Of a stretch of DNA of 64,000 bases, positions 1-64,000 are shown piece after piece (positions within the stretch are counted from its first letter, which is position 1; the number at the start of each line of letters is the position of its first letter). The translations under genes were made by a program, and so were the position numbers. The notes below the pieces were generated by a model, which searched no databases, was not told where the DNA came from, and saw nothing but the letters and a program-made list of their open reading frames with translations. The DNA is from Limimonas halophila (GTDB lineage: Bacteria; Pseudomonadota; Alphaproteobacteria; Kiloniellales; Rhodovibrionaceae): contig NZ_FNCE01000002.1 of NCBI RefSeq assembly GCF_900100655.1, positions 186,001 to 250,000 on the forward strand, in the 5' to 3' direction.

Positions 1-498
1 GAGCGACTTGTAGCTGGTGTCGCCCGCCTCGAAGCTCAGGTCGTCGCAGAACAGGATGCAGGTGCGCCCGGCCTGTCGCAGCTCGCCCAGCAGTCGCGGC
101 AAGCTGGGGATATCCTCGCGGTGGATCTCCACCAGGGCGGGCCGGTCGAACCCGTCGCGCCCGGCCTGCTCGACGACATGGCCATGCACGGCCTTGACCA
201 GCGAGGACTTGCCCATCCCGCGCGCGCCCCAGAGCAGGGCGTTGTTGGCCGGCAGGCCGCGGGCGAAGCGTTCCGTGTTGGCGCGCAGCTGCTCGGCCTG
301 GCGGTCGATCCCGGTGAGCAGCGCCATGTCCAGGCGGTTGACGCGCTCGACCGGCACCAGTCGCTGGTCATCGCCGTCCCAGACGAAGGCGTCGGCGTCG
401 GCCAGGGACGGCTGCTGCCGCGGCGCGGGCGCGAGCCGCTCCAGGGCGTCGGCGATGCGGCGAAGGGCAGAGCCGGGGCTGTTCGGGCGCTCGGTCAT
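1..498 (-). CDS. DUF815-family AAA+ ATPase (3' end cut by window edge)
   Basis: Reading the minus strand from an ATG at 498 gives a protein running off the left edge, so only the first 166 residues are seen. A Walker A motif GARGMGKSS lies at about residues 91-99 and a Walker B-like ILFCDDLSF at about 148-156, the arrangement of DUF815 proteins, which are predicted AAA+ ATPases of unknown substrate. The N-terminal 60 residues carry no recognised domain. The gene is divergent from yajC with about 144 bp between them; this DUF815 / yajC-secDF neighbourhood recurs in alphaproteobacteria (family knowledge). The cellular role cannot be told from sequence. The family call is firm because spacing and both nucleotide motifs are intact. 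Confidence 0.85.
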   Translation of the reverse strand, partial: MTERPNSPGSALRRIADALERLAPAPRQQPSLADADAFVWDGDDQRLVPVERVNRLDMALLTGIDRQAEQLRANTERFARGLPANNALLWGARGMGKSSLVKAVHGHVVEQAGRDGFDRPALVEIHREDIPSLPRLLGELRQAGRTCILFCDDLSFEAGDTSYKSL

Positions 499-569
499 GA
501 CGGCGCGAAATCTAGGCAGCACCCGGTGCGCGGTCAACGAAGTGGGCGGCACGCGGGCCCGCCCGGCGC

Positions 570-597
570 TTGCAAAGCCGCGGCGCACCGTTATAGT
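570..597 (+). promoter_or_regulatory. Candidate sigma-70 promoter of yajC-secD-secF
   Basis: A TTGCAA hexamer at 570-575 and TATAGT at 592-597 are separated by 16 bp and end about 45 bp before the yajC start. Both are close to the -35 and -10 consensus and stand out in a GC-rich region. Inferred by inspection only. Confidence 0.5.
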
Positions 598-642
598 CGC
601 GCCGCCCCGCCCAGATGATCCACAGGCGCGCAGCGAGGATCC

Positions 643-1080
643 ATGTTCATCAGCCCGGCGTACGCCCAGGCGGCAGGCGGGGGGCAAGGCGGCTTCGACA
701 TCATGGCCCTCTTGCCCCTGATCCTGATCTTTATCGTCTTCTACTTCCTGCTCATCCGCCCGCAGCAGAAGCGGATGAAGGAACACCGCCAGATGGTCGA
801 GAACCTGCGCCGCGGCGACCGCGTCGTCACCGGCGGCGGCATCGTCGGCCAAGTGACCAAGATCGTCAGCGACACCGAGGCTCAGGTCGAGATCGCCGAG
901 GGCGTTCGCGTGCGCGTTGTGAAGAGCAACGTCCAGCAGGTGCTCTCCAAGAGCCAGCCCGCCGAAGGCGAGCAGGGTGGCGGCGGCGACAAGCAGGCCG
1001 CCAACGATGCCGGCGACACGGGCAAGGGCGTTATGAGCAAGCTCCTCGGCGGCGGCCGCGGCGACGACAAATCCAGCTAG
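643..1080 (+). CDS. yajC: Preprotein translocase subunit YajC
   Basis: The 145-residue protein has the YajC layout: a short periplasmic N-terminus, one transmembrane helix at about residues 24-43 (LLPLILIFIVFYFLLI), the basic RPQQKRMKEH segment just after it, and a cytoplasmic domain with RGDRVVTGGGIVG. YajC joins SecD and SecF in the accessory complex that helps SecYEG draw proteins across the inner membrane. The C-terminus, about residues 105-145, is a Gly/Asp/Lys-rich tail that makes it somewhat longer than the E. coli protein. It is the first gene of a yajC-secD-secF operon, 57 bp ahead of secD. The ATG at 643 follows GAGGATCC, a usable ribosome binding site. Confidence 0.96.
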   Translation: MFISPAYAQAAGGGQGGFDIMALLPLILIFIVFYFLLIRPQQKRMKEHRQMVENLRRGDRVVTGGGIVGQVTKIVSDTEAQVEIAEGVRVRVVKSNVQQVLSKSQPAEGEQGGGGDKQAANDAGDTGKGVMSKLLGGGRGDDKSS

Positions 1081-1137
1081 CGCAGCCGGCTATCTCCCGA
1101 CCCGCCCACACGCGACCGCACCACGGACGCCCTCGAC

Positions 1138-2703
1138 ATGCTGCACATTCCCCGCTGGCAAACGGTGGTCATCGCCCTGGTGGTGCTTGCCGGGGCGCTG
1201 TTCGCCGCGCCCAACCTCGTCAGCGAAAAGCGCGCCCAGCAGCTCCCCGACTGGCTGCCGCACAAGCAGATCAACCTGGGCCTTGACCTTCAGGGCGGTT
1301 CGCACCTGCTGCTGGAGGTGAAGGCCAAGGAGTCGCTGGAACAGTACCTCCAGGGCGTCGTGGAAGAGGTGCGCCGCAGCCTGCGCCAGGAGCGCATCGG
1401 GTACCGCGCGCTCGGCGTCAGCGACGGCGCCGTGTCCTTCGAGCTGCGCGATCCCGGCAAGGCCGGGGCCGCGCGCGAGGCGCTGCAGGACATCGGCGAT
1501 TCCCTGCGCCTGCAGCTCGAGGACGGCCAGGGCACGCTGGAGCTGACGGAGACCGCGCGCCGTGAACGCGTGAGCTCGACCGTCCAGCAGTCCATCGAGG
1601 TCATCCGGCGCCGCATCGACCAGACAGGCGTGCGCGAGCCCACGATCCAGCGTCAGGGCGAGCAGCGCATCATCGTGCAGTTGCCCGGGATCAACGATCC
1701 CGAGCGCATGAAGGACATCCTGGGTAAGACGGCGAAGCTGACGTTCCACCTGGTCCGCCAGGACATCAGCCCGAACGCCCAGGATATTCCGCCCAGCGTG
1801 CGGGTGCTGCCCTCGTCGGAAACCGGGCCGAACGACCAGCCCGTCCGCCGCTACGTGGTGGAAAAGCGGGCGATGGTCTCGGGTGAGAACCTGACCGACG
1901 CCCAGCCGAGCTTCCAGCAGGGTCAGCCCGTCGTCTCCTTCAGCTTCAACGCGGTCGGCGGCCGTCGCTTCGCCGAAGCGACGAAGGAGAATGTCGGCGA
2001 ACCCTTCGCCATCGTGCTGGACGAAAAGGTGATCTCCGCGCCGGTCATCCGCGAGCCGATCCTGGGCGGACAGGGCGTGATCTCCGGCGATTTCACCACA
2101 CAGGAAGCCCGCGACCTGGCGCTGCTGCTTCGTGCGGGCGCGCTGCCGGCGCCGTTGCGCATCCTGCAGGAGCGCACGGTCGGCCCGAGCATGGGCGCCG
2201 ATTCCGTGCAGGCGGGCAAAATCGCCAGCGTGGTCGCCCTGGTGGCGGTGATGGCCTTCATGGCAGCTATCTACGGCTTTTTCGGCACGCTGACCTGCAT
2301 CGGGCTGCTGGTGAACCTGATGCTGATCATGGGGGCGCTCTCGCTGTTACAGGCGACGCTGACGCTCCCCGGTATCGCGGGGATCGTGCTCACGCTGGGC
2401 ATGGCGGTGGACGCGAACGTGCTGATCTTCGAGCGCATCCGCGAGGAAGCGCGCAACTACCGCGGCCCGGTGTCCGCCATCGACGCGGGCTATCGCCGCG
2501 CCATGACCACGATCCTGGATGCCAACATCACCACGCTGATCGCCGCGCTGCTGCTGTACTACTTCGGCTCGGGGCCGGTCCGGGGCTTCGCCGTGACGCT
2601 GTCCATCGGCGTCGTCACCTCGATGTTCACGGCCATCATGCTGACCCGGTCCATGGTCGCGTTCTGGCTGCGGCGCCGGCGTCCGCAGGCGCTGCCAATC
2701 TGA
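1138..2703 (+). CDS. secD: Protein translocase subunit SecD
   Basis: A 521-residue RND-type membrane protein. An N-terminal helix at about residues 8-25 is followed by the SecD signature GLDLQGGSHLLLEV at about 48-61. A large periplasmic P1 region comes next, then a C-terminal bundle of five helices that includes GMAVDANVLIFERIREE. With SecF and YajC it uses the proton gradient to help release translocated proteins on the periplasmic side. Length is that of short proteobacterial SecD proteins. It lies between yajC and secF, 19 bp before secF, consistent with one operon. Nothing is missing from the conserved motifs. Confidence 0.97.
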   Translation: MLHIPRWQTVVIALVVLAGALFAAPNLVSEKRAQQLPDWLPHKQINLGLDLQGGSHLLLEVKAKESLEQYLQGVVEEVRRSLRQERIGYRALGVSDGAVSFELRDPGKAGAAREALQDIGDSLRLQLEDGQGTLELTETARRERVSSTVQQSIEVIRRRIDQTGVREPTIQRQGEQRIIVQLPGINDPERMKDILGKTAKLTFHLVRQDISPNAQDIPPSVRVLPSSETGPNDQPVRRYVVEKRAMVSGENLTDAQPSFQQGQPVVSFSFNAVGGRRFAEATKENVGEPFAIVLDEKVISAPVIREPILGGQGVISGDFTTQEARDLALLLRAGALPAPLRILQERTVGPSMGADSVQAGKIASVVALVAVMAFMAAIYGFFGTLTCIGLLVNLMLIMGALSLLQATLTLPGIAGIVLTLGMAVDANVLIFERIREEARNYRGPVSAIDAGYRRAMTTILDANITTLIAALLLYYFGSGPVRGFAVTLSIGVVTSMFTAIMLTRSMVAFWLRRRRPQALPI

Positions 2704-2722
2704 GGCCGCGAGAGGAACCGCA

Positions 2723-3682
2723 ATGGCGCTGATCCGCAACGTTCCGGTCGCCCCGTCGCTGAACTTCGTGAGCCTGCGGCGCCTGACCCTGGCGCTCGCC
2801 GCGGCGCTCATCGTCGTCTCCGCCATCGCCTTCGGGGCGTTCGGCCTCAACCTCGGCGTGGACTTCCGCGGCGGCATCGTCATCCAGGCGCAGACGACGC
2901 CGGAAACGACCTTGGCCGGCATGCGCGACAGCCTGGCCGAACTCGACCTGGGCGACACCAACATTCAGCGCTTCGGTGAGGCGCACACCGTCCTGATCCG
3001 CATCCAGGAGCAGGCCGGCGGGGAAGAAGCCCAGAACGCCGCCATCGAACGAGTTAAAGAGCATCTCCAGCCCCAGGTCACGAGCTACGAGCGCACCGAG
3101 TTCGTCGGCCCCCAGGTGGGCGAAGAGCTGAAGCAGGCCGGCATGATGGCCACGGGGCTGGCGCTGCTGGCGATGGCGGCCTACATCTGGTTCCGCTTCG
3201 AGTGGCAGTTCGCCGTGGCGGGGCTGGCCGCGCTGATCCACGACGTGGTCACGACGATCGGCTTCTTCTCGATCACGCAGCTGCAGTTCAATCTGGGTAC
3301 CGTGGCGGCGGTGCTGACGATCGCCGGGTATTCGATCAATGACACCGTCGTGGTCTTCGACCGCGTGCGCGAGACGGTGCGCCGCTACAAGCGCAAGCCC
3401 ATGCCCGAGCTGCTCAACATCGCGGTGAACAGCACGGTCACGCGCACGGTGCTGACCTCCACCACCACGCTGGTCGCGCTGATCGCGCTGGCGATCTTCG
3501 GCGGTGCGGTGATCCGAAGCTTCACCTGGGCGCTGATCTGGGGCGTGCTGATCGGGACCTTCTCCTCCATCGGGGTGGCGGTGCCGCTGCTGTTGCAGAT
3601 GCGGCTGTCCCCGAGCACGCTCGTGCAGGAGGAGGACGAGACGGCCAAGCAACAGGCGAAGGCCGCCGGCAGCTCCTCGTAA
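2723..3682 (+). CDS. secF: Protein translocase subunit SecF
   Basis: A 319-residue partner of SecD. It shows the SecF hallmarks: an N-terminal transmembrane helix at about residues 20-42, GVDFRGGIVI immediately after it, and the D4-type motif INDTVVVFDRVRE at about 205-217 in the C-terminal helix bundle. The ATG at 2723 follows GAGAGGAACCGCA, a good ribosome binding site. It sits in the inner membrane as SecDF. The next gene (Mth938 domain) starts 40 bp downstream on the same strand and may be co-transcribed. Confidence 0.97.
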   Translation: MALIRNVPVAPSLNFVSLRRLTLALAAALIVVSAIAFGAFGLNLGVDFRGGIVIQAQTTPETTLAGMRDSLAELDLGDTNIQRFGEAHTVLIRIQEQAGGEEAQNAAIERVKEHLQPQVTSYERTEFVGPQVGEELKQAGMMATGLALLAMAAYIWFRFEWQFAVAGLAALIHDVVTTIGFFSITQLQFNLGTVAAVLTIAGYSINDTVVVFDRVRETVRRYKRKPMPELLNIAVNSTVTRTVLTSTTTLVALIALAIFGGAVIRSFTWALIWGVLIGTFSSIGVAVPLLLQMRLSPSTLVQEEDETAKQQAKAAGSSS

Positions 3683-3722
3683 CCCCAATGCGCGCGGCGC
3701 CCGCCGCTGGAGAGGGGACAGC

Positions 3723-4097
3723 ATGGACGTGACGCCCTACGTGCCGGAGGGCCGGCAGATCATCGAGGGCTACGGCGACCGCCGCTTCCGCGTGGGCGGC
3801 GAGGTCTACGAGGGTTCCGTCATCGTTTTTCCGGAGCAGACGGTGGCGTGGCCGGTCACGGCCTTCGAGGAGATGACGCTGGAGCAGTTGCAGCCCGTCC
3901 GCGAGGCCGCCGGGAGCGTCGACCTGTTGCTGATCGGCTGCGGGGAGCGCACGGAACTGGTTACGCGCAAGCTGTACGAGCCCTTGCGGGCCGAGGGCAT
4001 CGTCATCGAGGCCATGGCGACGGGCCCGGCGTGCCGAACCTATAACGTGCTGCTGGCGGAAGAGCGCAAGGTCGCCGCGGCGCTGATCGCCGTGTAA
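3723..4097 (+). CDS. Mth938-domain protein (NDUFAF3-like)
   Basis: A 124-residue single-domain protein of the Mth938/DUF498 family, the bacterial relatives of the human complex I assembly factor NDUFAF3. Family features include the N-terminal PYVPEGRQIIEGYG strand region, the core VDLLLIGCGERTEL, and the C-terminal MATGPACRTYNVLLAEERKVAAALI. GAGAGGGGACAGC precedes the ATG at 3723. It follows secF in the same orientation, a placement widespread in alphaproteobacteria. The role in bacteria is not established. A part in complex I assembly or in membrane-protein insertion with SecDF is inference from the eukaryotic homologue and the neighbourhood. Confidence 0.88.
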   Translation: MDVTPYVPEGRQIIEGYGDRRFRVGGEVYEGSVIVFPEQTVAWPVTAFEEMTLEQLQPVREAAGSVDLLLIGCGERTELVTRKLYEPLRAEGIVIEAMATGPACRTYNVLLAEERKVAAALIAV

Positions 4098-4146
4098 ACC
4101 GGGCACACTGCCAGGGCGCGGCATCGTTGCGAAACAACAGTCCCGC

Positions 4147-4178
4147 AAAGAAAACGGGGCGGCCCATGGGCCGCCCCG
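4147..4178 (-). terminator. Rho-independent terminator of sodB
   Basis: A perfect GC-rich palindrome at 4155-4178 (11-bp arms, 2-nt centre) is followed on the minus strand by TTTTCTTT. It begins just past the sodB stop codon, which is the expected layout for an intrinsic terminator. The plus-strand side lacks a T run, so it should act only on sodB. Confidence 0.8.
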
Positions 4179-4190
4179 CCTGGGAACCGC

Positions 4191-4799
4191 TCAGCCCTGC
4201 ATCCGGCTGGCCACGTACTCCCAGTCGACCAGATGGTCGATGAAGGCGCGCACGTAGTCCGGACGGCGGTTGCGGTAGTCCAGGTAGTAGCTGTGCTCCC
4301 AGACGTCGCAGCCGAGCAGGGCGTGCTGGCCGTCGAAGCACAGCGGGTTCACGCCGTTGGGCGTGGAGGTGATGCGGAGCTGGCCGTGCTCCTGGACCAG
4401 CCAGGCCCAGCCGCTGCCGAATTGCCCGGCGGCGGTGGTCACGAAGGTCTCGCGGAACTGCTCCCAGCTGCCGAAGGCGCCCTCGATGGCCTGCTTCAAC
4501 TCGCCCGGCACGCCCAGGTTCTCGGCGCCGCCATTCTGACGCATGCACGGCCAGAACAGCGTGTGGTTCCAGTGCTGCGAGGCCATGTTGAAGATCTTGG
4601 CACGGTTGCTGTCGGTGTAGGTCTGGCGGACAATATCCTCCAGCTCGGCGTTCTCCAGGTCCGTGCCCTCGATGAGGCTGTTCAGCGTCGTGACGTAACC
4701 GTTGTGGTGCTTATCGTGGTGGAACTGCAGCGTCTCGGCCGACATGTACGGCTCAAGCGCGTCGTAGTGGTACGGCAGGTCGGGAAGCGCGAAGGCCAT
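4191..4799 (-). CDS. sodB: Superoxide dismutase (Fe type)
   Basis: A 202-residue Fe/Mn-family superoxide dismutase that converts superoxide to oxygen and hydrogen peroxide in the cytoplasm. The metal ligands are in place: His27 in the FHHDKHH helix, His79 in WNHTLFW, and Asp165 and His169 in GCDVWEHSYYLDY. Gln75 just before WNH and the FGSGWAWLV segment are Fe-type features, so iron is the likelier metal. AAGGAGGGC precedes the ATG at 4799. It is monocistronic, with a candidate promoter at 4873-4900 and a strong terminator behind it. It lies between two genes that are adjacent in many relatives, on the opposite strand, so it may be a local insertion. Confidence 0.96.
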   Translation of the reverse strand: MAFALPDLPYHYDALEPYMSAETLQFHHDKHHNGYVTTLNSLIEGTDLENAELEDIVRQTYTDSNRAKIFNMASQHWNHTLFWPCMRQNGGAENLGVPGELKQAIEGAFGSWEQFRETFVTTAAGQFGSGWAWLVQEHGQLRITSTPNGVNPLCFDGQHALLGCDVWEHSYYLDYRNRRPDYVRAFIDHLVDWEYVASRMQG

Positions 4800-4872
4800 G
4801 GCGATGCCCTCCTTCTTGGTGTTTCACACGCGTTCCGGTGTCCGCTCGGCTGTTGTGACAGCAGCCACCCCC

Positions 4873-4900
4873 AAAATAGGCAGTCATGGGCGGCTGTTAA
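4873..4900 (-). promoter_or_regulatory. Candidate sodB promoter
   Basis: On the minus strand, TTAACA (4900-4895) and TATTTT (4878-4873) are 16 bp apart and lie about 75 bp upstream of the sodB start. No Fur- or Irr-type box was recognised around it. Identified by inspection only. Confidence 0.35.
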
Positions 4901-5065
4901 CCGGGGGGCACCATCCTCTGCTGTGGACAATTCGAAAGATCGATCGCGGGTGCAGGCCGTTCCAAGGGGCGTTTCTCCCAGGTGAAGCGAGCCCGGCGCC
5001 GACCCCCCTGAAACTGCGGCGCACGGGTTCACGCCCGGCCATCCCGACGCCATATACGGGTCGCC

Positions 5066-5920
5066 ATGACCGCCAGTTCCGATCCCCGCCTGTCGTATTG
5101 CGGCGAGCAGGTCCGCCGCTTCGACCACGACCGCTACCTCACCTGCCTCTTCGCGCCGGCGGCCGCGCGCGAGGATCTGTTCGCGCTCTACGCCTTCAAC
5201 CACGAGATCGCCAAGGTGGCGGAGATCGTCACCGAGCCCATGGCCGGACAGATCCGCATCCAGTGGTGGCGCGAGGGGCTGGACGACCTCTACGCGGGCG
5301 AGCCGCGGAAACACGAGGTCGCCGAAGCGCTGGCCGGCGCGGTGCAGCGCCACGGCCTGACGCGCCAAGCCTTCGAGCGGCTGCTGGACGCGCGCGAAAC
5401 CGACCTGGACGACGATCCGCCGGAAACCCTGGACCACCTGACGCGCTACGCCGAGGAAACCTCCGCCACGCTCGTGCAGCTCGCGCTTGAGGTGCTGGGC
5501 GCGCACGACGACGCCAGCATGCGCGCGGGCCGGCACGTGGGCGTGGCCTGGGCGCTGACGGGGATCGCGCGCGCGGTGCCCTTCCACGCCGCACAGCGCC
5601 GCCTGATGCTGCCGGGGAACCTGACGTGGCAGGCCGGGCTGGACGTCCACGACCTCTTCGAGCTGCGCGAGCCGGCGGAAGTGCAGCCGGTCGTGCGCCA
5701 AGTGACCGAGCGGGCCGAAGATCACCTGCGCGAAGCGGAAGCCCTGCGCCGCCGCGTGCCGCGCGACGCGGTGCCGGCGCTGCTCCCGGCGACGCTGGCG
5801 CGGCGCTACCTGGCGCTGCTCAAGCGCCACGAGCACGATCCCTTCGCCCCCGAGGTCCAGCGCCCGCAGCCGGGCCGGCCCATGCGCCTCGCCTGGGCCG
5901 CGGCGCGCGGCCGGTTCTGA
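5066..5920 (+). CDS. Squalene/phytoene synthase-family protein (NDUFAF6-like)
   Basis: A 284-residue all-helical protein of the squalene/phytoene synthase superfamily. The family segment LFALYAFNHEIAKV lies at about residues 38-51 and QIRIQWWREGLDDLY at about 62-76. The first aspartate-rich motif of true synthases, which binds Mg-diphosphate, is replaced by NHEIAK, so catalysis of prenyl condensation is unlikely. This pattern fits the bacterial relatives of the human complex I assembly factor NDUFAF6. No carotenoid or hopanoid genes are nearby. It follows the NDUFAF3-like gene except for the intervening sodB. A complex I-related role is inferred; a divergent synthase is the alternative. Confidence 0.8.
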   Translation: MTASSDPRLSYCGEQVRRFDHDRYLTCLFAPAAAREDLFALYAFNHEIAKVAEIVTEPMAGQIRIQWWREGLDDLYAGEPRKHEVAEALAGAVQRHGLTRQAFERLLDARETDLDDDPPETLDHLTRYAEETSATLVQLALEVLGAHDDASMRAGRHVGVAWALTGIARAVPFHAAQRRLMLPGNLTWQAGLDVHDLFELREPAEVQPVVRQVTERAEDHLREAEALRRRVPRDAVPALLPATLARRYLALLKRHEHDPFAPEVQRPQPGRPMRLAWAAARGRF

Positions 5921-5926
5921 CCCGGA

Positions 5927-7291
5927 TCAGGCCGCCGCTTCGGGCGTCGGCTCTGTGTTCAGCCAGGCATCGATGTCGCGCAGGGCGCGGGCGGACTGAG
6001 CTGGTTTGCGCTCCTTGCGCTTCACCGGCTTGCCGTTGTCCTGCTTGATCGGCGGCAACAGCCCGAAGTTGATGTTCATGGGCTGGAAGGTGTCGTCGCT
6101 CGCCCCGCCCGTGATGTGGTTGAGCAGCGCGCCCAGGGTCGTGGTGTCGGGCGGCGGCGCGACAGCTTCGCCGCGACGCTCCGACGCCGCGAAGCGGCCG
6201 GTGAGCAGGCCGATGGCGGCGCTCTCCACGTAGCCCTCGACGCCCGTGATCTGCCCCGCGAAGCGCAGGCGCGGGCAGGCCTTCAGCCGCAGCAAGCCGT
6301 CGAGCAGCTTGGGCGAGTTGATGAAGGTGTTGCGGTGCAGGCCGCCCAGGCGCGCGAACTCCGCGTTCTCCAGGCCCGGGATCATGCGGAAGACCTCGAC
6401 CTGCTGCTTCTTGCGGATCTTCGTCTGGAAACCGACCAGGTTGTAGAGCGTGCCCAGCGCGTTGTCCTGACGCAGCTGCACCACGGCATAGGGGCGTTCG
6501 CCCGTGCGCGGGTCCGTCAGCCCCACCGGCTTCATTGGCCCGAAGCGCAGGGTTTCGATGCCGCGCTCGGCCATGACCTCGGCGGGCAGGCAGCCCTCGA
6601 AGTAGGGCGTCTCGGTCTCCCAGGTCTTGAACTGGGTCTGCTCCGCTTCGAGCATCGCCGTGATGAAGGCTTCGTAAGTTTCCTGGTCCAGCGGGCAGTT
6701 GATGTAGTCCCCCGTGCCGCCGCCGGGACCCGGCTTGTCGTAGCGCGACTGGAACCAGGCGATGTCGAAGTTGATGCTGTCCTTGTAGACGATGGGCGCG
6801 ATGGCATCGAAGAAGGACAGATAGCCCTCACCGGTCAGGTCCTGGATCGCTTCGGTCAGGCCGGGCGAGGTGAGGGGGCCCGTCGCGACGATGACGTTGT
6901 CCCAGTCCTCGGGTGGCATGCCGTCCACGGCCTCGCGCCGCACCTCGATCAGCGGCTCGTGGTCGATGGCTTCGGTGATCGCGCCGGCGAAGCGGTGCCG
7001 GTCGACGGCCAGCGCGCCGCCCGCGGGCAGCTTGGCGTCGTCCGCCGCGGCCATAACGAGGCTGCCGCAGCGCCGCATCTCCTCGTGCAGCACGCCCACG
7101 GCGTTGTTCGTGGCATCGTCCGAGCGCAGCGAGTTGGAGCACACCAGCTCGGCGAGCTGATCCGTTTCGTGCGCGTTCGTCGTGTGCTCGGGACGCATTT
7201 CGTGCAGCACGACGGGAACGCCGCGCCGGGCGAGCTGCCACGCCGCTTCGCTGCCGGCCAGGCCGCCGCCGATGATGTGGACCGGGTTCAT
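5927..7291 (-). CDS. trmFO: Methylenetetrahydrofolate-tRNA-(uracil-5-)-methyltransferase TrmFO
   Basis: A flavoprotein of about 454 residues that makes ribothymidine at U54 in tRNA, using methylene-tetrahydrofolate as carbon donor and FAD/NAD(P)H as reductant. The N-terminus has the dinucleotide-binding motif [15 protein letters not shown], followed by the TrmFO signature [12 protein letters not shown], and the C-terminal part contains [17 protein letters not shown]. The ATG at 7291 is chosen because GAGG sits 8 nt upstream; an ATG two codons earlier (7297) and one farther upstream (7333) are less well placed. It lies downstream of uvrA on the same strand with about 165 bp between. The last 40 residues are a basic tail beyond the family core. 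Confidence 0.95.
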
Positions 7292-7455
7292 GCTCATGGC
7301 CTCGCAGATAGCCGTGCGCCCGGGGGCGAACAAGGAGCGATTCAGGGCGCGATGAAACGTCGAAGAACAATCCTACGAGCCTCATCGCCCCCGATGGCAT
7401 TCGTGTGCGGGCATGACTTAGAGCCCGGATTGATGCAGCCCTACCTCATCATGCC

Positions 7456-10368
<2,913 letters not shown>

Positions 10369-10495
10369 TGCGTTCCGCTGTCCCGCGGGTGGGTGAGGCA
10401 CGTGGACAAAGGATATGGCCCAAGCGGGCCGCCGCCGCTAGGCTTGCGCGGCATCGATTCACCGTCGCCAAGCGCCGAGAAGGACATCTGAGTTT

Positions 10496-10978
10496 ATGGC
10501 CGGCACCGTCAACAAAGTCATCCTCGTCGGCAACCTGGGCCGCGATCCCGAGGTGCGCCAGACCGCCAACGGCCAGCGCCTCGCCAACATGTCCGTCGCC
10601 ACGTCCGAGCAGTGGACCGACAAGCAGAGCGGGGAACGGCGCGAGCGCACCGAATGGCACCGCGTGGTGCTGTTCGACGACAAGCTCGTCGATCTGGCCG
10701 AACGTTACCTGCGCAAGGGCTCCAAGGTCTACGTCGAGGGCAAGCTGCAGACGCGCAAGTGGCAGGGTCAGGACGGCCAGGACCGCTACACCACCGAGGT
10801 CGTGCTGCAGCGCTTCCAGGGCGTGCTGACGATGCTGGACGGCCGCCAAGGCGGTGGTGGCGGCGGCGCCCCCGCACCGGGCGGCGAGCGCCAGGAGCGC
10901 GTGGGCGCCATGGACACCAGCGAGCCCGCGCCGGGGCCCGGCGGCGGCGACGACATGGACGACGACATCCCGTTTTAG
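10496..10978 (+). CDS. ssb: Single-stranded DNA-binding protein
   Basis: A 160-residue SSB with an N-terminal OB fold at about residues 1-110 ([37 protein letters not shown]). A flexible Gly/Pro-rich linker leads to the acidic tail DDMDDDIPF, which docks partner proteins of replication and repair. It coats single-stranded DNA as a homotetramer. It is divergent from uvrA. Its TAG stop codon is also the first three bases of an inverted-repeat element (10976-11113). Confidence 0.97.
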
Positions 10979-11113
10979 AGCATCGTGCGTGACATCATAT
11001 TTGCCGAGAAAGCTTGAACCCTCACGCTAGGTTCTTGTTTTCCAGCGCGAGCAGATTCACGCACGAGCAAGTGGAATCACGCGAGTGATTCCACTTTACG
11101 GCGATCTGCTCTA
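10976..11113. repeat. Nested inverted-repeat intergenic element
   Basis: A 138-bp element built from concentric inverted repeats. The outer arms are TAGAGCA (10976-10982) and TGCTCTA (11107-11113). Next come TCGTGCGTGA (10983-10992) / TCACGCACGA (11057-11066) and GAGCAGAT (11049-11056) / ATCTGCTC (11104-11111). At the core is a perfect 12-bp stem, AAGTGGAATCAC / GTGATTCCACTT, at 11069-11096 with a 4-nt loop. The left end overlaps the ssb stop codon. The core could also stop transcription, though only a short T run follows. A partial relative begins at 56286. It resembles the TAGAGCA-type intergenic repeats of other alphaproteobacteria; copy number is unknown from this window. Confidence 0.7.
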
Positions 11114-11249
11114 ACTCCGCTGTTATCCGCACGCGGCCGTGTCACGTTGACGCGTGTTAATGCCGCTCCCGCGCCGATCCGCCGTCATGCGGTGACCGCA
11201 TGGGGCCACGACGACGGTTCCGTGCCGGCCGGCGCGAGGATGGCGCGGC

Positions 11250-13112
11250 ATGTCCGTGGGAGACGACTCGTGGGACGCCCCGGCGTGGGCAGCCGCTGGT
11301 GAAACCAGCAATTCCGGGGATCGCGGGGGCCACACCTCGGCTGGGGAGCGGGAGCCCGCGAGCGGCATCCCTGATCCGCTTCCCCCTGACGAACCTCAGC
11401 ACCTGATTACTTTCGACCGCCTGACGCGGGCGATGCTTGGGCGGATGACGGGCGGCGTCTCCCCGGCGGCGCTGGCGCAGGCGTACGCCGACTGGTGGGC
11501 GCATCTCGCCACTGCGCCCGGCAAGCAGCTGCAACTGCTGCACAAAGCGCACCGCAAGAGCGTGCGCTACGCGGCGTGGCTGCCGCACGCGCCGGGCGGT
11601 CACGAATGCCCCCGCTGCATCGAACCGCTGTCCCAGGACAGGCGTTTCGAGGCAGATGCCTGGCAGGTCTTTCCCTTCAACGCGATCCACCAGGCGTTCC
11701 TGCTCACGCAGCAGTGGTGGCACAACGCCAGCACCGAGGTGCGCGGCGTACGCCAGCACCACGAGGACATCGTCGAGTTCGCCACGCGGCAGCTGCTGGA
11801 CGTGGTGCAACCCGGCAACTTTCCGGCCACCAACCCGGAAGTGATCGAGAAGACCGTGCGGGACGGCGGCACGAACTTCGTCCACGGCCACCTGAACCTC
11901 CTGGAGGACGTGAACCGCTATCTCGCCGGCGAACCGCCGGTGGGGGCGGAGACGTACGAGATCGGCCGCGACCTCGCCGTCACGCCCGGCAAGGTCGTTT
12001 TCCGCAACGCATTGATGGAACTGATCCAGTACACGCCGCAAACGGACTCCGTGGCGACGGAGCCCGTGCTGATCGTCCCGGCCTGGATCATGAAGTACTA
12101 CGTGCTCGACCTCTCGCCCCACAACTCGCTGATCCGGTGGCTCGTCGCCCAGGGATTCACCGTCTTTTGCATTTCCTGGAAGAACCCAACGAAAGACGAC
12201 TGGAACATCGGCTTCGACGACTACCGCACGCTCGGCCTTCTCGAAGCCCTGAAGGCCATGCAGACGATCGTGCCGGAGCGGCAGATTCACGCCGTCGGCT
12301 ATTGCATCGGCGGCACGCTGCTGGCCACGGCCGCCGCCCACATGGGCCGCGACGGCGAGGAGCCCTTCGCCTCGCTAACGCTCTTTGCCGCGCAGACGGA
12401 CTTCACCAACCCTGGTGAACTCGGCCTCTTCGTCGACGAGAGCCAGGTGTCCTTCCTCGAGGACATGATGTGGGACCAGGGCTACCTGGACCCCAAGCAG
12501 ATGAAGGGCGCGTTCCAGCTGCTGCGCTCCAACGACCTGGTCTGGTCGCATTTCGTCCGCGCGTACTTCATGGGCGAGCGCGAGCGCATGATCGACCTCA
12601 TGGCCTGGAACGCCGACGGCACCCGGCTGCCGTACCGCATGCACTCGGAATATCTGCGCACGTTCTACCTGCAGAACGCCTTCGCGGAGGGCCGCTACAC
12701 GATCGAGGGCGGGGCAGTGACGATGACCAACATCGACCCGCCCATCTTCGCGGTCGCCAGCGAAAAGGATCACATCGCCCCCTGGCGGTCCGTCTACAAG
12801 CTGCACCTGTTGGCAGACACGCCGGTCACCTTCGTCCTCAGCAGCGGCGGCCACAACGGCGCCATCGTCAGCGAACCCGGGCACCCGCGCCGGTCGTACA
12901 GCATCGCCACACGGCCCGCGCACGCGTCCTATCTGGAGCCGGACGGCTGGCGCGAGCAGGCCGAGCGCCACGACGGCTCCTGGTGGCCGGCTTGGCGGGA
13001 CTGGCTGCTGGCGCGGTCCAGCGGCTGGAGCAAACCGCCGGCCATGGGCGCCCCGGCCGAAGGCTATCCGCCGATCGCCGACGCACCCGGCACCTACGTC
13101 CACGAACCCTGA
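11250..13112 (+). CDS. phaC: Class I poly(R)-hydroxyalkanoic acid synthase
   Basis: A 620-residue PHA synthase that polymerises (R)-3-hydroxyacyl-CoA into storage polyester on granule surfaces. The modified lipase box GYCIGG places the catalytic Cys at residue 352. The supporting Asp is in SEKDHIAPW and the His in SSGGHNGAI. The family N-terminal domain is present (FPFNAIHQAFLLTQQWWHNA). Length matches class I enzymes, which act without PhaE or PhaR subunits. The first 45 residues are low-complexity. phaA and phaB are not in the window, but a phasin follows two genes later. The start at 11250 has no strong ribosome binding site, so the true start could be slightly downstream. Confidence 0.94.
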   Translation: MSVGDDSWDAPAWAAAGETSNSGDRGGHTSAGEREPASGIPDPLPPDEPQHLITFDRLTRAMLGRMTGGVSPAALAQAYADWWAHLATAPGKQLQLLHKAHRKSVRYAAWLPHAPGGHECPRCIEPLSQDRRFEADAWQVFPFNAIHQAFLLTQQWWHNASTEVRGVRQHHEDIVEFATRQLLDVVQPGNFPATNPEVIEKTVRDGGTNFVHGHLNLLEDVNRYLAGEPPVGAETYEIGRDLAVTPGKVVFRNALMELIQYTPQTDSVATEPVLIVPAWIMKYYVLDLSPHNSLIRWLVAQGFTVFCISWKNPTKDDWNIGFDDYRTLGLLEALKAMQTIVPERQIHAVGYCIGGTLLATAAAHMGRDGEEPFASLTLFAAQTDFTNPGELGLFVDESQVSFLEDMMWDQGYLDPKQMKGAFQLLRSNDLVWSHFVRAYFMGERERMIDLMAWNADGTRLPYRMHSEYLRTFYLQNAFAEGRYTIEGGAVTMTNIDPPIFAVASEKDHIAPWRSVYKLHLLADTPVTFVLSSGGHNGAIVSEPGHPRRSYSIATRPAHASYLEPDGWREQAERHDGSWWPAWRDWLLARSSGWSKPPAMGAPAEGYPPIADAPGTYVHEP

Positions 13113-13255
13113 GCGTTCGGGCCAGGCACCGCGCTCGCCGGTCCGCCTCATCGCAACGCCGATGTGCTGCGCCAGCCTCTTGCAATTCGGGCCGCGAGCG
13201 TGCGGGCTTCCGCCCGACGCGAACCACACGGCTGCCCGAAGGCGAGGGGAGACCC

Positions 13256-14716
13256 ATGACCGCTGACGCTGAGCTCAAGCCCGTCTGGCAGAACCACATC
13301 GCCGGTGAATGGCGTGACGGCCCGGACGGCGCCCGCATTCCCGTGGAAAATCCCGCCACCGGTGAGCGCCTGGCGGACATCGCGCGCGCCACGCCCGAGG
13401 TCGTCGACCAGGCCGTGCAGGCGGCTCGTGCGTGCACCGACAGCCGCGTGCTTCAGGACATGCACCCGGCCGAGCGTGCCCGCGTGGTCACGGACATCGG
13501 CCGCGTCCTGCGCCGCCGGCGCGAGGAAATTGCCCGCGTCGTCTGCCTGGACAGCGGCAAGAGCCTCTCGCTCGCACGCGGCGAGGTCGACGGCGCCGCC
13601 CGCTACTTCGAGTATTACGGCGGACTCGCCGACAAGATCGAGGGCCGCTACATCCCGCTGGGCAACGGCTATGTGGACTACACCATCCCGGTGCCCTACG
13701 GCGTTTCCGCCCACATCGTGCCCTGGAACTTCCCGCTGGAGATGGCGGCGCGCTCGCTGGCGCCCGCGCTGGCGGCCGGCAATGCCTGCGTCATCAAGTC
13801 CCCGGAACAGGATCCGCTCGCGGTCACCTTCATCGCCGAGGCGTGCGCGGAGCTGGGCGTGCCCACGGGCGCGGTGAACATCGTCTGCGGCTACGGCGAG
13901 GACGCGGGCGCCGCGCTGTCCGCGCACCCGGACGTCAACCAGATCGTGTTCACGGGCTCCGTCGAGACGGGGCAGGCCATCATGCGCGCGGCGGCCGACA
14001 CCGTCGTGCCCACCGTCATGGAGCTGGGCGGCAAGTCCGCCGGCATCGTCTTCCCGGACGCCGACCTGGACAACCTGACCACCAGCACGAGCTGGGGCAT
14101 CACGATGAACTCGGGCCAGGTCTGCAACGCCATGTCGCGCCTGCTCGTGCCGCGGCAGATCCGCGACGAGGTTATCGACCGCATCAAGGCCATGAGCGAG
14201 GGGCTGAGCATCGGTCCCGGCATCGAGGACAACGGCGTGACCCCGCTGATTTCCGGCGAGCATCTGGCCGAGGTCGAGGGCCACTGCCTGTCCGCGGCGC
14301 AGCAGGGCGCGCGCGAGGTCACGGGCGGCCGCCGCCTGGCGGACCGGGCGGGCCACTTCATGCCGCCCACGGTCTACGCCGACGTCGACCCGGAGATGCG
14401 CATCGCGCAGGAGGAGGTGTTCGGGCCGGTTCTGTCGGTGATGACCTACAACGAGCCGGATGAGGCCATCCGCATCGCCAACGGCACGAAATACGGCCTC
14501 GCCGCCGGCGTGTTCACCGGCGACCTCGACCGCGCCACCTGGGCGGCCGAGCGCCTCGTGGCCGGGCAGGTCTACGTCAACGACTGGTACGTGGGCGGGG
14601 TGGAAACGCCCTTCGGCGGCATGGGCAAGTCCGGCTTCGGCCGCGAGAAGGGCCAGGAGGCGCTCGCCAACTACTACCAGTCCAAGAACGTTGGGATGCG
14701 CCGACTCGCCTCCTGA
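13256..14716 (+). CDS. NAD(P)-dependent aldehyde dehydrogenase
   Basis: A 486-residue member of the aldehyde dehydrogenase superfamily, oxidising an aldehyde to its acid. Catalytic elements are intact: Asn in VPWNFPLEM, the Glu region MELGGKSAG, and the nucleophile Cys290 in NSGQVCNAMSR. The C-terminal ETPFGGMGKSGFGREKG is typical of betaine-aldehyde or gamma-aminobutyraldehyde-type enzymes, but the substrate cannot be fixed from sequence. GAGGGGAGACCC before the ATG at 13256 is a strong ribosome binding site and rules out the longer in-frame extension into phaC. It lies between phaC and a phasin, all on the plus strand with gaps of about 140-165 bp, so separate transcription is likely. Confidence 0.93.
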   Translation: MTADAELKPVWQNHIAGEWRDGPDGARIPVENPATGERLADIARATPEVVDQAVQAARACTDSRVLQDMHPAERARVVTDIGRVLRRRREEIARVVCLDSGKSLSLARGEVDGAARYFEYYGGLADKIEGRYIPLGNGYVDYTIPVPYGVSAHIVPWNFPLEMAARSLAPALAAGNACVIKSPEQDPLAVTFIAEACAELGVPTGAVNIVCGYGEDAGAALSAHPDVNQIVFTGSVETGQAIMRAAADTVVPTVMELGGKSAGIVFPDADLDNLTTSTSWGITMNSGQVCNAMSRLLVPRQIRDEVIDRIKAMSEGLSIGPGIEDNGVTPLISGEHLAEVEGHCLSAAQQGAREVTGGRRLADRAGHFMPPTVYADVDPEMRIAQEEVFGPVLSVMTYNEPDEAIRIANGTKYGLAAGVFTGDLDRATWAAERLVAGQVYVNDWYVGGVETPFGGMGKSGFGREKGQEALANYYQSKNVGMRRLAS

Positions 14717-14793
14717 CGGCGCCACGCCGCCGGAAGATCGGAGCGGCTTTTCCTGGCCCAGCCCCCTTGGAGCGTACCGGCCCGGGCTTAGTT

Positions 14794-14807
14794 TTGATGC
14801 AAATCAA
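14794..14807 (+). promoter_or_regulatory. FNR/FixK-type binding site of the phasin promoter
   Basis: TTGATGCAAATCAA is an exact match to the FNR/FixK consensus TTGAT-N4-ATCAA. Its centre (14800.5) lies about 41.5 bp before the start point predicted from a -10-like TTTACT at 14830-14835, the class II activator geometry. The phasin ATG is at 14881. This predicts induction under low oxygen. The regulator itself is not in the window. Confidence 0.75.
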
Positions 14808-14880
14808 TGCCCGCGGCGGACGGAGCTCATTTACTGTCAGCGTGGACGGGTGTTCCGCGGCGAGCCAGCGAGGTGACACG

Positions 14881-15297
14881 ATGGCGCAACACGATCCGCA
14901 AGCACATTTGAGCGACGCCAGCACAATCGAAACCGATGTCGCGTCCTCCGTGCAGAAGGCGCTGGAAACCAACGGCCGAATCGGCGCCGCGTGGCTGGAC
15001 GGCGTGTCGCGAATCAGCCGCGAATTGACGGACTTCACGGGCGATCGCTGGCGCACCGATCTGGAAACGTTCGACCAGATCTGTTCGTGCCGGAACCCCA
15101 TGAACCTCTTTTACATCCAGCTCGACTTCACGCAGCGGTTCCTCCAGGCCTATCTGGACGAGGCCGCCAAGCTGACGAAGCTGGCCGTTGAATCGGGCCT
15201 CGAATGCACCGAACCCGCTGGCGGCCCAGCGTCGGGCGAGCAAACCGCCCGGCCCGACACGAAAACCTCAGGTGCCGCCCAAGCTGACGCATCCTGA
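14881..15297 (+). CDS. Phasin-family PHA granule protein
   Basis: A 138-residue helical protein with the phasin-type core: repeated hydrophobic heptads through NGRIGAAWLDGVSRISRELTDF, and NPMNLFYIQLDFTQRFLQAYLDEAAKL at about residues 75-101 (quoted in two parts by position). The Ala/Thr/Gln-rich tail is disordered. Phasins coat polyhydroxyalkanoate granules. The link to phaC, two genes upstream, supports the assignment. The ATG at 14881 has GAGGTGACAC ahead of it, and a longer frame starting at 14767 would run through the FNR-type promoter. Expression is predicted to depend on an FNR/FixK regulator. Sequence identity to known phasins is weak by eye, so the family name rests on pattern plus context. 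Confidence 0.72.
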   Translation: MAQHDPQAHLSDASTIETDVASSVQKALETNGRIGAAWLDGVSRISRELTDFTGDRWRTDLETFDQICSCRNPMNLFYIQLDFTQRFLQAYLDEAAKLTKLAVESGLECTEPAGGPASGEQTARPDTKTSGAAQADAS

Positions 15298-15907
15298 AGC
15301 AAGCGTCGCGCGATCACAGCTTGACCTCGATTATGTTATTGCAGTGCAGCATTCACACGGGCTCTCTTCCGTGGTATTGGGTGCGCTGCAAAAAGTGCTG
15401 TCGAACCAGGGAATACCGTCCGCGTGTTCCTGCGATGGCACCAGAAGGGGTCGAGCAGGCGCACGATGGGTTGGACGCGGTGCACAACGGACCGGCCGGA
15501 ACGAGCGGGCTGGGCGCAGCTCGCCGATCCGGGACGTGCCGGCGTGCCGCGGCGGACACGCACCCGGGCCGGTGGAACAGCCGGCTCTCGCTTCGCACGT
15601 GGTGAACCGCGTCCCGTCGCCCGTCTCTCTCGTCGCAGATCCCCCAAGACGACCACAGGGTTGAACACGGCCACGGCCGCCGCGGCGGCGCGGTGGGTCG
15701 TGCGCTTTTAACGGCATGCGGTGGTTTGGCTGCGCCGGACCGCGGCGGTGTGCCGTGTCGATCGCCAGAGAGGCTTGCGGGCCGCAACCGGATGCGCGGC
15801 CGGGAACCGCGCGCGTCCTGCTGCGGGGAGGCATCGCACCACAGGCTCAATGACGGGACCGCGCGCGGCCGTGTGGCTCGCGGTGGTCGCCAGCGAGAGG
15901 AGGATTC
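15298..15907. other. Non-coding stretch between phasin and SDR genes
   Basis: About 610 bp with no convincing coding sequence on either strand: the open frames here have basic, Arg/Pro-rich translations typical of GC-rich non-coding DNA. The only signal seen is TTGCAGTGCAG at 15339-15349, a near match to the CTGC-N3-GCAG sites bound by PhaR repressors of PHA genes. No terminator with a clear T run was found. Confidence 0.5.
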
Positions 15908-16669
15908 ATGGCACGGGTTCAGGACAAGGTCGCCATCGTCACCGGCGGCGGCACCGGGATCGGCGAGGCGACCGCGGAGCTGCTCGCCAGCGAAGGCGCG
16001 ACCGTCGTCATCACCGACATCAAGGCCGACAAGGGTCAGGAGGTGGCCCAGCGCATCGGCCGCGGCACCACGTTCGTCGAGGCCGACGTGTCCAGCGAGT
16101 CGGACTGGCAAGCGCTGATGGACAAGGTGCTCACCGATCACGGACGGCTGGACATCCTGGTGAACAACGCCGGCGTCGGCATTCCCAAGAACGTCGAGGA
16201 GACGACGCTCGAGGACTGGCGCTTCGTCATGAACGCCAACCTGGACGGCGTTTTCCTGGGCACGCGCTACGCCATCCAGGCCATGAAGGAGAGCGGCGGC
16301 GGCTCGATCGTCAACATGTCCTCGATCGAGGGCCTCGTGGGCGACTCGCGCCTGACCGCCTACAACGCCAGCAAGTCGGGTGTGATCGGGCTGTCCAAGT
16401 CGTCGGCCCTGCACTGCGCGCAACAGGGCCTGGGCATCCGCGTGAACACCGTCCATCCGGGCTTCATCTGGACGAAGATGGTGCGGGGCTTCGTCAAGTC
16501 GCAGGACGATCCGGACGAGGCCAAGAAGGACCTGGAGTCCAAGCACGCGCTGGGCCACTTGGGCGAGCCGTACGACATCGCCTACGGCGTGCTCTACCTC
16601 GCCTCGGACGAATCGAAGTTCGTCACCGGCACCGAGCTGGTGATCGACGGCGGCTACACCGCCCAATAG
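15908..16669 (+). CDS. Short-chain dehydrogenase/reductase
   Basis: A 253-residue classical SDR oxidoreductase. It has the cofactor motif TGGGTGIG at about residues 12-19, NNAGVG at about 89-94, and a catalytic triad of Ser (NMSS, about 139), Tyr152 and Lys156 (YNASK). Asp in ITDIKADKG after beta-2 suggests NAD(H) preference. The C-terminal LASDESKFVTGTELVIDGGY is standard for the family. Closest in style to cyclopentanol/hydroxysteroid and 3-hydroxyacyl dehydrogenases; the substrate is not determinable. AGAGAGGAGGATTC before the ATG is a strong ribosome binding site. It is the last gene of the plus-strand run and converges with the FAD oxidase gene. Confidence 0.93.
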   Translation: MARVQDKVAIVTGGGTGIGEATAELLASEGATVVITDIKADKGQEVAQRIGRGTTFVEADVSSESDWQALMDKVLTDHGRLDILVNNAGVGIPKNVEETTLEDWRFVMNANLDGVFLGTRYAIQAMKESGGGSIVNMSSIEGLVGDSRLTAYNASKSGVIGLSKSSALHCAQQGLGIRVNTVHPGFIWTKMVRGFVKSQDDPDEAKKDLESKHALGHLGEPYDIAYGVLYLASDESKFVTGTELVIDGGYTAQ

Positions 16670-16732
16670 CTTCGGATTTCCGCACTCGGCGGTGCTGCCG
16701 GCGGCGTTCCGGGCACCGCCGGGATGCGAGTT

Positions 16733-17848
16733 TCACATCGGTGTGTCGGGCGCATGGCCCGCAAGCCAGGTGGCGAACGCACCCGCCGCGTAGTCGCCGT
16801 CGGCGACGGCCCGCAGGCGCTCTCCGATGAGCGGGCCGAACTTGAAACCGTGCCCGGAAAACCCGGCCAACACGAGGCCTCTGGCCGCAGGCTCGGCGAT
16901 GAAGCGCGAGTCGGGCGCCACGGTGTAGAAGCAGGTACGCCCCTCCCGAACGCCGCAATCGGCGACACCCGGCACGCGGGCACGGACGTGCTCGATCAGC
17001 GCGGTCAGCTCGGCCCGCGTGGGCTCGCGGTCGCGGTCCGGCTCGCCTTCCAGCGTGAAGCTGTGGTCGCCCACCTTCAGCGGCTCGCCGAGGACCGGCG
17101 GCACCGCGTACGTCCCCGATTCCGGCCCGATGTCCAGCACGATGGGCATGCCGTCCCAGGCGGGGCGTTGATCCGCCGGCAGATCCAGGGTGCAGACGAG
17201 CTGGCGAGAGGGCGTGACGCGATCGGCCAGCTCGGGCGCCAGTCGGCCCGTCCAGGGGCCGGCCGCCACCAGCACCCAGTCGGCTTCGTGCCGCGTGCCG
17301 TCGGCCAGGATCACCGTGCCGGCTTCGGGGTCCGCGCGGGCGACAGGCGTTTCCGCGCGCACCGTTCCGCCAAGCCGCGCCACGTGATGGCCCAGATCGC
17401 GGACGATGCGTTCCGCGTGCAGCACGCCGCCGGTATCGGCGAGATACGCCTCGCCGACTCCGTCGAGCGACAGGGGAGGGTAGCGCGCCGCCGCCTTGTC
17501 CAGCGAGAGCGGCATCGCGGGGCGGTTGAGCCACGCGAGCGTTTCGGCGCAGTCCGTCGCCCAGCTCGAGCCGGGCCGGGCCAACAGCAGCGTCCCCATC
17601 TCCACGTGGTGGCGCACGCCCAAATCGGCCCAAAGCCGCTCCCAGGCCGCGTAGGCATCGTCCACCATCGCCGCGTAGCCGGGGAGGTCCGCGTAGGCGT
17701 GGCGGATCAGGCGGCTGCGGTCGACGGAGGAGGCGAGGGGATTGGGCACCGGCCCCTGCTCGAACACCGTCACGCTGTGACCGGCCGCGGCAAGAGTGCG
17801 CGCCGCCGACAGCCCGACGATGCCCGCGCCGACCACGGCCACGCGCAT
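16733..17848 (-). CDS. FAD-dependent amine/sarcosine-type oxidase
   Basis: A 371-residue flavoprotein of the DAO / monomeric sarcosine oxidase group (SolA-like). It has VVGAGIVGLSAARTLA at residues 5-20, the substrate-domain SRLIRHAYAD, and SGHGFKFGPLIGE at about 332-344. Cys306 in GRTCFYT aligns with the cysteine that carries covalent FAD in monomeric sarcosine oxidase and N-methyltryptophan oxidase. It probably oxidises a secondary or N-methyl amino acid, giving an imine and hydrogen peroxide. It starts 3 bp after the ornithine-cyclodeaminase-family gene and is certainly in its operon. The substrate is unknown. Confidence 0.9.
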   Translation of the reverse strand: MRVAVVGAGIVGLSAARTLAAAGHSVTVFEQGPVPNPLASSVDRSRLIRHAYADLPGYAAMVDDAYAAWERLWADLGVRHHVEMGTLLLARPGSSWATDCAETLAWLNRPAMPLSLDKAAARYPPLSLDGVGEAYLADTGGVLHAERIVRDLGHHVARLGGTVRAETPVARADPEAGTVILADGTRHEADWVLVAAGPWTGRLAPELADRVTPSRQLVCTLDLPADQRPAWDGMPIVLDIGPESGTYAVPPVLGEPLKVGDHSFTLEGEPDRDREPTRAELTALIEHVRARVPGVADCGVREGRTCFYTVAPDSRFIAEPAARGLVLAGFSGHGFKFGPLIGERLRAVADGDYAAGAFATWLAGHAPDTPM

Positions 17849-17851
17849 GGC

Positions 17852-18799
17852 TCAGCCCTCGCCGGCGCGCTCGTAGGCGAGCACGGCGGCAGCAAGGTCC
17901 TCGAGCGCCGTCCCGACGGACTTGAACAGCGTGATCTCCTCGCCGCTGCGCCGGCCGGGGTGCTGCCCGCGCGTCAGCATGTAGAGGTCGGCGAGCACGT
18001 CGTGGCGCGTGATGACACCGTCCTGTAGCGGCTGAACCAGGTCGCCGCCCTCGCTCAGCGCGCCGTCGTAGGTGTCGCAGAAGACGCGCGCCCGCTGCAC
18101 CGCACGGTCGTCGGTTTCCCGCATCGTGGGCTTGAACGCGCCGACGAGATCGACGTGCTGACCGGGGCGCAGCCACTCGCCGTGCAGCGGCGGCTCGACG
18201 GCCATCGTGGCGCAACTGACCACGTCCGCCCAGCCGACGGTCTCGGCGTCCAGGGTTTCCACGGCCTCCGCCGCATAGCCCCGCGCGCTCAGCTCCGCGG
18301 CGAGGCGCCGGGATTTTTCCGGGGTGCGGCCCCAGACGCGCACCTCGCGGATGGGACGGACGCTGGCGTGGGCGTCGACCAGCTCCGGCGCCATGGCCCC
18401 TGTGCCCACCATGAGCAGCCGCGAAGCATCGTCGCGGGCGAGGTAGTCGGCGGCCAGCGCCGATGCGCCCGCGGTGCGCCGGTTGGTCATGGGCTGGCCC
18501 GCAAGCTGGCACACGGGCGTGCCCGTGGCGCCGTCGTGCAACAGGTAGGTCGCCTGGACGGAGGGCAGGTTCCGGCCGGGGTTGTCGGGGAAGACCGTGG
18601 CCACCTTCACGCCCACGTACGTGCCCTGCTCCCACGCGGGCATCAGCAAAAGCGTCGCCTCCGTCCCACCGGGCACCGGGATGCCGTGATGATGGCGCGG
18701 CGGCGCGCTGGCGTCGCCCTGGAAGGCGTTCCGCAGCGCGGGCACGAGGGCGTCGTAGGTGAGCGCCGCGTCCACCACGGCGGCGGAAAGAACCTGCAT
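17852..18799 (-). CDS. Ornithine cyclodeaminase / mu-crystallin family protein
   Basis: A 315-residue NAD(P)-binding protein of the ornithine cyclodeaminase/mu-crystallin family. Family segments are YVGVKVATVFPDNPGRNLPSV (given by parts at about residues 64-84), the Rossmann motif MVGTGAMAPEL, VWGRTPEK, and VDLVGAFKPTMRE. Members act as ornithine cyclodeaminase, alanine dehydrogenase or ketimine (pyrroline-2-carboxylate) reductase. The directly coupled FAD amine oxidase favours an imino-acid reductase role in breakdown of a proline- or lysine-like compound, which is inference. The ATG at 18799 has GGGAGCACGCC before it; longer in-frame starts have no such site. A second function cannot be excluded. 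Confidence 0.88.
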   Translation of the reverse strand: MQVLSAAVVDAALTYDALVPALRNAFQGDASAPPRHHHGIPVPGGTEATLLLMPAWEQGTYVGVKVATVFPDNPGRNLPSVQATYLLHDGATGTPVCQLAGQPMTNRRTAGASALAADYLARDDASRLLMVGTGAMAPELVDAHASVRPIREVRVWGRTPEKSRRLAAELSARGYAAEAVETLDAETVGWADVVSCATMAVEPPLHGEWLRPGQHVDLVGAFKPTMRETDDRAVQRARVFCDTYDGALSEGGDLVQPLQDGVITRHDVLADLYMLTRGQHPGRRSGEEITLFKSVGTALEDLAAAVLAYERAGEG

Positions 18800-18882
18800 G
18801 GCGTGCTCCCGTCTCCTTGGCCGGGCGGAAGGATCACGCGCGGGCGCGCAGGGCGTCAACGCAGGCAAACGCCGGGCGCGCC

Positions 18883-21261
18883 CTACGGCTGCTGGGTGCT
18901 GCTCGCGCCGGATTGGCTCGCGGCGTCGGACGGCGTCCCCTGGTTCGGGGCTTTTTTCCTGAACATCTTCACGCCCTCCAGACGCCGCCGGAGTTCGCGC
19001 GTAACTTGGTCGGCTTCCTGCTGATCGTGGACGACCCGCGGCGTCAGCAGCACCAGCAGCTCGGTTCGGCTCTTCGTCACCGTGACATTCTTGAAGGCGT
19101 TGCCGACGTACGGGATGTCCTTGAGCAGCGGCACGCCGACTTCGCTGCGGTCCCGGCTGTCCTCGATCAGGCCGCCGAGCGCGATCGTCTGACCGCTCTG
19201 CACCGCGACGTTGCTGGTGATCTCGCGCTGCTGGATGGTCGGCGAGTTCAGGCCGGACGTGGTTGTCTGCGTGACATCCGACACCTCCTGCCGGATATCC
19301 AGCGTCACCAGCCCGCTTTCGTTCACATGCGGGCTGACTTCCAGGATGGTGCCGGTATTGCGGAACTCGATCTGATTGACCACGGGCGCGTCCGGGTCGG
19401 TCGTGGACTGGGCGCTGCGCGTGGCGACGGGCACCTCGTCGCCGACCTGGATGCGGGCCGACTGGTTGTTCAGCACCATCAGGTGCGGCGAGGAGATGAC
19501 GTTGACATCGCTCACGTCGCTCAAGGCGTTGAGAACGCTGCGCGTGTCCCCGCTCTCGAGCAGGAAGGAGAAGCCCGGGAAGCTCTGCGCGACCCCGCCG
19601 CTGCTCAGGTCGCTGAAGGTGACGTTGCCGGTGGTGCTGCCGGAGTCGTCCTCGAAGAAGAAGCGCAGTCCGTACTGCAGCTCGTCTTCGAGCCGAACCT
19701 CGGCGATCGTCGCTTCGATCACCACCTGCAACGGTACCTGATCCAGTCGGTCCAGCGTGGAGCGGATCATCTGGTACTGCTCGCCCGTGGCCAGAACGAG
19801 CAGGGCGTTGTTGCGCGTGTCCGCGATGATCCGGGGCTGTCGCCCATTGCCGAGCTGGACGGGCGGGCCGCCCTGGGCGGTGACCTGACCGCCGCGCTGC
19901 CGGCCGCCGAATGCACTGCCCCCGCCGCCATCGGCGCCGCCGAGCGAGCTGTCGCCGGTCCCGCTGGTGCCCGTGCCGGTCGTGGAACCGCTGTCCGAAC
20001 CGTTCGTGTTCGCGGTGCTGGAATTGTTGCCTCTGGTGCCGGCGCCGCTTCCCGAACCGGTGGTGCCGGTTCCGGTTCCGCTCTGATTGCCGCGGCTGGA
20101 CAGCGAGACGGACTGCCGGCCCGGCGCGACGGTTCCCTGCTGCTGCCGCGAGCCGCTGGACACCTGCACGCTGAACATCTGCCCGAGCACGCGGGCGAGA
20201 TCCTGGGCGCGGGCATTGTCCACGTCGTAGACGAAGAGCTTGCGTTCCTGCTGGGCCACGCCCCGGTCCAGCCGCTCGACCCAGGTGCGCGCGCGCTCCA
20301 GGTAGCCGCGCTGTTTGGTGATGACGAGCACCGCGTTCATGCGCTGGATCGGCATGAAGCGGATCACGTCCTGCAGCACATCCGTGCCGTCGCTGCCCTG
20401 CTGCCGGCCGAAGACCGAGCGCAGCTCGGTGACGACGCGCTTGGGCGCGGCGCTGTCCAGCGGCAGCAGCGCGAAGGACTTGCCCTTCATCCAGTCCACG
20501 TCGAAAAGATCGACCATCTCCGCGAGATCGCCGGCTTCGCTGCCGGGCCCCACGAAGAGCAGCAGGTTGCGCGCGCGGTCCACGCGCAGCGTCCGGCCAG
20601 GGGTGACGAATTCGTCGAGATTGTCCTTCAGCGCGGCGGCGGAGACGTAGTTCACGGGGATGATGTGCGTGCCGTAGCTGGACGCACCCGTGTCGCCCGG
20701 CCCGATGGGCGGAGGTACCCGCGCGTCTTCCAGCGGCACGATGTGATACATGCCGCCTTTCTCGACGACCGCGGCGCCGTTCATCGCCAGCACGTCCTCG
20801 AGCGCCGGGACGACCTGCTCGCGAGTCAGCGGGCGTGTGGTGCGCGCCGTCACGGCGCCGCCGACATCGCTGTGAATGCTGTAATTCACACCAAGCGCTT
20901 CGCCGAGCACGGCGTCGACGACCTCACGCAGGTCCGCCCCGACGAAGTTGAGCGTGTAGCCGCCAGCCGTCTGCCCGGCTTCGGCACGCGTGCGCGTCTC
21001 GCCCACGAACTCGCCGGAGCCGGTATAGACTTCCGGCTCCTCCAGGGTTTCGGTTTCCGTGTCGTCGCCGAGGTCCTCGCCCTCGGCGGCCTGACCGGCA
21101 TCCGCGGCCTTGTCGGCGGTGTCCGTCGCAATGGCGTCCGCCGGCAAGGTGCGGCGCTCTTCGGCGTCTTCCGGCACCGTGCAGCCGGCGAGCCCGGCCA
21201 AAAAGGCAACCAGCACCGCCGTGCCGGGTCCGATCCGAGGAGTCGTCCTGAAGCGCGCCAC
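18883..21261 (-). CDS. gspD: Type II secretion system secretin GspD (lipoprotein)
   Basis: A 792-residue outer-membrane secretin. A lipoprotein signal with LAGC at Cys27 suggests self-targeting to the outer membrane. An acidic spacer at about residues 28-75 is followed by an N0 domain (YTLNFVGADLREVVDAVL) and N1-N3 repeats. A Gly/Ser/Thr/Asn-rich insert sits inside the N3 region at about 400-470. The C-terminal secretin core contains VPLLKDIPYVGNAFK. The ring it forms is the exit channel of a type II system. It starts with GTG at 21261, 7 nt after AAGGGGG; no ATG start is available near the signal peptide. The ATPase and platform genes lie 33 kb away at 54531 onward, so the system is split. 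Confidence 0.93.
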   Translation of the reverse strand: MARFRTTPRIGPGTAVLVAFLAGLAGCTVPEDAEERRTLPADAIATDTADKAADAGQAAEGEDLGDDTETETLEEPEVYTGSGEFVGETRTRAEAGQTAGGYTLNFVGADLREVVDAVLGEALGVNYSIHSDVGGAVTARTTRPLTREQVVPALEDVLAMNGAAVVEKGGMYHIVPLEDARVPPPIGPGDTGASSYGTHIIPVNYVSAAALKDNLDEFVTPGRTLRVDRARNLLLFVGPGSEAGDLAEMVDLFDVDWMKGKSFALLPLDSAAPKRVVTELRSVFGRQQGSDGTDVLQDVIRFMPIQRMNAVLVITKQRGYLERARTWVERLDRGVAQQERKLFVYDVDNARAQDLARVLGQMFSVQVSSGSRQQQGTVAPGRQSVSLSSRGNQSGTGTGTTGSGSGAGTRGNNSSTANTNGSDSGSTTGTGTSGTGDSSLGGADGGGGSAFGGRQRGGQVTAQGGPPVQLGNGRQPRIIADTRNNALLVLATGEQYQMIRSTLDRLDQVPLQVVIEATIAEVRLEDELQYGLRFFFEDDSGSTTGNVTFSDLSSGGVAQSFPGFSFLLESGDTRSVLNALSDVSDVNVISSPHLMVLNNQSARIQVGDEVPVATRSAQSTTDPDAPVVNQIEFRNTGTILEVSPHVNESGLVTLDIRQEVSDVTQTTTSGLNSPTIQQREITSNVAVQSGQTIALGGLIEDSRDRSEVGVPLLKDIPYVGNAFKNVTVTKSRTELLVLLTPRVVHDQQEADQVTRELRRRLEGVKMFRKKAPNQGTPSDAASQSGASSTQQP

Positions 21262-21462
21262 CCACACCCCCTTGGTCACGCGATTGGGGGATGAAACGCC
21301 ACGACGGGATGCTCGATCAAGGGTGGTACGGGTCACATTCCCTGGCGCTTCGCGGGGGTGCGGCGCGTGGAAGCATGCGCGCGCCGCCCGCGAGGGATCG
21401 CGAAAGCCGCGACGGTCTGGCACAAACCGGCTCACAAGCGCGACGAGGAGGACAGGTCGGGC

Positions 21463-21720
21463 ATGCTGGACCCGCGCGGCATCGGGGCGTTGGTGGCGTT
21501 GCTGTTCTATGCCGCCACCGGCTTGGCGTTTCACCTGATCGCCTACGGCGACGTCGCCTGGAACGAGGCATTCGTCTACGTCGTCATGGCATTCTGGCCC
21601 GTGCTGCTCGGGTGGGAGATCCTGAAGATCCTTGCCGTGATTGCCCTGGTCGTACTCGCCGGACTCGCGGTCTACGCCGTCGTGCGCTTCGTGGCCGGGC
21701 GCTTCGGCCGCTCGCTTTAA
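21463..21720 (+). CDS. Small membrane protein of unknown function
   Basis: An 85-residue protein with two or three predicted membrane helices: GALVALLFYAATGLAFHLIA, then FVYVVMAFWPVLLGWE and ILAVIALVVLAGLAVYAVV. The ATG at 21463 is preceded by GAGGAGGACAGG. It is divergent from gspD with about 200 bp between, and converges with the DUF1722 gene, overlapping its end by 4 bp. No family was recognised. A link with the secretin is possible only by position. Confidence 0.7.
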   Translation: MLDPRGIGALVALLFYAATGLAFHLIAYGDVAWNEAFVYVVMAFWPVLLGWEILKILAVIALVVLAGLAVYAVVRFVAGRFGRSL

Positions 21721-22409
21721 AGCCACGTGCGCAGCATCAGCGGAATGGGGTAGGGCGCCAGATAGGTCTGCTGAGCGATGTAGACCATTCCCGTGGTCGC
21801 CGCCGCCCCTCGAATCCGCGCCAGGGGGTCGGTCAGGGGTGCCAGGCCGGCGCGGAAGTCGGCGATGGCGGCGTGCATGCGCGCCCGTGCCGGCTCGGGC
21901 AGGCCGCGTTTGAAGTAGCCCGCCATGTGCTCCAGCGCGCTTGCGTGCCGGCCGCGGCGCGCCGGGACCAGGAGACCCCCCCAGACGGCCTGGCAGTACC
22001 GCTCCGCCAGCGCCGACAACGGGGCTTCGGCCGGGCCGGCGATCAGCTTGCCGACGCGGCGATAGGTTTCCGGCGCGTGCGCCATGATCAGGTACTTCTC
22101 GCGCGCGTGCAGCGCCTGAAGGTCGGCTTGGCGCTCGATCCGGGCAGCGCGCAGGCGCCGGTTGGCGAACACGGCCGACAGGAAAGCGTCGCGCGTAGGC
22201 GGATGCGCGAGCGCCGCCAGGGAAATCGCCGGCGCGTCCGGCGGAGGGTCAACACCGTTCGTGATTCGGCCGTCAGGCGCCGGATCGTCCGGCGGAACCC
22301 GGCGCAGATACGGCGCCAGCACGTCGTGCCACAGCCAGTGCTGCGCCACCGCCCTGGGCACGGCCACAGCGGGAATCGGGTGGCCGCTTGCGCACCCGGA
22401 ATCGGTCAC
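21717..22409 (-). CDS. YbgA-type DUF1722 protein
   Basis: A 230-residue protein whose C-terminal two-thirds matches the DUF1722 (YbgA) family: a helical domain with LHAREKYLIMAHAPETYRRVG at about residues 97-117 (conserved H/K-Y-L-x-M-A-H) and YLAPYPIPLMLR near the end. In many bacteria DUF1722 follows a DUF523 domain in one protein; here it stands alone behind about 70 low-complexity residues. Its biochemical function is unknown; genomic links to photolyase and redox genes are known for the family, but none are nearby. The 3' end overlaps the convergent small membrane gene by 4 bp. Confidence 0.78.
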   Translation of the reverse strand: MTDSGCASGHPIPAVAVPRAVAQHWLWHDVLAPYLRRVPPDDPAPDGRITNGVDPPPDAPAISLAALAHPPTRDAFLSAVFANRRLRAARIERQADLQALHAREKYLIMAHAPETYRRVGKLIAGPAEAPLSALAERYCQAVWGGLLVPARRGRHASALEHMAGYFKRGLPEPARARMHAAIADFRAGLAPLTDPLARIRGAAATTGMVYIAQQTYLAPYPIPLMLRTWL

Positions 22410-22427
22410 GCGGCCCGCCCCACGCGC

Positions 22428-22697
22428 TTACGAATCGCGCTGATCGGGACGCACCGGGCCGCCCTGCTCGCGATGATAGGCGTCCACCTCGGCGTCGTGG
22501 CCGCTGCGATTCGAATAGAAAGACAGGGCCATGAGGCCGATTCCTAGGCCGAGCGTCAGCAGAATCCCGACGATCATCGCCACGATCCCGGTCCACCCCA
22601 TGCTGACGCCTCCCATGGCGAGCCAGGAATCGGCCACCAGGGCGGAAACGGCGCCGAGCACGACCACGAAGGCGAGGGCAATGATGCCCGTGCGCAT
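22428..22697 (-). CDS. Small two-helix membrane protein
   Basis: An 89-residue protein with a first membrane helix at about residues 4-26 (IIALAFVVVLGAVSALVA) and a second at about 36-58 (GIVAMIVGILLTLGLGIGLM). A hydrophilic tail, YHREQGGPVRPDQRDS, follows. The ATG at 22697 has TTGGAGTTGTC ahead of it. It lies 18 bp upstream of the DUF1722 gene on the same strand and is likely co-transcribed. No family was recognised. Confidence 0.65.
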   Translation of the reverse strand: MRTGIIALAFVVVLGAVSALVADSWLAMGGVSMGWTGIVAMIVGILLTLGLGIGLMALSFYSNRSGHDAEVDAYHREQGGPVRPDQRDS

Positions 22698-22923
22698 GAC
22701 AACTCCAAGGGTTTGTGTGTCGCCCCCGGACGGAAGCACGGCGAACCGCGCACGGCAAGCGCCCACGCCCCCTTGATCCCCGGCGCGCGGTGCGATACAT
22801 GCCCGTCTCGGCAGGGGGCGGAAGGCCCTTGCACAAAACGACGCCTTTCCTTACATCGCCCGGTGCACGGCGAGAGGTGAAATGGCGGCACGGCCGACCT
22901 TCACCGTTGTGCCGAATACCGGT

Positions 22924-23010
22924 GCGGCTGTGGCGGAACTGGTAGACGCGCAGCGTTGAGGGCGCTGTGGGGGTAACCCCGTGCAGGTTCAAGTCCTGCC
23001 AGCCGCACCA
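22924..23010 (+). tRNA. tRNA-Leu (anticodon GAG)
   Basis: An 87-nt class II tRNA with a GCGGCTG/CAGCCGC acceptor stem, D-arm containing AACTGGTAGACGC, a 7-nt anticodon loop TTGAGGG with anticodon GAG, a short variable arm, the T-loop GGTTCAAGTC and an encoded CCA end. It stands 42 bp ahead of a second tRNA-Leu. Confidence 0.96.
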
Positions 23011-23052
23011 CTCGCCGGGTGACGAAGGAAAGAGCGACGACATACCGCCCGT

Positions 23053-23139
23053 GCGGCTGTGGCGGAATTGGTAGACGCGCATGCTTCAGGTGCATGTGGG
23101 CGTAAGCCCGTGGGAGTTCGAGTCTCCCCAGCCGCACCA
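23053..23139 (+). tRNA. tRNA-Leu (anticodon CAG)
   Basis: An 87-nt class II tRNA with the same acceptor stem and D-arm as its upstream neighbour. The anticodon stem-loop CATGC-TTCAGGT-GCATG gives anticodon CAG. The T-loop is AGTTCGAGTCT and CCA is encoded. Shared arms suggest duplication followed by change of anticodon arm. Confidence 0.96.
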
Positions 23140-23171
23140 CTTTCCTTCCCTGTTCCCGTTATCCTTCCCCG

Positions 23172-23663
23172 TTACCGCTGTAACGCGTTCTCTTCGACAC
23201 GGATGCGCCAACCGAGCACGGCGAGATTGGCAATCCCGAACGGGATAGCGATTTCCCAGGCATTGAAGGCGGCCGGCAGCACCGCGATTTCCGCCGCCAC
23301 GACCGCGTAGTTCGGGTGCCGCAGCCAGCGGTACGCGCCGCGGCTGACCAGCTTTTCCCCCGGCACGACAAGCACACGAGTCGTCCAGCGCGCCCCCAGG
23401 CTGGCGATGATCCACACGCGCGCGCCCTGGAGCGCTACGAACACCGCCAGCAGTGGAATCGAGACGGGCGCGTCCGGTGGGACCGTGACCGCGATCGCCG
23501 CCAGCCACGCCGCGTGCAGCCCCACCAGCAGCGGATAGTGGCCGGCGCCGTGCTCGCGCCCGCCCTGGTGGCGGAGACGACGTTCGTTGGCGCGGCTGTA
23601 CGCCAGCTCGGCGAGGCGCTGGACCGCGACGAGCCCGGCCACCGCCTGCGCCAGCCCGATCAC
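23172..23663 (-). CDS. Isoprenylcysteine carboxyl methyltransferase-family protein
   Basis: A 163-residue membrane protein with four predicted helices and the ICMT-family C-terminal motif YRWLRHPNYAVVAAEI at about residues 109-124, which binds S-adenosylmethionine. Its start overlaps the stop of the upstream type III polyketide synthase by 4 bp, so the two are translationally coupled. In Bacillus BpsB and similar pairs, such enzymes O-methylate the alkylpyrone or alkylresorcinol made by the partner synthase. That role is inferred here from the pairing, since bacteria lack the eukaryotic prenylated protein substrate. Confidence 0.86.
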   Translation of the reverse strand: MIGLAQAVAGLVAVQRLAELAYSRANERRLRHQGGREHGAGHYPLLVGLHAAWLAAIAVTVPPDAPVSIPLLAVFVALQGARVWIIASLGARWTTRVLVVPGEKLVSRGAYRWLRHPNYAVVAAEIAVLPAAFNAWEIAIPFGIANLAVLGWRIRVEENALQR

Positions 23664-24730
23664 GCCGCGCTCTCCGGGTGGAGCAGGGCGAACCCAGCGG
23701 TGAAACCGGGGCCGAGGGCGCTGGCGAGGATGGGTCCGTCGGGTGGTCCGTGGGTGATGAGGTCACGCAGCACGAAAAGGGCCGTTGGCGCGGACATGTT
23801 GCCGTGCTGGCGCAACACCTCGCGCGCCGCCGTCATTCCGCCCGGCGTCACGCCGAGCACCGCTTCCAGGGCCTCGATCACCTTCCGGCCACCGGGATGG
23901 CACGCCAGCCCGGCCAGGTCGCCCCGCGCCAAGCCGTTCCGCGCCAGGAAAGCATCGAGCACCGGGCCGAAATCGCTGCGAACGAAGGACGGGATGGCGC
24001 GGTCGAAGACCACGGCCAGCCCGTCGTCCGCCACGCGCCAGCCCATGACGTCCAGGCTGTCCGGCCAGGTGTGCTCGCCCCAGCCGGTGATCGCGGGCCC
24101 GGCATCGTCCGGGTGCGTGCTCACCACCGCGCCCGCCGCGCCGTCGCCGAACAGCGCCGCCGCCACGAGGTTGCTCTTGCTGGCGTCGTCGGGGCGGAAG
24201 GTGTGCGTGCACAGCTCCACCACCAGCAGCAGCACGCGCCGGGCCGGCACCGCCCGGGCGAGCGCCGCGGCGCGGCCGAGTCCCAGCACGCCGCCGGCGC
24301 ACCCCAGCCCGAAGACGGGTAGACACTCGACATCGGGCCGGAACGCCAGGCGGTTCATCAGCCGCGCGTCCAGGCTGGGGGTGGCGATGCCCGTGGTGGA
24401 CACGACGGCGATGGCGTCGATCTCGCCCGCCCCAAGGCCGGCGTCCGCCAGGGCCCGCTTCGCCGCCGTCTCGATCAGCGCCAGCGCCGCTGCTTCGTAG
24501 TGCGCACTGCGCTCGCGCCAGCCGCTCGGTTGGCGCAGGACATTCAGCGGGCGCGTGGCGAAACGGCGCTCGATCCCCGCGCTGTCGAAAACCGTGAGCA
24601 AGCGGTCCGTATCGGCCGCGCCGCCGGCAAGCATCTCGGCAGCCGCCGCGCGCACGGCCGCCTGGTCGAGCACGTGCGGCGGAACGGTCGTGGCAAGCCC
24701 CGTCAGCCGGGCAGGGAGATCATCCGGCAT
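23660..24730 (-). CDS. Type III polyketide synthase
   Basis: A 356-residue chalcone/stilbene-synthase-fold enzyme. The catalytic triad is visible: Cys144 in FGLGCAGG, His278 in LACHPGG, and Asn311 in QHGNMSAPT. The family C-terminal loop ALGPGFTAGFALL is also present. Such enzymes extend an acyl-CoA starter with malonyl-CoA and cyclise it, commonly to alkylpyrones or alkylresorcinols in bacteria. It is the first gene of a two-gene operon with an ICMT-type methyltransferase, matching the BpsA-BpsB layout. No starter-specific acyl-CoA ligase is near. The product is probably a methylated pyrone or phenolic lipid (inference). Confidence 0.93.
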   Translation of the reverse strand: MPDDLPARLTGLATTVPPHVLDQAAVRAAAAEMLAGGAADTDRLLTVFDSAGIERRFATRPLNVLRQPSGWRERSAHYEAAALALIETAAKRALADAGLGAGEIDAIAVVSTTGIATPSLDARLMNRLAFRPDVECLPVFGLGCAGGVLGLGRAAALARAVPARRVLLLVVELCTHTFRPDDASKSNLVAAALFGDGAAGAVVSTHPDDAGPAITGWGEHTWPDSLDVMGWRVADDGLAVVFDRAIPSFVRSDFGPVLDAFLARNGLARGDLAGLACHPGGRKVIEALEAVLGVTPGGMTAAREVLRQHGNMSAPTALFVLRDLITHGPPDGPILASALGPGFTAGFALLHPESAA

Positions 24731-24773
24731 GGCACCGCCATGGCAGCATCGCCCGCGCCGCCGGCCAAGGCGT

Positions 24774-25424
24774 TTACGACGCGGCTACGCCTTCCGTGGA
24801 GCCCGTGCGACCGACGTCGAAGAGGTTGTGGAGGACCTTGGGCTCCTGCGCGCCGGACAGCGCGTATTCGCCATTGAGGATGAAGGTGGGGATGCCCTGG
24901 ATACCGGCCGAGCGCGCTTCCTGGTCCTCGGCCTGCACGATCTCGAGCGCGTTTTCCCGATCCAACGCGTCCCGAACCACATCCTCGTCCATGCCAGCCC
25001 GCCGCGCCGCGGCCAGCAACACGTCCTGCTCGCCGACGTCCTCGCCGCGCATGAAGTAGGCCTGGAAGAGATCCTCCACGACCGTGTCCTGCACGCCTCG
25101 CTCCCCGGCGAGGTGGATCAGCTGGTGCGCGGGCAGCGTGTTGGGCGTGCGCTGAATGCGGTCGAGCGCGAGCGGAATGCCCTCCTCGGCGGCCGCAGCC
25201 TTTACGGCGTCGTAGACACGATTGGCGTTGTCCATGCTGCCGAACTTGCGGACCACGTAGTCCGTGCGGTCCATGCCCGCGCGCGGCATGTCCGGGTTGA
25301 GCTGGAAGGCTCGCCAACGGATCGTCAACTCGGGCTCCGGGCGCTCCGCCAGCGCGCGTTCGAGGCGCCGCTTGCCGATCAGGCACCAGGGGCAGATCGG
25401 GTCGGAAAAGATGTCCAGGTGCAT
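24774..25424 (-). CDS. FrnE-like DsbA-family thiol oxidoreductase
   Basis: A 216-residue thioredoxin-fold protein with the active-site motif DPICPWCLIGK at residues 8-18 and the helical insertion typical of the FrnE / 2-hydroxychromene-2-carboxylate isomerase branch of DsbA proteins. The cis-Pro region is GIQGIPTFILNGEYALSG at about 178-195. There is no signal peptide, so it acts in the cytoplasm; FrnE proteins are linked to oxidative-stress and disulfide exchange. GGAGGCAGC precedes the ATG at 25424. It is divergent from the CBS gene, with a palindromic candidate operator at 25474-25489 in its promoter. Confidence 0.9.
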   Translation of the reverse strand: MHLDIFSDPICPWCLIGKRRLERALAERPEPELTIRWRAFQLNPDMPRAGMDRTDYVVRKFGSMDNANRVYDAVKAAAAEEGIPLALDRIQRTPNTLPAHQLIHLAGERGVQDTVVEDLFQAYFMRGEDVGEQDVLLAAARRAGMDEDVVRDALDRENALEIVQAEDQEARSAGIQGIPTFILNGEYALSGAQEPKVLHNLFDVGRTGSTEGVAAS

Positions 25425-25473
25425 GCTGCCTCCGTGCGTTGGCCGGGCCGCGCGATGGTGCGTCCCCGATTTT

Positions 25474-25489
25474 TGGACTGTCCGGTCCA
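25474..25489. promoter_or_regulatory. Palindromic candidate operator (TetR-like)
   Basis: TGGAC-N6-GTCCA is a perfect inverted repeat 50 bp upstream of the FrnE-like gene and 107 bp upstream of the CBS gene. Spacing and size fit TetR-family operators. FrnE-like genes often neighbour TetR regulators, but none is present here. Confidence 0.4.
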
Positions 25490-25595
25490 TTACAAAGATG
25501 TTTGCACGAAGGCCCGCGGTATCGCAACGTTTGCGGCTACTTCGGCGAAACCGGTAAGATTCCGTAAAGAGGCCGTGCAAGGGGAGGACGAGCGG

Positions 25596-26030
25596 ATGAG
25601 CGAGCGTGTGCTGCGGGACATTCTGGGCGGCAACCGGCCCGTCAGCGTCGACGGCGGCAGCAATGTCGTCGAGGCCACGCGCATCATGATGCGCACCGAC
25701 GCGGGCGCCGTCCTGGTGATGAACGGAAGCAAGCTGGAAGGCATCTTCACCGAGCGCGATCTGGTGAAGCGCGTTGTCGGCGCCGGGCTGGACCCGAAGT
25801 CGACCTCCGTCGCCGATGTCATGACCGCGCAGATCGAGACGGCCGATCCGGACATGAAGGCCGTGGACGCCCTGAAGACGATGCAGGACAAGGGCTTCCG
25901 CCACCTCCCGGTGAAGGAAAACAACAAGGTCGTCGGCATCGTCAGCCTGCGCGACTTCATCGGCAAGGAGTTGACGGAAATCCAGGACCAGCAAGCGGTG
26001 GAACGCTCCTGGGCCGATTCCTCGCGCTGA
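25596..26030 (+). CDS. Tandem CBS-domain protein
   Basis: A 144-residue protein made only of two CBS motifs: VVEATRIMMRTDAGAVLVMNG...LEGIFTERDLVKRVV (about residues 23-63) and MKAVDALKTMQDKGFRHLPV...VVGIVSLRDFIGKEL (about 85-128). Such stand-alone Bateman modules bind adenine nucleotides or S-adenosylmethionine and regulate partners that cannot be named from sequence. GGGGAGGACGAGCGG precedes the ATG at 25596. It is divergent from the FrnE-like gene and convergent with the rhomboid gene. Confidence 0.92.
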   Translation: MSERVLRDILGGNRPVSVDGGSNVVEATRIMMRTDAGAVLVMNGSKLEGIFTERDLVKRVVGAGLDPKSTSVADVMTAQIETADPDMKAVDALKTMQDKGFRHLPVKENNKVVGIVSLRDFIGKELTEIQDQQAVERSWADSSR

Positions 26031-26081
26031 CACGGCGGCCGGTCGCGGCGCATGTCGCGCGGGATTGGCCGACGGTCTGTG

Positions 26082-26756
26082 CTACTTCACCCGCCACGGC
26101 TTGAAGCCGATCAGGGCGAGATCGAAGGCCAGAAAGCCCACCGCGAACCCGCCGAGGTGCGCCGCCCACGCCACGCGGGCGTCGCCGGCGCCGGGCATGC
26201 CGCCGATCCCGGTGAACACGGCGATCCCCACCCAGATCAGCGCCACGGGCCAGATCCGCGACAGCCCACCGCCGTGCGGATGCCGGGCCAGTAGGCGCAG
26301 CACCATCCCGAACAGGCCGCTGATCGCGCCCGATGCGCCCACGACCGGCGCGCTGTCCATCGGGTAGACGAACCAGTGCGCCAGGGCGCCGGCCAGGCCC
26401 GAAATCAGGTACATCACCAGCATGCGGCGGCTGCCCAGGGTGCGCGCCACGCCGCTCCCGAACGCGGCGAGCATCACCATGTTCACCAGGATGTGGACCA
26501 CGCCGCCGTGCAGGAATTGGTGGGTGATGGGGCCGACGTAGGCCCAGAGGTCCCATTCGGCCGGCCCGCCGGCGTAGCGCATGGGCACGAAGCCGAGGTG
26601 CGTGACGATCCAGTTCGCCCAGCGCCAGGGCACGACGTTCTGCAGCGCAAACACTGCGGCGTTGATGGCGATCAGATAGCCCACCGCGCGCGGCAGGTTC
26701 ACGGGCGGCTGCGACGGGCGCGGATTGCGGGGCGGGGCGTGGCCGGAAAACGTCAC
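26082..26756 (-). CDS. Rhomboid-family intramembrane serine protease
   Basis: A 224-residue membrane protease with six predicted helices. The catalytic Ser142 lies in the GASGAISGLFG motif and the catalytic His200 in AAHLGGFAVGF. The HGGVVHILVNMVML segment at about residues 83-96 supplies the conserved HxxxN of the L1/TM2 region. Rhomboids cleave transmembrane substrates within the bilayer; the substrate here is unknown. The first 25 residues are a Pro-rich cytoplasmic tail. It is divergent from the UbiH-family gene. Confidence 0.93.
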   Translation of the reverse strand: MTFSGHAPPRNPRPSQPPVNLPRAVGYLIAINAAVFALQNVVPWRWANWIVTHLGFVPMRYAGGPAEWDLWAYVGPITHQFLHGGVVHILVNMVMLAAFGSGVARTLGSRRMLVMYLISGLAGALAHWFVYPMDSAPVVGASGAISGLFGMVLRLLARHPHGGGLSRIWPVALIWVGIAVFTGIGGMPGAGDARVAWAAHLGGFAVGFLAFDLALIGFKPWRVK

Positions 26757-26910
26757 ACGTCACCTGCCTGATTGGTTCTTGTTCGGTGGGCGCGTCTCGG
26801 CTGCACCATGAGCCTGCGGGCACCGGCCGCAGCCTGCAATACGCGCAGACCTGGATCGGGGTGTCCCACACGTCCATCTTGCCTGCGGCAACCGGGCACG
26901 GGGAGGGCGC

Positions 26911-28158
26911 ATGACGGCAACGGACATCCTGGTGATCGGCGGCGGCATCACAGGGCTGGCGGCCACGGCGGCGCTGGCCGGCGCGGGCTTCGAGGTGGGC
27001 TGCGTCGATCCGGCGCCCGCGGACATGGCGGCGGCGCCGAGGTTGGACGGCCGCACCACCGCGCTCTTCCCCGACGCCGTGCGCACGCTGAGCGCGGTTG
27101 GAGCTTGGGACGCCTGCACGGATGTCTCGGCCGGACTGTGGACCATGCGGATCGTGGACGACGGCCCCGGCGGCCCGAAGCACGCCGCCACGTTCGAGTC
27201 CCGCGACCTGCCGGGCGGCGGCCCCTTCGGCTGGAACGTCCCGAACGCCACGCTGCGCCAGGCCCTGATCGCGCGCCTCGCGGAATTGCCGAACGCCGAG
27301 CACCTCAGCGGCCGCACGGTCGAAGAGCTGCGCTTCGCCGGCCCGCACGCCGAGGCCACGCTTTCGGATGGGCGGGAAATCCACGCCACGCTCGTCATCG
27401 GCGCCGACGGCAAGAAATCCATGACGCGCGACGCCGCCGGGATCGCGGCGCGCGCCTGGGCCTACGGGCAGACGGCGATGGCCTTTTCCGTCGCCCACAG
27501 CCGCGCGCACGAGGGCATTTCCACGGAATTTCACCGCCCACAGGGGCCGCTGGTGCTGGTGCCCATGCGCGGCAACGCTTCGAGCGTCGTCTGGGTGGAG
27601 CGCGAGCGCGCCGCCGAAACCTTCTCGCAGCTCGATCGCGCCAGCTTCCGCCGCATCTTTGCCGAGCGCCTCCACGGCACGCTGGGCAGGATCGAGGACA
27701 TCGGCCGGGTCGGAACCTACCCGGTGACGACCCTGCTGGCCGATGCCTACGCCGGGCACCGCGTCGCGCTGATCGGGGAGGCGGCGCACGGCCTGCCGCC
27801 CATCGGCGCGCAGGGCCTTAACCTGGGGCTGACCGACGTGGCCGTGCTGACGGAAGCGCTTGCCGAAGCGCGCCGCAACGGCCAGGACATCGGGGCGCAC
27901 GCGATTCTGCGCGGCTACGAGCGGCGCCGCCGGCCCGATGTCGTCGCGCGCGTCGCGGGGGTGGACGCACTGAACCGCGCGGTGATGACGCGCAACCCGG
28001 CCCTGCGGGCGGCGCGGCACTTGGGCGTGCGGGCGCTGGCGGGCTGCGCGCCGGTCCGCCGTGCGCTCATGCAAACCGCGATGTCGCCTCTGGGCAGGCG
28101 TCCGGCGATGAGCGGCGGCACCCTCGTGCGGCCTGTCGCCAGCCATACCGGCACATAA
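26911..28158 (+). CDS. UbiH/UbiF/COQ6-family FAD-dependent hydroxylase
   Basis: A 415-residue flavin monooxygenase. The FAD motif VIGGGITGLAATAALAGAG is at residues 8-26, the DG-like motif VIGADGKKSMTR at about 164-175, and the second FAD motif LIGEAAHGLPPIGAQGLNLG at about 288-307. These are the signatures of ubiquinone-biosynthesis hydroxylases; the usual Asp in GDAAH is Glu here. Alphaproteobacteria often carry several (UbiH, UbiL, UbiM), so the ring position cannot be assigned. It starts with ATG after GGGGAGGGCGC. fghA follows 31 bp downstream and may share its transcript. Confidence 0.88.
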   Translation: MTATDILVIGGGITGLAATAALAGAGFEVGCVDPAPADMAAAPRLDGRTTALFPDAVRTLSAVGAWDACTDVSAGLWTMRIVDDGPGGPKHAATFESRDLPGGGPFGWNVPNATLRQALIARLAELPNAEHLSGRTVEELRFAGPHAEATLSDGREIHATLVIGADGKKSMTRDAAGIAARAWAYGQTAMAFSVAHSRAHEGISTEFHRPQGPLVLVPMRGNASSVVWVERERAAETFSQLDRASFRRIFAERLHGTLGRIEDIGRVGTYPVTTLLADAYAGHRVALIGEAAHGLPPIGAQGLNLGLTDVAVLTEALAEARRNGQDIGAHAILRGYERRRRPDVVARVAGVDALNRAVMTRNPALRAARHLGVRALAGCAPVRRALMQTAMSPLGRRPAMSGGTLVRPVASHTGT

Positions 28159-28189
28159 CGAAAGCCACGACGCAGGATTGGAGAGCCAG

Positions 28190-29032
28190 ATGGTCGAAAC
28201 CGTCAGCCGGCAACGCTGCTTCGAGGGAATGCAGGGCTTTTACCGCCACTGGTCCGAGGCGACGCAGTGCACGATGAGCTTCGCCGTCTATGAGCCGCCG
28301 CAGGCGCTCGACGGCGTGAAAACGCCGATGCTCACCTATCTGGCGGGCCTGACGTGCACGCCCGAGACCTTCACGATCAAGGCGGGCGCGCAGCGTGTGG
28401 CCGCGAAGCTCGGCATCACCCTGGTCATGCCGGACACCAGCCCGCGCGGTTGCGGCCTGCCGGGCGAGGACGACGCCTACGACTTCGGCACGGGCGCCGG
28501 CTTCTACCTGGACGCCACGCAGACGCCGTGGTCGTCCCACTACAACATGGCGACCTACATCACGCGGGACCTTCAGCATGTTATCGCCGAGAATTTCAGC
28601 GTCGACACGGGCCGCCAGGGCATCTTCGGCCACTCCATGGGCGGCCACGGCGCGCTGACGCTGCATCTGCGCAATCCTGGGCTGTTCCGCACGGTTTCCG
28701 CCTTCGCTCCGGTCTCTGCGCCCATGCAGGTGCCGTGGGGCGAAAAGGCGTTCAGCAACTACCTGGGCGCGGACCGGGACGTTTGGCGCGCGTACGACGC
28801 CACGGAGCTGGTCAAGCAGCAGCCCTCGGGCGCAAACATCCTGATCGATCAGGGGGATGACGACCAGTTCCTGAGCCGCGAGCTGCGCCCGGAGATCTTC
28901 AGCAAGGCCTGCCAGGAAGCCGGCCAGCCGGCGCAAACGCGCATGCAGCCCGGCTACGACCACTCATACTACTTCATTCAGACGTTCGTTGAAGACCACC
29001 TCAACCATCATTATCGCGGCCTGACGGGCTGA
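28190..29032 (+). CDS. fghA: S-formylglutathione hydrolase
   Basis: A 280-residue alpha/beta hydrolase that splits S-formylglutathione to formate and glutathione, the second step of glutathione-dependent formaldehyde oxidation. The nucleophile is Ser149 in FGHSMGGHGAL, the Asp is about 225 in LIDQGDDDQFL, and the His is His258 in PGYDHSYYF. The N-terminal family motif YLAGLTCTPETF is present. The ATG at 28190 follows GGAGAGCCAG; a TTG four codons upstream is a poorer start. The partner dehydrogenase frmA lies 56 bp downstream. Confidence 0.95.
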   Translation: MVETVSRQRCFEGMQGFYRHWSEATQCTMSFAVYEPPQALDGVKTPMLTYLAGLTCTPETFTIKAGAQRVAAKLGITLVMPDTSPRGCGLPGEDDAYDFGTGAGFYLDATQTPWSSHYNMATYITRDLQHVIAENFSVDTGRQGIFGHSMGGHGALTLHLRNPGLFRTVSAFAPVSAPMQVPWGEKAFSNYLGADRDVWRAYDATELVKQQPSGANILIDQGDDDQFLSRELRPEIFSKACQEAGQPAQTRMQPGYDHSYYFIQTFVEDHLNHHYRGLTG

Positions 29033-29088
29033 GCCGCGGGGGAGACCACGGCCCACCATCGCCGTTTGCTGCATCAGGGAGCTTTGTC

Positions 29089-30201
29089 ATGGACGTACGC
29101 GCAGCCGTTGCCTTCGAGCCCAATAAGCCGCTGTCGATCGAGACGGTGCATCTGGAGGGCCCGAAGGAGGGTGAGGTGCTGGTCGAGAACAAGGCGACCG
29201 GCATCTGCCACACCGATGCCTTCGTGCTCTCGGGCCGCGATCCCGAGGGCAAGTTCCCGGCGATCTTCGGCCACGAAGGCGCCGGCGTGGTTCAGGACGT
29301 CGGGCCGGGCGTGAAGGACGTGAAGCCGGGCGACCACGTCATCCCGCTCTACGTGCCCGAGTGCCGGGAGTGCGAGTACTGCCTCAACCCCAAGACGAAC
29401 CTGTGCCAGGCCATCCGCGAGACGCAGGGGCAGGGCGTGATGCCCGACGGCACCTCGCGCTTCTCGCTCAAGGACGGCTCGATGGTGCACCACTTCATGG
29501 GCACCTCGACCTTCTCGAACTACACCGTGCTGCCCGAGATCGCGGTGGCGAAGATCCGCGAGGACGCGCCCTTCGACAAGGTCTGCTACGTGGGCTGCGG
29601 CGTCACCACGGGTATCGGCGCGGTGGTGAACACCGCGAAGATGGAGCCGGGCGCGCGCGTGATCGTCTTCGGCCTCGGCGGGATCGGCCTGAACGTCATC
29701 CAGGGCGCCCGCATGGTTGGCGCGCGCCAGATCGTCGGCGTGGACATCAACAACGACAAGAAGGCCTGGGGCGAGAAGTTCGGGATGACCGACTTCGTCA
29801 ACCCCAACGAGATCGACGGCGATCTGACCAAGTACCTGGTCGAGCTGACCAAGGGCGGCGGCGACTACACTTTCGAATGCGTCGGCTCCACGGCGCTGAT
29901 GCGCCAGGCGCTGGAGTCCGCCCACAAGGGCTGGGGCATGTCCGTGATCGTCGGCGTTGCCGGCGCGGGCGAAGAGGTCTCTACCCGCCCGGTTCAGATG
30001 GTTACCGGCCGGCACTGGACGGGCACCGCCTTCGGCGGCGCCAGGGGCCGCACCGACGTGCCCAAGATCGTCGACTGGTACATGGAAGGCCTGATCGACA
30101 TCGACACGATGATCACGAAGGTCATGCCCTTCGAGAACATCAACGAAGGCTTCGAGATGATGGAGCGCGGCGAGGGTATCCGCACGGTGCTGACGTACTG
30201 A
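29089..30201 (+). CDS. frmA: S-(hydroxymethyl)glutathione dehydrogenase / class III alcohol dehydrogenase
   Basis: A 370-residue zinc alcohol dehydrogenase of class III, oxidising S-hydroxymethylglutathione (from formaldehyde) with NAD. Catalytic zinc ligands include Cys40 (GICHTDAF) and His62-Glu63 (FGHEGAGV). The structural zinc site is ECRECEYCLNPKTNLC (Cys92, 95, 98, 106). The Rossmann motif is GLGGIGLNVIQG. It may also act on S-nitrosoglutathione. With fghA it completes conversion of formaldehyde to formate. No spontaneous-adduct enzyme gene (gfa) or formaldehyde repressor is adjacent. A hairpin at 30217-30257 probably ends the transcript. Confidence 0.96.
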   Translation: MDVRAAVAFEPNKPLSIETVHLEGPKEGEVLVENKATGICHTDAFVLSGRDPEGKFPAIFGHEGAGVVQDVGPGVKDVKPGDHVIPLYVPECRECEYCLNPKTNLCQAIRETQGQGVMPDGTSRFSLKDGSMVHHFMGTSTFSNYTVLPEIAVAKIREDAPFDKVCYVGCGVTTGIGAVVNTAKMEPGARVIVFGLGGIGLNVIQGARMVGARQIVGVDINNDKKAWGEKFGMTDFVNPNEIDGDLTKYLVELTKGGGDYTFECVGSTALMRQALESAHKGWGMSVIVGVAGAGEEVSTRPVQMVTGRHWTGTAFGGARGRTDVPKIVDWYMEGLIDIDTMITKVMPFENINEGFEMMERGEGIRTVLTY

Positions 30202-30216
30202 TCGCGGTGTTTCGTA

Positions 30217-30257
30217 CGGCGGTTTCGCGGCCCCAGGGTCGCAAACCGCCGCTGTTT
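30217..30257 (+). terminator. Probable terminator of fghA-frmA
   Basis: Perfect 9-bp arms (CGGCGGTTT at 30217-30225, AAACCGCCG at 30243-30251) with a GC-rich partly paired loop, followed by CTGTTT, lie 16 bp past the frmA stop codon. The T run is short. Confidence 0.5.
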
Positions 30258-30383
30258 GGCACGCGACGCATTGCCCGCTGGCGAACGCGTCGCGCCTACA
30301 TCAGCTGCACGATTCAACGCGTCAGGTGTCGCTCTTCACGGGAAGCGGTGGCGAAAAGACCCGATGAAAGGCGCCAGCGTTTC

Positions 30384-30472
30384 TGGCGGAGGGGGTGGGA
30401 TTCGAACCCACGGAGGGTGCAACCCTCTCCGGTTTTCAAGACCGGTGCATTCGACCGCTCTGCCACCCCTCC
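30384..30472 (-). tRNA. tRNA-Ser (anticodon TGA)
   Basis: An 89-nt class II tRNA on the minus strand. It has a GGAGGGG/CCCCTCC acceptor stem, the anticodon stem-loop CCGGT-CTTGAAA-ACCGG (anticodon TGA), a long variable arm, the T-loop GGTTCGAATCC and an encoded CCA. Confidence 0.96.
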
Positions 30473-30624
30473 GCGCGAGAACGATCCGACCTTTAGCAAG
30501 GCCGGGCACGGGCCGTCCATCCCTCACGTCCTGCGGCGGAGGACACGAAAACGGGCTGGCGCCCCGAAGGTGCAATGCTAGGCTCCCGCGATCGACGGAG
30601 CAGCAGCGACGAGGCAAAACGCGC

Positions 30625-31845
30625 ATGCGCGGAATGCGAACGCTGGCGAGTGTCCTTGGACTCGCCGCGACCGTGGCGGCCACGCCGGCCACCGCTCAGC
30701 AGGACAATTTCAAGGCCTGGCTCGACGGGGTGCGTGCGGAAGCACGCGAGCAGGGCATCGCCAAGGCCACGCTGGATAAGACGCTTTCGGGCCTGAGCCC
30801 GATTGAGCGCGTGATCGAGCTGGACCGCAGCCAGCCCGAGTTCATCCGCACCTTCTGGTCCTACATGGACGACCGCGTCACGCCGGGACGCGTGGAAAAG
30901 GGCCGGAAGCTGCTCGACAAGCACCGCGAGCTGCTGAACGCGGTCCAGCGCGAGCACGGCGTTCAGCCGCGCTTCCTCGTCGCCTTCTGGGGCATGGAAA
31001 CCGGATTCGGCAGCTATCTGGGCGACTTCCCGGTGATCGGCTCCGTTGCCACGCTGGCGCACGACGACCGGCGCAGCGCCTTCTTCCGCACGCAGCTTTT
31101 CCACGCGCTGGAGATGGTGGACGAAGGCCACGTCGAGCCCGGCTCGTTCACGGGCTCCTGGGCCGGGGCGACCGGCCACCTGCAGTTTCTGCCCTCCACC
31201 TTCACACGCCATGCTGTCGATGCCGACGGCGACGGCCGCAAGGATATCTGGGGCGACCTGCACGACGTCTTCGCCTCGGGGGCCAACTACCTCAGCGACA
31301 TGGGCTGGGAAGGCGACGAGCGCTGGGGTCGCGAGGTGCGGCTGCCGGGAGATTTCCCCTGGAAGCAGGCGCAGCTGGACGTGAAAAAGCCGCTCGACAC
31401 CTGGGCGGAGATGGGCGTGCGCAAAGCGAACGGCGATCCGCTGCCCACACCCGACGGCTGGCAGGGGTCGATCGTGCTGCCGCAGGGCCACGAGGGCCCG
31501 GCCTTCCTGGTCTACGAGAACTTCCGCCACATCCTCTCGTGGAACCGCTCGATCAAGTACGGCGTCGCGGTGGGGCATCTGGCCGACCGCATCGCCGGGA
31601 TGCCGAAGCTGCAAACGGGCCGGGACGCCGACTCGGGTGCGGTTTCCTTCGATGAGGTCGAGCGCATCCAGACCCTGCTGAACAAGCTGGGGCACGAGGC
31701 GGGGCCGGTTGACGGCGTACCGGGTGAAAGCACCCGCGCGGCCATCCGCCGCTTCCAGGCCGCGAACGGCTATCCCGCCGACGGCTATGCCTCGCCGGCG
31801 TTGTTGAAGCAGCTCGAAGCGCGCATCGCCGACCGGAAGGGGTAA
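30625..31845 (+). CDS. mltB: Lytic murein transglycosylase (MltB family, GH103)
   Basis: A 406-residue periplasmic enzyme that cleaves peptidoglycan glycan strands to 1,6-anhydro ends. A Sec signal peptide (about residues 1-24, ATPATA|QQ) precedes the GH103 domain, with catalytic Glu125 in FWGMETGFGSY and the motif TGHLQFLPSTF. The C-terminal 65 residues form a peptidoglycan-binding domain 1 (IQTLLNKLGHEAGPVDGVPG). There is no lipobox, so unlike E. coli MltB it should be soluble. It lies 41 bp before rlpA, another septal wall enzyme, and the two are probably co-transcribed. Confidence 0.94.
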   Translation: MRGMRTLASVLGLAATVAATPATAQQDNFKAWLDGVRAEAREQGIAKATLDKTLSGLSPIERVIELDRSQPEFIRTFWSYMDDRVTPGRVEKGRKLLDKHRELLNAVQREHGVQPRFLVAFWGMETGFGSYLGDFPVIGSVATLAHDDRRSAFFRTQLFHALEMVDEGHVEPGSFTGSWAGATGHLQFLPSTFTRHAVDADGDGRKDIWGDLHDVFASGANYLSDMGWEGDERWGREVRLPGDFPWKQAQLDVKKPLDTWAEMGVRKANGDPLPTPDGWQGSIVLPQGHEGPAFLVYENFRHILSWNRSIKYGVAVGHLADRIAGMPKLQTGRDADSGAVSFDEVERIQTLLNKLGHEAGPVDGVPGESTRAAIRRFQAANGYPADGYASPALLKQLEARIADRKG

Positions 31846-31916
31846 TCCCGATTGCGCGCCGCCGCCACCCCGGCTTATCGTTCCGGATGAGGATCGCGAC
31901 CGTTTCGGAGCGGCTG

Positions 31917-32942
31917 ATGCGGCCAGGACCGCGCACTCTCGTCGGCATGCTGGGCGCCGGGATCGTGCTGGCCGCCTGCGCCGGGCCCGAGCGGCCGGCG
32001 GAGACGCGCGTCGAAGGCAACGTGCCGGGCGGAAGCGCCGAAACCGTGACCGGCGGCACCTACAAGGTGGGTGTGCCGTACAAGATCAACGGCAAGTGGT
32101 ACGAACCGCACGTCGACTACGACCACACCGAGACGGGCATCGCCTCCTGGTACGGTCGCAAGTTCGACGGCCGGCGCACGGCCAACGGCGAAATCTTCGA
32201 CAGCACCAAGCTGACGGCGGCGCACCGCACGCTGCCGCTGCCCAGCATGGTGCGGGTCACCAACCTGGAGAACGGCCGGGTGGTGAAGCTGCGCGTGAAC
32301 GACCGCGGCCCCTTCGCCCGCGACCGCATTCTCGACGTGACACGCCGCGCCGCGCGGCTGCTCGGCTTCAAGGACGAGGGCACCACCCGCGTTCGCGTGG
32401 AGGTGCTGGAAGACGAAAGCCGGCGCATGGCCGCTGCCGCGAAACAACGCGAGGGCGGCACGCGCGTCGCCGCGGCGGAGCCCGGCGTCGTCTCGGGCGG
32501 CGACGGCGGCGGCTCCACGGAAGGCGGCGGCGCGACAAATGGAACGACGGACGGCTCGACCGGGAGCGGGGCGGCCGCGAACACCGATCTCGACGTGCAG
32601 CGGGCCTCCACGGCGCCGGATGCCGTCCGGACCGGCGCAGCCGGAGATCAGGGCCGCACGCTCTCGGTCAAGGCCTGGAGCGACGGCACCGAGCGCCCCG
32701 ACAACCTGGCGGCGGCCGATCTGTTCGTGCAGGCGGGCGCGTTCGTGCGGGAAGCCAACGCGGAACGGATTCGCGGCCGCCTGGAGCGCCTCGGCGAGCC
32801 CTTCATTGCGGAGGCCGTGATCGACGGGCAGCGCTTTTACCGGGTGCGCTTCGGCCCGCTCGGTGGCGTGTCGGCCGTTAACCGCTTGCTGGACCAACTG
32901 GCTGGGGCCGGGGTGCCCACGGCCGAGGTCGTGATCCGCTAG
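31917..32942 (+). CDS. rlpA: Septal ring lytic transglycosylase RlpA (lipoprotein)
   Basis: A 341-residue outer-membrane lipoprotein with lipobox LAAC at about Cys21. A double-psi beta-barrel carries the RlpA signature GIASWYGRKFDGRRTANGE and LRVNDRGPFARDRILDV, including the catalytic Asp. A Gly/Ser/Thr-rich linker follows, then a C-terminal SPOR domain (LFVQAGAFVREANAERI) that binds denuded septal glycan. It cleaves such strands during division. The ATG at 31917 follows CGGAGCGGCTG and gives a normal-length signal; an upstream ATG at 31887 would add 10 residues. It is followed by a D,D-carboxypeptidase, as in many alphaproteobacteria. Confidence 0.93.
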   Translation: MRPGPRTLVGMLGAGIVLAACAGPERPAETRVEGNVPGGSAETVTGGTYKVGVPYKINGKWYEPHVDYDHTETGIASWYGRKFDGRRTANGEIFDSTKLTAAHRTLPLPSMVRVTNLENGRVVKLRVNDRGPFARDRILDVTRRAARLLGFKDEGTTRVRVEVLEDESRRMAAAAKQREGGTRVAAAEPGVVSGGDGGGSTEGGGATNGTTDGSTGSGAAANTDLDVQRASTAPDAVRTGAAGDQGRTLSVKAWSDGTERPDNLAAADLFVQAGAFVREANAERIRGRLERLGEPFIAEAVIDGQRFYRVRFGPLGGVSAVNRLLDQLAGAGVPTAEVVIR

Positions 32943-33100
32943 GGTGAATTCTGTCAAGGTGGTACGCCTTGGGCGGAAAATTTACCCGAACATGAATGAG
33001 ATGGGCCTCTTTCCGCTTGGTTCGCACCCAAACCTTCGTGGAAAGAGTCCCTGGTGCCGTCATATTCTTGGCGTGCTCGCGTGCCACGGAAAGCGAGCGC

Positions 33101-33128
33101 GCCGTGACGTGATGGCCGTGACGTGATG
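33101..33128. repeat. 14-bp perfect tandem duplication
   Basis: GCCGTGACGTGATG occurs twice head to tail (33101-33114 and 33115-33128), ending 16 bp before the D,D-carboxypeptidase start. It lies in the 5' leader or promoter of that gene. It could be replication slippage or a duplicated protein-binding site. Confidence 0.75.
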
Positions 33129-33144
33129 ATGGAGTCCAGCCGAG

Positions 33145-34299
33145 ATGATGCTACGCCGTTCCTGGCTTGCGCTGACCGTTCTCGCCGCCGCGCTCACCCT
33201 CGGCCAGCCGGCCGCGCGTGCGCTGGAGACGAAGGCCGAGGAAGCGATCGTCCTCGACCACACGACGGGTGAGGTGCTCTACGCCAAGCATCCGGACCGG
33301 CGCATCCCGCCGGCGTCCATGAGCAAGATGATGACGGCCTATGTGGTCTTCGACCGCATCCGCAACGGCGACCTGAGCCTGGACGACACCTTCACCATCT
33401 CGGAGAAGGCCTGGCGCAAGGGCGGCTCCAAGATGTTCGTCGAGGTGGGCAACGAGGTCTCGGTCGAGAACCTCCTCAAGGGCATGATCGTCCAGTCCGG
33501 CAACGACGCCTCGATCGCGCTGGCCGAGGGTGTCGCGGGCACGGAGGAGGCCTTTGCCCAGCTGATGACGCGCAAGGCGCGTGAAATTGGCGTCGACAAG
33601 TCCACTTTTCAGAACGCCACCGGTTGGCCCGACCCGGATCACCGCGTCACCGTTCGCGGCTTGGCCCAGATCGCACGGCACATCATCGAGGACTTCCCGA
33701 AGCTGTACGAGTTCTTCAGCCAGCGGGAGTTCTCCTGGAACGGCATCCGGCAGTTCAACCGCAATCCGCTGCTGGGCCGCGGCATGGGTGTGGACGGCCT
33801 CAAGACGGGCCACACGCAGAACGCTGGCTACGGCCTGACGGCCTCGGCCGAGCGCGACGGGCGTCGGCTGATTGTCGTCGTCGCGGGGTTGGACCGGCCA
33901 TCGGGCCGCGAGAATGAGGCCGCCCGTCTGCTGAAGTGGGGCTTCCGCGAGTTCGGCACCTACACGCTTTTCGCCAAGGGCGAAACGGTGGAAAAGGCGC
34001 GCCTCTGGCTCGGCACCGAAGGCAGCGTGCCGCTGGTCACGCGGAAGGACGTGAAGATGACGCTGCCGCGTGACAAGCGCGAGGAGTTGACCGCCACGGT
34101 GATCTACGACAGCCCCGTCCCCGCGCCGGTCGAGAAGGGCGAGCGGCTGGCCACGCTGCGCCTGGAGGCGCCGGATAAGGACACCACGACGATCCCGCTG
34201 GTGGCCGCGCGCAGCGTCGACCAACTCGGGCCCGTGGGACGCCTGGCGGGCGGCCTCCAGTTCCTGCTCTTCGGGCCGCCGACACCGGAGACCAAGTAA
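33145..34299 (+). CDS. D-alanyl-D-alanine carboxypeptidase (PBP5/6 family)
   Basis: A 384-residue low-molecular-weight penicillin-binding protein that trims the terminal D-alanine from peptidoglycan stem peptides. It has a signal peptide (about residues 1-26), the active site SMSK (Ser58-Lys61), SGN at 118-120 and KTG at 220-222. The PBP5 C-terminal beta domain follows, with LRLEAPDKDTTTIPLVAA. The end, GLQFLLFGPPTPE, is the amphipathic membrane anchor. All catalytic motifs are intact. It heads the tmk-holB-metG-tatD run, 6 bp before tmk. Confidence 0.95.
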   Translation: MMLRRSWLALTVLAAALTLGQPAARALETKAEEAIVLDHTTGEVLYAKHPDRRIPPASMSKMMTAYVVFDRIRNGDLSLDDTFTISEKAWRKGGSKMFVEVGNEVSVENLLKGMIVQSGNDASIALAEGVAGTEEAFAQLMTRKAREIGVDKSTFQNATGWPDPDHRVTVRGLAQIARHIIEDFPKLYEFFSQREFSWNGIRQFNRNPLLGRGMGVDGLKTGHTQNAGYGLTASAERDGRRLIVVVAGLDRPSGRENEAARLLKWGFREFGTYTLFAKGETVEKARLWLGTEGSVPLVTRKDVKMTLPRDKREELTATVIYDSPVPAPVEKGERLATLRLEAPDKDTTTIPLVAARSVDQLGPVGRLAGGLQFLLFGPPTPETK

Positions 34300-34305
34300 C
34301 GCGGC

Positions 34306-34935
34306 ATGACAGCCGGCGCGTTCATCACATTCGAAGGCGGCGAGGGCGCGGGCAAGAGTCTCCAAGTGCGGCGCCTCGCCGAGTGGCTGCGCGCGCGCGG
34401 CATGGACGTGCTGGCCACCCGCGAACCGGGCGGCTGTCCCGCCTCGGAAGCGGTGCGCGGGCTGCTCGTGGACGGCACGCACACGTGGTCGCCGGCGGGG
34501 GAGGCCTTCCTGCACTGCGCCGCGCGGGCGGAGCACGTGCGCACCGCGATCGCGCCCGCGCTCGCGGCCGGAACCTGGGTTGTAAGCGACCGCTTCGCGG
34601 ACTCCACGGTCGCCTACCAGGGGTACGGGCACGCGCTGGACACGTCCTTTCTCCGGCAGGCGAGCGGTCATGCCACGGGCGGAACCGGCCCGCACCTCAC
34701 GCTCGTGCTGGACGTGCCGCCCGACGTGGGCCTGACGCGCACGCGGGCGCGCGGTGAGGAAAATCCCTACGAAACGCTGCCAATGGCCTTCCACGAACGC
34801 GTGCGCGCGGGCTTTCTGGAAATCGCCGCGGCGGAGCCGGACCGCTGCCGCGTCATCGACGCTCGGGCGGACGCAGAAACGGTGCACCGCCACGTGGTCG
34901 CGGCGGTGAACGATCGGTTCGGCCTGTCGCACTGA
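34306..34935 (+). CDS. tmk: Thymidylate kinase
   Basis: A 209-residue P-loop kinase that makes dTDP from dTMP. The Walker A is FEGGEGAGKSLQ at about residues 6-17, the DR motif is VVSDRFADSTVAYQGYGH, and the lid region is TRTRARGEENPYE. Length and motif order are typical. It sits 6 bp after the carboxypeptidase gene and 7 bp before holB, the usual tmk-holB pairing. Confidence 0.96.
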   Translation: MTAGAFITFEGGEGAGKSLQVRRLAEWLRARGMDVLATREPGGCPASEAVRGLLVDGTHTWSPAGEAFLHCAARAEHVRTAIAPALAAGTWVVSDRFADSTVAYQGYGHALDTSFLRQASGHATGGTGPHLTLVLDVPPDVGLTRTRARGEENPYETLPMAFHERVRAGFLEIAAAEPDRCRVIDARADAETVHRHVVAAVNDRFGLSH

Positions 34936-34942
34936 GGACCGC

Positions 34943-35989
34943 ATGGTCGCGCATCCCCGCGAAACCGAGGCCCTGATCGGCCACGACGCCGCGTTCGAAG
35001 ACGCCCTGACGGCGTGGAACCGCGGCCGCTTTCCGCACGCGCGGCTGGTGAGCGGGCCGGACGGTGTCGGCAAGGCCACCTTCGTCTACCGGCTGGCGCG
35101 CCACATTCTCGCGGCCGGAGACCCCGCCGGTTCGGACGGCGCGGTCCAGATCGCGCATGGCGAACACCCGGACCTGCTGGCGCTGGAGCCGCCGGAGGCG
35201 GGGCAGGGCACGCAGGCCGTCATCAAGGTGGACGAGGCCCGGCGCGCCAGCCGCTTCTGCGCCATGCAGAGCGCGCGCTCGCCCTGGCGCATCGTCGTGG
35301 TGGACCCGGCCGACGCGCTCAACGCCAGCGCCGCCAACGCGCTGCTCAAGGACCTGGAAGAACCGCCGGGGCGGGTGCTTTTCTTCCTGATCAGCCATCA
35401 GCCCGCGCGCCTGCACGACACCATCCGCTCCCGCTGCACGCCCATCCGGCTGGCGCCATTGTCGGCAGCGCAGACGGCGGACATCGTGCGCGGGCATCTG
35501 CCCGAGCTCTCGGCGCCCGAAGCCGAGCTGGTCGCGCGGCTGAGCGACGGCGCGCCCGGCCGGGCCCAGACCCTGGCGGAGATGCACGCGGGCCGCATCT
35601 ACCGCGAGATCGTGGCCACGCTGGGCACGCTGCCGAACGGCGAGCCGGGCGCGCTGCCGGATCTGGCCGACCGGTTGGCCGCCGACCACGCGACCTTCGC
35701 GGTGGCCGCGGGCTTGTTGCGGCAGTGGCTGGGCCGGGTCATCCGCACGGGCGCGACCGGCACCGCCGGGGACGAGCTGGTGACGGGCGAGGGGGCGGCC
35801 TTGCAGGCATTGGCCGGGCGCGCCCACCTTGAAGACTGGCTGGATGTGTGGGACAAGGCCGCCCGCTTGTTCGACCGTGCCGAGACCAGCAACCTCGACA
35901 AGCGCCAGGTATTCCTGAGCGCGCTGTTGGAGGTGGAAGCGGCATCGCGCGGCTCGGGCGGTCAGTCGGCCGACAAGAGGACAGCTTGA
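34943..35989 (+). CDS. holB: DNA polymerase III subunit delta'
   Basis: A 348-residue clamp-loader subunit of the AAA+ fold. The P-loop-like SGPDGVGKATF is at about residues 37-47, sensor-region text DPADALNASAANALLKDLEEPP at about 118-139 (given by position), and the SRC-like arginine region DTIRSRCTPIRL follows. Alphaproteobacterial delta' is a stator rather than an active ATPase, consistent with the altered P-loop end. Its stop codon overlaps the metG start by 1 nt (TGATG), so the genes are translationally coupled. Confidence 0.94.
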   Translation: MVAHPRETEALIGHDAAFEDALTAWNRGRFPHARLVSGPDGVGKATFVYRLARHILAAGDPAGSDGAVQIAHGEHPDLLALEPPEAGQGTQAVIKVDEARRASRFCAMQSARSPWRIVVVDPADALNASAANALLKDLEEPPGRVLFFLISHQPARLHDTIRSRCTPIRLAPLSAAQTADIVRGHLPELSAPEAELVARLSDGAPGRAQTLAEMHAGRIYREIVATLGTLPNGEPGALPDLADRLAADHATFAVAAGLLRQWLGRVIRTGATGTAGDELVTGEGAALQALAGRAHLEDWLDVWDKAARLFDRAETSNLDKRQVFLSALLEVEAASRGSGGQSADKRTA

Positions 35990-37557
35990 TGACGGATGGG
36001 GCCGAGTTCGAGAAGCCGGCATACTTCATCACCACGCCCATCTATTACGTGAACGACAATCCCCACATCGGTCACGTCTACACGACGCTGGCCTGCGATG
36101 TGCTGGCGCGCTTCATGCGGCTCGACGGGCGGCGGGTGATCTTCCTGACCGGCACGGACGAACACGGCCAGAAGGTCGAGCGTTCGGCGCAGGCCCAGGG
36201 CATGGCGCCGCAGGCCTTCACCGACCGCATGTCGCAGAACTTCCGCGAGCTGTCCGCGAGCTGGCAGTTCTCCAACGACGACTTCATCCGCACCACGGAA
36301 GCGCGCCACGTGCGCTCCGCGCAGGCGCTGTGGCAGCGGCTGAAGGACAACGGGCAGATCTACCTTGGCGCCTACGCCGGCTGGTACGCCGTGCGCGACG
36401 AGGCGTTCTACAGCGAGGACGAGCTGACCCGCGGCGAGGACGGGCAGATGTACGCCCCCTCCGGCGCGGTCGCGGACTGGGTGGAGGAACCCAGCTACTT
36501 CTTCCGCCTGTCCGAGTGGCAGGACCGCCTGCTGGACCTGTACCAGCGCAACCCGGACTTCATCGGCCCGGAGGCGCGGCGCAACGAGGTCATCAGCTTC
36601 GTCAAGAGCGGGCTGCGCGACCTTTCGATCTCGCGCACGACCTTCTCCTGGGGCATCCCGGTGCCGGACGACCCGGACCACATCATGTACGTCTGGCTGG
36701 ATGCGCTGACGAACTACATCACGGCCGTCGGCTATCCGGAGACGGAAAGCGAGCTGTTCCGGGCGTTCTGGCCCGCCGACCTGCACATGGTGGGCAAGGA
36801 CATCCTGCGCTTCCACGCCATCTACTGGCCGGCCTTCCTCATGGCCGCGGGCGTGGAGCCGCCCAAGCGCGTCTACGCCCACGGCTGGTGGACGAACGAG
36901 GGCCAGAAGATCTCGAAGTCGCTGGGCAACGTCATCGATCCCTACGACATCATCGAGCAGTACGGCCTGGATCAGGTCCGCTACTTCATGCTGCGCGAGG
37001 TGCCGTTCGGCAACGACGGCGACTTCTCGCACCGCGCCATCGTGGGCCGCATCAACAACGACCTGGCCAACGACTTCGGCAATCTGGGCCAGCGCGTGCT
37101 GTCCATGATCCACAAGAACTGCGAGGGCGCCGTGCCGGAGCCCGGCCGGCTCATGGCCGCCGACGAGGCGCTGCTCAATTCGTCCGCGGCCCTGCTGGAC
37201 CGCGTGCGGGCGAGCCTTTCGACGCAGTCCTTCCACACCGCGCTTGAGGCGATCTGGGAGGTCGTCGGCGAAGCGAACCGCTACATGGAGCACACCGCAC
37301 CGTGGATCCTGCGCAAGACGGACCGCGCGCGCATGCGGACAGTGCTCTACGTCGCTGCCGAGGTGATCCGCCGGCTGGCGATCCTGACGCAGCCCTTCAT
37401 GCCGAACGGGCCGGCGCAGCTTCTGGACCAGATGGACCAGCCGCGCGACGAGCGCACCTTTGCGGACTTGGAGCAGCGCCTGCAGCCGGGGCGCGCCATT
37501 CCGAAACCGAAGGGCGTGTTCCCGCGCTACGTGGAGGCCGAGGAACAGAAGGCCTGA
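35989..37557 (+). CDS. metG: Methionine-tRNA ligase
   Basis: A 522-residue class I aminoacyl-tRNA synthetase charging tRNA-Met. The HIGH motif is NPHIGHVY at about residues 24-31, the KMSKS motif is QKISKSLGN, and the tRNA-binding helical domain (FGNLGQRVLSMIHKN) follows. The C-terminal tRNA-binding dimerisation domain of E. coli MetG is missing, as in short alphaproteobacterial enzymes. The start at 35989 overlaps the holB stop. tatD follows 33 bp downstream. Confidence 0.97.
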   Translation: MTDGAEFEKPAYFITTPIYYVNDNPHIGHVYTTLACDVLARFMRLDGRRVIFLTGTDEHGQKVERSAQAQGMAPQAFTDRMSQNFRELSASWQFSNDDFIRTTEARHVRSAQALWQRLKDNGQIYLGAYAGWYAVRDEAFYSEDELTRGEDGQMYAPSGAVADWVEEPSYFFRLSEWQDRLLDLYQRNPDFIGPEARRNEVISFVKSGLRDLSISRTTFSWGIPVPDDPDHIMYVWLDALTNYITAVGYPETESELFRAFWPADLHMVGKDILRFHAIYWPAFLMAAGVEPPKRVYAHGWWTNEGQKISKSLGNVIDPYDIIEQYGLDQVRYFMLREVPFGNDGDFSHRAIVGRINNDLANDFGNLGQRVLSMIHKNCEGAVPEPGRLMAADEALLNSSAALLDRVRASLSTQSFHTALEAIWEVVGEANRYMEHTAPWILRKTDRARMRTVLYVAAEVIRRLAILTQPFMPNGPAQLLDQMDQPRDERTFADLEQRLQPGRAIPKPKGVFPRYVEAEEQKA

Positions 37558-37590
37558 CGGGCCCCGATCACGCGGACGGACACGGACGCC

Positions 37591-38385
37591 ATGTTGATCG
37601 ATTCCCACTGCCACCTGGACATGGTGGCGAACAACACGGATCTCGACGACGCGATGACGCGCGCCAAAAGCGCGGGCATCGCGGGCATGGTGACGATCGC
37701 CACGACCCCGGCGCGCTATGACACCGTGCGCCCCATCGCCGAGCGCTATCCGAACGTCTGGTGCGGCGTGGGCGTGCATCCCCACGATGCCGGGGAGGCG
37801 GGGCTGACCGATCCCGAGAGCCTGATCGAGCTGGCGGCCAACGACCCGCTGGTCGTCGGCATCGGGGAGAGCGGCCTGGACTACTACTACGACGCCTCGC
37901 CGCGCGAGGCGCAGCAGACCAGCTTCCGCCAACACATCCGCGCGGCGCAGCGCACGGGCCTGCCGCTGATCGTCCACGCCCGCGACGCGGATGATGACGT
38001 GGCCCACATCCTGCGCGACGAGTACGAGCGCGGCGGCCCGTACGGCTGCGTCATGCACTGCTTTTCCTCGGGGCGCGGTTTGGCGGAAGCCGCGCTCGAC
38101 CTCGGCTTCTACCTTTCCTTCTCGGGCATCGTGACCTTCAAGAAGTCCCAGGAGCTGCGGGCGATCGCGCAGGACGTGCCGCGCGATAAGCTGCTGGTGG
38201 AGACGGACGCGCCCTTCCTCGCGCCCGTGCCCAAGCGCGGCAAGCCCAACGAGCCGGCCTACACGCGCCACACGGCCGACTATCTGGCCGAGCACCTGGG
38301 CTACGAGATCGCGGACTTCGAGGCCCTGACCACCGAGAACTTCTTCCGGCTGTTCAGCGCGGCGCGCCTGGACCGGGCGGCATGA
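37591..38385 (+). CDS. TatD-family metal-dependent hydrolase
   Basis: A 264-residue TIM-barrel hydrolase. Metal ligands are in IDSHCHLD at the N-terminus, GIGESGLDYYYD at about residues 90-101, the His of LIVHARDADDD, HCFSSG, and the C-terminal Asp of LVETDAPFLAP. TatD proteins act as 3'-5' deoxyribonucleases or D-aminoacyl-tRNA deacylase-like enzymes. Here it lies in the widespread metG-tatD arrangement. Its last codons overlap the start of the metallo-hydrolase gene by 4 bp. Confidence 0.94.
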   Translation: MLIDSHCHLDMVANNTDLDDAMTRAKSAGIAGMVTIATTPARYDTVRPIAERYPNVWCGVGVHPHDAGEAGLTDPESLIELAANDPLVVGIGESGLDYYYDASPREAQQTSFRQHIRAAQRTGLPLIVHARDADDDVAHILRDEYERGGPYGCVMHCFSSGRGLAEAALDLGFYLSFSGIVTFKKSQELRAIAQDVPRDKLLVETDAPFLAPVPKRGKPNEPAYTRHTADYLAEHLGYEIADFEALTTENFFRLFSAARLDRAA

Positions 38386-39185
38386 AGCTGCGCGTGCTCG
38401 GGTGCGGTGGCTCCGGCGGGGTGCCGCTCGTCGGCGGCATCTGGGGCGCGTGCGATCCGGGCGACCCGCGCAATCGGCGCCGGCGGCCGTCCATCCTGAT
38501 CGAGCACGAGGGGGTCACGATCCTCGTGGACACCTCGCCGGACCTGCGCGAGCAACTGCTCGACGCGCGGGTCACGAAGGTGGACGCCGTGCTGTTCACG
38601 CACAGCCACGCCGATCACTGCCACGGTCTCGACGATCTGCGGCCGCTGGTCTACACGCGCGATCATCCCATCCCCGCCTACGGCGACGGCGAAACCCTGG
38701 CCAACCTGCGCCAGCGCTTCGGTTACGCCTTCGAGGCCGCCCACACCACCGGGGCGCTGTATTCCGCCCTGCTGGACGCGCGGGAGATCCCGCTGGACAC
38801 GCCATTCGAGGTGGCGGGCTTGTCGTGCGTGGCGTTCGAGCAGCAGCACGGCCCGATCACGACCCTGGGGTACCGCATCGGGCCCATCGGCTATTCCCCG
38901 GACGCCCACACGGTCCCGGAAAACGGCTTCGCGGCCCTGGACGGCATTTCCGTCTGGGTCGTGGATTGTCTGCGCTACGCCGCGCATCCCAGCCACGCCC
39001 ACTTCGACCGCACGCTGAGCTGGGTCCGGCGCGTGCAACCGCAGCAGGCCATCCTGACCCACATGAACCACACGCTCGACTATGCCGATCTCGCGGCCAA
39101 CTGCCCGCCGGGCGTGGAACCGGGCGTGGATGGCCTCGAATTTGAGGTGCCGGCGGATGGCGGTCCGATTTCCCGACTGGACTGA
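38382..39185 (+). CDS. PhnP-like MBL-fold metallo-hydrolase
   Basis: A 267-residue metallo-beta-lactamase-fold protein. The zinc-binding motif THSHADHCHG gives His74, His76, Asp78 and His79. The N-terminus LRVLGCGGSGGVPLVGG and the C-terminal HMNHTLDY are those of PhnP/cyclic phosphodiesterase-like members. In E. coli PhnP opens a cyclic ribosyl phosphate in phosphonate breakdown, but no phn genes are here, so the substrate is unknown. It overlaps tatD by 4 bp, and the tatD-MBL pair is common in alphaproteobacteria. Confidence 0.9.
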   Translation: MKLRVLGCGGSGGVPLVGGIWGACDPGDPRNRRRRPSILIEHEGVTILVDTSPDLREQLLDARVTKVDAVLFTHSHADHCHGLDDLRPLVYTRDHPIPAYGDGETLANLRQRFGYAFEAAHTTGALYSALLDAREIPLDTPFEVAGLSCVAFEQQHGPITTLGYRIGPIGYSPDAHTVPENGFAALDGISVWVVDCLRYAAHPSHAHFDRTLSWVRRVQPQQAILTHMNHTLDYADLAANCPPGVEPGVDGLEFEVPADGGPISRLD

Positions 39186-39191
39186 AAACCG

Positions 39192-39611
39192 ATGACGGCG
39201 AGCGGCACGCCCACACCGGCCGTGCTGGCGGTCGTCTGGCGGGCGGGCCGTGTGCTGCTGGCCCGCCGCGCCAAGCCGCCACAGGCGCATCTCTGGGGTT
39301 TTCCGGGCGGCAAGATCGAATTCGGTGAACCGATGATGGACGCGGCTGTGCGCGAGCTGCGCGAAGAAACCGGCGTCACCGCCGATCCGGTCGCGGTGAT
39401 CGACGCCGTCGACGTCATCGACCCGCAGACAGCCGCCCACCATTACGTCCTCATTGCGGTCCTGACGCGTTGGACGGCCGGCGAGGGCCGGGCGGCCAGT
39501 GACGTCGACGAGACGGCATGGTTTGCGGCCGACCAGCTTCCCGCGGCCCGCTCCCCGGGTGTCGACCGTGTCGCCAGTGCAGCAGCGCGGCGAATGACCG
39601 GCACCAGCTGA
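39192..39611 (+). CDS. Nudix hydrolase
   Basis: A 139-residue Nudix protein with a perfect box, G-x5-E-x7-REL-x-EE-x-G-V, spanning residues 40-62. It hydrolyses a nucleoside diphosphate linked to another moiety. The short length and HLWGFPGGKIEFGE context suit ADP-ribose/NADH-type or MutT-type members; the substrate cannot be fixed. It is 6 bp after the MBL-fold gene and probably closes this operon. Confidence 0.93.
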   Translation: MTASGTPTPAVLAVVWRAGRVLLARRAKPPQAHLWGFPGGKIEFGEPMMDAAVRELREETGVTADPVAVIDAVDVIDPQTAAHHYVLIAVLTRWTAGEGRAASDVDETAWFAADQLPAARSPGVDRVASAAARRMTGTS

Positions 39612-39862
39612 GCGAGATGCGCGCCGGTCAGCGGCCGATCGCCCGACCGGGTCTGTGCCTCCATGGACAGGATACCCCGGAACGCCGAGCCGGCTGACCG
39701 TTCGAAGCATGGACTTCTGTCGCCACGCCCGAACAATGAACGGCGCGGGCATCCTGTTCTATTGCGCGAAATCAACGGGAATGTCCCCGACCTCGGAGTT
39801 CGGTGAAGCCGGACGGGCCGCGGCCACACGGCGATGCCAGCCACAGCGGAACGGGTGCCAGG

Positions 39863-40810
39863 ATGACGACGGTCAGCATCATCATCGTCAACTACTTCAC
39901 CCGGGATTACGTGCGCAAATGCGTTCGCAGCATTGCCGACACGATCGGACCGATCGAGCACGAGATCCTCGTTGTGGACAACTCGCACACCGACGGGGTC
40001 GGCGAGGTGGTCGACCCGTCCACCACGGTGCTGACACCGTCCCGCAATCTTGGCTTCGGCGCCGCCTGCAACCTTGCAGCTGAACGGGCGAGCGGTCGTC
40101 ATCTGCTGCTGATCAACCCCGACGTCGTGGTTCTGCCGGGGGCCATCCAGGGCGCGCTGGCGTGCGCCGGCCGTCATCCGGGCGCCGGGATCGTGGGGGC
40201 GCGCACCGTCCAGCCCGACGGCTCCCTGAATCCAGGCTCGTGCTGGCGGATGATGACGACGTGGTCGCTCCTCTGCCGCGTCGCGGCGCTGGACCGGCTG
40301 TTTCACAACAATCCCCTGCTCAATCGGGAAGGCTATGGGGGCTGGTCGCGCGGTGACGAGCGGCCCGTGGAGGTGGTCACGGGGTGCTTTCTGCTCATCG
40401 GCCGCGATCTCTGGGACCACCTGGGCGGCTTCGACGAGCGCTTCTTCGTCTACGGCGAGGATGCGGACCTCTGCTTGCGCGCGGCGCAGCTCGGCTACCA
40501 TCCCCGGCTCACGCCGGATGCGACCGTCATCCACACGGGCGGCAGTTCCGAGCCAGTGAAGGCCGGCAAGATGAGCCGCCTGCTGACGGCCAAGGTGCAG
40601 CTCGTGCGCAAACACGCGCCGCCGCGCGCCGCGGCGCGCCAGGAACGCTTGCTGCTGGCGTGGCCCTACAGCCGCTACTTGGCATCGCGAACGGCGCGGG
40701 CGCTGGGCGTTACCCGCGCACAGGCCGCGCAAGCCTGCTGGCGGGAGGTGTGGGGAAGCGTCCGCCACACGCGGAATCGTTCGATCGCTGCCGGAGCCGG
40801 ATCGAGTTGA
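39863..40810 (+). CDS. Family 2 glycosyltransferase
   Basis: A GT-A-fold glycosyltransferase of about 315 residues (rhamnosyltransferase-like). It has VSIIIVNYFTRDYVRKCVRS at the start, the LVVDNSHTDG segment, LLLINPDVVVLPG in the DXD position, the acceptor-region VTGCFLLIGRDLWDHLGGFDE and the GEDADLCLRA catalytic motif. It acts at the cytoplasmic face of the membrane in polysaccharide repeat assembly. The ATG at 39863 fits family N-termini but has a poor ribosome binding site; a GTG at 39803 with CGGAG upstream is the alternative. Its stop overlaps the next start by 1 nt (TGATG). Confidence 0.9.
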   Translation: MTTVSIIIVNYFTRDYVRKCVRSIADTIGPIEHEILVVDNSHTDGVGEVVDPSTTVLTPSRNLGFGAACNLAAERASGRHLLLINPDVVVLPGAIQGALACAGRHPGAGIVGARTVQPDGSLNPGSCWRMMTTWSLLCRVAALDRLFHNNPLLNREGYGGWSRGDERPVEVVTGCFLLIGRDLWDHLGGFDERFFVYGEDADLCLRAAQLGYHPRLTPDATVIHTGGSSEPVKAGKMSRLLTAKVQLVRKHAPPRAAARQERLLLAWPYSRYLASRTARALGVTRAQAAQACWREVWGSVRHTRNRSIAAGAGSS

Positions 40811-42138
40811 TGAGCCTGCGGGTTAGCGCCATCACGCTGCTGCTGCTTTGCACGCTGCTGATCCCGGAAGACATCTCCATCTACCTGGGCGGCCTGCGTC
40901 TGACGCCGTACCGCTTGATCCTGATCGCGCTGCTGCCGCTGGTGTTGATGCGCCTGTTGCGGTGGCGTCCGGCCCTGCCGGACACGCTTGTCGTGATCTA
41001 CGCCCTGTGGATCCCGGCCAGCGTCATCGCCAACCAGGGGCTCAAGAATGGGCTGGAATCCGGCGGCGTTATGGCGATGGAAACACTGGTGCCGTATTTC
41101 TGTGCGCGCACCCTGATGTTGCGGCCGCACCACTTCAAGCGCGCGTTCAGCTGGATCGTCGTGGTGGCGGCGGCGTTGTGGGTGCTGGCCCTTCCGGAGG
41201 CCGTGCTCGGCCATTTATTCATACGCGAAACGCTCGGCGCCATATTCGGAAACCCGGAAAGCCTGCCCTATGAGCAGCGCCTGGGCTTCACGCGCGCGCT
41301 GACCACCTTCGACCACCCCATCCTGTACGGCATGTTCTGTTCCAGCGCGATCGGGCTGACCTGGTACCTCTACGCGCCAACGCCCAACAAGCGCCTGTTT
41401 CTGATGGGAAGCGTCGCGTTTTCGGCCATGCTCTCGCTGTCCAGCGCGCCGTATCTGGCGATTGTGGTTCAGCTGCTGCTCATTTTCTGGCGCCAGCTCA
41501 GCATGGGAATGACGCGCAAGTTCACCGGCCTGATCGTCGGGGGCGGCGCCGTGTTTGGCGCTGTCTGGGGGATGATCGGGAAGAACCCGCTTTTGTATAT
41601 CATTCAGGGGTTTACGATCGAACCGCAGACGGGCATGAACCGGCTGTGGCAGTGGGAAATCGGGCTCGACAACATGGCCGCTCGTCCGCTTTTGGGCGTC
41701 GGCCTCTTGCCACACGACAAGCCGCAATACTTCACCGACAGCATCGACAGCCTTTGGCTCTATGTGGGGATCGAGTTCGGGGTGATCGCGCTGGCCGTGC
41801 TGCTGCTTGCGTTCATCCTGGTCATTGCCGATCTGGAACGGCTGGATCGCTTGCAGCTTCCCCCGGAGCACCAGCAGCTCGTTCGTGGGCTGGTGGTGAC
41901 CCTGCTGGCGACGGGGGTCGTCGCGACAACCGTGCACTTCTGGCACAACATTTACGTATACTGGTTCTTCCTGCTCGGATGCGGTGTGCAAATGGTCCGA
42001 CTGCCCGAAATGGCGTCGGCGCGCGCACGCCAACAAAGGTACGCCCAAGCGCCGCGAATGGAACCTCGCCTGACCGCGCCCTGGAGTGCGAGCACGGCTG
42101 AGGGCACAGCAGCCCCCTCTCACGCGAACAGAAAGTGA
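40810..42138 (+). CDS. Wzy/O-antigen ligase-like polysaccharide membrane protein
   Basis: A 442-residue membrane protein with about ten predicted helices (for instance AITLLLLCTLLIPE, YRLILIALLPLVLMRLL, GVIALAVLLLAFILVIA). A long periplasmic-type loop lies before RLWQWEIGLDNMAARPLLGVG, the arrangement of the O-antigen ligase / Wzy polymerase superfamily. It is coupled to the upstream glycosyltransferase through a TGATG overlap and probably polymerises or ligates the exopolysaccharide. Primary sequence in this family is poorly conserved, so Wzy versus WaaL cannot be decided. It converges with the methyltransferase gene 10 bp away. Confidence 0.8.
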   Translation: MSLRVSAITLLLLCTLLIPEDISIYLGGLRLTPYRLILIALLPLVLMRLLRWRPALPDTLVVIYALWIPASVIANQGLKNGLESGGVMAMETLVPYFCARTLMLRPHHFKRAFSWIVVVAAALWVLALPEAVLGHLFIRETLGAIFGNPESLPYEQRLGFTRALTTFDHPILYGMFCSSAIGLTWYLYAPTPNKRLFLMGSVAFSAMLSLSSAPYLAIVVQLLLIFWRQLSMGMTRKFTGLIVGGGAVFGAVWGMIGKNPLLYIIQGFTIEPQTGMNRLWQWEIGLDNMAARPLLGVGLLPHDKPQYFTDSIDSLWLYVGIEFGVIALAVLLLAFILVIADLERLDRLQLPPEHQQLVRGLVVTLLATGVVATTVHFWHNIYVYWFFLLGCGVQMVRLPEMASARARQQRYAQAPRMEPRLTAPWSASTAEGTAAPSHANRK

Positions 42139-42148
42139 GCATGGTTGT

Positions 42149-42832
42149 TCACGACAGGCCGTCGCGGACTGCGATCAGCGATTTCGTGAGCAGGGCAAAG
42201 GTTTCCGTTTCAATTCGAGCATCGGGGAATAGCGTGGCCATCTGTGCCTTGTCCAAGAGGCACACGCCGTGGACCCGGCACATGGCTTCATCCATGTCGG
42301 CCTGTTTCTGGTCCGCAAACCCGAGGTGGATGTGTTGCAGGGCTCGCGCGCGAAGCTGCTCCGGCAACCAGTGGAACAGCGGGGCCCGAAAGTGGGGTTC
42401 GACGGGGAACCAGAAGTTGGGCGTCTGCACGAAATAACGAGGCGCCAACCGTCTCACTTCCCGGGCAAAGCTGCGCATGTCCTGCCAGCCGCCAACGTGT
42501 TCGATGACCGAGTTGGAATGAACGACGTCGAATGCCTGATCGGGCAGGTGCCGCAGATCCCGAGCGTCACGGCGCTCCAGGCGGAAGTTGGGATGCGCCG
42601 GTACCTCTGTCAAATCGGGATTCACCAAGTGTACATGGCAATTGTAATCGGTGAGCGTGCTGCCAGCGATCCGCCAATACGTTCCGGTTCCGCCCATGTC
42701 CAGAATGTTTACCTGTCCACGTTCATCGTAGACTTGCTCCAGAAGACGGCGAAACTGGGCGAACCGCCTTTGCCGAAGCCGAAAGCCGAGGGTGTTGCGC
42801 TCATAGTAGTCCACATTCGCCGCTGATACCAT
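42149..42832 (-). CDS. Class I SAM-dependent methyltransferase
   Basis: A 227-residue methyltransferase of the Methyltransf_11/25 type. Motif I is VNILDMGGTGTYWRIAG at about residues 41-57, the acidic loop is VHLVNPDLTEV, motif II is FRLERRDARDL, and motif IV/post is AFDVVHSNSVIEHVGGW. It may methylate a sugar or lipid intermediate of the surrounding exopolysaccharide pathway; the substrate is unknown. It has its own AT-rich upstream region holding a palindrome at 42997-43014. Confidence 0.88.
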   Translation of the reverse strand: MVSAANVDYYERNTLGFRLRQRRFAQFRRLLEQVYDERGQVNILDMGGTGTYWRIAGSTLTDYNCHVHLVNPDLTEVPAHPNFRLERRDARDLRHLPDQAFDVVHSNSVIEHVGGWQDMRSFAREVRRLAPRYFVQTPNFWFPVEPHFRAPLFHWLPEQLRARALQHIHLGFADQKQADMDEAMCRVHGVCLLDKAQMATLFPDARIETETFALLTKSLIAVRDGLS

Positions 42833-42996
42833 CGTGATACTGAGCCCCCTTTTCCATTTTGAATATCCAGAATAAAACCAAAACCAATTGGATAGCGTCT
42901 TTCACGAACTCATTATTCTTTTCCAACAACATTTCCGTTCCGGATTACATCATCACATCGACCATATGAGATTGAACCAAAATTTCATATTACCCG

Positions 42997-43014
42997 GATA
43001 CATAAACATGTATC
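42997..43014. promoter_or_regulatory. Perfect inverted repeat, candidate operator
   Basis: GATACAT-AAAC-ATGTATC has perfect 7-bp arms with a 4-bp centre, within an AT-rich zone about 165 bp upstream of the minus-strand methyltransferase start. The size suits a dimeric regulator. No matching regulator is in the window. Confidence 0.4.
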
Positions 43015-43401
43015 ACCCGGACAGAGGAAAAACAGGCGGCGAAACCTGACCCGAGCGTTCCCAGCAACGCGTTGCCGATGCGCGCCGTCCGTGAACACGA
43101 CTTCAGGCAGAAGCAAGTTTTCCCATGATTTGAGGGGCGCGATAACGGCACCCGGCCGACGCGGATGGTCACGCTGTCCGGCCCGCGCCGAGGCAGCGTC
43201 GATCCCAAGGCGGGTGCACCGGCTGCCGACGCGTACACGCGTTTACGAGGGGGGAGACAACGTTTCGGCTCGGTCCGGGGCTTGGACCGATCAGCCCCGG
43301 TTTCGCGACGCCCGTGCGAGAGGGGACACCGCGCTCGGCTCAAACCAGTCCATGCGGACGACGATACGCCCGGCGAGCTGCGGTTCCTTTTTTGAACGAA
43401 A

Positions 43402-43435
43402 CGGGTGCGCGACCGATGGATTGGTCGCGCACCCG
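43402..43435 (-). terminator. Hairpin downstream of the Wzc-like gene
   Basis: Perfect 13-bp GC-rich arms (43402-43414 and 43423-43435) with an 8-nt loop that can pair further, followed on the minus strand by TTTCGTTC. It starts 47 bp past the Wzc-like stop codon. A probable intrinsic terminator with a weak T run. Confidence 0.6.
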
Positions 43436-43482
43436 ACGGCTGCGGCAGCGTGCGTGAACTGCCGCGTGCAGTGGAAAGGGCG

Positions 43483-45816
43483 CTAGACGCGACTGCGATC
43501 ACCTGTGATCAGGCGGCGGTCATAGCCCACGGAGTCAGCGTAGTCGTACTGGCCGTATTTGCGCAGATCGACCATGTTGAGCACGATTCCGGCGATGTCG
43601 CCGCCCGTCTCCGCCAACCGCACCAGGTTGTTGCGGATGACCTCGCGCCGTGTCTCGCCCCACTTGGCCACCAGCACCGTTTTGTCGGCCAGGGCACTGA
43701 CCACGCGGGTGTCGCACAGCCCGGAAACGGGCGGGCAGTCCAGGATCACGATCTCGTAATGCTCCTTGAACAGCTCCATCAGGGGCTGCGTGCGCTTCAT
43801 TGTGAACAGCCCGGGCTCGCGCTCCGCGGTCGCGCCGGCGGTGATGACGTCCAGCCCCGACGCCTCCTCGGTCTGAACGCACGCCGCCGGGCTCACGTCG
43901 CCGCGCAGGAGTTCCGTCAGGCCGGGGCGCGAGTGGAAGCCGAAGACACCGTGTTGGCGCGGCTTGCGCAGGTCCGCGTCCACCAGCAGCACCTTGTAGC
44001 CGTAGCTTGCGAGCAACCGGGCCACGCTGGCAGAGAGGGTGCTCTTCCCGTCCCCCGGTGCGCACGAGGTAAACACCAGCGTGCGCGGCGGGTTCTCGCG
44101 GTCGAGCAGCACCGCCGCCGCGTAGATGTTGCGGACGGCCTCGCTGAACGTCGATCTTGGATATCTCGTGCAATAGAACACCGGGTCCAGCGACATCCGC
44201 GCCAACCGGGGCAGCTTCGGCACCAGCGACAGGGTCGTGACACCCATGGCGTTCTCGACCTGCTCGGGACTGCGAACGGTCGTGTCGAACTGCTCGGCGA
44301 GCAGGACGAACGCGCAGGCAAACGCGAACGTAAGGCCCGAGGCCCCGACAACGAGGAGCTTACCGCTCGGCCCGGAGGGATCGGAGGGCTCATCGGCGCG
44401 AGAAATCACCCGCGCGTCGGGCTGTTGCAGGGACTGGCGCGCGGACGTCTCCTTCAGGCGCGAGAGGAAGGTCTTGAAGATCGTGCGGTTCGCCTCCGCC
44501 TCGCGTTCGAGCGCGCGCAGTTCAACCTGCTTGCTGTTCAGGCCGGCCGTATCGCCCTCGACGGTTTGAAGCTGCTCAGTCAGCGAGCGTTCGCGTGCCT
44601 TGAGCACATTCACGTCGTTGCGCAAGGCCGCCAGCCGGTTCTTGACCTCTTCGTGAATGCGTTCCTGCGTGTCCTTCAGTTCGGCCCGCAGGTTGACCAT
44701 CTTCGGATGCTTGGAGCCGTACTCGGTCGAAAGTTCCGCCAGCCGCCGCTTGAGACTCGCTTCCTGGCTGCGCAACTCACCGATCAGGTCGGACGAAATA
44801 ACCTCGATGGCGCCATCCAGCCCGCGGTTGCCATAACGCTGCTCGATTTCCTGAAGCTCGGCCTGTTTTTCCGCGATCTGCGTGCGCACCTCGGCGAGCT
44901 TGTTGTTGAGCTGGCCAAGGTGTTCGCCCGTGACCGTGCGCTCGTCGGCTTCGATCAGCCCGGCCTCCCGCCGGTATTCCGCCACCTCACGCTCGGCTTT
45001 TTCCACCTTCTTGCGGTATTCCTCCACCCGCTGCTGTAGCCAGTCCTGGGCCCTGGTGGCAGCCTCACGCTTCGACGCAAGCTGTTCCTCGAGGTAGATT
45101 TCGGTCGTGGTGTTCGCGATCCGTTTAGCCAACTCAGGCGAGGTGGCCTCCGCCGACACGCGGATAACCCGCGAGTGTCCTTCCGAGAACGAGCTGCCCG
45201 CGACCTGAGACACCTCGAGCGATTTGATCAGGCTGTCGACAAGGTCACTGTGGGTGGGCTTTTCCGTCTCATCGGCTGCGGGCGCCTCCTGGGCCGCGTT
45301 CGCGATGGCCAAGCCGTGGCCTTCCCCGACCAGCTCGTTCCACGCCGTTACCCCCGCGGTGAACACCTCCTTCAGGCCGGTGGAATTGACGAGGTTCTGG
45401 CTAAACGACTTGCCGCTGAAGTTCGGATTTTCGGCGAGATTCAGCTGGTCGACGACCTGGTGCCCGAGTTTGCGCGACGTAATGACCGCCATTTCCGTCG
45501 TGATCGTCGCCGCATCGCCGCTCATCTCGCCGACGACGTCCTCGAAGCTCACGACCTGCTTCTCGCGTGGGTCGATGAGAATATCAGCGAACGCCTTGTA
45601 AGTGGGCTGCATCTGGCTCGCCACATAGGCCGAAAGGCCCGCGGCGATGATAACCGGAATCAGGATGTAGAATTTGCGGCGCCACAACGTCTGGAAGATC
45701 GCACGAAGGTCGATGTCTCCCGTCTCGGTTTCCGGTTGGGACGGTCCTTGCAGGCGCGTCGACGGGTAGCCGCGCCGGTCGGGGCTGGGCAACGGAAGGT
45801 CGCGGTCGTCGTTCAT
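43483..45816 (-). CDS. Wzc-like polysaccharide co-polymerase and bacterial tyrosine kinase
   Basis: A 777-residue inner-membrane protein of the polysaccharide co-polymerase 2a type. A Wzz domain with its first membrane helix (ILIPVIIAAGLSAYVA, about residues 52-67) precedes a long periplasmic coiled coil (about 230-430) and a second helix (LLVVGASGLTFAFACAFVLL). The cytoplasmic BY-kinase has Walker A SCAPGDGKSTLS at about 583-594, Walker A' LLVDADLRKP, and Walker B VILDCPPV. The C-terminal tail (about 752-768) bears four tyrosines for autophosphorylation. It controls chain length and export of the polysaccharide with the Wza-like protein encoded just upstream. Confidence 0.94.
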   Translation of the reverse strand: MNDDRDLPLPSPDRRGYPSTRLQGPSQPETETGDIDLRAIFQTLWRRKFYILIPVIIAAGLSAYVASQMQPTYKAFADILIDPREKQVVSFEDVVGEMSGDAATITTEMAVITSRKLGHQVVDQLNLAENPNFSGKSFSQNLVNSTGLKEVFTAGVTAWNELVGEGHGLAIANAAQEAPAADETEKPTHSDLVDSLIKSLEVSQVAGSSFSEGHSRVIRVSAEATSPELAKRIANTTTEIYLEEQLASKREAATRAQDWLQQRVEEYRKKVEKAEREVAEYRREAGLIEADERTVTGEHLGQLNNKLAEVRTQIAEKQAELQEIEQRYGNRGLDGAIEVISSDLIGELRSQEASLKRRLAELSTEYGSKHPKMVNLRAELKDTQERIHEEVKNRLAALRNDVNVLKARERSLTEQLQTVEGDTAGLNSKQVELRALEREAEANRTIFKTFLSRLKETSARQSLQQPDARVISRADEPSDPSGPSGKLLVVGASGLTFAFACAFVLLAEQFDTTVRSPEQVENAMGVTTLSLVPKLPRLARMSLDPVFYCTRYPRSTFSEAVRNIYAAAVLLDRENPPRTLVFTSCAPGDGKSTLSASVARLLASYGYKVLLVDADLRKPRQHGVFGFHSRPGLTELLRGDVSPAACVQTEEASGLDVITAGATAEREPGLFTMKRTQPLMELFKEHYEIVILDCPPVSGLCDTRVVSALADKTVLVAKWGETRREVIRNNLVRLAETGGDIAGIVLNMVDLRKYGQYDYADSVGYDRRLITGDRSRV

Positions 45817-45848
45817 CGCAGGGTCCTTACCACCTGAAACCGCCCGGA

Positions 45849-45887
45849 CATGATGCGGTCCGTCTTCGCGCCGGGGCGCGCATCATG
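45849..45887. repeat. Inverted repeat between wza-like and wzc-like genes
   Basis: Perfect 9-bp arms CATGATGCG (45849-45857) and CGCATCATG (45879-45887) around a 21-nt loop lie in the 135-bp gap of the wza-wzc transcript. No T run follows in the transcribed direction, so this is more likely an mRNA-processing or stabilising hairpin than a terminator. Confidence 0.45.
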
Positions 45888-45951
45888 CCCGCGCACCAAA
45901 AAAACGGGAGCGGATCCGGCAGGCGGCGGCGCCACCCGCTCGCATCCGGTT

Positions 45952-46509
45952 CTAGAAAAAGCGCTCGGGCACATGGATTTTGTCGCCAGGCATGATGCGG
46001 GCGTCCTGGCTCACCTCGCGTTCCTTGTTTTTGGGATCGTCGGCGCGCACGACCGTTACGTCGTCCTTGTCGGCGCGGTAGGTGTAGCCACCCGCAAGGG
46101 CCACGGCTTCGACCACCGTCAGCCCGCTGACATAATCGTAGCTTCCCGGTTTCCGCACTTCGCCAAGAATGTAGAACGGCCGGTAGTTGAGGATCTCCAT
46201 GCTGATGCTCGGATCAACCAGATAATCCGGCTGCAGGGCATCTTTGACGGCCTTTTCCGCTGCACTTACGGTCATGTTCTTAACGTTGACCTTACCGGCA
46301 AGCGGGACAGATATCGCGCCCGATCCGTCGACCTGATATTCCCCGGATATATCGTCGTGGCCGAACACCCGCAAATCGATCCGATCACCGGGGCCGAGGG
46401 TGTAGGCGTTACTCTCGGGTGCCGCTTGACCATTTCCGGATCCCGCCGCCACAGGACTCTGCGCCGTCGCAAGCAGGGCCGCGGCGACGAGCGCAATCAC
46501 CAGACGCAT
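45952..46509 (-). CDS. Polysaccharide export (Wza-like) protein
   Basis: A 185-residue periplasmic protein with a signal peptide (about residues 1-22). A polysaccharide export domain (YTLGPGDRIDLRVFGHDDIS; IPLAGKVNV is VPLAGKVNVKN here) is followed by a SLBB-type domain (FYILGEVRKPGSYDYVSGLTVV by position 123-144). It is much shorter than E. coli Wza and lacks the helical outer-membrane barrel and a lipobox, as in short rhizobial-type export proteins. GGAGGTATCG before the ATG at 46509 is a near-perfect ribosome binding site. It heads the two-gene operon with the Wzc-like kinase. Confidence 0.9.
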   Translation of the reverse strand: MRLVIALVAAALLATAQSPVAAGSGNGQAAPESNAYTLGPGDRIDLRVFGHDDISGEYQVDGSGAISVPLAGKVNVKNMTVSAAEKAVKDALQPDYLVDPSISMEILNYRPFYILGEVRKPGSYDYVSGLTVVEAVALAGGYTYRADKDDVTVVRADDPKNKEREVSQDARIMPGDKIHVPERFF

Positions 46510-47037
46510 CGATACCTCCGTTGCGCAAGTCGGTGTCGTATTCGAAGGGTCCCGTTTGGCGGATGATGCCTTTGGAGGCGGACACTGCGATCTCGACGGC
46601 AGCCGTCTGCTTGCCGTCGACTTCAAGCGTCATCCCACTCTCGCCAACGCGGACCGCTCGACGACTGCCCTGATTATAAGGTGAAAGAAATCCGGATTGG
46701 TATTGTGCGTTCAGGTTAGCGCCCTATCCAAAGCGTCTACCAAAACCCCTTTAACCACATGCCGGCCACCTTCCTCATAATGAAAATGTAGTTTTCAAAT
46801 TTTGCGGAACATGAAAAAAGATATAGATGACGGGTTGTTGTATTTATTATCTATACCTCCTTTTTCGTTTTTATGACGATTGTGCAAATGCCCTTTCCCT
46901 TTCAGATTGCCGCCAATGCTCCAATTGCCGGTTCCGCGCTAAATGCGCAGGCTCAGACCAGAGCAGAAATGACGCTCGATCAGAAGCGTCCGGACTCAGC
47001 CCGGTCGACTGGATGCAGCCCGGGTGGCGGGGAAACG
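46510..47037. other. AT-rich divergent promoter region of the export and pssD-like operons
   Basis: This gap separates the minus-strand wza-like gene from the plus-strand pssD-like gene. The stretch 46670-46872 is strongly AT-rich and carries a 7-bp inverted repeat TATAGAT ... ATCTATA at about 46822-46853. The plus-strand frame stays open from an ATG at 46873, but that ATG has no ribosome binding site and the first 55 codons look non-conserved, so they are treated as leader. Confidence 0.5.
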
Positions 47038-47580
47038 ATGGCCACGACGCACCGCGAGGATTGCGACTCTCTTGCCACAAGGCCTGCGCCCCCCTGGGCA
47101 CGGCGAGATCTGCAGGCGCGGACGAGGCAAACGGACCGGATTCTTGCCGTCGCGTCGGGCGGCGGGCACTGGGCCCAACTTCGGGCGATCACCACCAATC
47201 TGGACGTGCCTGTTGTCTATGCCACGACACTCGCGCCGAGTGACGTGACGGACGACCCTGTTCACCGCATTCCAGACGCCAATGCATCCCGTCCCGTCGA
47301 CCTGGCGCGATGCGCATGGGTGTTGTGGCGCATCGTGCGCCGCGAACGTCCCGATTACCTCGTCACCACGGGAGCAGCTCCCGGCGCCGCGGCGGTCGGG
47401 ATCGCGCGATTGCACGGAATTCCGGCCATTTTCATCGACAGCATTGCCAATGCGGAGGCGTTGTCGCGCTCTGGCCGGATCGCGGTTCGCCTCGGCGCCA
47501 GAACCTTCACGCAGTGGCCGCATCTCAGCGACATCGACGGGATCGAGTACGCCGGAACGGTCTTCGGAGAACAGGCATGA
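47038..47580 (+). CDS. PssD/Alg14-like glycosyltransferase subunit
   Basis: A protein of about 180 residues resembling Alg14 and rhizobial PssD, the membrane-anchoring half of a two-subunit GT28-type glycosyltransferase. Family segments are RILAVASGGGHWAQLRAI, YLVTTGAAPGAAAVGIARL and IPAIFIDSIANAEALSRSG. It overlaps the next gene by 4 bp (ATGA), and that gene encodes the catalytic Alg13/PssE-like half. The start is uncertain: ATG 47038 has GGGGAAACG upstream; ATG 46873 would add 55 residues. The pair probably adds an early sugar to the lipid-linked repeat unit. Confidence 0.82.
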   Translation: MATTHREDCDSLATRPAPPWARRDLQARTRQTDRILAVASGGGHWAQLRAITTNLDVPVVYATTLAPSDVTDDPVHRIPDANASRPVDLARCAWVLWRIVRRERPDYLVTTGAAPGAAAVGIARLHGIPAIFIDSIANAEALSRSGRIAVRLGARTFTQWPHLSDIDGIEYAGTVFGEQA

Positions 47581-48062
47581 TCTTCGTCACCGTCGGCACG
47601 CAGCTCCCATTCGACCGGCTGGTATCGGCGGTCGCGGCATGGCATCGCAAGCATGCGGACCACGAAATCTTCGCCCAGGTCGGGGCGTCCACGGCCGCGC
47701 CCCCGTTTCCCTCAGTGCCGTTTCTCGACGGCCCTGCATTCGCCCGTACATTCGACAAAGCCGACCTGGTGGTCAGTCACGCCGGCATCGGGACAGTCCT
47801 GGCGTGCTGGGCACGGGAAAAGCCCCTGGTGGTGATGCCACGAGCCCATGCCCTGGGCGAACACCGGACGGATCATCAGATCGCGACGGTGAACCGGCTC
47901 GGCGAGGAGTTGTCGCTGGCTGCCGCCCGGGACAGTGAGCAACTGGCCCGTCTCCTCAACACGGCCTGGTCGCAGCTCATCCCGAGACGGACGTTACCCC
48001 CGGTTAGCGGCGAGCGGATCTCCGACCGGATCAACGACTGGTTGAAGGCGCCCCAGCCATGA
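47577..48062 (+). CDS. PssE/Alg13-like glycosyltransferase catalytic subunit
   Basis: A 161-residue protein matching the C-terminal GT28 domain (Alg13, PssE, Cps14G). It starts with MIFVTVGTQLPFDRLV and contains DLVVSHAGIGTVLACWAREKP (about residues 62-82, by position) and VVMPRAHALGEHRTDHQ, the nucleotide-sugar site. It overlaps the pssD-like gene and the next glycosyltransferase gene by 4 bp at each end, so the three are tightly coupled. The donor sugar cannot be read from sequence; in Rhizobium the pair transfers glucuronic acid. Confidence 0.9.
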   Translation: MIFVTVGTQLPFDRLVSAVAAWHRKHADHEIFAQVGASTAAPPFPSVPFLDGPAFARTFDKADLVVSHAGIGTVLACWAREKPLVVMPRAHALGEHRTDHQIATVNRLGEELSLAAARDSEQLARLLNTAWSQLIPRRTLPPVSGERISDRINDWLKAPQP

Positions 48063-48898
48063 ACGATCGAAAGCCGATCTGTAGTGTCATCGTGCCCGCC
48101 TACAACGAGACGGCGGTCATCGGGCGGCTCCTGACTGCGCTGACGGACCATGATGCACCAATCGAGGTGATTGTCGTCTGCAACGGCTGCGCCGATGACA
48201 CGGCGGACCGGGCCAGGGCAACGCACCCGGGCGTTCGGGTCGTCGAGATCCCGACACCGAGCAAGACAGCAGCCATCAACCGGGGGCTGCGGGAAGCGGA
48301 GGCGGACATCACGATCATCGCCGATGCCGATGTCGTGCTCACCGGTTCCGGCGCCATCGCGCTGGCCAGCGAAGCATCGAAGCCCGGCGTCACGGTTGTT
48401 CAGCCACGGGTGATCTACGCGACGGATCATGCGCAAAGCCTCGTCCGGGCCCACCTCCGGGCGTGGCGGCGCAATCCCTACAATGAAACCCGCGTCTCCT
48501 ACGCCTACGCGCTCAGTCCCGCCGGTCGCGCTGACCTGGGCACGTTTCCAGACGTGATCGCCGACGATGAATACGTGCGCCGGCAGCTGTTTGACGGCGC
48601 CGTCTGGACCGACGCGGCGTCGGTGCGCGTCTTCCCGCCGGCAACCCTCAGGGCGCTGGTGCGCACCCGGAGCCGGGCTCTCCGAGGGGCCCGGCTGATG
48701 ACCCGCGAAGGCCGTCTGCCGCCACCGGCGCCCGTCGCATCGTTCTGGCCGAGGTGGACGCGCATGCTGGCAAGCCCTGCCGCCGTAGACGCCCTGGTCT
48801 ATGCCGCGGTCACTGTTGCGGCCCGCTGGCGCGCGCGCCGCTACGCACTGGTCGAGCGCTGGGCGCGGGACGAAACCACCCGCGAAGCCCGTTTGTAG
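48059..48898 (+). CDS. Family 2 glycosyltransferase
   Basis: A 279-residue GT-A glycosyltransferase. It has SVIVPAYNETAVIGRLLTAL at about residues 9-28, VIVVCNGCADDTADRA, KTAAINRGL, and the metal-binding IIADADVVLTG at about 84-94. The acceptor region FPDVIADDEYVRR supplies the catalytic acidic residues. There is one weak hydrophobic segment near the C-terminus. It belongs to the pssD-pssE-like operon and adds a sugar in exopolysaccharide assembly; specificity is unknown. Confidence 0.9.
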   Translation: MNDRKPICSVIVPAYNETAVIGRLLTALTDHDAPIEVIVVCNGCADDTADRARATHPGVRVVEIPTPSKTAAINRGLREAEADITIIADADVVLTGSGAIALASEASKPGVTVVQPRVIYATDHAQSLVRAHLRAWRRNPYNETRVSYAYALSPAGRADLGTFPDVIADDEYVRRQLFDGAVWTDAASVRVFPPATLRALVRTRSRALRGARLMTREGRLPPPAPVASFWPRWTRMLASPAAVDALVYAAVTVAARWRARRYALVERWARDETTREARL

Positions 48899-48920
48899 CT
48901 GCACCAGGAGGAAACTCGCC

Positions 48921-49358
48921 ATGGTTGGTAAGGACACACCGCACGCCGGCGTCAGCGCGCGCATCAAGGGCCTTTCCAGCGCGGACTCCATGGAGCGCTC
49001 GGCCGTCTTCCGTCCCTGGGGGAGCTTTCGCAGCGTCCACTGGGGTGACGGCTTTCAGGTCAAACACATCCGGGTCGAAGCGGGGCAGGTCCTCTCGCTC
49101 CAGCGACACCGGCACCGCGCCGAACACTGGGTCGTGGTGCGCGGCGTGGCCGAAGTGACCTGCGACGATGCGGTTTTCCACCTGGACACGAACCAGACGA
49201 CCTCCATCCCGCTGGGCGCCGTGCATCGGCTTGCCAACCCCGGGGAGGAGCCACTGGACCTGATCGAGGTTCAGATCGGGGCCTATCTCGGCGAGGACGA
49301 CATCGAACGCTTCGCCGACATCTACGGTCGCTCGGATCGGCTCAACTCGGCAACCTAG
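48921..49358 (+). CDS. Cupin, type II phosphomannose isomerase-like
   Basis: A 145-residue single-cupin protein matching the C-terminal mannose-6-phosphate isomerase domain of bifunctional ManC/AlgA enzymes. It has the entry FRPWGSFRSVHWGDGFQVK, cupin motif 1 LQRHRHRAEHWVVVRG with His and Glu metal ligands, and motif 2 IPLGAVHRLANPG. The guanylyltransferase half is absent, so it is a stand-alone isomerase-like cupin. AGGAGGAAACTCGCC before ATG 48921 is a strong ribosome binding site. It suggests mannose or a related GDP-sugar in the polymer (inference). Confidence 0.88.
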   Translation: MVGKDTPHAGVSARIKGLSSADSMERSAVFRPWGSFRSVHWGDGFQVKHIRVEAGQVLSLQRHRHRAEHWVVVRGVAEVTCDDAVFHLDTNQTTSIPLGAVHRLANPGEEPLDLIEVQIGAYLGEDDIERFADIYGRSDRLNSAT

Positions 49359-50323
49359 CCAAGATTACCATAACGCGGAAACAGCGCCTCCCCGAACGGT
49401 GCACCCACACGTTCGCGCCTCCGGCGCCACCATCGCCACGCATGGCAGGTACGGCCGTCCGCTCATCCTGTCTAGCCTCTCCAACCCCCAGCCCGTTCCC
49501 CTGATTCGGCCGGCTCAGGCGCGAAGCCGCTTTCCGTTAAAAGTGACCGTTTGCGCGGAAGGCACACACCCTTTCGCGGGGGGCATCTATCCCAGCCCGA
49601 TGCTTCCGACAGCTCTCCGAATCCCCCATTCACCGTTCCGGTTCACCGGCCCGTTGCCGGCGCCCGGGCGATCCGCTGTCCCGTGCGCGTCGACATCGCT
49701 CAGCACGGTAATCCTGACCGATTCACCATTACCCGCCCAACTGAACACTCAGCCGGGCACGAACCGGGCCGATTCGTCTGCCACGCGCCTCGGGAAGGGG
49801 GGTGGCGTAACCGGATTTTCAAAATCGCATTATTATTTTTAACGTCAAAATAGCCAATAACCATATTGTCGCCAAGCATACGGAAAACGAAATCTTAAAG
49901 ATTCACCTGTCTCTTGGTTCCCGAGAAACCGAATACCGACAAACGATATTCGCGTGTCACACGATCGCCACACCTCTTTCGATACACCTTGGCTCGAAGG
50001 CATTACCCCGAAAGATGAACGCCCGACCGAAAGACGCAGACGTGCCGCACGCGGATCGGACGGGCAGCGGGGCTGAGCAGAGATCGAGGGAACCTCGGGA
50101 TGACAGGCATCGGCGCAGCATAACCGTCCCTCAGTGAAACGGTGAGGACCACCGGCACGCGCTCTGCACAGAAACACGTGCAGGTTGCACCGACGGCCCT
50201 CCGGCAATTTCGGCACCAACCCCGGCGGCCGCGACCGCCCCGCACGCCGTCGTCTTCAAGCACGGCGCCAAAGGGGGTGTGCGTCTTTAGCGCCGAGCCT
50301 TCCCCGATACGGGAGGAACGTCA
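49359..50323. other. 965-bp non-coding region upstream of the beta-helix gene
   Basis: No convincing gene was found. About 49820-49960 is AT-rich and contains the short palindrome AATCTT-A-AAGATT. The remainder is GC-rich; open frames there have Arg/Pro-rich translations. It likely contains the promoter and long leader of the beta-helix gene, whose ribosome binding site (GGGAGGAACGTCA) is directly before 50324. Confidence 0.55.
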
Positions 50324-53059
50324 ATGGCGATCACAGTTTCCAACGGCAGTGAGCTCCGGTCGGCGCTCAACAGCACAAGCGGCGGCGAGACCATCGAGCT
50401 CGCTTCGGGGAACTACGGAAGTGTGGATCTCAGCGGTTTCAACTTCTCCGAGAAGGTAACGATTACCTCGCAGGAGCAGCTGGGCGCCACGTTCAACCAC
50501 ATCGACATGTCGGGCTCCAGCGGCATGACGCTGTCGGACGTCACGGTTCATGTCCCGAACGGCAACCAGGACCGTGCCGTCTGGATCCGCAACAGCGACG
50601 ACATCGACATCGTCAACTCCGAACTCAAAGGTTCGGTTGATGGCAACTTCACGAACGACGAACTCGGCATGAAGGTCGAGAATTCAAGCTCGATCAACGT
50701 GTCAAACAATGAGATGCACAACTTTTTCAAGGGTGCCAAGTTCCGTGAGACCACGGATCTGACGGTGCGTGAGAACAACGTCCACGACATGCAGAAAGAC
50801 GGGTTGAACTTCGTCGGCGTCCAAGACGTCCTGGTCGAAAACAATCTCGTCCGCGACATGCACCCTGTGGAGGAATCCGCGCACACGGACTTCATCCAGT
50901 TCTGGAACATCCAGACGGACATGAAATCGTCGGACGTTACCATTCGCGGAAACGCCCTTCTTCAGGGCAATGAATTCCAGACACAGGGCATGTTCATCGG
51001 CGACCCGCCGTCTGGTGGTTATCAGAACTTCACGATCGAAGATAACCTCATCTACACAAGCCACGTCCACGGCATTACTGGGGCAAACCTGCAAAACAGC
51101 AGTGTCAGCAACAACACTGTGTTGACGGCCCCGGGTGTAGATTGGGACGCGACAATTCGCCCGAGTGGCGACAACATCGAACTCAAAAACAACGTGACAA
51201 CCGGTTTTCGAAACAAGTCGGGCGCGGACGACGCGAGTGGAAATCTCGTTGTCCAATATACAGACCCGAACGGCGAAAACTATTACGGCGACCTTTTCCA
51301 GAACGCCTTCGACAATTCGGGCATCTCGGTCGAAGACCTGATGCCGGTCGCAGGCAGCAAGGTCGACTTCGGCTCCGGCATGGGCGCCGAGGAACGGCTG
51401 CAGGAGATCGCAAACGGGGCGAACGTCGGCGGGCGCGTCGAGGATGGCAGCGCGACCGACGGCAACGCGGACGACACAACCTCGAGCGACGATACGACCA
51501 CGGACGACAGCTCCAGCGACGGCGGCTCGACCGACGGGAGCGATTCCGGTTCCACGGACGGCGGCAGCACTGGCGGCGATGAGACGACCGACGGTGGGCA
51601 GACGGGCGACGGCGTGGCCTACGAGCTGGGCGAGCGTACCTTTGACGGCTCCACCGGCTCTGCCGTGGTCGTGCCGCACGATCCCGCGTTCGCGACCGAG
51701 GAAGGCACCCTGGCGATGACCTTCACGCCGGACAGCGCGTCCGGGGCTCAGGGGCTATTCTCCAAGGACTCGACCGGCTTCGACAATGGCGGGCACCTGA
51801 CGGTGCGCTTGGTTGATGGGTCGATCGAGGTCCGCCTGCAGAGCGATAGTGCGTCCCACGAAGTCGTGGCCTCCAAGGCCGTGTCCGCCGGCGAGACGAA
51901 CACCATGGCGCTGACCTTCGGCAACGACGGCATGCAGCTCTACGTTAATGGCGAGTTGGCCGACAGCGCGGGCTACGGCGGCGGCATGGCGAACAACGCC
52001 GAGCCCATGGTGATCGGCGCCAATCAGTGGGCGAGCGGCAACGAAAGCGCCGACGTCATTCAAGAGGGCTTCGACGGCACCATTGCCAGCACGAAGCTGT
52101 TCACCCGCGCGCTCACCCAAGACGAGGTGAGCAACCTCGGCAACAGCGACGGCGGGTCCCAGGACGACACCGCCGAGACCGGGGACGGGGGCACCAGCGA
52201 TGATGGCGGCACCCAGGACGGCGCCGACGGCGAGTCGTCCGCCCCGGATGACGATGCGCCCGCCGATCCCGGCGAAGCCGAAGGCCCGTCGAACGTCCTG
52301 ATGCTGGGCGGCGAAGATCAGACGGTCGAGGTGCCGTTCGATGCCCAAGTGCGGGGTACCAGCGCGCCCGAAACCGTGAACGTCGGCGAGGGCGCACACG
52401 TGCAGTTCGGCGCCAACGACGGCGATAGCATCGAGCTGGCCGGCGACTTTGCCGACTACGACTTGACCTCCGGCGGCAACACGCTGTCGTTCGTCAACGG
52501 CGACACGCGGGCCGACGTGTCGCTGAACGCCGAAACCGAGATCGTTTTCGGCGACGGCATGGCGAACGCCGACATCGGCCTGACCGACAACGGCGTCGAA
52601 CTGACGCTGGGTGGCCAGGCCGTCGGATCCGACTTCGACCGCTCCGAGGTCAACCTCGACGGCAGTGAGGTCTCCGGCGACGACGCCATGCCGGCGATGC
52701 CCTCCCAGGGCGGCCCGGCGCCGGTGCAAACTGGGACCTCGGCCGGCGAGAACATCGACGGCAACCAGGACGGGACGATCGCCGGGAACGGCGGTGACGA
52801 CCGCTTCGTCTTCGGCCAGCAGCAAACCGACGTTGAGATCACCGATTTCTCGGCTGACGATCAGCTGCTCTTCACGGACGGGGTCACGGAAGACGACGTC
52901 GTGGTCAGTAACGCGGATGGTGGCGACGGCTCTGTCAGCCTTGCCGTCGGCGAAGTGGGTGTCACCGTCACGGGCATCAGTGCTGAGGCCGACGGCGGCA
53001 TCGCCGACACGAGCACCTTCGAAGGTGCCTTCGGCGTGGACAGCCTCGCGTTCGCGTAA
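50324..53059 (+). CDS. Secreted right-handed beta-helix / LamG protein with type I secretion-like C-terminus
   Basis: A 911-residue multidomain protein with no N-terminal signal peptide. Residues about 1-350 form a right-handed parallel beta-helix of the polysaccharide-lyase type (repeated N-x-V/I turns such as IDIVNSELKGS, INVSNNEMHNF, LTVRENNVHDM). An Asp/Ser/Gly/Thr-rich linker (about 375-425) leads to a LamG/concanavalin-like domain (about 430-605, LAMTFTPDSASGAQGLFSKD). A second acidic linker (about 610-660) and a beta-rich region follow. The C-terminus GGDDRFVFGQ...VEITDFSADDQLLF is the pattern of RTX-type type I secretion substrates. It probably binds, trims or modifies exopolysaccharide outside the cell. 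No ABC exporter is in the window. Confidence 0.8.
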   Translation: MAITVSNGSELRSALNSTSGGETIELASGNYGSVDLSGFNFSEKVTITSQEQLGATFNHIDMSGSSGMTLSDVTVHVPNGNQDRAVWIRNSDDIDIVNSELKGSVDGNFTNDELGMKVENSSSINVSNNEMHNFFKGAKFRETTDLTVRENNVHDMQKDGLNFVGVQDVLVENNLVRDMHPVEESAHTDFIQFWNIQTDMKSSDVTIRGNALLQGNEFQTQGMFIGDPPSGGYQNFTIEDNLIYTSHVHGITGANLQNSSVSNNTVLTAPGVDWDATIRPSGDNIELKNNVTTGFRNKSGADDASGNLVVQYTDPNGENYYGDLFQNAFDNSGISVEDLMPVAGSKVDFGSGMGAEERLQEIANGANVGGRVEDGSATDGNADDTTSSDDTTTDDSSSDGGSTDGSDSGSTDGGSTGGDETTDGGQTGDGVAYELGERTFDGSTGSAVVVPHDPAFATEEGTLAMTFTPDSASGAQGLFSKDSTGFDNGGHLTVRLVDGSIEVRLQSDSASHEVVASKAVSAGETNTMALTFGNDGMQLYVNGELADSAGYGGGMANNAEPMVIGANQWASGNESADVIQEGFDGTIASTKLFTRALTQDEVSNLGNSDGGSQDDTAETGDGGTSDDGGTQDGADGESSAPDDDAPADPGEAEGPSNVLMLGGEDQTVEVPFDAQVRGTSAPETVNVGEGAHVQFGANDGDSIELAGDFADYDLTSGGNTLSFVNGDTRADVSLNAETEIVFGDGMANADIGLTDNGVELTLGGQAVGSDFDRSEVNLDGSEVSGDDAMPAMPSQGGPAPVQTGTSAGENIDGNQDGTIAGNGGDDRFVFGQQQTDVEITDFSADDQLLFTDGVTEDDVVVSNADGGDGSVSLAVGEVGVTVTGISAEADGGIADTSTFEGAFGVDSLAFA

Positions 53060-53088
53060 CCGAACCAGGCCGTAAAGCCGAGCATCTT

Positions 53089-53121
53089 GCGGGCCCACAG
53101 GCGAGTTGTGGGCCCGCTTTT
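53089..53121 (+). terminator. Rho-independent terminator of the beta-helix gene
   Basis: Perfect 11-bp arms GCGGGCCCACA / TGTGGGCCCGC around a 7-nt loop, followed by TTTT, start 30 bp past the stop codon. Classic intrinsic terminator, so the downstream glycosyltransferase is transcribed separately. Confidence 0.9.
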
Positions 53122-53294
53122 CGTTGGTTCACGACCGCTCATCGGCAAAAGAACCGACCGGCCACCCTTCTTCCGGGCATCTCCGCATGCGCATTTGCCG
53201 TCAACGACCGCTCTCACGATGGTCAAAGCGGGCGGTCGAAATCTGAAAGGCAGATTGTCGTGAAGCCGAGGCCGAGCCATGGTCGGCCCCAAAA

Positions 53295-54239
53295 ATGACG
53301 ATGAGCGTGTGCATGTCCAGTCCCTTGATCTCCGTCATTGTTCCGTGCTTCAATCAGGCTGACTACCTTCCCGAAGCAATCCAGAGCATCCTCGATCAGT
53401 CCTATGCACCGATCGAAATGATCGTTGTCGACGACGGATCGACGGATGACAGCGCACACTTGGCCGAACAAATCGACGGCGTGCGCGTAATCCGACAGAC
53501 CAACCGCGGGTCAGCAGCAGCGCGCAATACCGGCTTCGCGGCGAGCCACGGGGATTACATCGTCTTTCTGGACGGTGACGACCGGCTCTTACCCGACGCC
53601 ATCCAAACGGCGATTGAGCATGCTGTGGCCGCGGCATGGGGATCGGCCCAACATGCACCATTTGTTTTTGGCCGCTTCCGACGAATCACCGTGGATGGCA
53701 AGGCCATCAGACTTCAACCGCCCCGGTCACCAAGCCTCACATATCGCACGTTGTTGCGTGGTGCCTCTGTTGGTCCTCCCGGCGTTGCGCTTTTTCCACG
53801 GGAGCTTGTTACAGCAGTCGGCGGCTTTGACCCCAAAATCAGGTATGCCGAAGACTTGGATTTTTATTTCCGCATATGCCGGTTGACCGACGGGTATTGC
53901 CACAATGCTGTGACGATGGAGTATCGGCAACATAGGGGTCAGAGCAGTTACGGCGTCAGCAGAATACTTAAAGCCACGCTGGATGTTATCGACAGCCAGC
54001 GCGACGTCATCGGCGACGATCCTATACGTATCGCCGATCAATCGATTGGGCGAAAAACATGGTCACGGCTTTTCGGGCAGTGGATACCAATCGAAATCGT
54101 CCGTCACGCCAAAGACCTGCGCATTGCCAATGCCTGCAGTGCAACTTGGCAGTTCTGCCGGCACAGCCCGCCGGCCCTGATGGGGGCAGTCGACTTCGCG
54201 CGTGCACGCCTCATGAACGGCGGGGTGCGAGGCCTGTAG
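53295..54239 (+). CDS. Family 2 glycosyltransferase
   Basis: A 314-residue GT-A enzyme. It has LISVIVPCFNQADYLPEAIQ near the start, IVVDDGSTDDS, the GSAAARNTGFAASHGDYIVFL region (by position about 76-96), the metal-binding FLDGDDRLLPD and the catalytic YAEDLDFYFRI. The C-terminal third is less conserved. Base composition is slightly richer in A/T than its neighbours. No good ribosome binding site precedes ATG 53295; ATG codons at 53301 and 53313 are alternatives. It stands alone between the beta-helix terminator and the secretion genes and probably belongs to the exopolysaccharide locus. Confidence 0.87.
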   Translation: MTMSVCMSSPLISVIVPCFNQADYLPEAIQSILDQSYAPIEMIVVDDGSTDDSAHLAEQIDGVRVIRQTNRGSAAARNTGFAASHGDYIVFLDGDDRLLPDAIQTAIEHAVAAAWGSAQHAPFVFGRFRRITVDGKAIRLQPPRSPSLTYRTLLRGASVGPPGVALFPRELVTAVGGFDPKIRYAEDLDFYFRICRLTDGYCHNAVTMEYRQHRGQSSYGVSRILKATLDVIDSQRDVIGDDPIRIADQSIGRKTWSRLFGQWIPIEIVRHAKDLRIANACSATWQFCRHSPPALMGAVDFARARLMNGGVRGL

Positions 54240-54530
54240 CCCGTCGCGCGGGACATCGCGTTTGCCGACCGAGCCGGACGCGTCGGGACAAGCGTCGGTT
54301 TCGCTGGTGTCAGCCGCTTGACGCACGCAAGGGCGCAATCAACCGGCACGGCCCCGGCGGCTTGGCGCTCCCCTGATCGATGGGGCCGGGCGCCGGGCTT
54401 GCGTCCGGGCGGTCCACGCAACTCACGCGAATTCGATCAATCTTAACGACGTGTTGGCGTTTCGCGGCCATCCTCTCATCCGTGGTAGATATGGTGGGAT
54501 TCCCCACGCACGCGGTTGTTGGACGGCCCT

Positions 54531-56288
54531 ATGAACGAGTTCCTGCGGGAAGACACGACCCAATCCGACGACAGCACCCAGAGCACCACCGCCCCGGCGG
54601 CGGGAACTTCGCAGCGTACGGTGAAGCTTGGGGAACGGCTGATTCAGGAGGGCGTGATCGCGCCGGACCAGCTCGAGGTGGCGCTGCGCGAGCAGAAGCG
54701 CACCGGCACGATGCTGGGCGAGGCGCTGGTCAATCTGGGCTTCATCACGGACGTCACGCTTGCGGCGACGTTGGCGGAAAGCTCCGGCTTTTCGCGCTTC
54801 TCCCTTAAGAACACCGTCCTCGACACCGAGATCGTCAAAAAAATCCCCAAGTCTGTCGCGCACAAGTATGCCGTTCTGCCGGTGGCGATGGACGAGGATT
54901 CCGTCCAGGTCGCCATGGCGGACATCTACGACGTCGTCGCCATCGACCAGCTGCGCCGCTATTTCCCGCGCGATCGTGAAATCGTGCCGATGGTTGCGTC
55001 GCGCTCCGAGATCTCGGAGGCGATCGACGCTTACTTCGGCTACGAGATGACGATCGACAGCGTGTTGCAGGAGATCGAGGAGGCGGGCGCGGAACAGGCC
55101 TCCGTCCAAACGGGCGAGGAAGGCTTCATCAACCCGACGGTCCGTCTGGCCAACGCGATCATCCTGGACGCGGTGAAACGCGGCGCCTCCGACATCCACC
55201 TGGAGCCGGAAAACCTCTTCGTGCGCCTGCGCTACCGCATCGACGGCGTGATGACGCCGGGCAAGGCGTTCCACAAGCAGTTCTGGTCGGCGCTCAGCGT
55301 CCGGCTGAAGATTATGTCGGGGATGAACATCGCGGAATCGCGCCAGCCGCAGGACGGCCGCTTTACCTTCCAGGTAGCCGGTCGCGAGGTCGACTTCCGC
55401 GTGGCCAGCCATCCCACGGTTTACGGCGAGAACATCGTCCTGCGCATCCTGGACAAGGCGAAGTCCCTGCGATCGCTGGAAAGCCTGGGCTACGAGGCGG
55501 AGCGCATCCGCCAGATCAAAAAGATGGCCCTGCGGCCCGAGGGCATCATCGTGGTGACGGGGCCGACGGGCTCCGGCAAGACGACGACGCTGTATTCGCT
55601 GCTCAACTACCTCAACACGATGGACGCCAACATCATGACGCTGGAGGAGCCGGTGGAGTACGAGCTGCCGGTCATCCGACAGTCGCACGTGGGCGAGCGC
55701 ATGAGCTTCGGCGAGGGCGTCCGCTCCATCCTGCGCCAGGACCCCGACATCGTCTTCATCGGCGAGGTGCGCGACGAAGACACCGCCAACATGGCCCTGC
55801 GCGCGGCCATGACGGGCCACAAAGTCTTCACCACGCTGCACACCAACGACGCGGTGGGGGCCGTGAACCGCCTGCTGGACTTCGGCCTCTCCGCCAACAT
55901 GCTGGCCGGCAACGTCATCGGCGTGCTGGCCCAGCGCCTGTTGCGCACGCTGTGCGAGCAGTGCAAACGCCCGCGCCCGGCGACGGCCAAGGAGTGCAGC
56001 GTGCTTCGCGCCGACCCCGAGGCCCCGCCGACAGTCTACGAGCCCGTGGGTTGTGAACACTGCAACAACACGGGCTACGCGGGCCGCACGGCCGTGGTCG
56101 AAACCCTGCCGTTCTCCGACGAGATCGACGAGTTGATGGCGAAGGGGGCGACACGGCGCGAAATCATGCAGGCCGCCAGCGAAAACGGCTTCGTCTCGCT
56201 CGCCGAAAGCGGGCTGACGAAGGTGCGCAACGGCGAAACCAGCGTCGAAGAAGTGATCAAGACCGTGAACTTGATCGACAGGCTCTAG
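54531..56288 (+). CDS. gspE: GspE/PulE-family type II secretion ATPase
   Basis: A 585-residue hexameric ATPase that powers pseudopilus assembly at the inner membrane. An MshE/GspE N-terminal domain (LGERLIQEGVIAPDQLEVAL, about residues 38-57) is followed by the N2 region. The catalytic core has Walker A GPTGSGKTTT at about 343-352, Asp box IMTLEEPVEY, Walker B SILRQDPDIVFIGEVRDEDT, and His box TTLHTNDA. A zinc site CEQC...CEHC lies at about 474-512. The ATG at 54531 follows TTGGACGGCCCT; a TTG at 54516 is in frame. Its TAG stop overlaps a TAGAGCA repeat end. Confidence 0.95.
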   Translation: MNEFLREDTTQSDDSTQSTTAPAAGTSQRTVKLGERLIQEGVIAPDQLEVALREQKRTGTMLGEALVNLGFITDVTLAATLAESSGFSRFSLKNTVLDTEIVKKIPKSVAHKYAVLPVAMDEDSVQVAMADIYDVVAIDQLRRYFPRDREIVPMVASRSEISEAIDAYFGYEMTIDSVLQEIEEAGAEQASVQTGEEGFINPTVRLANAIILDAVKRGASDIHLEPENLFVRLRYRIDGVMTPGKAFHKQFWSALSVRLKIMSGMNIAESRQPQDGRFTFQVAGREVDFRVASHPTVYGENIVLRILDKAKSLRSLESLGYEAERIRQIKKMALRPEGIIVVTGPTGSGKTTTLYSLLNYLNTMDANIMTLEEPVEYELPVIRQSHVGERMSFGEGVRSILRQDPDIVFIGEVRDEDTANMALRAAMTGHKVFTTLHTNDAVGAVNRLLDFGLSANMLAGNVIGVLAQRLLRTLCEQCKRPRPATAKECSVLRADPEAPPTVYEPVGCEHCNNTGYAGRTAVVETLPFSDEIDELMAKGATRREIMQAASENGFVSLAESGLTKVRNGETSVEEVIKTVNLIDRL

Positions 56289-56375
56289 AGCAGATCGCAG
56301 CCAAACGGTACCAAAGCTCGATCACTTTGTGAGCGGGTTCCGAAGCCGTTCGGGTTGGTTCCGTTTGCGCCCGCG
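56286..56375. repeat. Partial TAGAGCA-type intergenic element between gspE and gspF
   Basis: TAGAGCAGATCGC begins at the gspE stop codon (56286) and equals the reverse complement of the right end of the element after ssb. An imperfect inverted repeat, AAACGGTACCAA (about 56303-56314) against TTGGTTCCGTTT (about 56354-56365), follows with one mismatch. The matching TGCTCTA right end was not found, so the element is diverged or truncated. Confidence 0.45.
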
Positions 56376-56464
56376 TGAATCGGCTCGCGGCTGGAGAAAA
56401 AGGGCACGCATCGCAGCTGGCTCAATTCTGGCAACGAACGGGAACACCGGAACGAAGCGCTCCC

Positions 56465-57676
56465 ATGCCGACCTTCCGCTACCGCGCCATCTCGGACACC
56501 GGCCGCAAGGTCACGGGCAAGCTCGCCGCGGCGAGCGAGGCCGATCTCGACCAGCACGTCGAGGAGCTGGGTTACGAACTCATCGATTCCCGCCGCATCA
56601 GCGGCCGGGGCGGCGGCCGGTCCTTCCTGCCGCAGCGCGTGCGCACGCGCGAGCTTATCGAGTTCTGCATCGATATGGAGGAGCTGATCCGCGCCGGCGT
56701 GCCCGTGCTGGATGCGGTGCAGGATATCCGCGATTCAACGAGTTCCGACAAACTGCGCGACGTGCTCAGCGACGTGGCGCGCGACCTCGGCAACGGCATC
56801 GTGCTTTCCGGCGCGTTCGCCAACCACCCGGAGACCTTCGACACCCTCTTCGTCGGGGTGATCAGCGCGGGCGAGCGAAGCGGCGATCTGGAGAACGCCT
56901 TCAACCATCTCGCCCAGCACCTGCGCTGGAGCGACGAGATGAACAAGCGCATCCGCGCCGCCGCGCGTTACCCAGCGTTCACGCTGGTAACGACGATCGC
57001 GCTGGCGGGCGCGATGATGATCTTTCTGGTGCCCCAGCTTCAGGCGTTCCTGACGAACATGCAGATCGAGCTGCCGCTGATGACGCGCGCGCTCATGGCC
57101 ACCTCCGACTTCGTGCAGGCCTTCTGGTGGCTGATCCTCCTGGTGCCGTCCGTGACCGTGATGCTGTTCGTGCTGGGCTACCGCCGGGACCACCGCATCG
57201 CCACCGCCATCGACCAACTCATGCTGCGCCTGCCGGTGATCGGGGTGACGCTGCGCAAGATCGCCATGTCCCGCTTCGCCCACTTCTTCACCATCATGTA
57301 CAAAAGCGGCGTCGGCATCCTGGAATGCCTCGAAACCGCGCGCGGGGTGGTCGTCAACCGCGCCTTGGCGAATTCGCTGGCGGATGCCCGGACGCGGGTG
57401 GAGCAGGGCTCGACCCTGACGGACGCCCTGCGCGAAACGGGCGAGTTTCCCGACATGGTGGTCCGCATGGTGCGCGTGGGCGAGCAGGCCGGCAGTCTGG
57501 ACAAGGCCCTGGAAAGTGTCAGCGGCTTTTACGACCGCGACGTGCGCGACGCGGTTCAGCAGCTCGTGGACTCGGTCCAGCCGACCCTGACGCTCGTCAT
57601 CGGCGCCCTGCTGGCCTGGATCGTGCTCGCGGTCCTGGGGCCGATGTACGACAGCTTCTCCAAGATGCCGATCTGA
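56465..57676 (+). CDS. gspF: GspF-family platform membrane protein
   Basis: A 403-residue inner-membrane platform protein. It begins MPTFRYRAISDTGRKVTGKL and has two homologous T2SSF domains, each starting with a cytoplasmic helix bundle (TRELIEFCIDMEELIRAGVP and MSRFAHFFTIMYKSGVGILE). Three membrane helices lie at about residues 170-190, 220-245 and 373-395. GspF couples the GspE motor to pseudopilin extraction. The separation from gspE by about 175 bp of repeat-bearing DNA is unusual for this pair. The ATG at 56465 matches family N-termini. Confidence 0.95.
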   Translation: MPTFRYRAISDTGRKVTGKLAAASEADLDQHVEELGYELIDSRRISGRGGGRSFLPQRVRTRELIEFCIDMEELIRAGVPVLDAVQDIRDSTSSDKLRDVLSDVARDLGNGIVLSGAFANHPETFDTLFVGVISAGERSGDLENAFNHLAQHLRWSDEMNKRIRAAARYPAFTLVTTIALAGAMMIFLVPQLQAFLTNMQIELPLMTRALMATSDFVQAFWWLILLVPSVTVMLFVLGYRRDHRIATAIDQLMLRLPVIGVTLRKIAMSRFAHFFTIMYKSGVGILECLETARGVVVNRALANSLADARTRVEQGSTLTDALRETGEFPDMVVRMVRVGEQAGSLDKALESVSGFYDRDVRDAVQQLVDSVQPTLTLVIGALLAWIVLAVLGPMYDSFSKMPI

Positions 57677-57691
57677 GGGCGGAGGACCTCA

Positions 57692-59374
57692 ATGGCCGCC
57701 GTGCCCAGCCTCGTTCAGCTTCGCCGGTGGATCGGCAGCTTCGCGCGCGGCAGCGCCGGCCGGCGCGTCGTCGGCATTGTGGGCAACGACGGTGCGGTCT
57801 TCGTGCGCTTCGCGCGCGGGCGTCTCGCCAACCGCATCTACGTGCCGGCGGCGGACGCCCAAGGGGTTCAGGAGCTGCACGCCTTTCTCCACGAAGACCC
57901 GAAGGCACCGGTTTCCATCCTGCTTGACGTGCTGGAGCAGCACTACCGCGAAGCACAGCTCCCGCGCCTGAACCCGCTGGACCGCCGCAAAATCCTGGCG
58001 CGCAAGCTCCGCCAGACCTTCGAGGCGGGGACGATCACCAGCCACGTCCGGCTAGCGCGCCCCGCGCTCAGTAACGAAGGCGGCGGCCGCGGCCAGGAAA
58101 CGCACATGCTCGTCGGGCTGCCCGACACCGAGGAGCTGCGCACCTGGACCGACGCGGTGGCCGGCGCCCGCAACCCCGTGGCCGGGCTGTCGCTCCTGCC
58201 CATGGAGGCGCACCGGCTGGTGCGCGCGGTCATGACCACCTCGGCCGCCCAGGCCGTGTGGGAGGTTCTGGTCCTGCGCCACCGCGCGAGCGGCTACCGC
58301 CAGCTCGTTTTCTACAACGGCGAGCTGGTGTTCACGCGCCTCACGCCGAACCAGGAGGCGGACGCCGACGTCGCCGACGAGGTCGACACCATCGAGGGCG
58401 AGTTCCGCTCGACGATGAGCTACCTGCGCCGGCTTTCTTTCACCGATGCGGATCGGCTGGAACTCGTCGTCGTCGTGCCGGAAGAGGTCGGCGAGCAGCT
58501 CAACGCCCGGCGCATGCGCATCCGCGAGGTGCGCACGCTCAGCCCTGCCCAGTTCGCCGATGCGCTGGGCCTCGACGGACGGCAGTACGCCGAGGACGCC
58601 TTCACCGACTCCCTGGTCGCGGACTGGTTCGCCCGCCAGCGTTGGCCGGAGCTGCACTTGGAGCCGCCGCCGCTGCGCCGCGCGCGGCTGATCAGCATGG
58701 CGCCGAAGCCGATCGCTGCGGCGACGGCAGCGGCGCTGATTGCCGGCCTGGTCTACGACGGGATGCTAGTGCTGGACCTGCGGCACCGCACCGGGGCGCT
58801 GGCCGACGCCCGTGCCGAGAACCAGCGGCGAACCGCCACGCTCCAGGACCTGGACCGCAAACTGGCGGAACGGGACGTGCGGTTGCCGCGCTTCATCGCG
58901 ACCGTGCGCGGCCGCGCGGCGCTCGCCCGAACGACGCCAATGTATGCCGACCAGCTCAGGGGGCTGGCGCAGGCCTTGCCGACGGGCATGATCGTGACCG
59001 ACCTGCAGTTCCAGGTCGCCGCCGAGGCCAATGAGCCGCTGGTGGAGCGCGCAGCCGCCACGGTCGGCCGGAACCCTACACGCCCACCGCGCGGCGAGCT
59101 TGCCGTGAACGAAGCAGGGCAGGGCGCGCTCACGGCCACCGTCCGACTGCGCCAGCCGCCTGCGGACCGCCGCGCCATCATGCGCCGCTACCGCGAGCTG
59201 ACGCGCCGCCTGACGCAGCGGCTGCCGGGCTACGCGGTGGCCCTGCGCGAACCGCCCTTCGAAACGGACGAGTCCGGGCAGCTCGCGGGCAGCGCGGGCC
59301 TGACCAGCACCAACGGCGCCGGCGCCCCCACGGACGTCACCGGCACCTACGTGGTAACGGGGCCGGACCAATGA
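57692..59374 (+). CDS. PilM/PilN-like or GspL-like bitopic assembly protein
   Basis: A 560-residue protein. The N-terminal 330 residues look like the actin-fold cytoplasmic domain of GspL/PilM (RVVGIVGNDGAVFVRFARG; ETHMLVGLPDTEELRTW). One membrane helix follows at about residues 337-357, then a coiled coil (ENQRRTATLQDLDRKLAERD) and a periplasmic ferredoxin-like domain as in GspL C-termini or PilN. It would link GspE to the periplasmic partners. GGAGG precedes ATG 57692. It overlaps the PilO-like gene by 4 bp. Sequence similarity is weak, so the call rests on layout and operon position between gspF and a PilO-like gene. Confidence 0.7.
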   Translation: MAAVPSLVQLRRWIGSFARGSAGRRVVGIVGNDGAVFVRFARGRLANRIYVPAADAQGVQELHAFLHEDPKAPVSILLDVLEQHYREAQLPRLNPLDRRKILARKLRQTFEAGTITSHVRLARPALSNEGGGRGQETHMLVGLPDTEELRTWTDAVAGARNPVAGLSLLPMEAHRLVRAVMTTSAAQAVWEVLVLRHRASGYRQLVFYNGELVFTRLTPNQEADADVADEVDTIEGEFRSTMSYLRRLSFTDADRLELVVVVPEEVGEQLNARRMRIREVRTLSPAQFADALGLDGRQYAEDAFTDSLVADWFARQRWPELHLEPPPLRRARLISMAPKPIAAATAAALIAGLVYDGMLVLDLRHRTGALADARAENQRRTATLQDLDRKLAERDVRLPRFIATVRGRAALARTTPMYADQLRGLAQALPTGMIVTDLQFQVAAEANEPLVERAAATVGRNPTRPPRGELAVNEAGQGALTATVRLRQPPADRRAIMRRYRELTRRLTQRLPGYAVALREPPFETDESGQLAGSAGLTSTNGAGAPTDVTGTYVVTGPDQ

Positions 59375-60015
59375 CGCGCACGGAAGCCACGCGCCTGATC
59401 CGCCGGCTGGCGGTTCCGGTCGGCAGCCTCGTTCTGGTGCTGGCCGCGGTGACGCTTGCGACAAGCGAGCTGACGGCACGCCTGGAGCGGCTGGATCGCC
59501 GCATCGCCCAGGTCGAACGCGACACCGCCGACAAGGTGGGCAAGATCCGCCGCAAGCGCGCCGGCCTCGACTTCGTGCGCGCCCACCGCGACAGCCACCG
59601 GGCGGCGCGCGAAGCCGGCTTCCTGGCGCCGCAGGACCGGCTCGCCGCCGGGGACCTGCTGGAACAGCTGGCGGTCGAGACCGACCTCAACAGCGTGGAC
59701 TACACCTTCGCCGCGGCGCGGCGGGCGCCACTGGGCCGCGGTGACGACGGCCCGGCGCTGGCGGCGACACCGCTCGACATCCAGGTGCAGGCGAGCTTCG
59801 ACCAGGACATCTTCGCCTTTCTGGACAAGCTGCGGGACCAGCTTCCCGGCTACGTCGTGCTGCGGCAGGGGAGCATGCAGCGCGTGCTTGCGCGCGATCT
59901 GGCCGACGCGCCCGCCGATCTTGCCGCGAACGGGCGGCCCAACGTCGTGAGCGCCACGCTTTCCCTGGCCTGGGTGCGGCTGGCCTTCCCGCAGGAGGAC
60001 GGCGCGGATGGCTAG
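59371..60015 (+). CDS. PilO/GspM-like assembly protein
   Basis: A 214-residue bitopic protein. A short cytoplasmic start and one membrane helix (VPVGSLVLVLAAVTLATS, about residues 15-32) precede a coiled coil (LTARLERLDRRIAQVERDTA) and a C-terminal periplasmic ferredoxin-like domain with FDQDIFAFLDKLRDQLPGYVV. This is the PilO/GspM layout. It overlaps both neighbours by 4-8 bp, indicating translational coupling with the GspL/PilN-like and GspC/MshK-like proteins. No catalytic motif is expected. Confidence 0.7.
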   Translation: MTRTEATRLIRRLAVPVGSLVLVLAAVTLATSELTARLERLDRRIAQVERDTADKVGKIRRKRAGLDFVRAHRDSHRAAREAGFLAPQDRLAAGDLLEQLAVETDLNSVDYTFAAARRAPLGRGDDGPALAATPLDIQVQASFDQDIFAFLDKLRDQLPGYVVLRQGSMQRVLARDLADAPADLAANGRPNVVSATLSLAWVRLAFPQEDGADG

Positions 60016-60565
60016 GCTGCGGACAGGGGCCATCCTCGCGGCAGCGGCCCTGGCGGCGGTACCCGCGACGGCGGCAGCCCAGGACCGCGACGCGCTAAAT
60101 CAGCGCTTCGGCACGCCGCGCGTGCTCTTGACGGCGGCGGAGGCGGAGCGGCTGCGCGCCATTTTGGTTGAACAGACAGCCGAGACCGAAGGCGGGGATG
60201 CCGCTGATCAAGCGCCGCAAAAACCCGCGCTCGCGCTGGAAAACACGACGCCGACCAGCAACGGCGCGAGCGAGCCGGCCGACCCCGCGCCGCCGCCAGG
60301 GCCGGTGCAGCTCGACGCCCTGGTCTACCTGGGGCCGGGCACCTGGACGTTCTGGCTGGACGGCAAGCGCTTCACGCCGGGGCGGGCGCCGCGCGGCTTC
60401 ACCGTCGAGCGTGTGACGAACCGCTCGGTAACGCTGCGCTGGCGGCCCGGCGGGCAGCGCAGCTATCGCTTCACGCTGCGCCCACGCCAGACCTTCATCC
60501 CCGCGCGCGGGAAGGTCGTGGACGGCGCGGCGCGGACCGGCACCTCGGGGGCTGCCGATGGGTGA
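60008..60565 (+). CDS. GspC/MshK-like periplasmic assembly protein
   Basis: A 185-residue exported protein with a Sec signal peptide (about residues 1-24, ATAAAQ). A variable Pro/Ala-rich middle is followed by a small beta domain at about 100-160 (LDALVYLGPGTWTFWLDGKR; RGFTVERVTNRSVTLRWRPG), which resembles the homology-region folds of GspC, PilP and MshK that contact the secretin. The PDZ domain of GspC is absent. It is the last gene of the gspEF-linked operon. Assignment is by fold pattern and position, so other periplasmic pilus proteins remain possible. Confidence 0.55.
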   Translation: MARLRTGAILAAAALAAVPATAAAQDRDALNQRFGTPRVLLTAAEAERLRAILVEQTAETEGGDAADQAPQKPALALENTTPTSNGASEPADPAPPPGPVQLDALVYLGPGTWTFWLDGKRFTPGRAPRGFTVERVTNRSVTLRWRPGGQRSYRFTLRPRQTFIPARGKVVDGAARTGTSGAADG

Positions 60566-60707
60566 GACGCGTGCTTAAGGAACGAAACCCACGGCGAATG
60601 GGGATCGTATCAGCGGAATCGCGTCAGGGTCCTTTCTCCTTCAGGAGAAAGACAGAATGAGGCCGTGCGCACCGACACCTCGAGCGACGCCGACGGGAGA
60701 GCCGCCG

Positions 60708-61445
60708 ATGGGTGAAACACAGGCCCTGGCCGTGGACAGCCTCGCCACGGGCTACAAGCGGCACAGCGTGCTCTCGGACGTCAGTTTCGGCGTCGGCGAG
60801 GGCGAGATCTTCGGGCTCGTGGGGCTGAACGGCGCGGGCAAGACCACGCTCATCAAGACGATCCTGGACCTCGTGCCGGCGGCGCGCGGGCGCATCGCGC
60901 TGTTCGGGGAGGCGCACACGCGGCCGGCCAGCCGGCGGCACCTGGCGTTCCTGCCCGAACAGGTGCTGCCGTCGCCCACGCTCAAGGGGCGCGAGTGGGT
61001 GCGCCTCATCCTCGGCCATCACGGCGTGCGCTGGCGCCGCGCCGACGCGGACCGCATGGCGGAAGCCCTGGCGCTCGACCCCGCGGCGCTGGACCGGCGC
61101 GTGGCGACCTATTCCAAGGGGATGGGGCAGAAGCTGGGGCTGATCGCGACCTTCCTCAGCGAGCGGCCGCTGCTGATCCTGGACGAGCCGACGCGCGGGC
61201 TCGATCCCCTGGCGCGCCGCCGGCTCAAGGAGTTGGTGCTGGCGCGGCGGGTGGCCGGGACCACCATCGTTTTGAGTTCCCATATCCTCGCGGACGTGGA
61301 CGCGCTGTGCGACCGCATCGGGATCGTGGACAGCGGCGGGCTGGCGTTCACAGGCGCGCCCGCGAGCCTGCGCGCCGAGCACGGCGGCGATCTGGAACAG
61401 GCCTTCCTCAGCGCCATCGGCGGCGGCGCGCCCGAGCGGGGATAA
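60708..61445 (+). CDS. ABC transporter ATP-binding protein (no permease adjacent)
   Basis: A 245-residue ABC ATPase of the NatA/CcmA-like (ABC-2) type. Walker A is GLNGAGKTTLIKTIL at about residues 42-56, the signature YSKGMGQKLGLIA is a variant of LSGGQ, Walker B is PLLILDEPTRGLD, and the switch His is VLSSHILAD. The ATG at 60708 follows GGGAGAGCCGCCG. Such proteins need a membrane partner, but none is encoded on either side. It is 140 bp past the secretion operon and followed by an inverted-repeat element. The cargo is unknown. Confidence 0.9.
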   Translation: MGETQALAVDSLATGYKRHSVLSDVSFGVGEGEIFGLVGLNGAGKTTLIKTILDLVPAARGRIALFGEAHTRPASRRHLAFLPEQVLPSPTLKGREWVRLILGHHGVRWRRADADRMAEALALDPAALDRRVATYSKGMGQKLGLIATFLSERPLLILDEPTRGLDPLARRRLKELVLARRVAGTTIVLSSHILADVDALCDRIGIVDSGGLAFTGAPASLRAEHGGDLEQAFLSAIGGGAPERG

Positions 61446-61528
61446 GCAGCATGGCCGCGAGGGGAAGTGCGAGCCTCGTCACTTATAATGCCAGCGAGCC
61501 AATCAAGGCATCAGCTCCGAGAGCATAG

Positions 61529-61858
61529 CCCCATCCCCCTCTGGGTTTCGGGCTATCGCCCCAAACCCGTCTACCCCTTCCCTTGGCAGGGCTACGGGAT
61601 TCACACATCTTTATTGTGTGTCAGGTAGCCACTGCTCGTCGTCACCCGGCTTGACCGGGTGACCCCACCCTCCTCGACCTCCCCGATGGCGCCGGGAAAA
61701 ACCGAACCGGGTGAGACCACCCGCTTGACCACCGGATCGGGGCCCGGTGGCGATGAGCGGGTGGTGACGGTTTGGGTTGAGCCGCCACACTTCCGAGTGA
61801 CAATCCGTGAACCCCGTAGCCCTGGCAGGGGCGGGGGAGCTGACAGAGGGGGTTGGGG
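61529..61858. repeat. Nested inverted-repeat element (MITE-like)
   Basis: A 330-bp non-coding block of concentric inverted repeats. The outer arms, 61529-61543 and 61844-61858, match at 14 of 15 positions. The next arms, 61587-61604 and 61807-61824, match at 17 of 18. Inside are a perfect 9-bp hairpin (61641-61663) and a two-step cruciform (61716-61725 with 61756-61765; 61729-61735 with 61744-61750). It fills the gap between the ABC ATPase and the pseudopilin genes. No transposase is present and no target-site duplication was evident. Confidence 0.7.
61641..61663. repeat. GTCACCCGG-CTTGA-CCGGGTGAC palindromic repeat
   Basis: A perfect 9-bp inverted repeat with a 5-nt centre, of the widespread alphaproteobacterial type whose translation reads HPVKPGDD. 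It lies inside the larger nested element and explains a spurious minus-strand frame there. Confidence 0.7.
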
Positions 61859-61889
61859 TCGATGACTTCATCACCTCGGCGGTATAAAG

Positions 61890-63305
61890 CTACCGCCCGG
61901 CGAGCGGCGTCCAGCCCGCGCGGCGCGCCAGTTCGTGGACGCTCATCGCGCGCACGATGTCGTCGTAGTGCTCGCCGCTCTCGCTTTCGTTGCGGGCGCG
62001 GTCGATGAAGGTGCGATCGTCGATGTCTTCGGAATCGGCCGACCCGTTCGCGAGCCGTTCCGCCGTGTCGCGGTTGGTTTCCTCGCCGTCGCCGAACGCG
62101 ACCCCACCATCGACGATCTGCGAACCATTGCGCGTGAAGGCGCCCACGCCGTTCGGGCCGTGGCTGATGAGCACGAAGGCGGCGCCACCGCCTTGGACGG
62201 GATCGAGACTGTACGGCCCGGTATCCGCCTCGTCTGTGCTCACGCGCAGGCCCACCGCCTCGTCGGGGTTTTGATTGCTATCCGTCAAATCGGCGTCTGC
62301 CGTGAGCCATTTTTGCAGGAACGGCAAATAGTCCGTTTGCAGTGTTGGTGAACCAAGGCCGCTTTTCGTTAAGCTGGTATCTTTCTTGCCAGGGTCGCTA
62401 TCTTCAGCCGCTACCGCCAAGCTGAGGTTCAAGCCATTCTGCCGTGTCATGCCCGCATCGCCGTCGAACACGACATAGGTGATCTGCCGGTTCCAGCCGT
62501 CCAGTGCTGCGCTCTTTTGTATGCCGAGCTGGCGATAGGGAACACCGGCATACGCGCTGCCCCGCGTGCACGCAGCAGCGGCGTCGTTCCAATTCGGGTC
62601 CGTGCCCGACGGGTCGCTACCATTTGCAATTGTCATACTGGTGCCTGTAGAGCCACCCCCACCGGGTCCGTCGCAGGTCACCGCGCCGTCGCCGCTGTCG
62701 CAACTGGAGGAGCTAAGCGACCAGTTTCCCGTTGGATTTAGCGTAAGGGTGGTCCCATTTTCGTCAACGTCGTCGATTTTGGAGAAGGCGGAACCGCCCG
62801 CACTTTCAATCGCATCTCCGATTTCACTCGCGATGCTCGATGCGTCACCGGTGCCATCAACTTGAAAAGTCTTCGTTCCAGTTTTCGGTTTGTTGTCCCC
62901 CGGATTGGAAAGCGTGATGCTCATCTCCACAGAAACGGGGTCGCTGTTGTCCAGTGTTTCGCTGATGTCAATCGTGTTATCGCTTGTCTTACCTTCGGCA
63001 AGCTGGATTCGACCCGGATCACCACCACCAAAACCAGCCGAGACGATCCCGTCGTCAACCGACGCAACCGTCATCGCCGAGGCATCGCGCGGGCAGGGCA
63101 GGCGGCCGTGGCGGGAGGCGTAGCGCACCAGCGCCTGTTCCACGGCCTTCAGGCGCTGGCGCGTCACGTCCAGGCGCTGCTCGGCCGAAAACGCGGTGAC
63201 GAGTTGCATCGTCCCGCCGGCCAGCAGGCCGATGATGGCGAGCGCGATCGCCAGCTCCAGCAGGCTGAAGCCGCGCCGCGCGACATGGTCGGGGCGACGG
63301 GTCAT
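61890..63305 (-). CDS. Large pseudopilin-like protein with type IV pilin N-terminus
   Basis: A 471-residue protein starting with a class III signal: basic leader RRPDHVARRG, then FSLLELAIALAIIGLLAGG with Glu5 of the mature form, the substrate of prepilin peptidase. The helix continues to about residue 65 (LKAVEQALVRYASRHGRLPC). The rest is Ser/Gly/Asp/Thr-rich and far longer than a major pseudopilin. Residues about 85-240 are encoded by DNA visibly richer in A/T than the flanks. GGAGAGC precedes ATG 63305. It lies 35 bp after the prepilin peptidase gene on the same strand. A minor pseudopilin (GspK-size) or adhesin-like tip is plausible; no family beyond the N-terminus was recognised. Confidence 0.78.
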   Translation of the reverse strand: MTRRPDHVARRGFSLLELAIALAIIGLLAGGTMQLVTAFSAEQRLDVTRQRLKAVEQALVRYASRHGRLPCPRDASAMTVASVDDGIVSAGFGGGDPGRIQLAEGKTSDNTIDISETLDNSDPVSVEMSITLSNPGDNKPKTGTKTFQVDGTGDASSIASEIGDAIESAGGSAFSKIDDVDENGTTLTLNPTGNWSLSSSSCDSGDGAVTCDGPGGGGSTGTSMTIANGSDPSGTDPNWNDAAAACTRGSAYAGVPYRQLGIQKSAALDGWNRQITYVVFDGDAGMTRQNGLNLSLAVAAEDSDPGKKDTSLTKSGLGSPTLQTDYLPFLQKWLTADADLTDSNQNPDEAVGLRVSTDEADTGPYSLDPVQGGGAAFVLISHGPNGVGAFTRNGSQIVDGGVAFGDGEETNRDTAERLANGSADSEDIDDRTFIDRARNESESGEHYDDIVRAMSVHELARRAGWTPLAGR

Positions 63306-63340
63306 GCTCTCCAATCTACGCGCGACCATCCAAGAAAACG

Positions 63341-64000
63341 TTAAAATCCGTGCATCGCGGGCCAGGGCAAAAGCCCGGAACCCAAGGCCAAGAGAATACC
63401 GTAAAGCCCCACGGCGAGGCCGGGGCCGAAGGGAAACTGCGCCCCGCGCCCGGCCGCTCGCCACGCCAGCCCGAGCGCGATCCCGGCCACGCCAGCGGCC
63501 ACAAGGAAATGCGCCAACGCGCCGACCGGCAGCCACACGCCCGCCACGGCCATCAGCTTCACGTCGCCCAGCCCCAGCGCCTCCACGCCGCGCCACTTCG
63601 TGAAAACCCACCGCAGCGCCAGCGCCATCAGCCCCAGGCCGGCGGCGGCGAGGACGGCCGGCAGAAACGCGCCGTCGGTCACGCCGCGCCACGCCAGCCC
63701 CGTTCCGGCGGCGAGCGCCACCATCTCGTCCGGCACGATCAGCCAGTCCAGATCCACCGCCACGATCACCGCCAGCGCCGTCGCCAGCACCGCGAGGCAG
63801 AGCGTCGCCGCGTGCGGCCCGAAGGCGAGCCACGCCGCCAGCACGGCCGCGCCGGTCAGCACCTCGATCGCCAGATCGCGCACGGGAATGGCCGCGCCGC
63901 AGTGCCGGCAGCGCCCGCGCGCCAGCAGCCAGGAGACGATGGGGATCAGCTCGCGCGCCCGCAGCGTCCGCCCGCAGGCCGGGCACGCCGACCGGCCGGT
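63341..64000 (-). CDS. Prepilin peptidase / N-methyltransferase (5' end cut by window edge)
   Basis: The visible 219 residues lack only the N-terminus. The zinc-binding CPAC...CRHC tetracysteine of type A24 prepilin peptidases lies at the right edge, followed by about six membrane helices. The catalytic aspartates are in AVDLDWLIVPDE and GLGDVKLMA. It cleaves pilin and pseudopilin leaders and methylates the new N-terminus. The frame stays open to the window end, so a GTG-start version beginning at 63883 would wrongly drop the zinc domain. It is the upstream partner of the large pseudopilin gene and the natural processing enzyme for it. Confidence 0.93.
   Translation of the reverse strand, partial: TGRSACPACGRTLRARELIPIVSWLLARGRCRHCGAAIPVRDLAIEVLTGAAVLAAWLAFGPHAATLCLAVLATALAVIVAVDLDWLIVPDEMVALAAGTGLAWRGVTDGAFLPAVLAAAGLGLMALALRWVFTKWRGVEALGLGDVKLMAVAGVWLPVGALAHFLVAAGVAGIALGLAWRAAGRGAQFPFGPGLAVGLYGILLALGSGLLPWPAMHGF

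Follow-up and report, generated by a model that had tools for sequence, protein, structure and literature searches.

The window, a 64,000-nt stretch of the Limimonas halophila genome, carries three translocase genes in a row on its plus strand. The gene yajC, encoding a translocase accessory subunit (643..1080; PF02699, E 2e-30; TIGR00739, 96 bits against a cut-off of 44), is followed by secD (1138..2703; TIGR01129, 491 bits, cut-off 244) and secF (2723..3682; TIGR00966, 308 bits, cut-off 160). After a gap of 40 nt from the secF stop begins a plus-strand DUF498/Mth938-like gene of 124 aa (3723..4097; PF04430, E 1e-33, 116 bits, cut-off 33), so the position directly 3' of secF given in an earlier sequence-only reading was borne out. 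The next plus-strand gene encodes an NDUFAF6-like protein of 284 aa, called AF6 here (5066..5920; SQS_PSY, PF00494, E 7e-63); the SQS_PSY match and the loss of the first motif, described below, agreed with the earlier reading of this gene. An Fe/Mn superoxide dismutase gene on the minus strand (4191..4799; PF02777 and PF00081) lies between the two, thus the pair is not one operon here. Downstream of AF6, the minus strand carries the tRNA-methylation gene trmFO (5927..7297; NF003739, 674 bits, cut-off 262) and, beyond it, uvrA, called from its translation. We know of no complex I role for trmFO or uvrA, and trmFO was taken as functionally unrelated to the DUF498/AF6 pair.

The structure model of the DUF498 protein predicted an Mth938-like fold (pLDDT 91), and solved folds matching it were 2FI9 (TM 0.87), 3CPK, 2FVT and 1IHN. 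The nearest solved human match was C11orf67 (AAMDC; 2AB1); of the human proteins AAMDC and NDUFAF3, only AAMDC was among the PDB matches, in which no chain was named NDUFAF3. The gene, which we take to belong to the NDUFAF3 superfamily, has the superfamily PF04430 and the fold in common with NDUFAF3 (C3orf60)/Mth938-like proteins. The label "NDUFAF3-like" used earlier holds at the level of the Mth938-like superfamily only; the closest solved human match was C11orf67 instead of NDUFAF3. Among control genomes, no DUF498 match was found in E. coli, which has complex I, and one was found in Methanosarcina acetivorans.

Active-site motifs and fold of AF6

The sequence-only reading had noted loss of the first aspartate-rich motif of squalene/phytoene synthases. 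Alignment confirmed this, with AKVAE at the first DxxxD site (residues 49-53; 5210..5224, plus strand), and showed that the second site was gone too, being replaced by AVPFH (residues 170-174; 5573..5587, plus strand). We aligned the window sequence with those of 38 of the 39 related loci, leaving out L040 with its broken frame. DxxxD was present at neither site in any of the 39 aligned sequences. The first site read AxxxE in 34 of them and AxxxD in one, and the second read A/S/TxxxH in 22 and other letters in 17. The loci had been gathered with scan patterns that included FALYAFNH and the QWW stretch, thus conservation of these two stretches is partly selected. The AxxxE and AxxxH sites fall outside the patterns. 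Also outside them are H83, R110, G166 and R169, which were invariant in 25 sequences and argue for a retained function.

Among NCBIfam models HpnD matched AF6 best, at 140.6 bits against a cut-off of 278.6, while HpnC gave 82.3 bits against 250.45. AF6 shares the Pfam family and the fold with HpnD/HpnC, but the HpnD/HpnC/CrtB synthases carry two motifs, DDxxD and RDxxED, whereas AF6 lacks both and stays under the equivalog cut-offs. All ten HpnD-type matches fetched from other classes retained DDxxD and RDxxED. The Limimonas halophila genome contains five SQS_PSY matches including AF6; three of the other four were read, and where the aligned stretch covers the sites, one had both motifs and two had the second only. 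The earlier suspicion that the protein is no prenyl synthase was strengthened by the absence of DxxxD from all 39 sequences and by HpnD and HpnC scores far under the cut-offs. On its sequence, AF6 very probably has no prenyl synthase activity.

The AF6 model (pLDDT 94.5) predicted an SQS/CrtM fold, and Foldseek placed it at a TM (query) of 0.83 to a CrtM-like structure and 0.76 to an HpnC structure; no chain among its PDB sequence matches was named NDUFAF6. With a predicted CrtM/HpnC fold and invariant residues of its own, AF6 looks like a kept, repurposed fold, not a decaying gene. Retention of that fold in a confident model would also suit an enzyme that still acts on prenyl compounds or lipids but by a changed chemistry. 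However, the Mg-binding motifs are missing at both sites in 39/39 sequences and motif-bearing SQS_PSY paralogues are present within the same genome, and we consider such an enzyme highly improbable.

The accessible part of PMC12470011 gives the motif sites of human and Arabidopsis NDUFAF6 as AxxxD and AxxxH/SxxxH, and other letters for Drosophila. These proteins, as far as the motifs published there go, have the SQS_PSY fold and have lost DxxxD at both sites, as has AF6. Compared by the same published motifs, A opens the first site and H often ends the second in human and Arabidopsis NDUFAF6 and in AF6 alike, whereas the Drosophila replacements differ from the AxxxE/AxxxH of AF6. The accessible text of PMC8007014 describes NDUFAF6 and its orthologues as lacking both motifs and places prokaryotic proteins inside the NDU1-orthologue cluster. 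AF6 is bacterial and sits in a yajC-secDF neighbourhood, while NDUFAF6 is mitochondrial.

Conserved gene neighbourhood in Alphaproteobacteria

The AF6 locus set comprised 39 loci from named genomes, many of them cut by contig ends. In profile searches, trmFO was found at 29 of the 39, yajC at 23, secD at 21, secF at 14 and DUF498 at 11, and a superoxide dismutase gene was near AF6 in 17. Wherever secF and DUF498 were both found, DUF498 was directly 3' of secF, except at L040 with its broken frames. uvrA was present at a number of AF6 loci. At one locus, L031, DUF498 directly followed yajC with neither secD nor secF between.

The distance between DUF498 and AF6 was determined in 113 genomes with places for both, using the best 150 places per gene from the 233 DUF498-positive and 219 AF6-positive genomes of the class sample described below. 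The two genes were less than 20 kb apart in 96/113 (median 1.9 kb), far apart in three and on separate contigs in 14. Random placement in a genome of about 4 Mb would give, by our estimate, about one such close pair in 113. In 95 of the 96 close pairs both genes were on the same strand with DUF498 upstream of AF6. The DUF498-AF6 pair is thus a conserved neighbourhood and a common alphaproteobacterial arrangement. It is not obligatory, since among the six genomes of family f20 in the class sample AF6 was present in five and DUF498 in none.

Nine fetched genomes (G305, G188, G126, G196, G256, G060, G170, G209 and G141) had the order yajC-secD-secF-DUF498-AF6 without the dismutase gene. Spacing in these genomes was measured from match starts, not start codons: in eight of the nine the AF6 match began somewhere from 10 nt ahead of the DUF498 frame end to 32 nt beyond it, and in G141 it began 121 nt beyond. 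SecD and SecF were in a single shared frame in G126, G196 and G256. Seven frames of 383-923 aa enclosing DUF498 were long enough to suggest a SecF-DUF498 fusion; this was rejected, as secF was in a different frame in all seven.

Such a neighbourhood could also be frozen ancestral synteny, which would be compatible with a complex I role of the pair, its position at secDF being functionally meaningless. The synteny of trmFO, kept at 29 of the 39 loci, shows that neighbourhood alone proves little, and the presence of uvrA at several loci, the dismutase gene that splits the pair in the window and the arrangement at L031 all fit this explanation. Frozen synteny does not readily account for the strand and order kept in all close pairs but one, nor for DUF498 and AF6 nearly abutting in several families while trmFO was in opposite orientation in 28 of the 29 loci having it. 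We therefore regard it as improbable.

Earlier authors may reportedly have noted NDUFAF3 beside sec genes. Our literature search found no paper joining NDUFAF3 with SecF, and no description of the DUF498-AF6/secDF cluster among the matches listed, with some key papers outside the search. It is uncertain whether the cluster as such is new.

Occurrence of the two genes and of complex I

The class sample consisted of 389 alphaproteobacterial genomes of at least 95% completeness. NuoD was called with TIGR01962 at E 0.001 and AF6 at E 1e-30. AF6 was found in 219 genomes and DUF498 in 233, while NuoD was missing from 38. AF6 was present in 217/351 genomes with NuoD versus 2/38 without, and DUF498 in 232/351 versus 1/38. 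Within this sample both genes are thus almost confined to NuoD-positive genomes. The earlier reading had proposed comparing genomes with and without nuo genes, and the pair proved not to be frequent where complex I is missing, both genes being found together in only 1/38 NuoD-negative genomes.

Conversely, many NuoD-positive genomes were missing one gene or both. AF6 and DUF498 were still associated with each other among these 351: 189 had both genes, 28 AF6 only, 43 DUF498 only and 91 neither, so that 134 were without AF6 and 119 without DUF498 at the cuts used; 22 of the 91 exceed 2.0 Mb. On the NuoD-negative side, G229, a 96% complete draft, had the full gene cluster with both genes and no NuoD or NuoH found, and G290 had AF6 only. 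A NuoH search covering 18 of the 38 NuoD-negative genomes found it only in G290, at a contig edge. The other 36, spread over 16 family codes, had neither AF6 nor DUF498 at the cuts used. A genus sister of G229 has NuoD.

Those 36 genomes measure 0.8-2.0 Mb, and such small size means that gene loss confounds the co-occurrence. We therefore compared genomes of similar size, with p values that carry no correction for kinship. Among genomes of at most 2.0 Mb, either gene was present in 18/87 with NuoD versus 0/36 without (p 0.0015); AF6 gave 10/87 versus 0/36 (p 0.03) and DUF498 12/87 versus 0/36 (p 0.02). Between 1.2 and 2.0 Mb, either gene gave 18/78 versus 0/17 (p 0.036), and the single genes were non-significant (AF6, 10/78 versus 0/17, p 0.20; DUF498, 12/78 versus 0/17, p 0.12). 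Between 1.4 and 2.0 Mb, either gene gave 16/67 versus 0/12, which was also not significant (p 0.11).

The AF6 profile had been rebuilt to separate HpnC/HpnD, and in the locus set clade members scored at least 197 bits and paralogues at most 117, with the exception of the piece at L040 (133 bits). Scores overlapped in wider searches, where HpnD of other classes scored up to 152 bits and diverged alphaproteobacterial proteins of the AF6 type as little as 132, so the cut at 1e-30 is soft. Fourteen of the 219 AF6 positives fell between 1e-30 and 1e-39. Three of them (G048, G206, G319) were read and found motif-less, and two (G116, G304) were assigned by score in f20. When all 14 were excluded, DUF498 still accompanied AF6 in 182 of 205 genomes. 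In families f12 and f48, diverged AF6 matches lay near or under the cut, and absences there are soft. Outside the class, a phylum search of 396 genomes gave matches up to 155 bits; the ten that were fetched were HpnD-type with DDxxD, thus we counted no AF6 outside Alphaproteobacteria.

Family f20, presumably Acetobacteraceae, offered a contrast within one family. Its 160 genomes comprised 13 without convincing NuoD, 13 with a NuoCD fusion and 134 others. In the first group, 12 genomes had a very weak match (5e-12 to 5e-20), taken as not NuoD, and one had none. In the second, the best NuoD match was fused NuoCD of the E. coli type, called by sequence in ten genomes and by score and frame length in three. 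Three genomes with weak NuoD (G406, G449, G495; 1e-32 to 1e-38) and one with a partial match (G399; 4e-92) all had AF6; their NuoD gaps were taken as assembly breaks, and they were counted among the 134.

AF6-type genes were found in none of the 13 genomes without convincing NuoD, in none of the 13 with NuoCD and in 130 of the 134 others. Presences were assigned mostly by score, the weak cases G389, G396, G441 and G542 by reading, and G248 and G510 from match position and sister species. Fifteen of the 26 absences were queried again, the other 11 being judged on E-values. The best AF6-profile match in the 15 was at most 97 bits and had DDxxD or QD-type motifs of HpnD/HpnC; paralogues of the HpnD/HpnC type thus stay in the clade without alpha-type complex I. 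AF6 was missing from G434, G522, G499 and G445 although complex I was kept, and in G445 a broken remnant was left.

A gyrB tree was built by a quick method from 50 f20 genomes, with six representatives without NuoD and ten with NuoCD, and without G410 and G457, which had no full-length gyrB. The NuoD-less and NuoCD groups fell in one clade, and the alpha-type complex I state changed once. For AF6 presence the tree gave four changes. Three of these fell on lineages that retain alpha-type complex I (G499; G445; G434 with G522) and were read as losses, indicating that AF6 can be dispensed with. As the f20 contrast is one event on this tree, it is suggestive only.

These distributions bear on whether DUF498 and AF6 might be general helpers of the SecDF-YajC holotranslocon, serving many membrane proteins with complex I as one client. 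The placement of DUF498 right after secF at every locus with both except L040, and yajC and secD at over half of the AF6 loci (23/39 and 21/39), would be expected of such helpers. Their absence from nearly all NuoD-negative genomes of the class sample would not, nor would the absence of AF6 from the f20 clade without alpha-type complex I, where HpnD/HpnC-type paralogues were retained. A general helper role is thus unlikely.

A candidate role in complex I assembly

We consider it probable, though well short of certain, that DUF498 and AF6 are alphaproteobacterial counterparts of NDUFAF3 and NDUFAF6 acting in complex I assembly. For the human proteins, the accessible part of PMC10910544 lists NDUFAF3 under the Q module and NDUFAF6 under the proximal membrane module, and that of PMC13071042, citing Sung 2024, ties ND1 biogenesis and NDUFS8 incorporation to NDUFAF6. 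NDUFAF3, C8orf38 (NDUFAF6) and C2orf56 co-evolve in rate, according to the available portion of PMC3436739. Some organisms make complex I without NDUFAF6, as stated in the part of PMC12470011 available to us.

If DUF498 and AF6 act as such counterparts, DUF498 would keep the quinone (Q) module (NuoB/C/D/I) in place on the membrane. AF6 would help to join NuoI and NuoH (human NDUFS8 and ND1) at the junction of that module with the membrane arm. The bacterial pair may in this way dock the Q module on NuoH. The earlier proposal of a module for assembling complex I or inserting its membrane arm agrees with the recurring pair and with its co-occurrence with NuoD, but the mechanistic link to SecDF that it implied was unsupported. 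A direct role of SecDF-YajC in complex I assembly is speculative, as is the thought that the position behind yajC-secD-secF couples synthesis of the pair to the machinery inserting NuoH.

More tentatively, and with considerable doubt, yajC-secD-secF-DUF498-AF6 as a whole could form an assembly line that is coupled to the translocon and dedicated to complex I of the alphaproteobacterial (mitochondrial) type. Both factors would then meet NuoH during its insertion and attach the Q module to it, and the inactive prenyl-synthase pocket of AF6 would hold an isoprenoid or lipid. The alpha-type enzyme would be the sole client, and a lineage in which complex I is now of the E. coli NuoCD type or missing would not have retained the assembly line. 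Mitochondria would have inherited both factors and lost SecDF.

In humans, NDUFAF3 and NDUFAF6 are disease genes. If the counterparts proposed here are true ones, simple gene deletions in alphaproteobacteria that can be cultured would give access to the function of both. The second member of the bacterial pair bears the NDUFAF6 motif signature, and gene order ties the pair to membrane-insertion genes while occurrence ties it to complex I. Lineages with alpha-type and NuoCD-type complex I offer a natural test of what AF6 serves. In Limimonas halophila itself (assembly size 3.04 Mb), nuoD is on the same contig as the DUF498-AF6 locus, and a second, weaker DUF498 match is on a different contig.

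Genes around and between the pair

In the window, the Mth938-like DUF498 gene and the motif-less NDUFAF6-like gene (AF6) of the SQS_PSY family are split by an Fe/Mn superoxide dismutase gene, which lies between them on the opposite strand (4191-4799, minus strand). A dismutase was found near the AF6 gene, on its upstream side, in 17 of the 39 related loci. A further, weaker DUF498 match (48 bits) was present in the same genome, on a contig other than that of the window (C1:526803-527126, L002).

Loci with no secF or secDF found

No secF was found by profile between secD and AF6 in six related loci: L030, L034, L035, L036, L041, and L047. In L030 (9304-9918) and L035 (1574-2197), this interval was occupied by a protein of about 205 aa, and similar proteins were found in the other four. 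The Pfam scan covered the L030 and L035 proteins, both of which matched Urate_ox_N (PF06181). In L031 (6492-7628), DUF498 immediately followed yajC, with neither secD nor secF found between them.

An adjoining second SQS_PSY gene

In L020 (5584-6549), L022 (8994-9959), and L024 (8864-9955), AF6 was directly adjoined by another SQS_PSY gene with DD-rich motifs, perhaps the trace of a tandem duplication; the Pfam scan covered the adjoining genes of L020 and L022.

AF6 and complex I types

AF6 was present only as a broken remnant in L138 and L230 (G445:C1:289912-290130), and the same genome retained NuoD of the alphaproteobacterial type. In one alphaproteobacterial family of 160 genomes, the members of a single clade (e.g. 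L169-L178) either carried NuoD solely as an E. coli-style NuoCD fusion or had none that was convincing, and their relatives retained the alphaproteobacterial-type enzyme.
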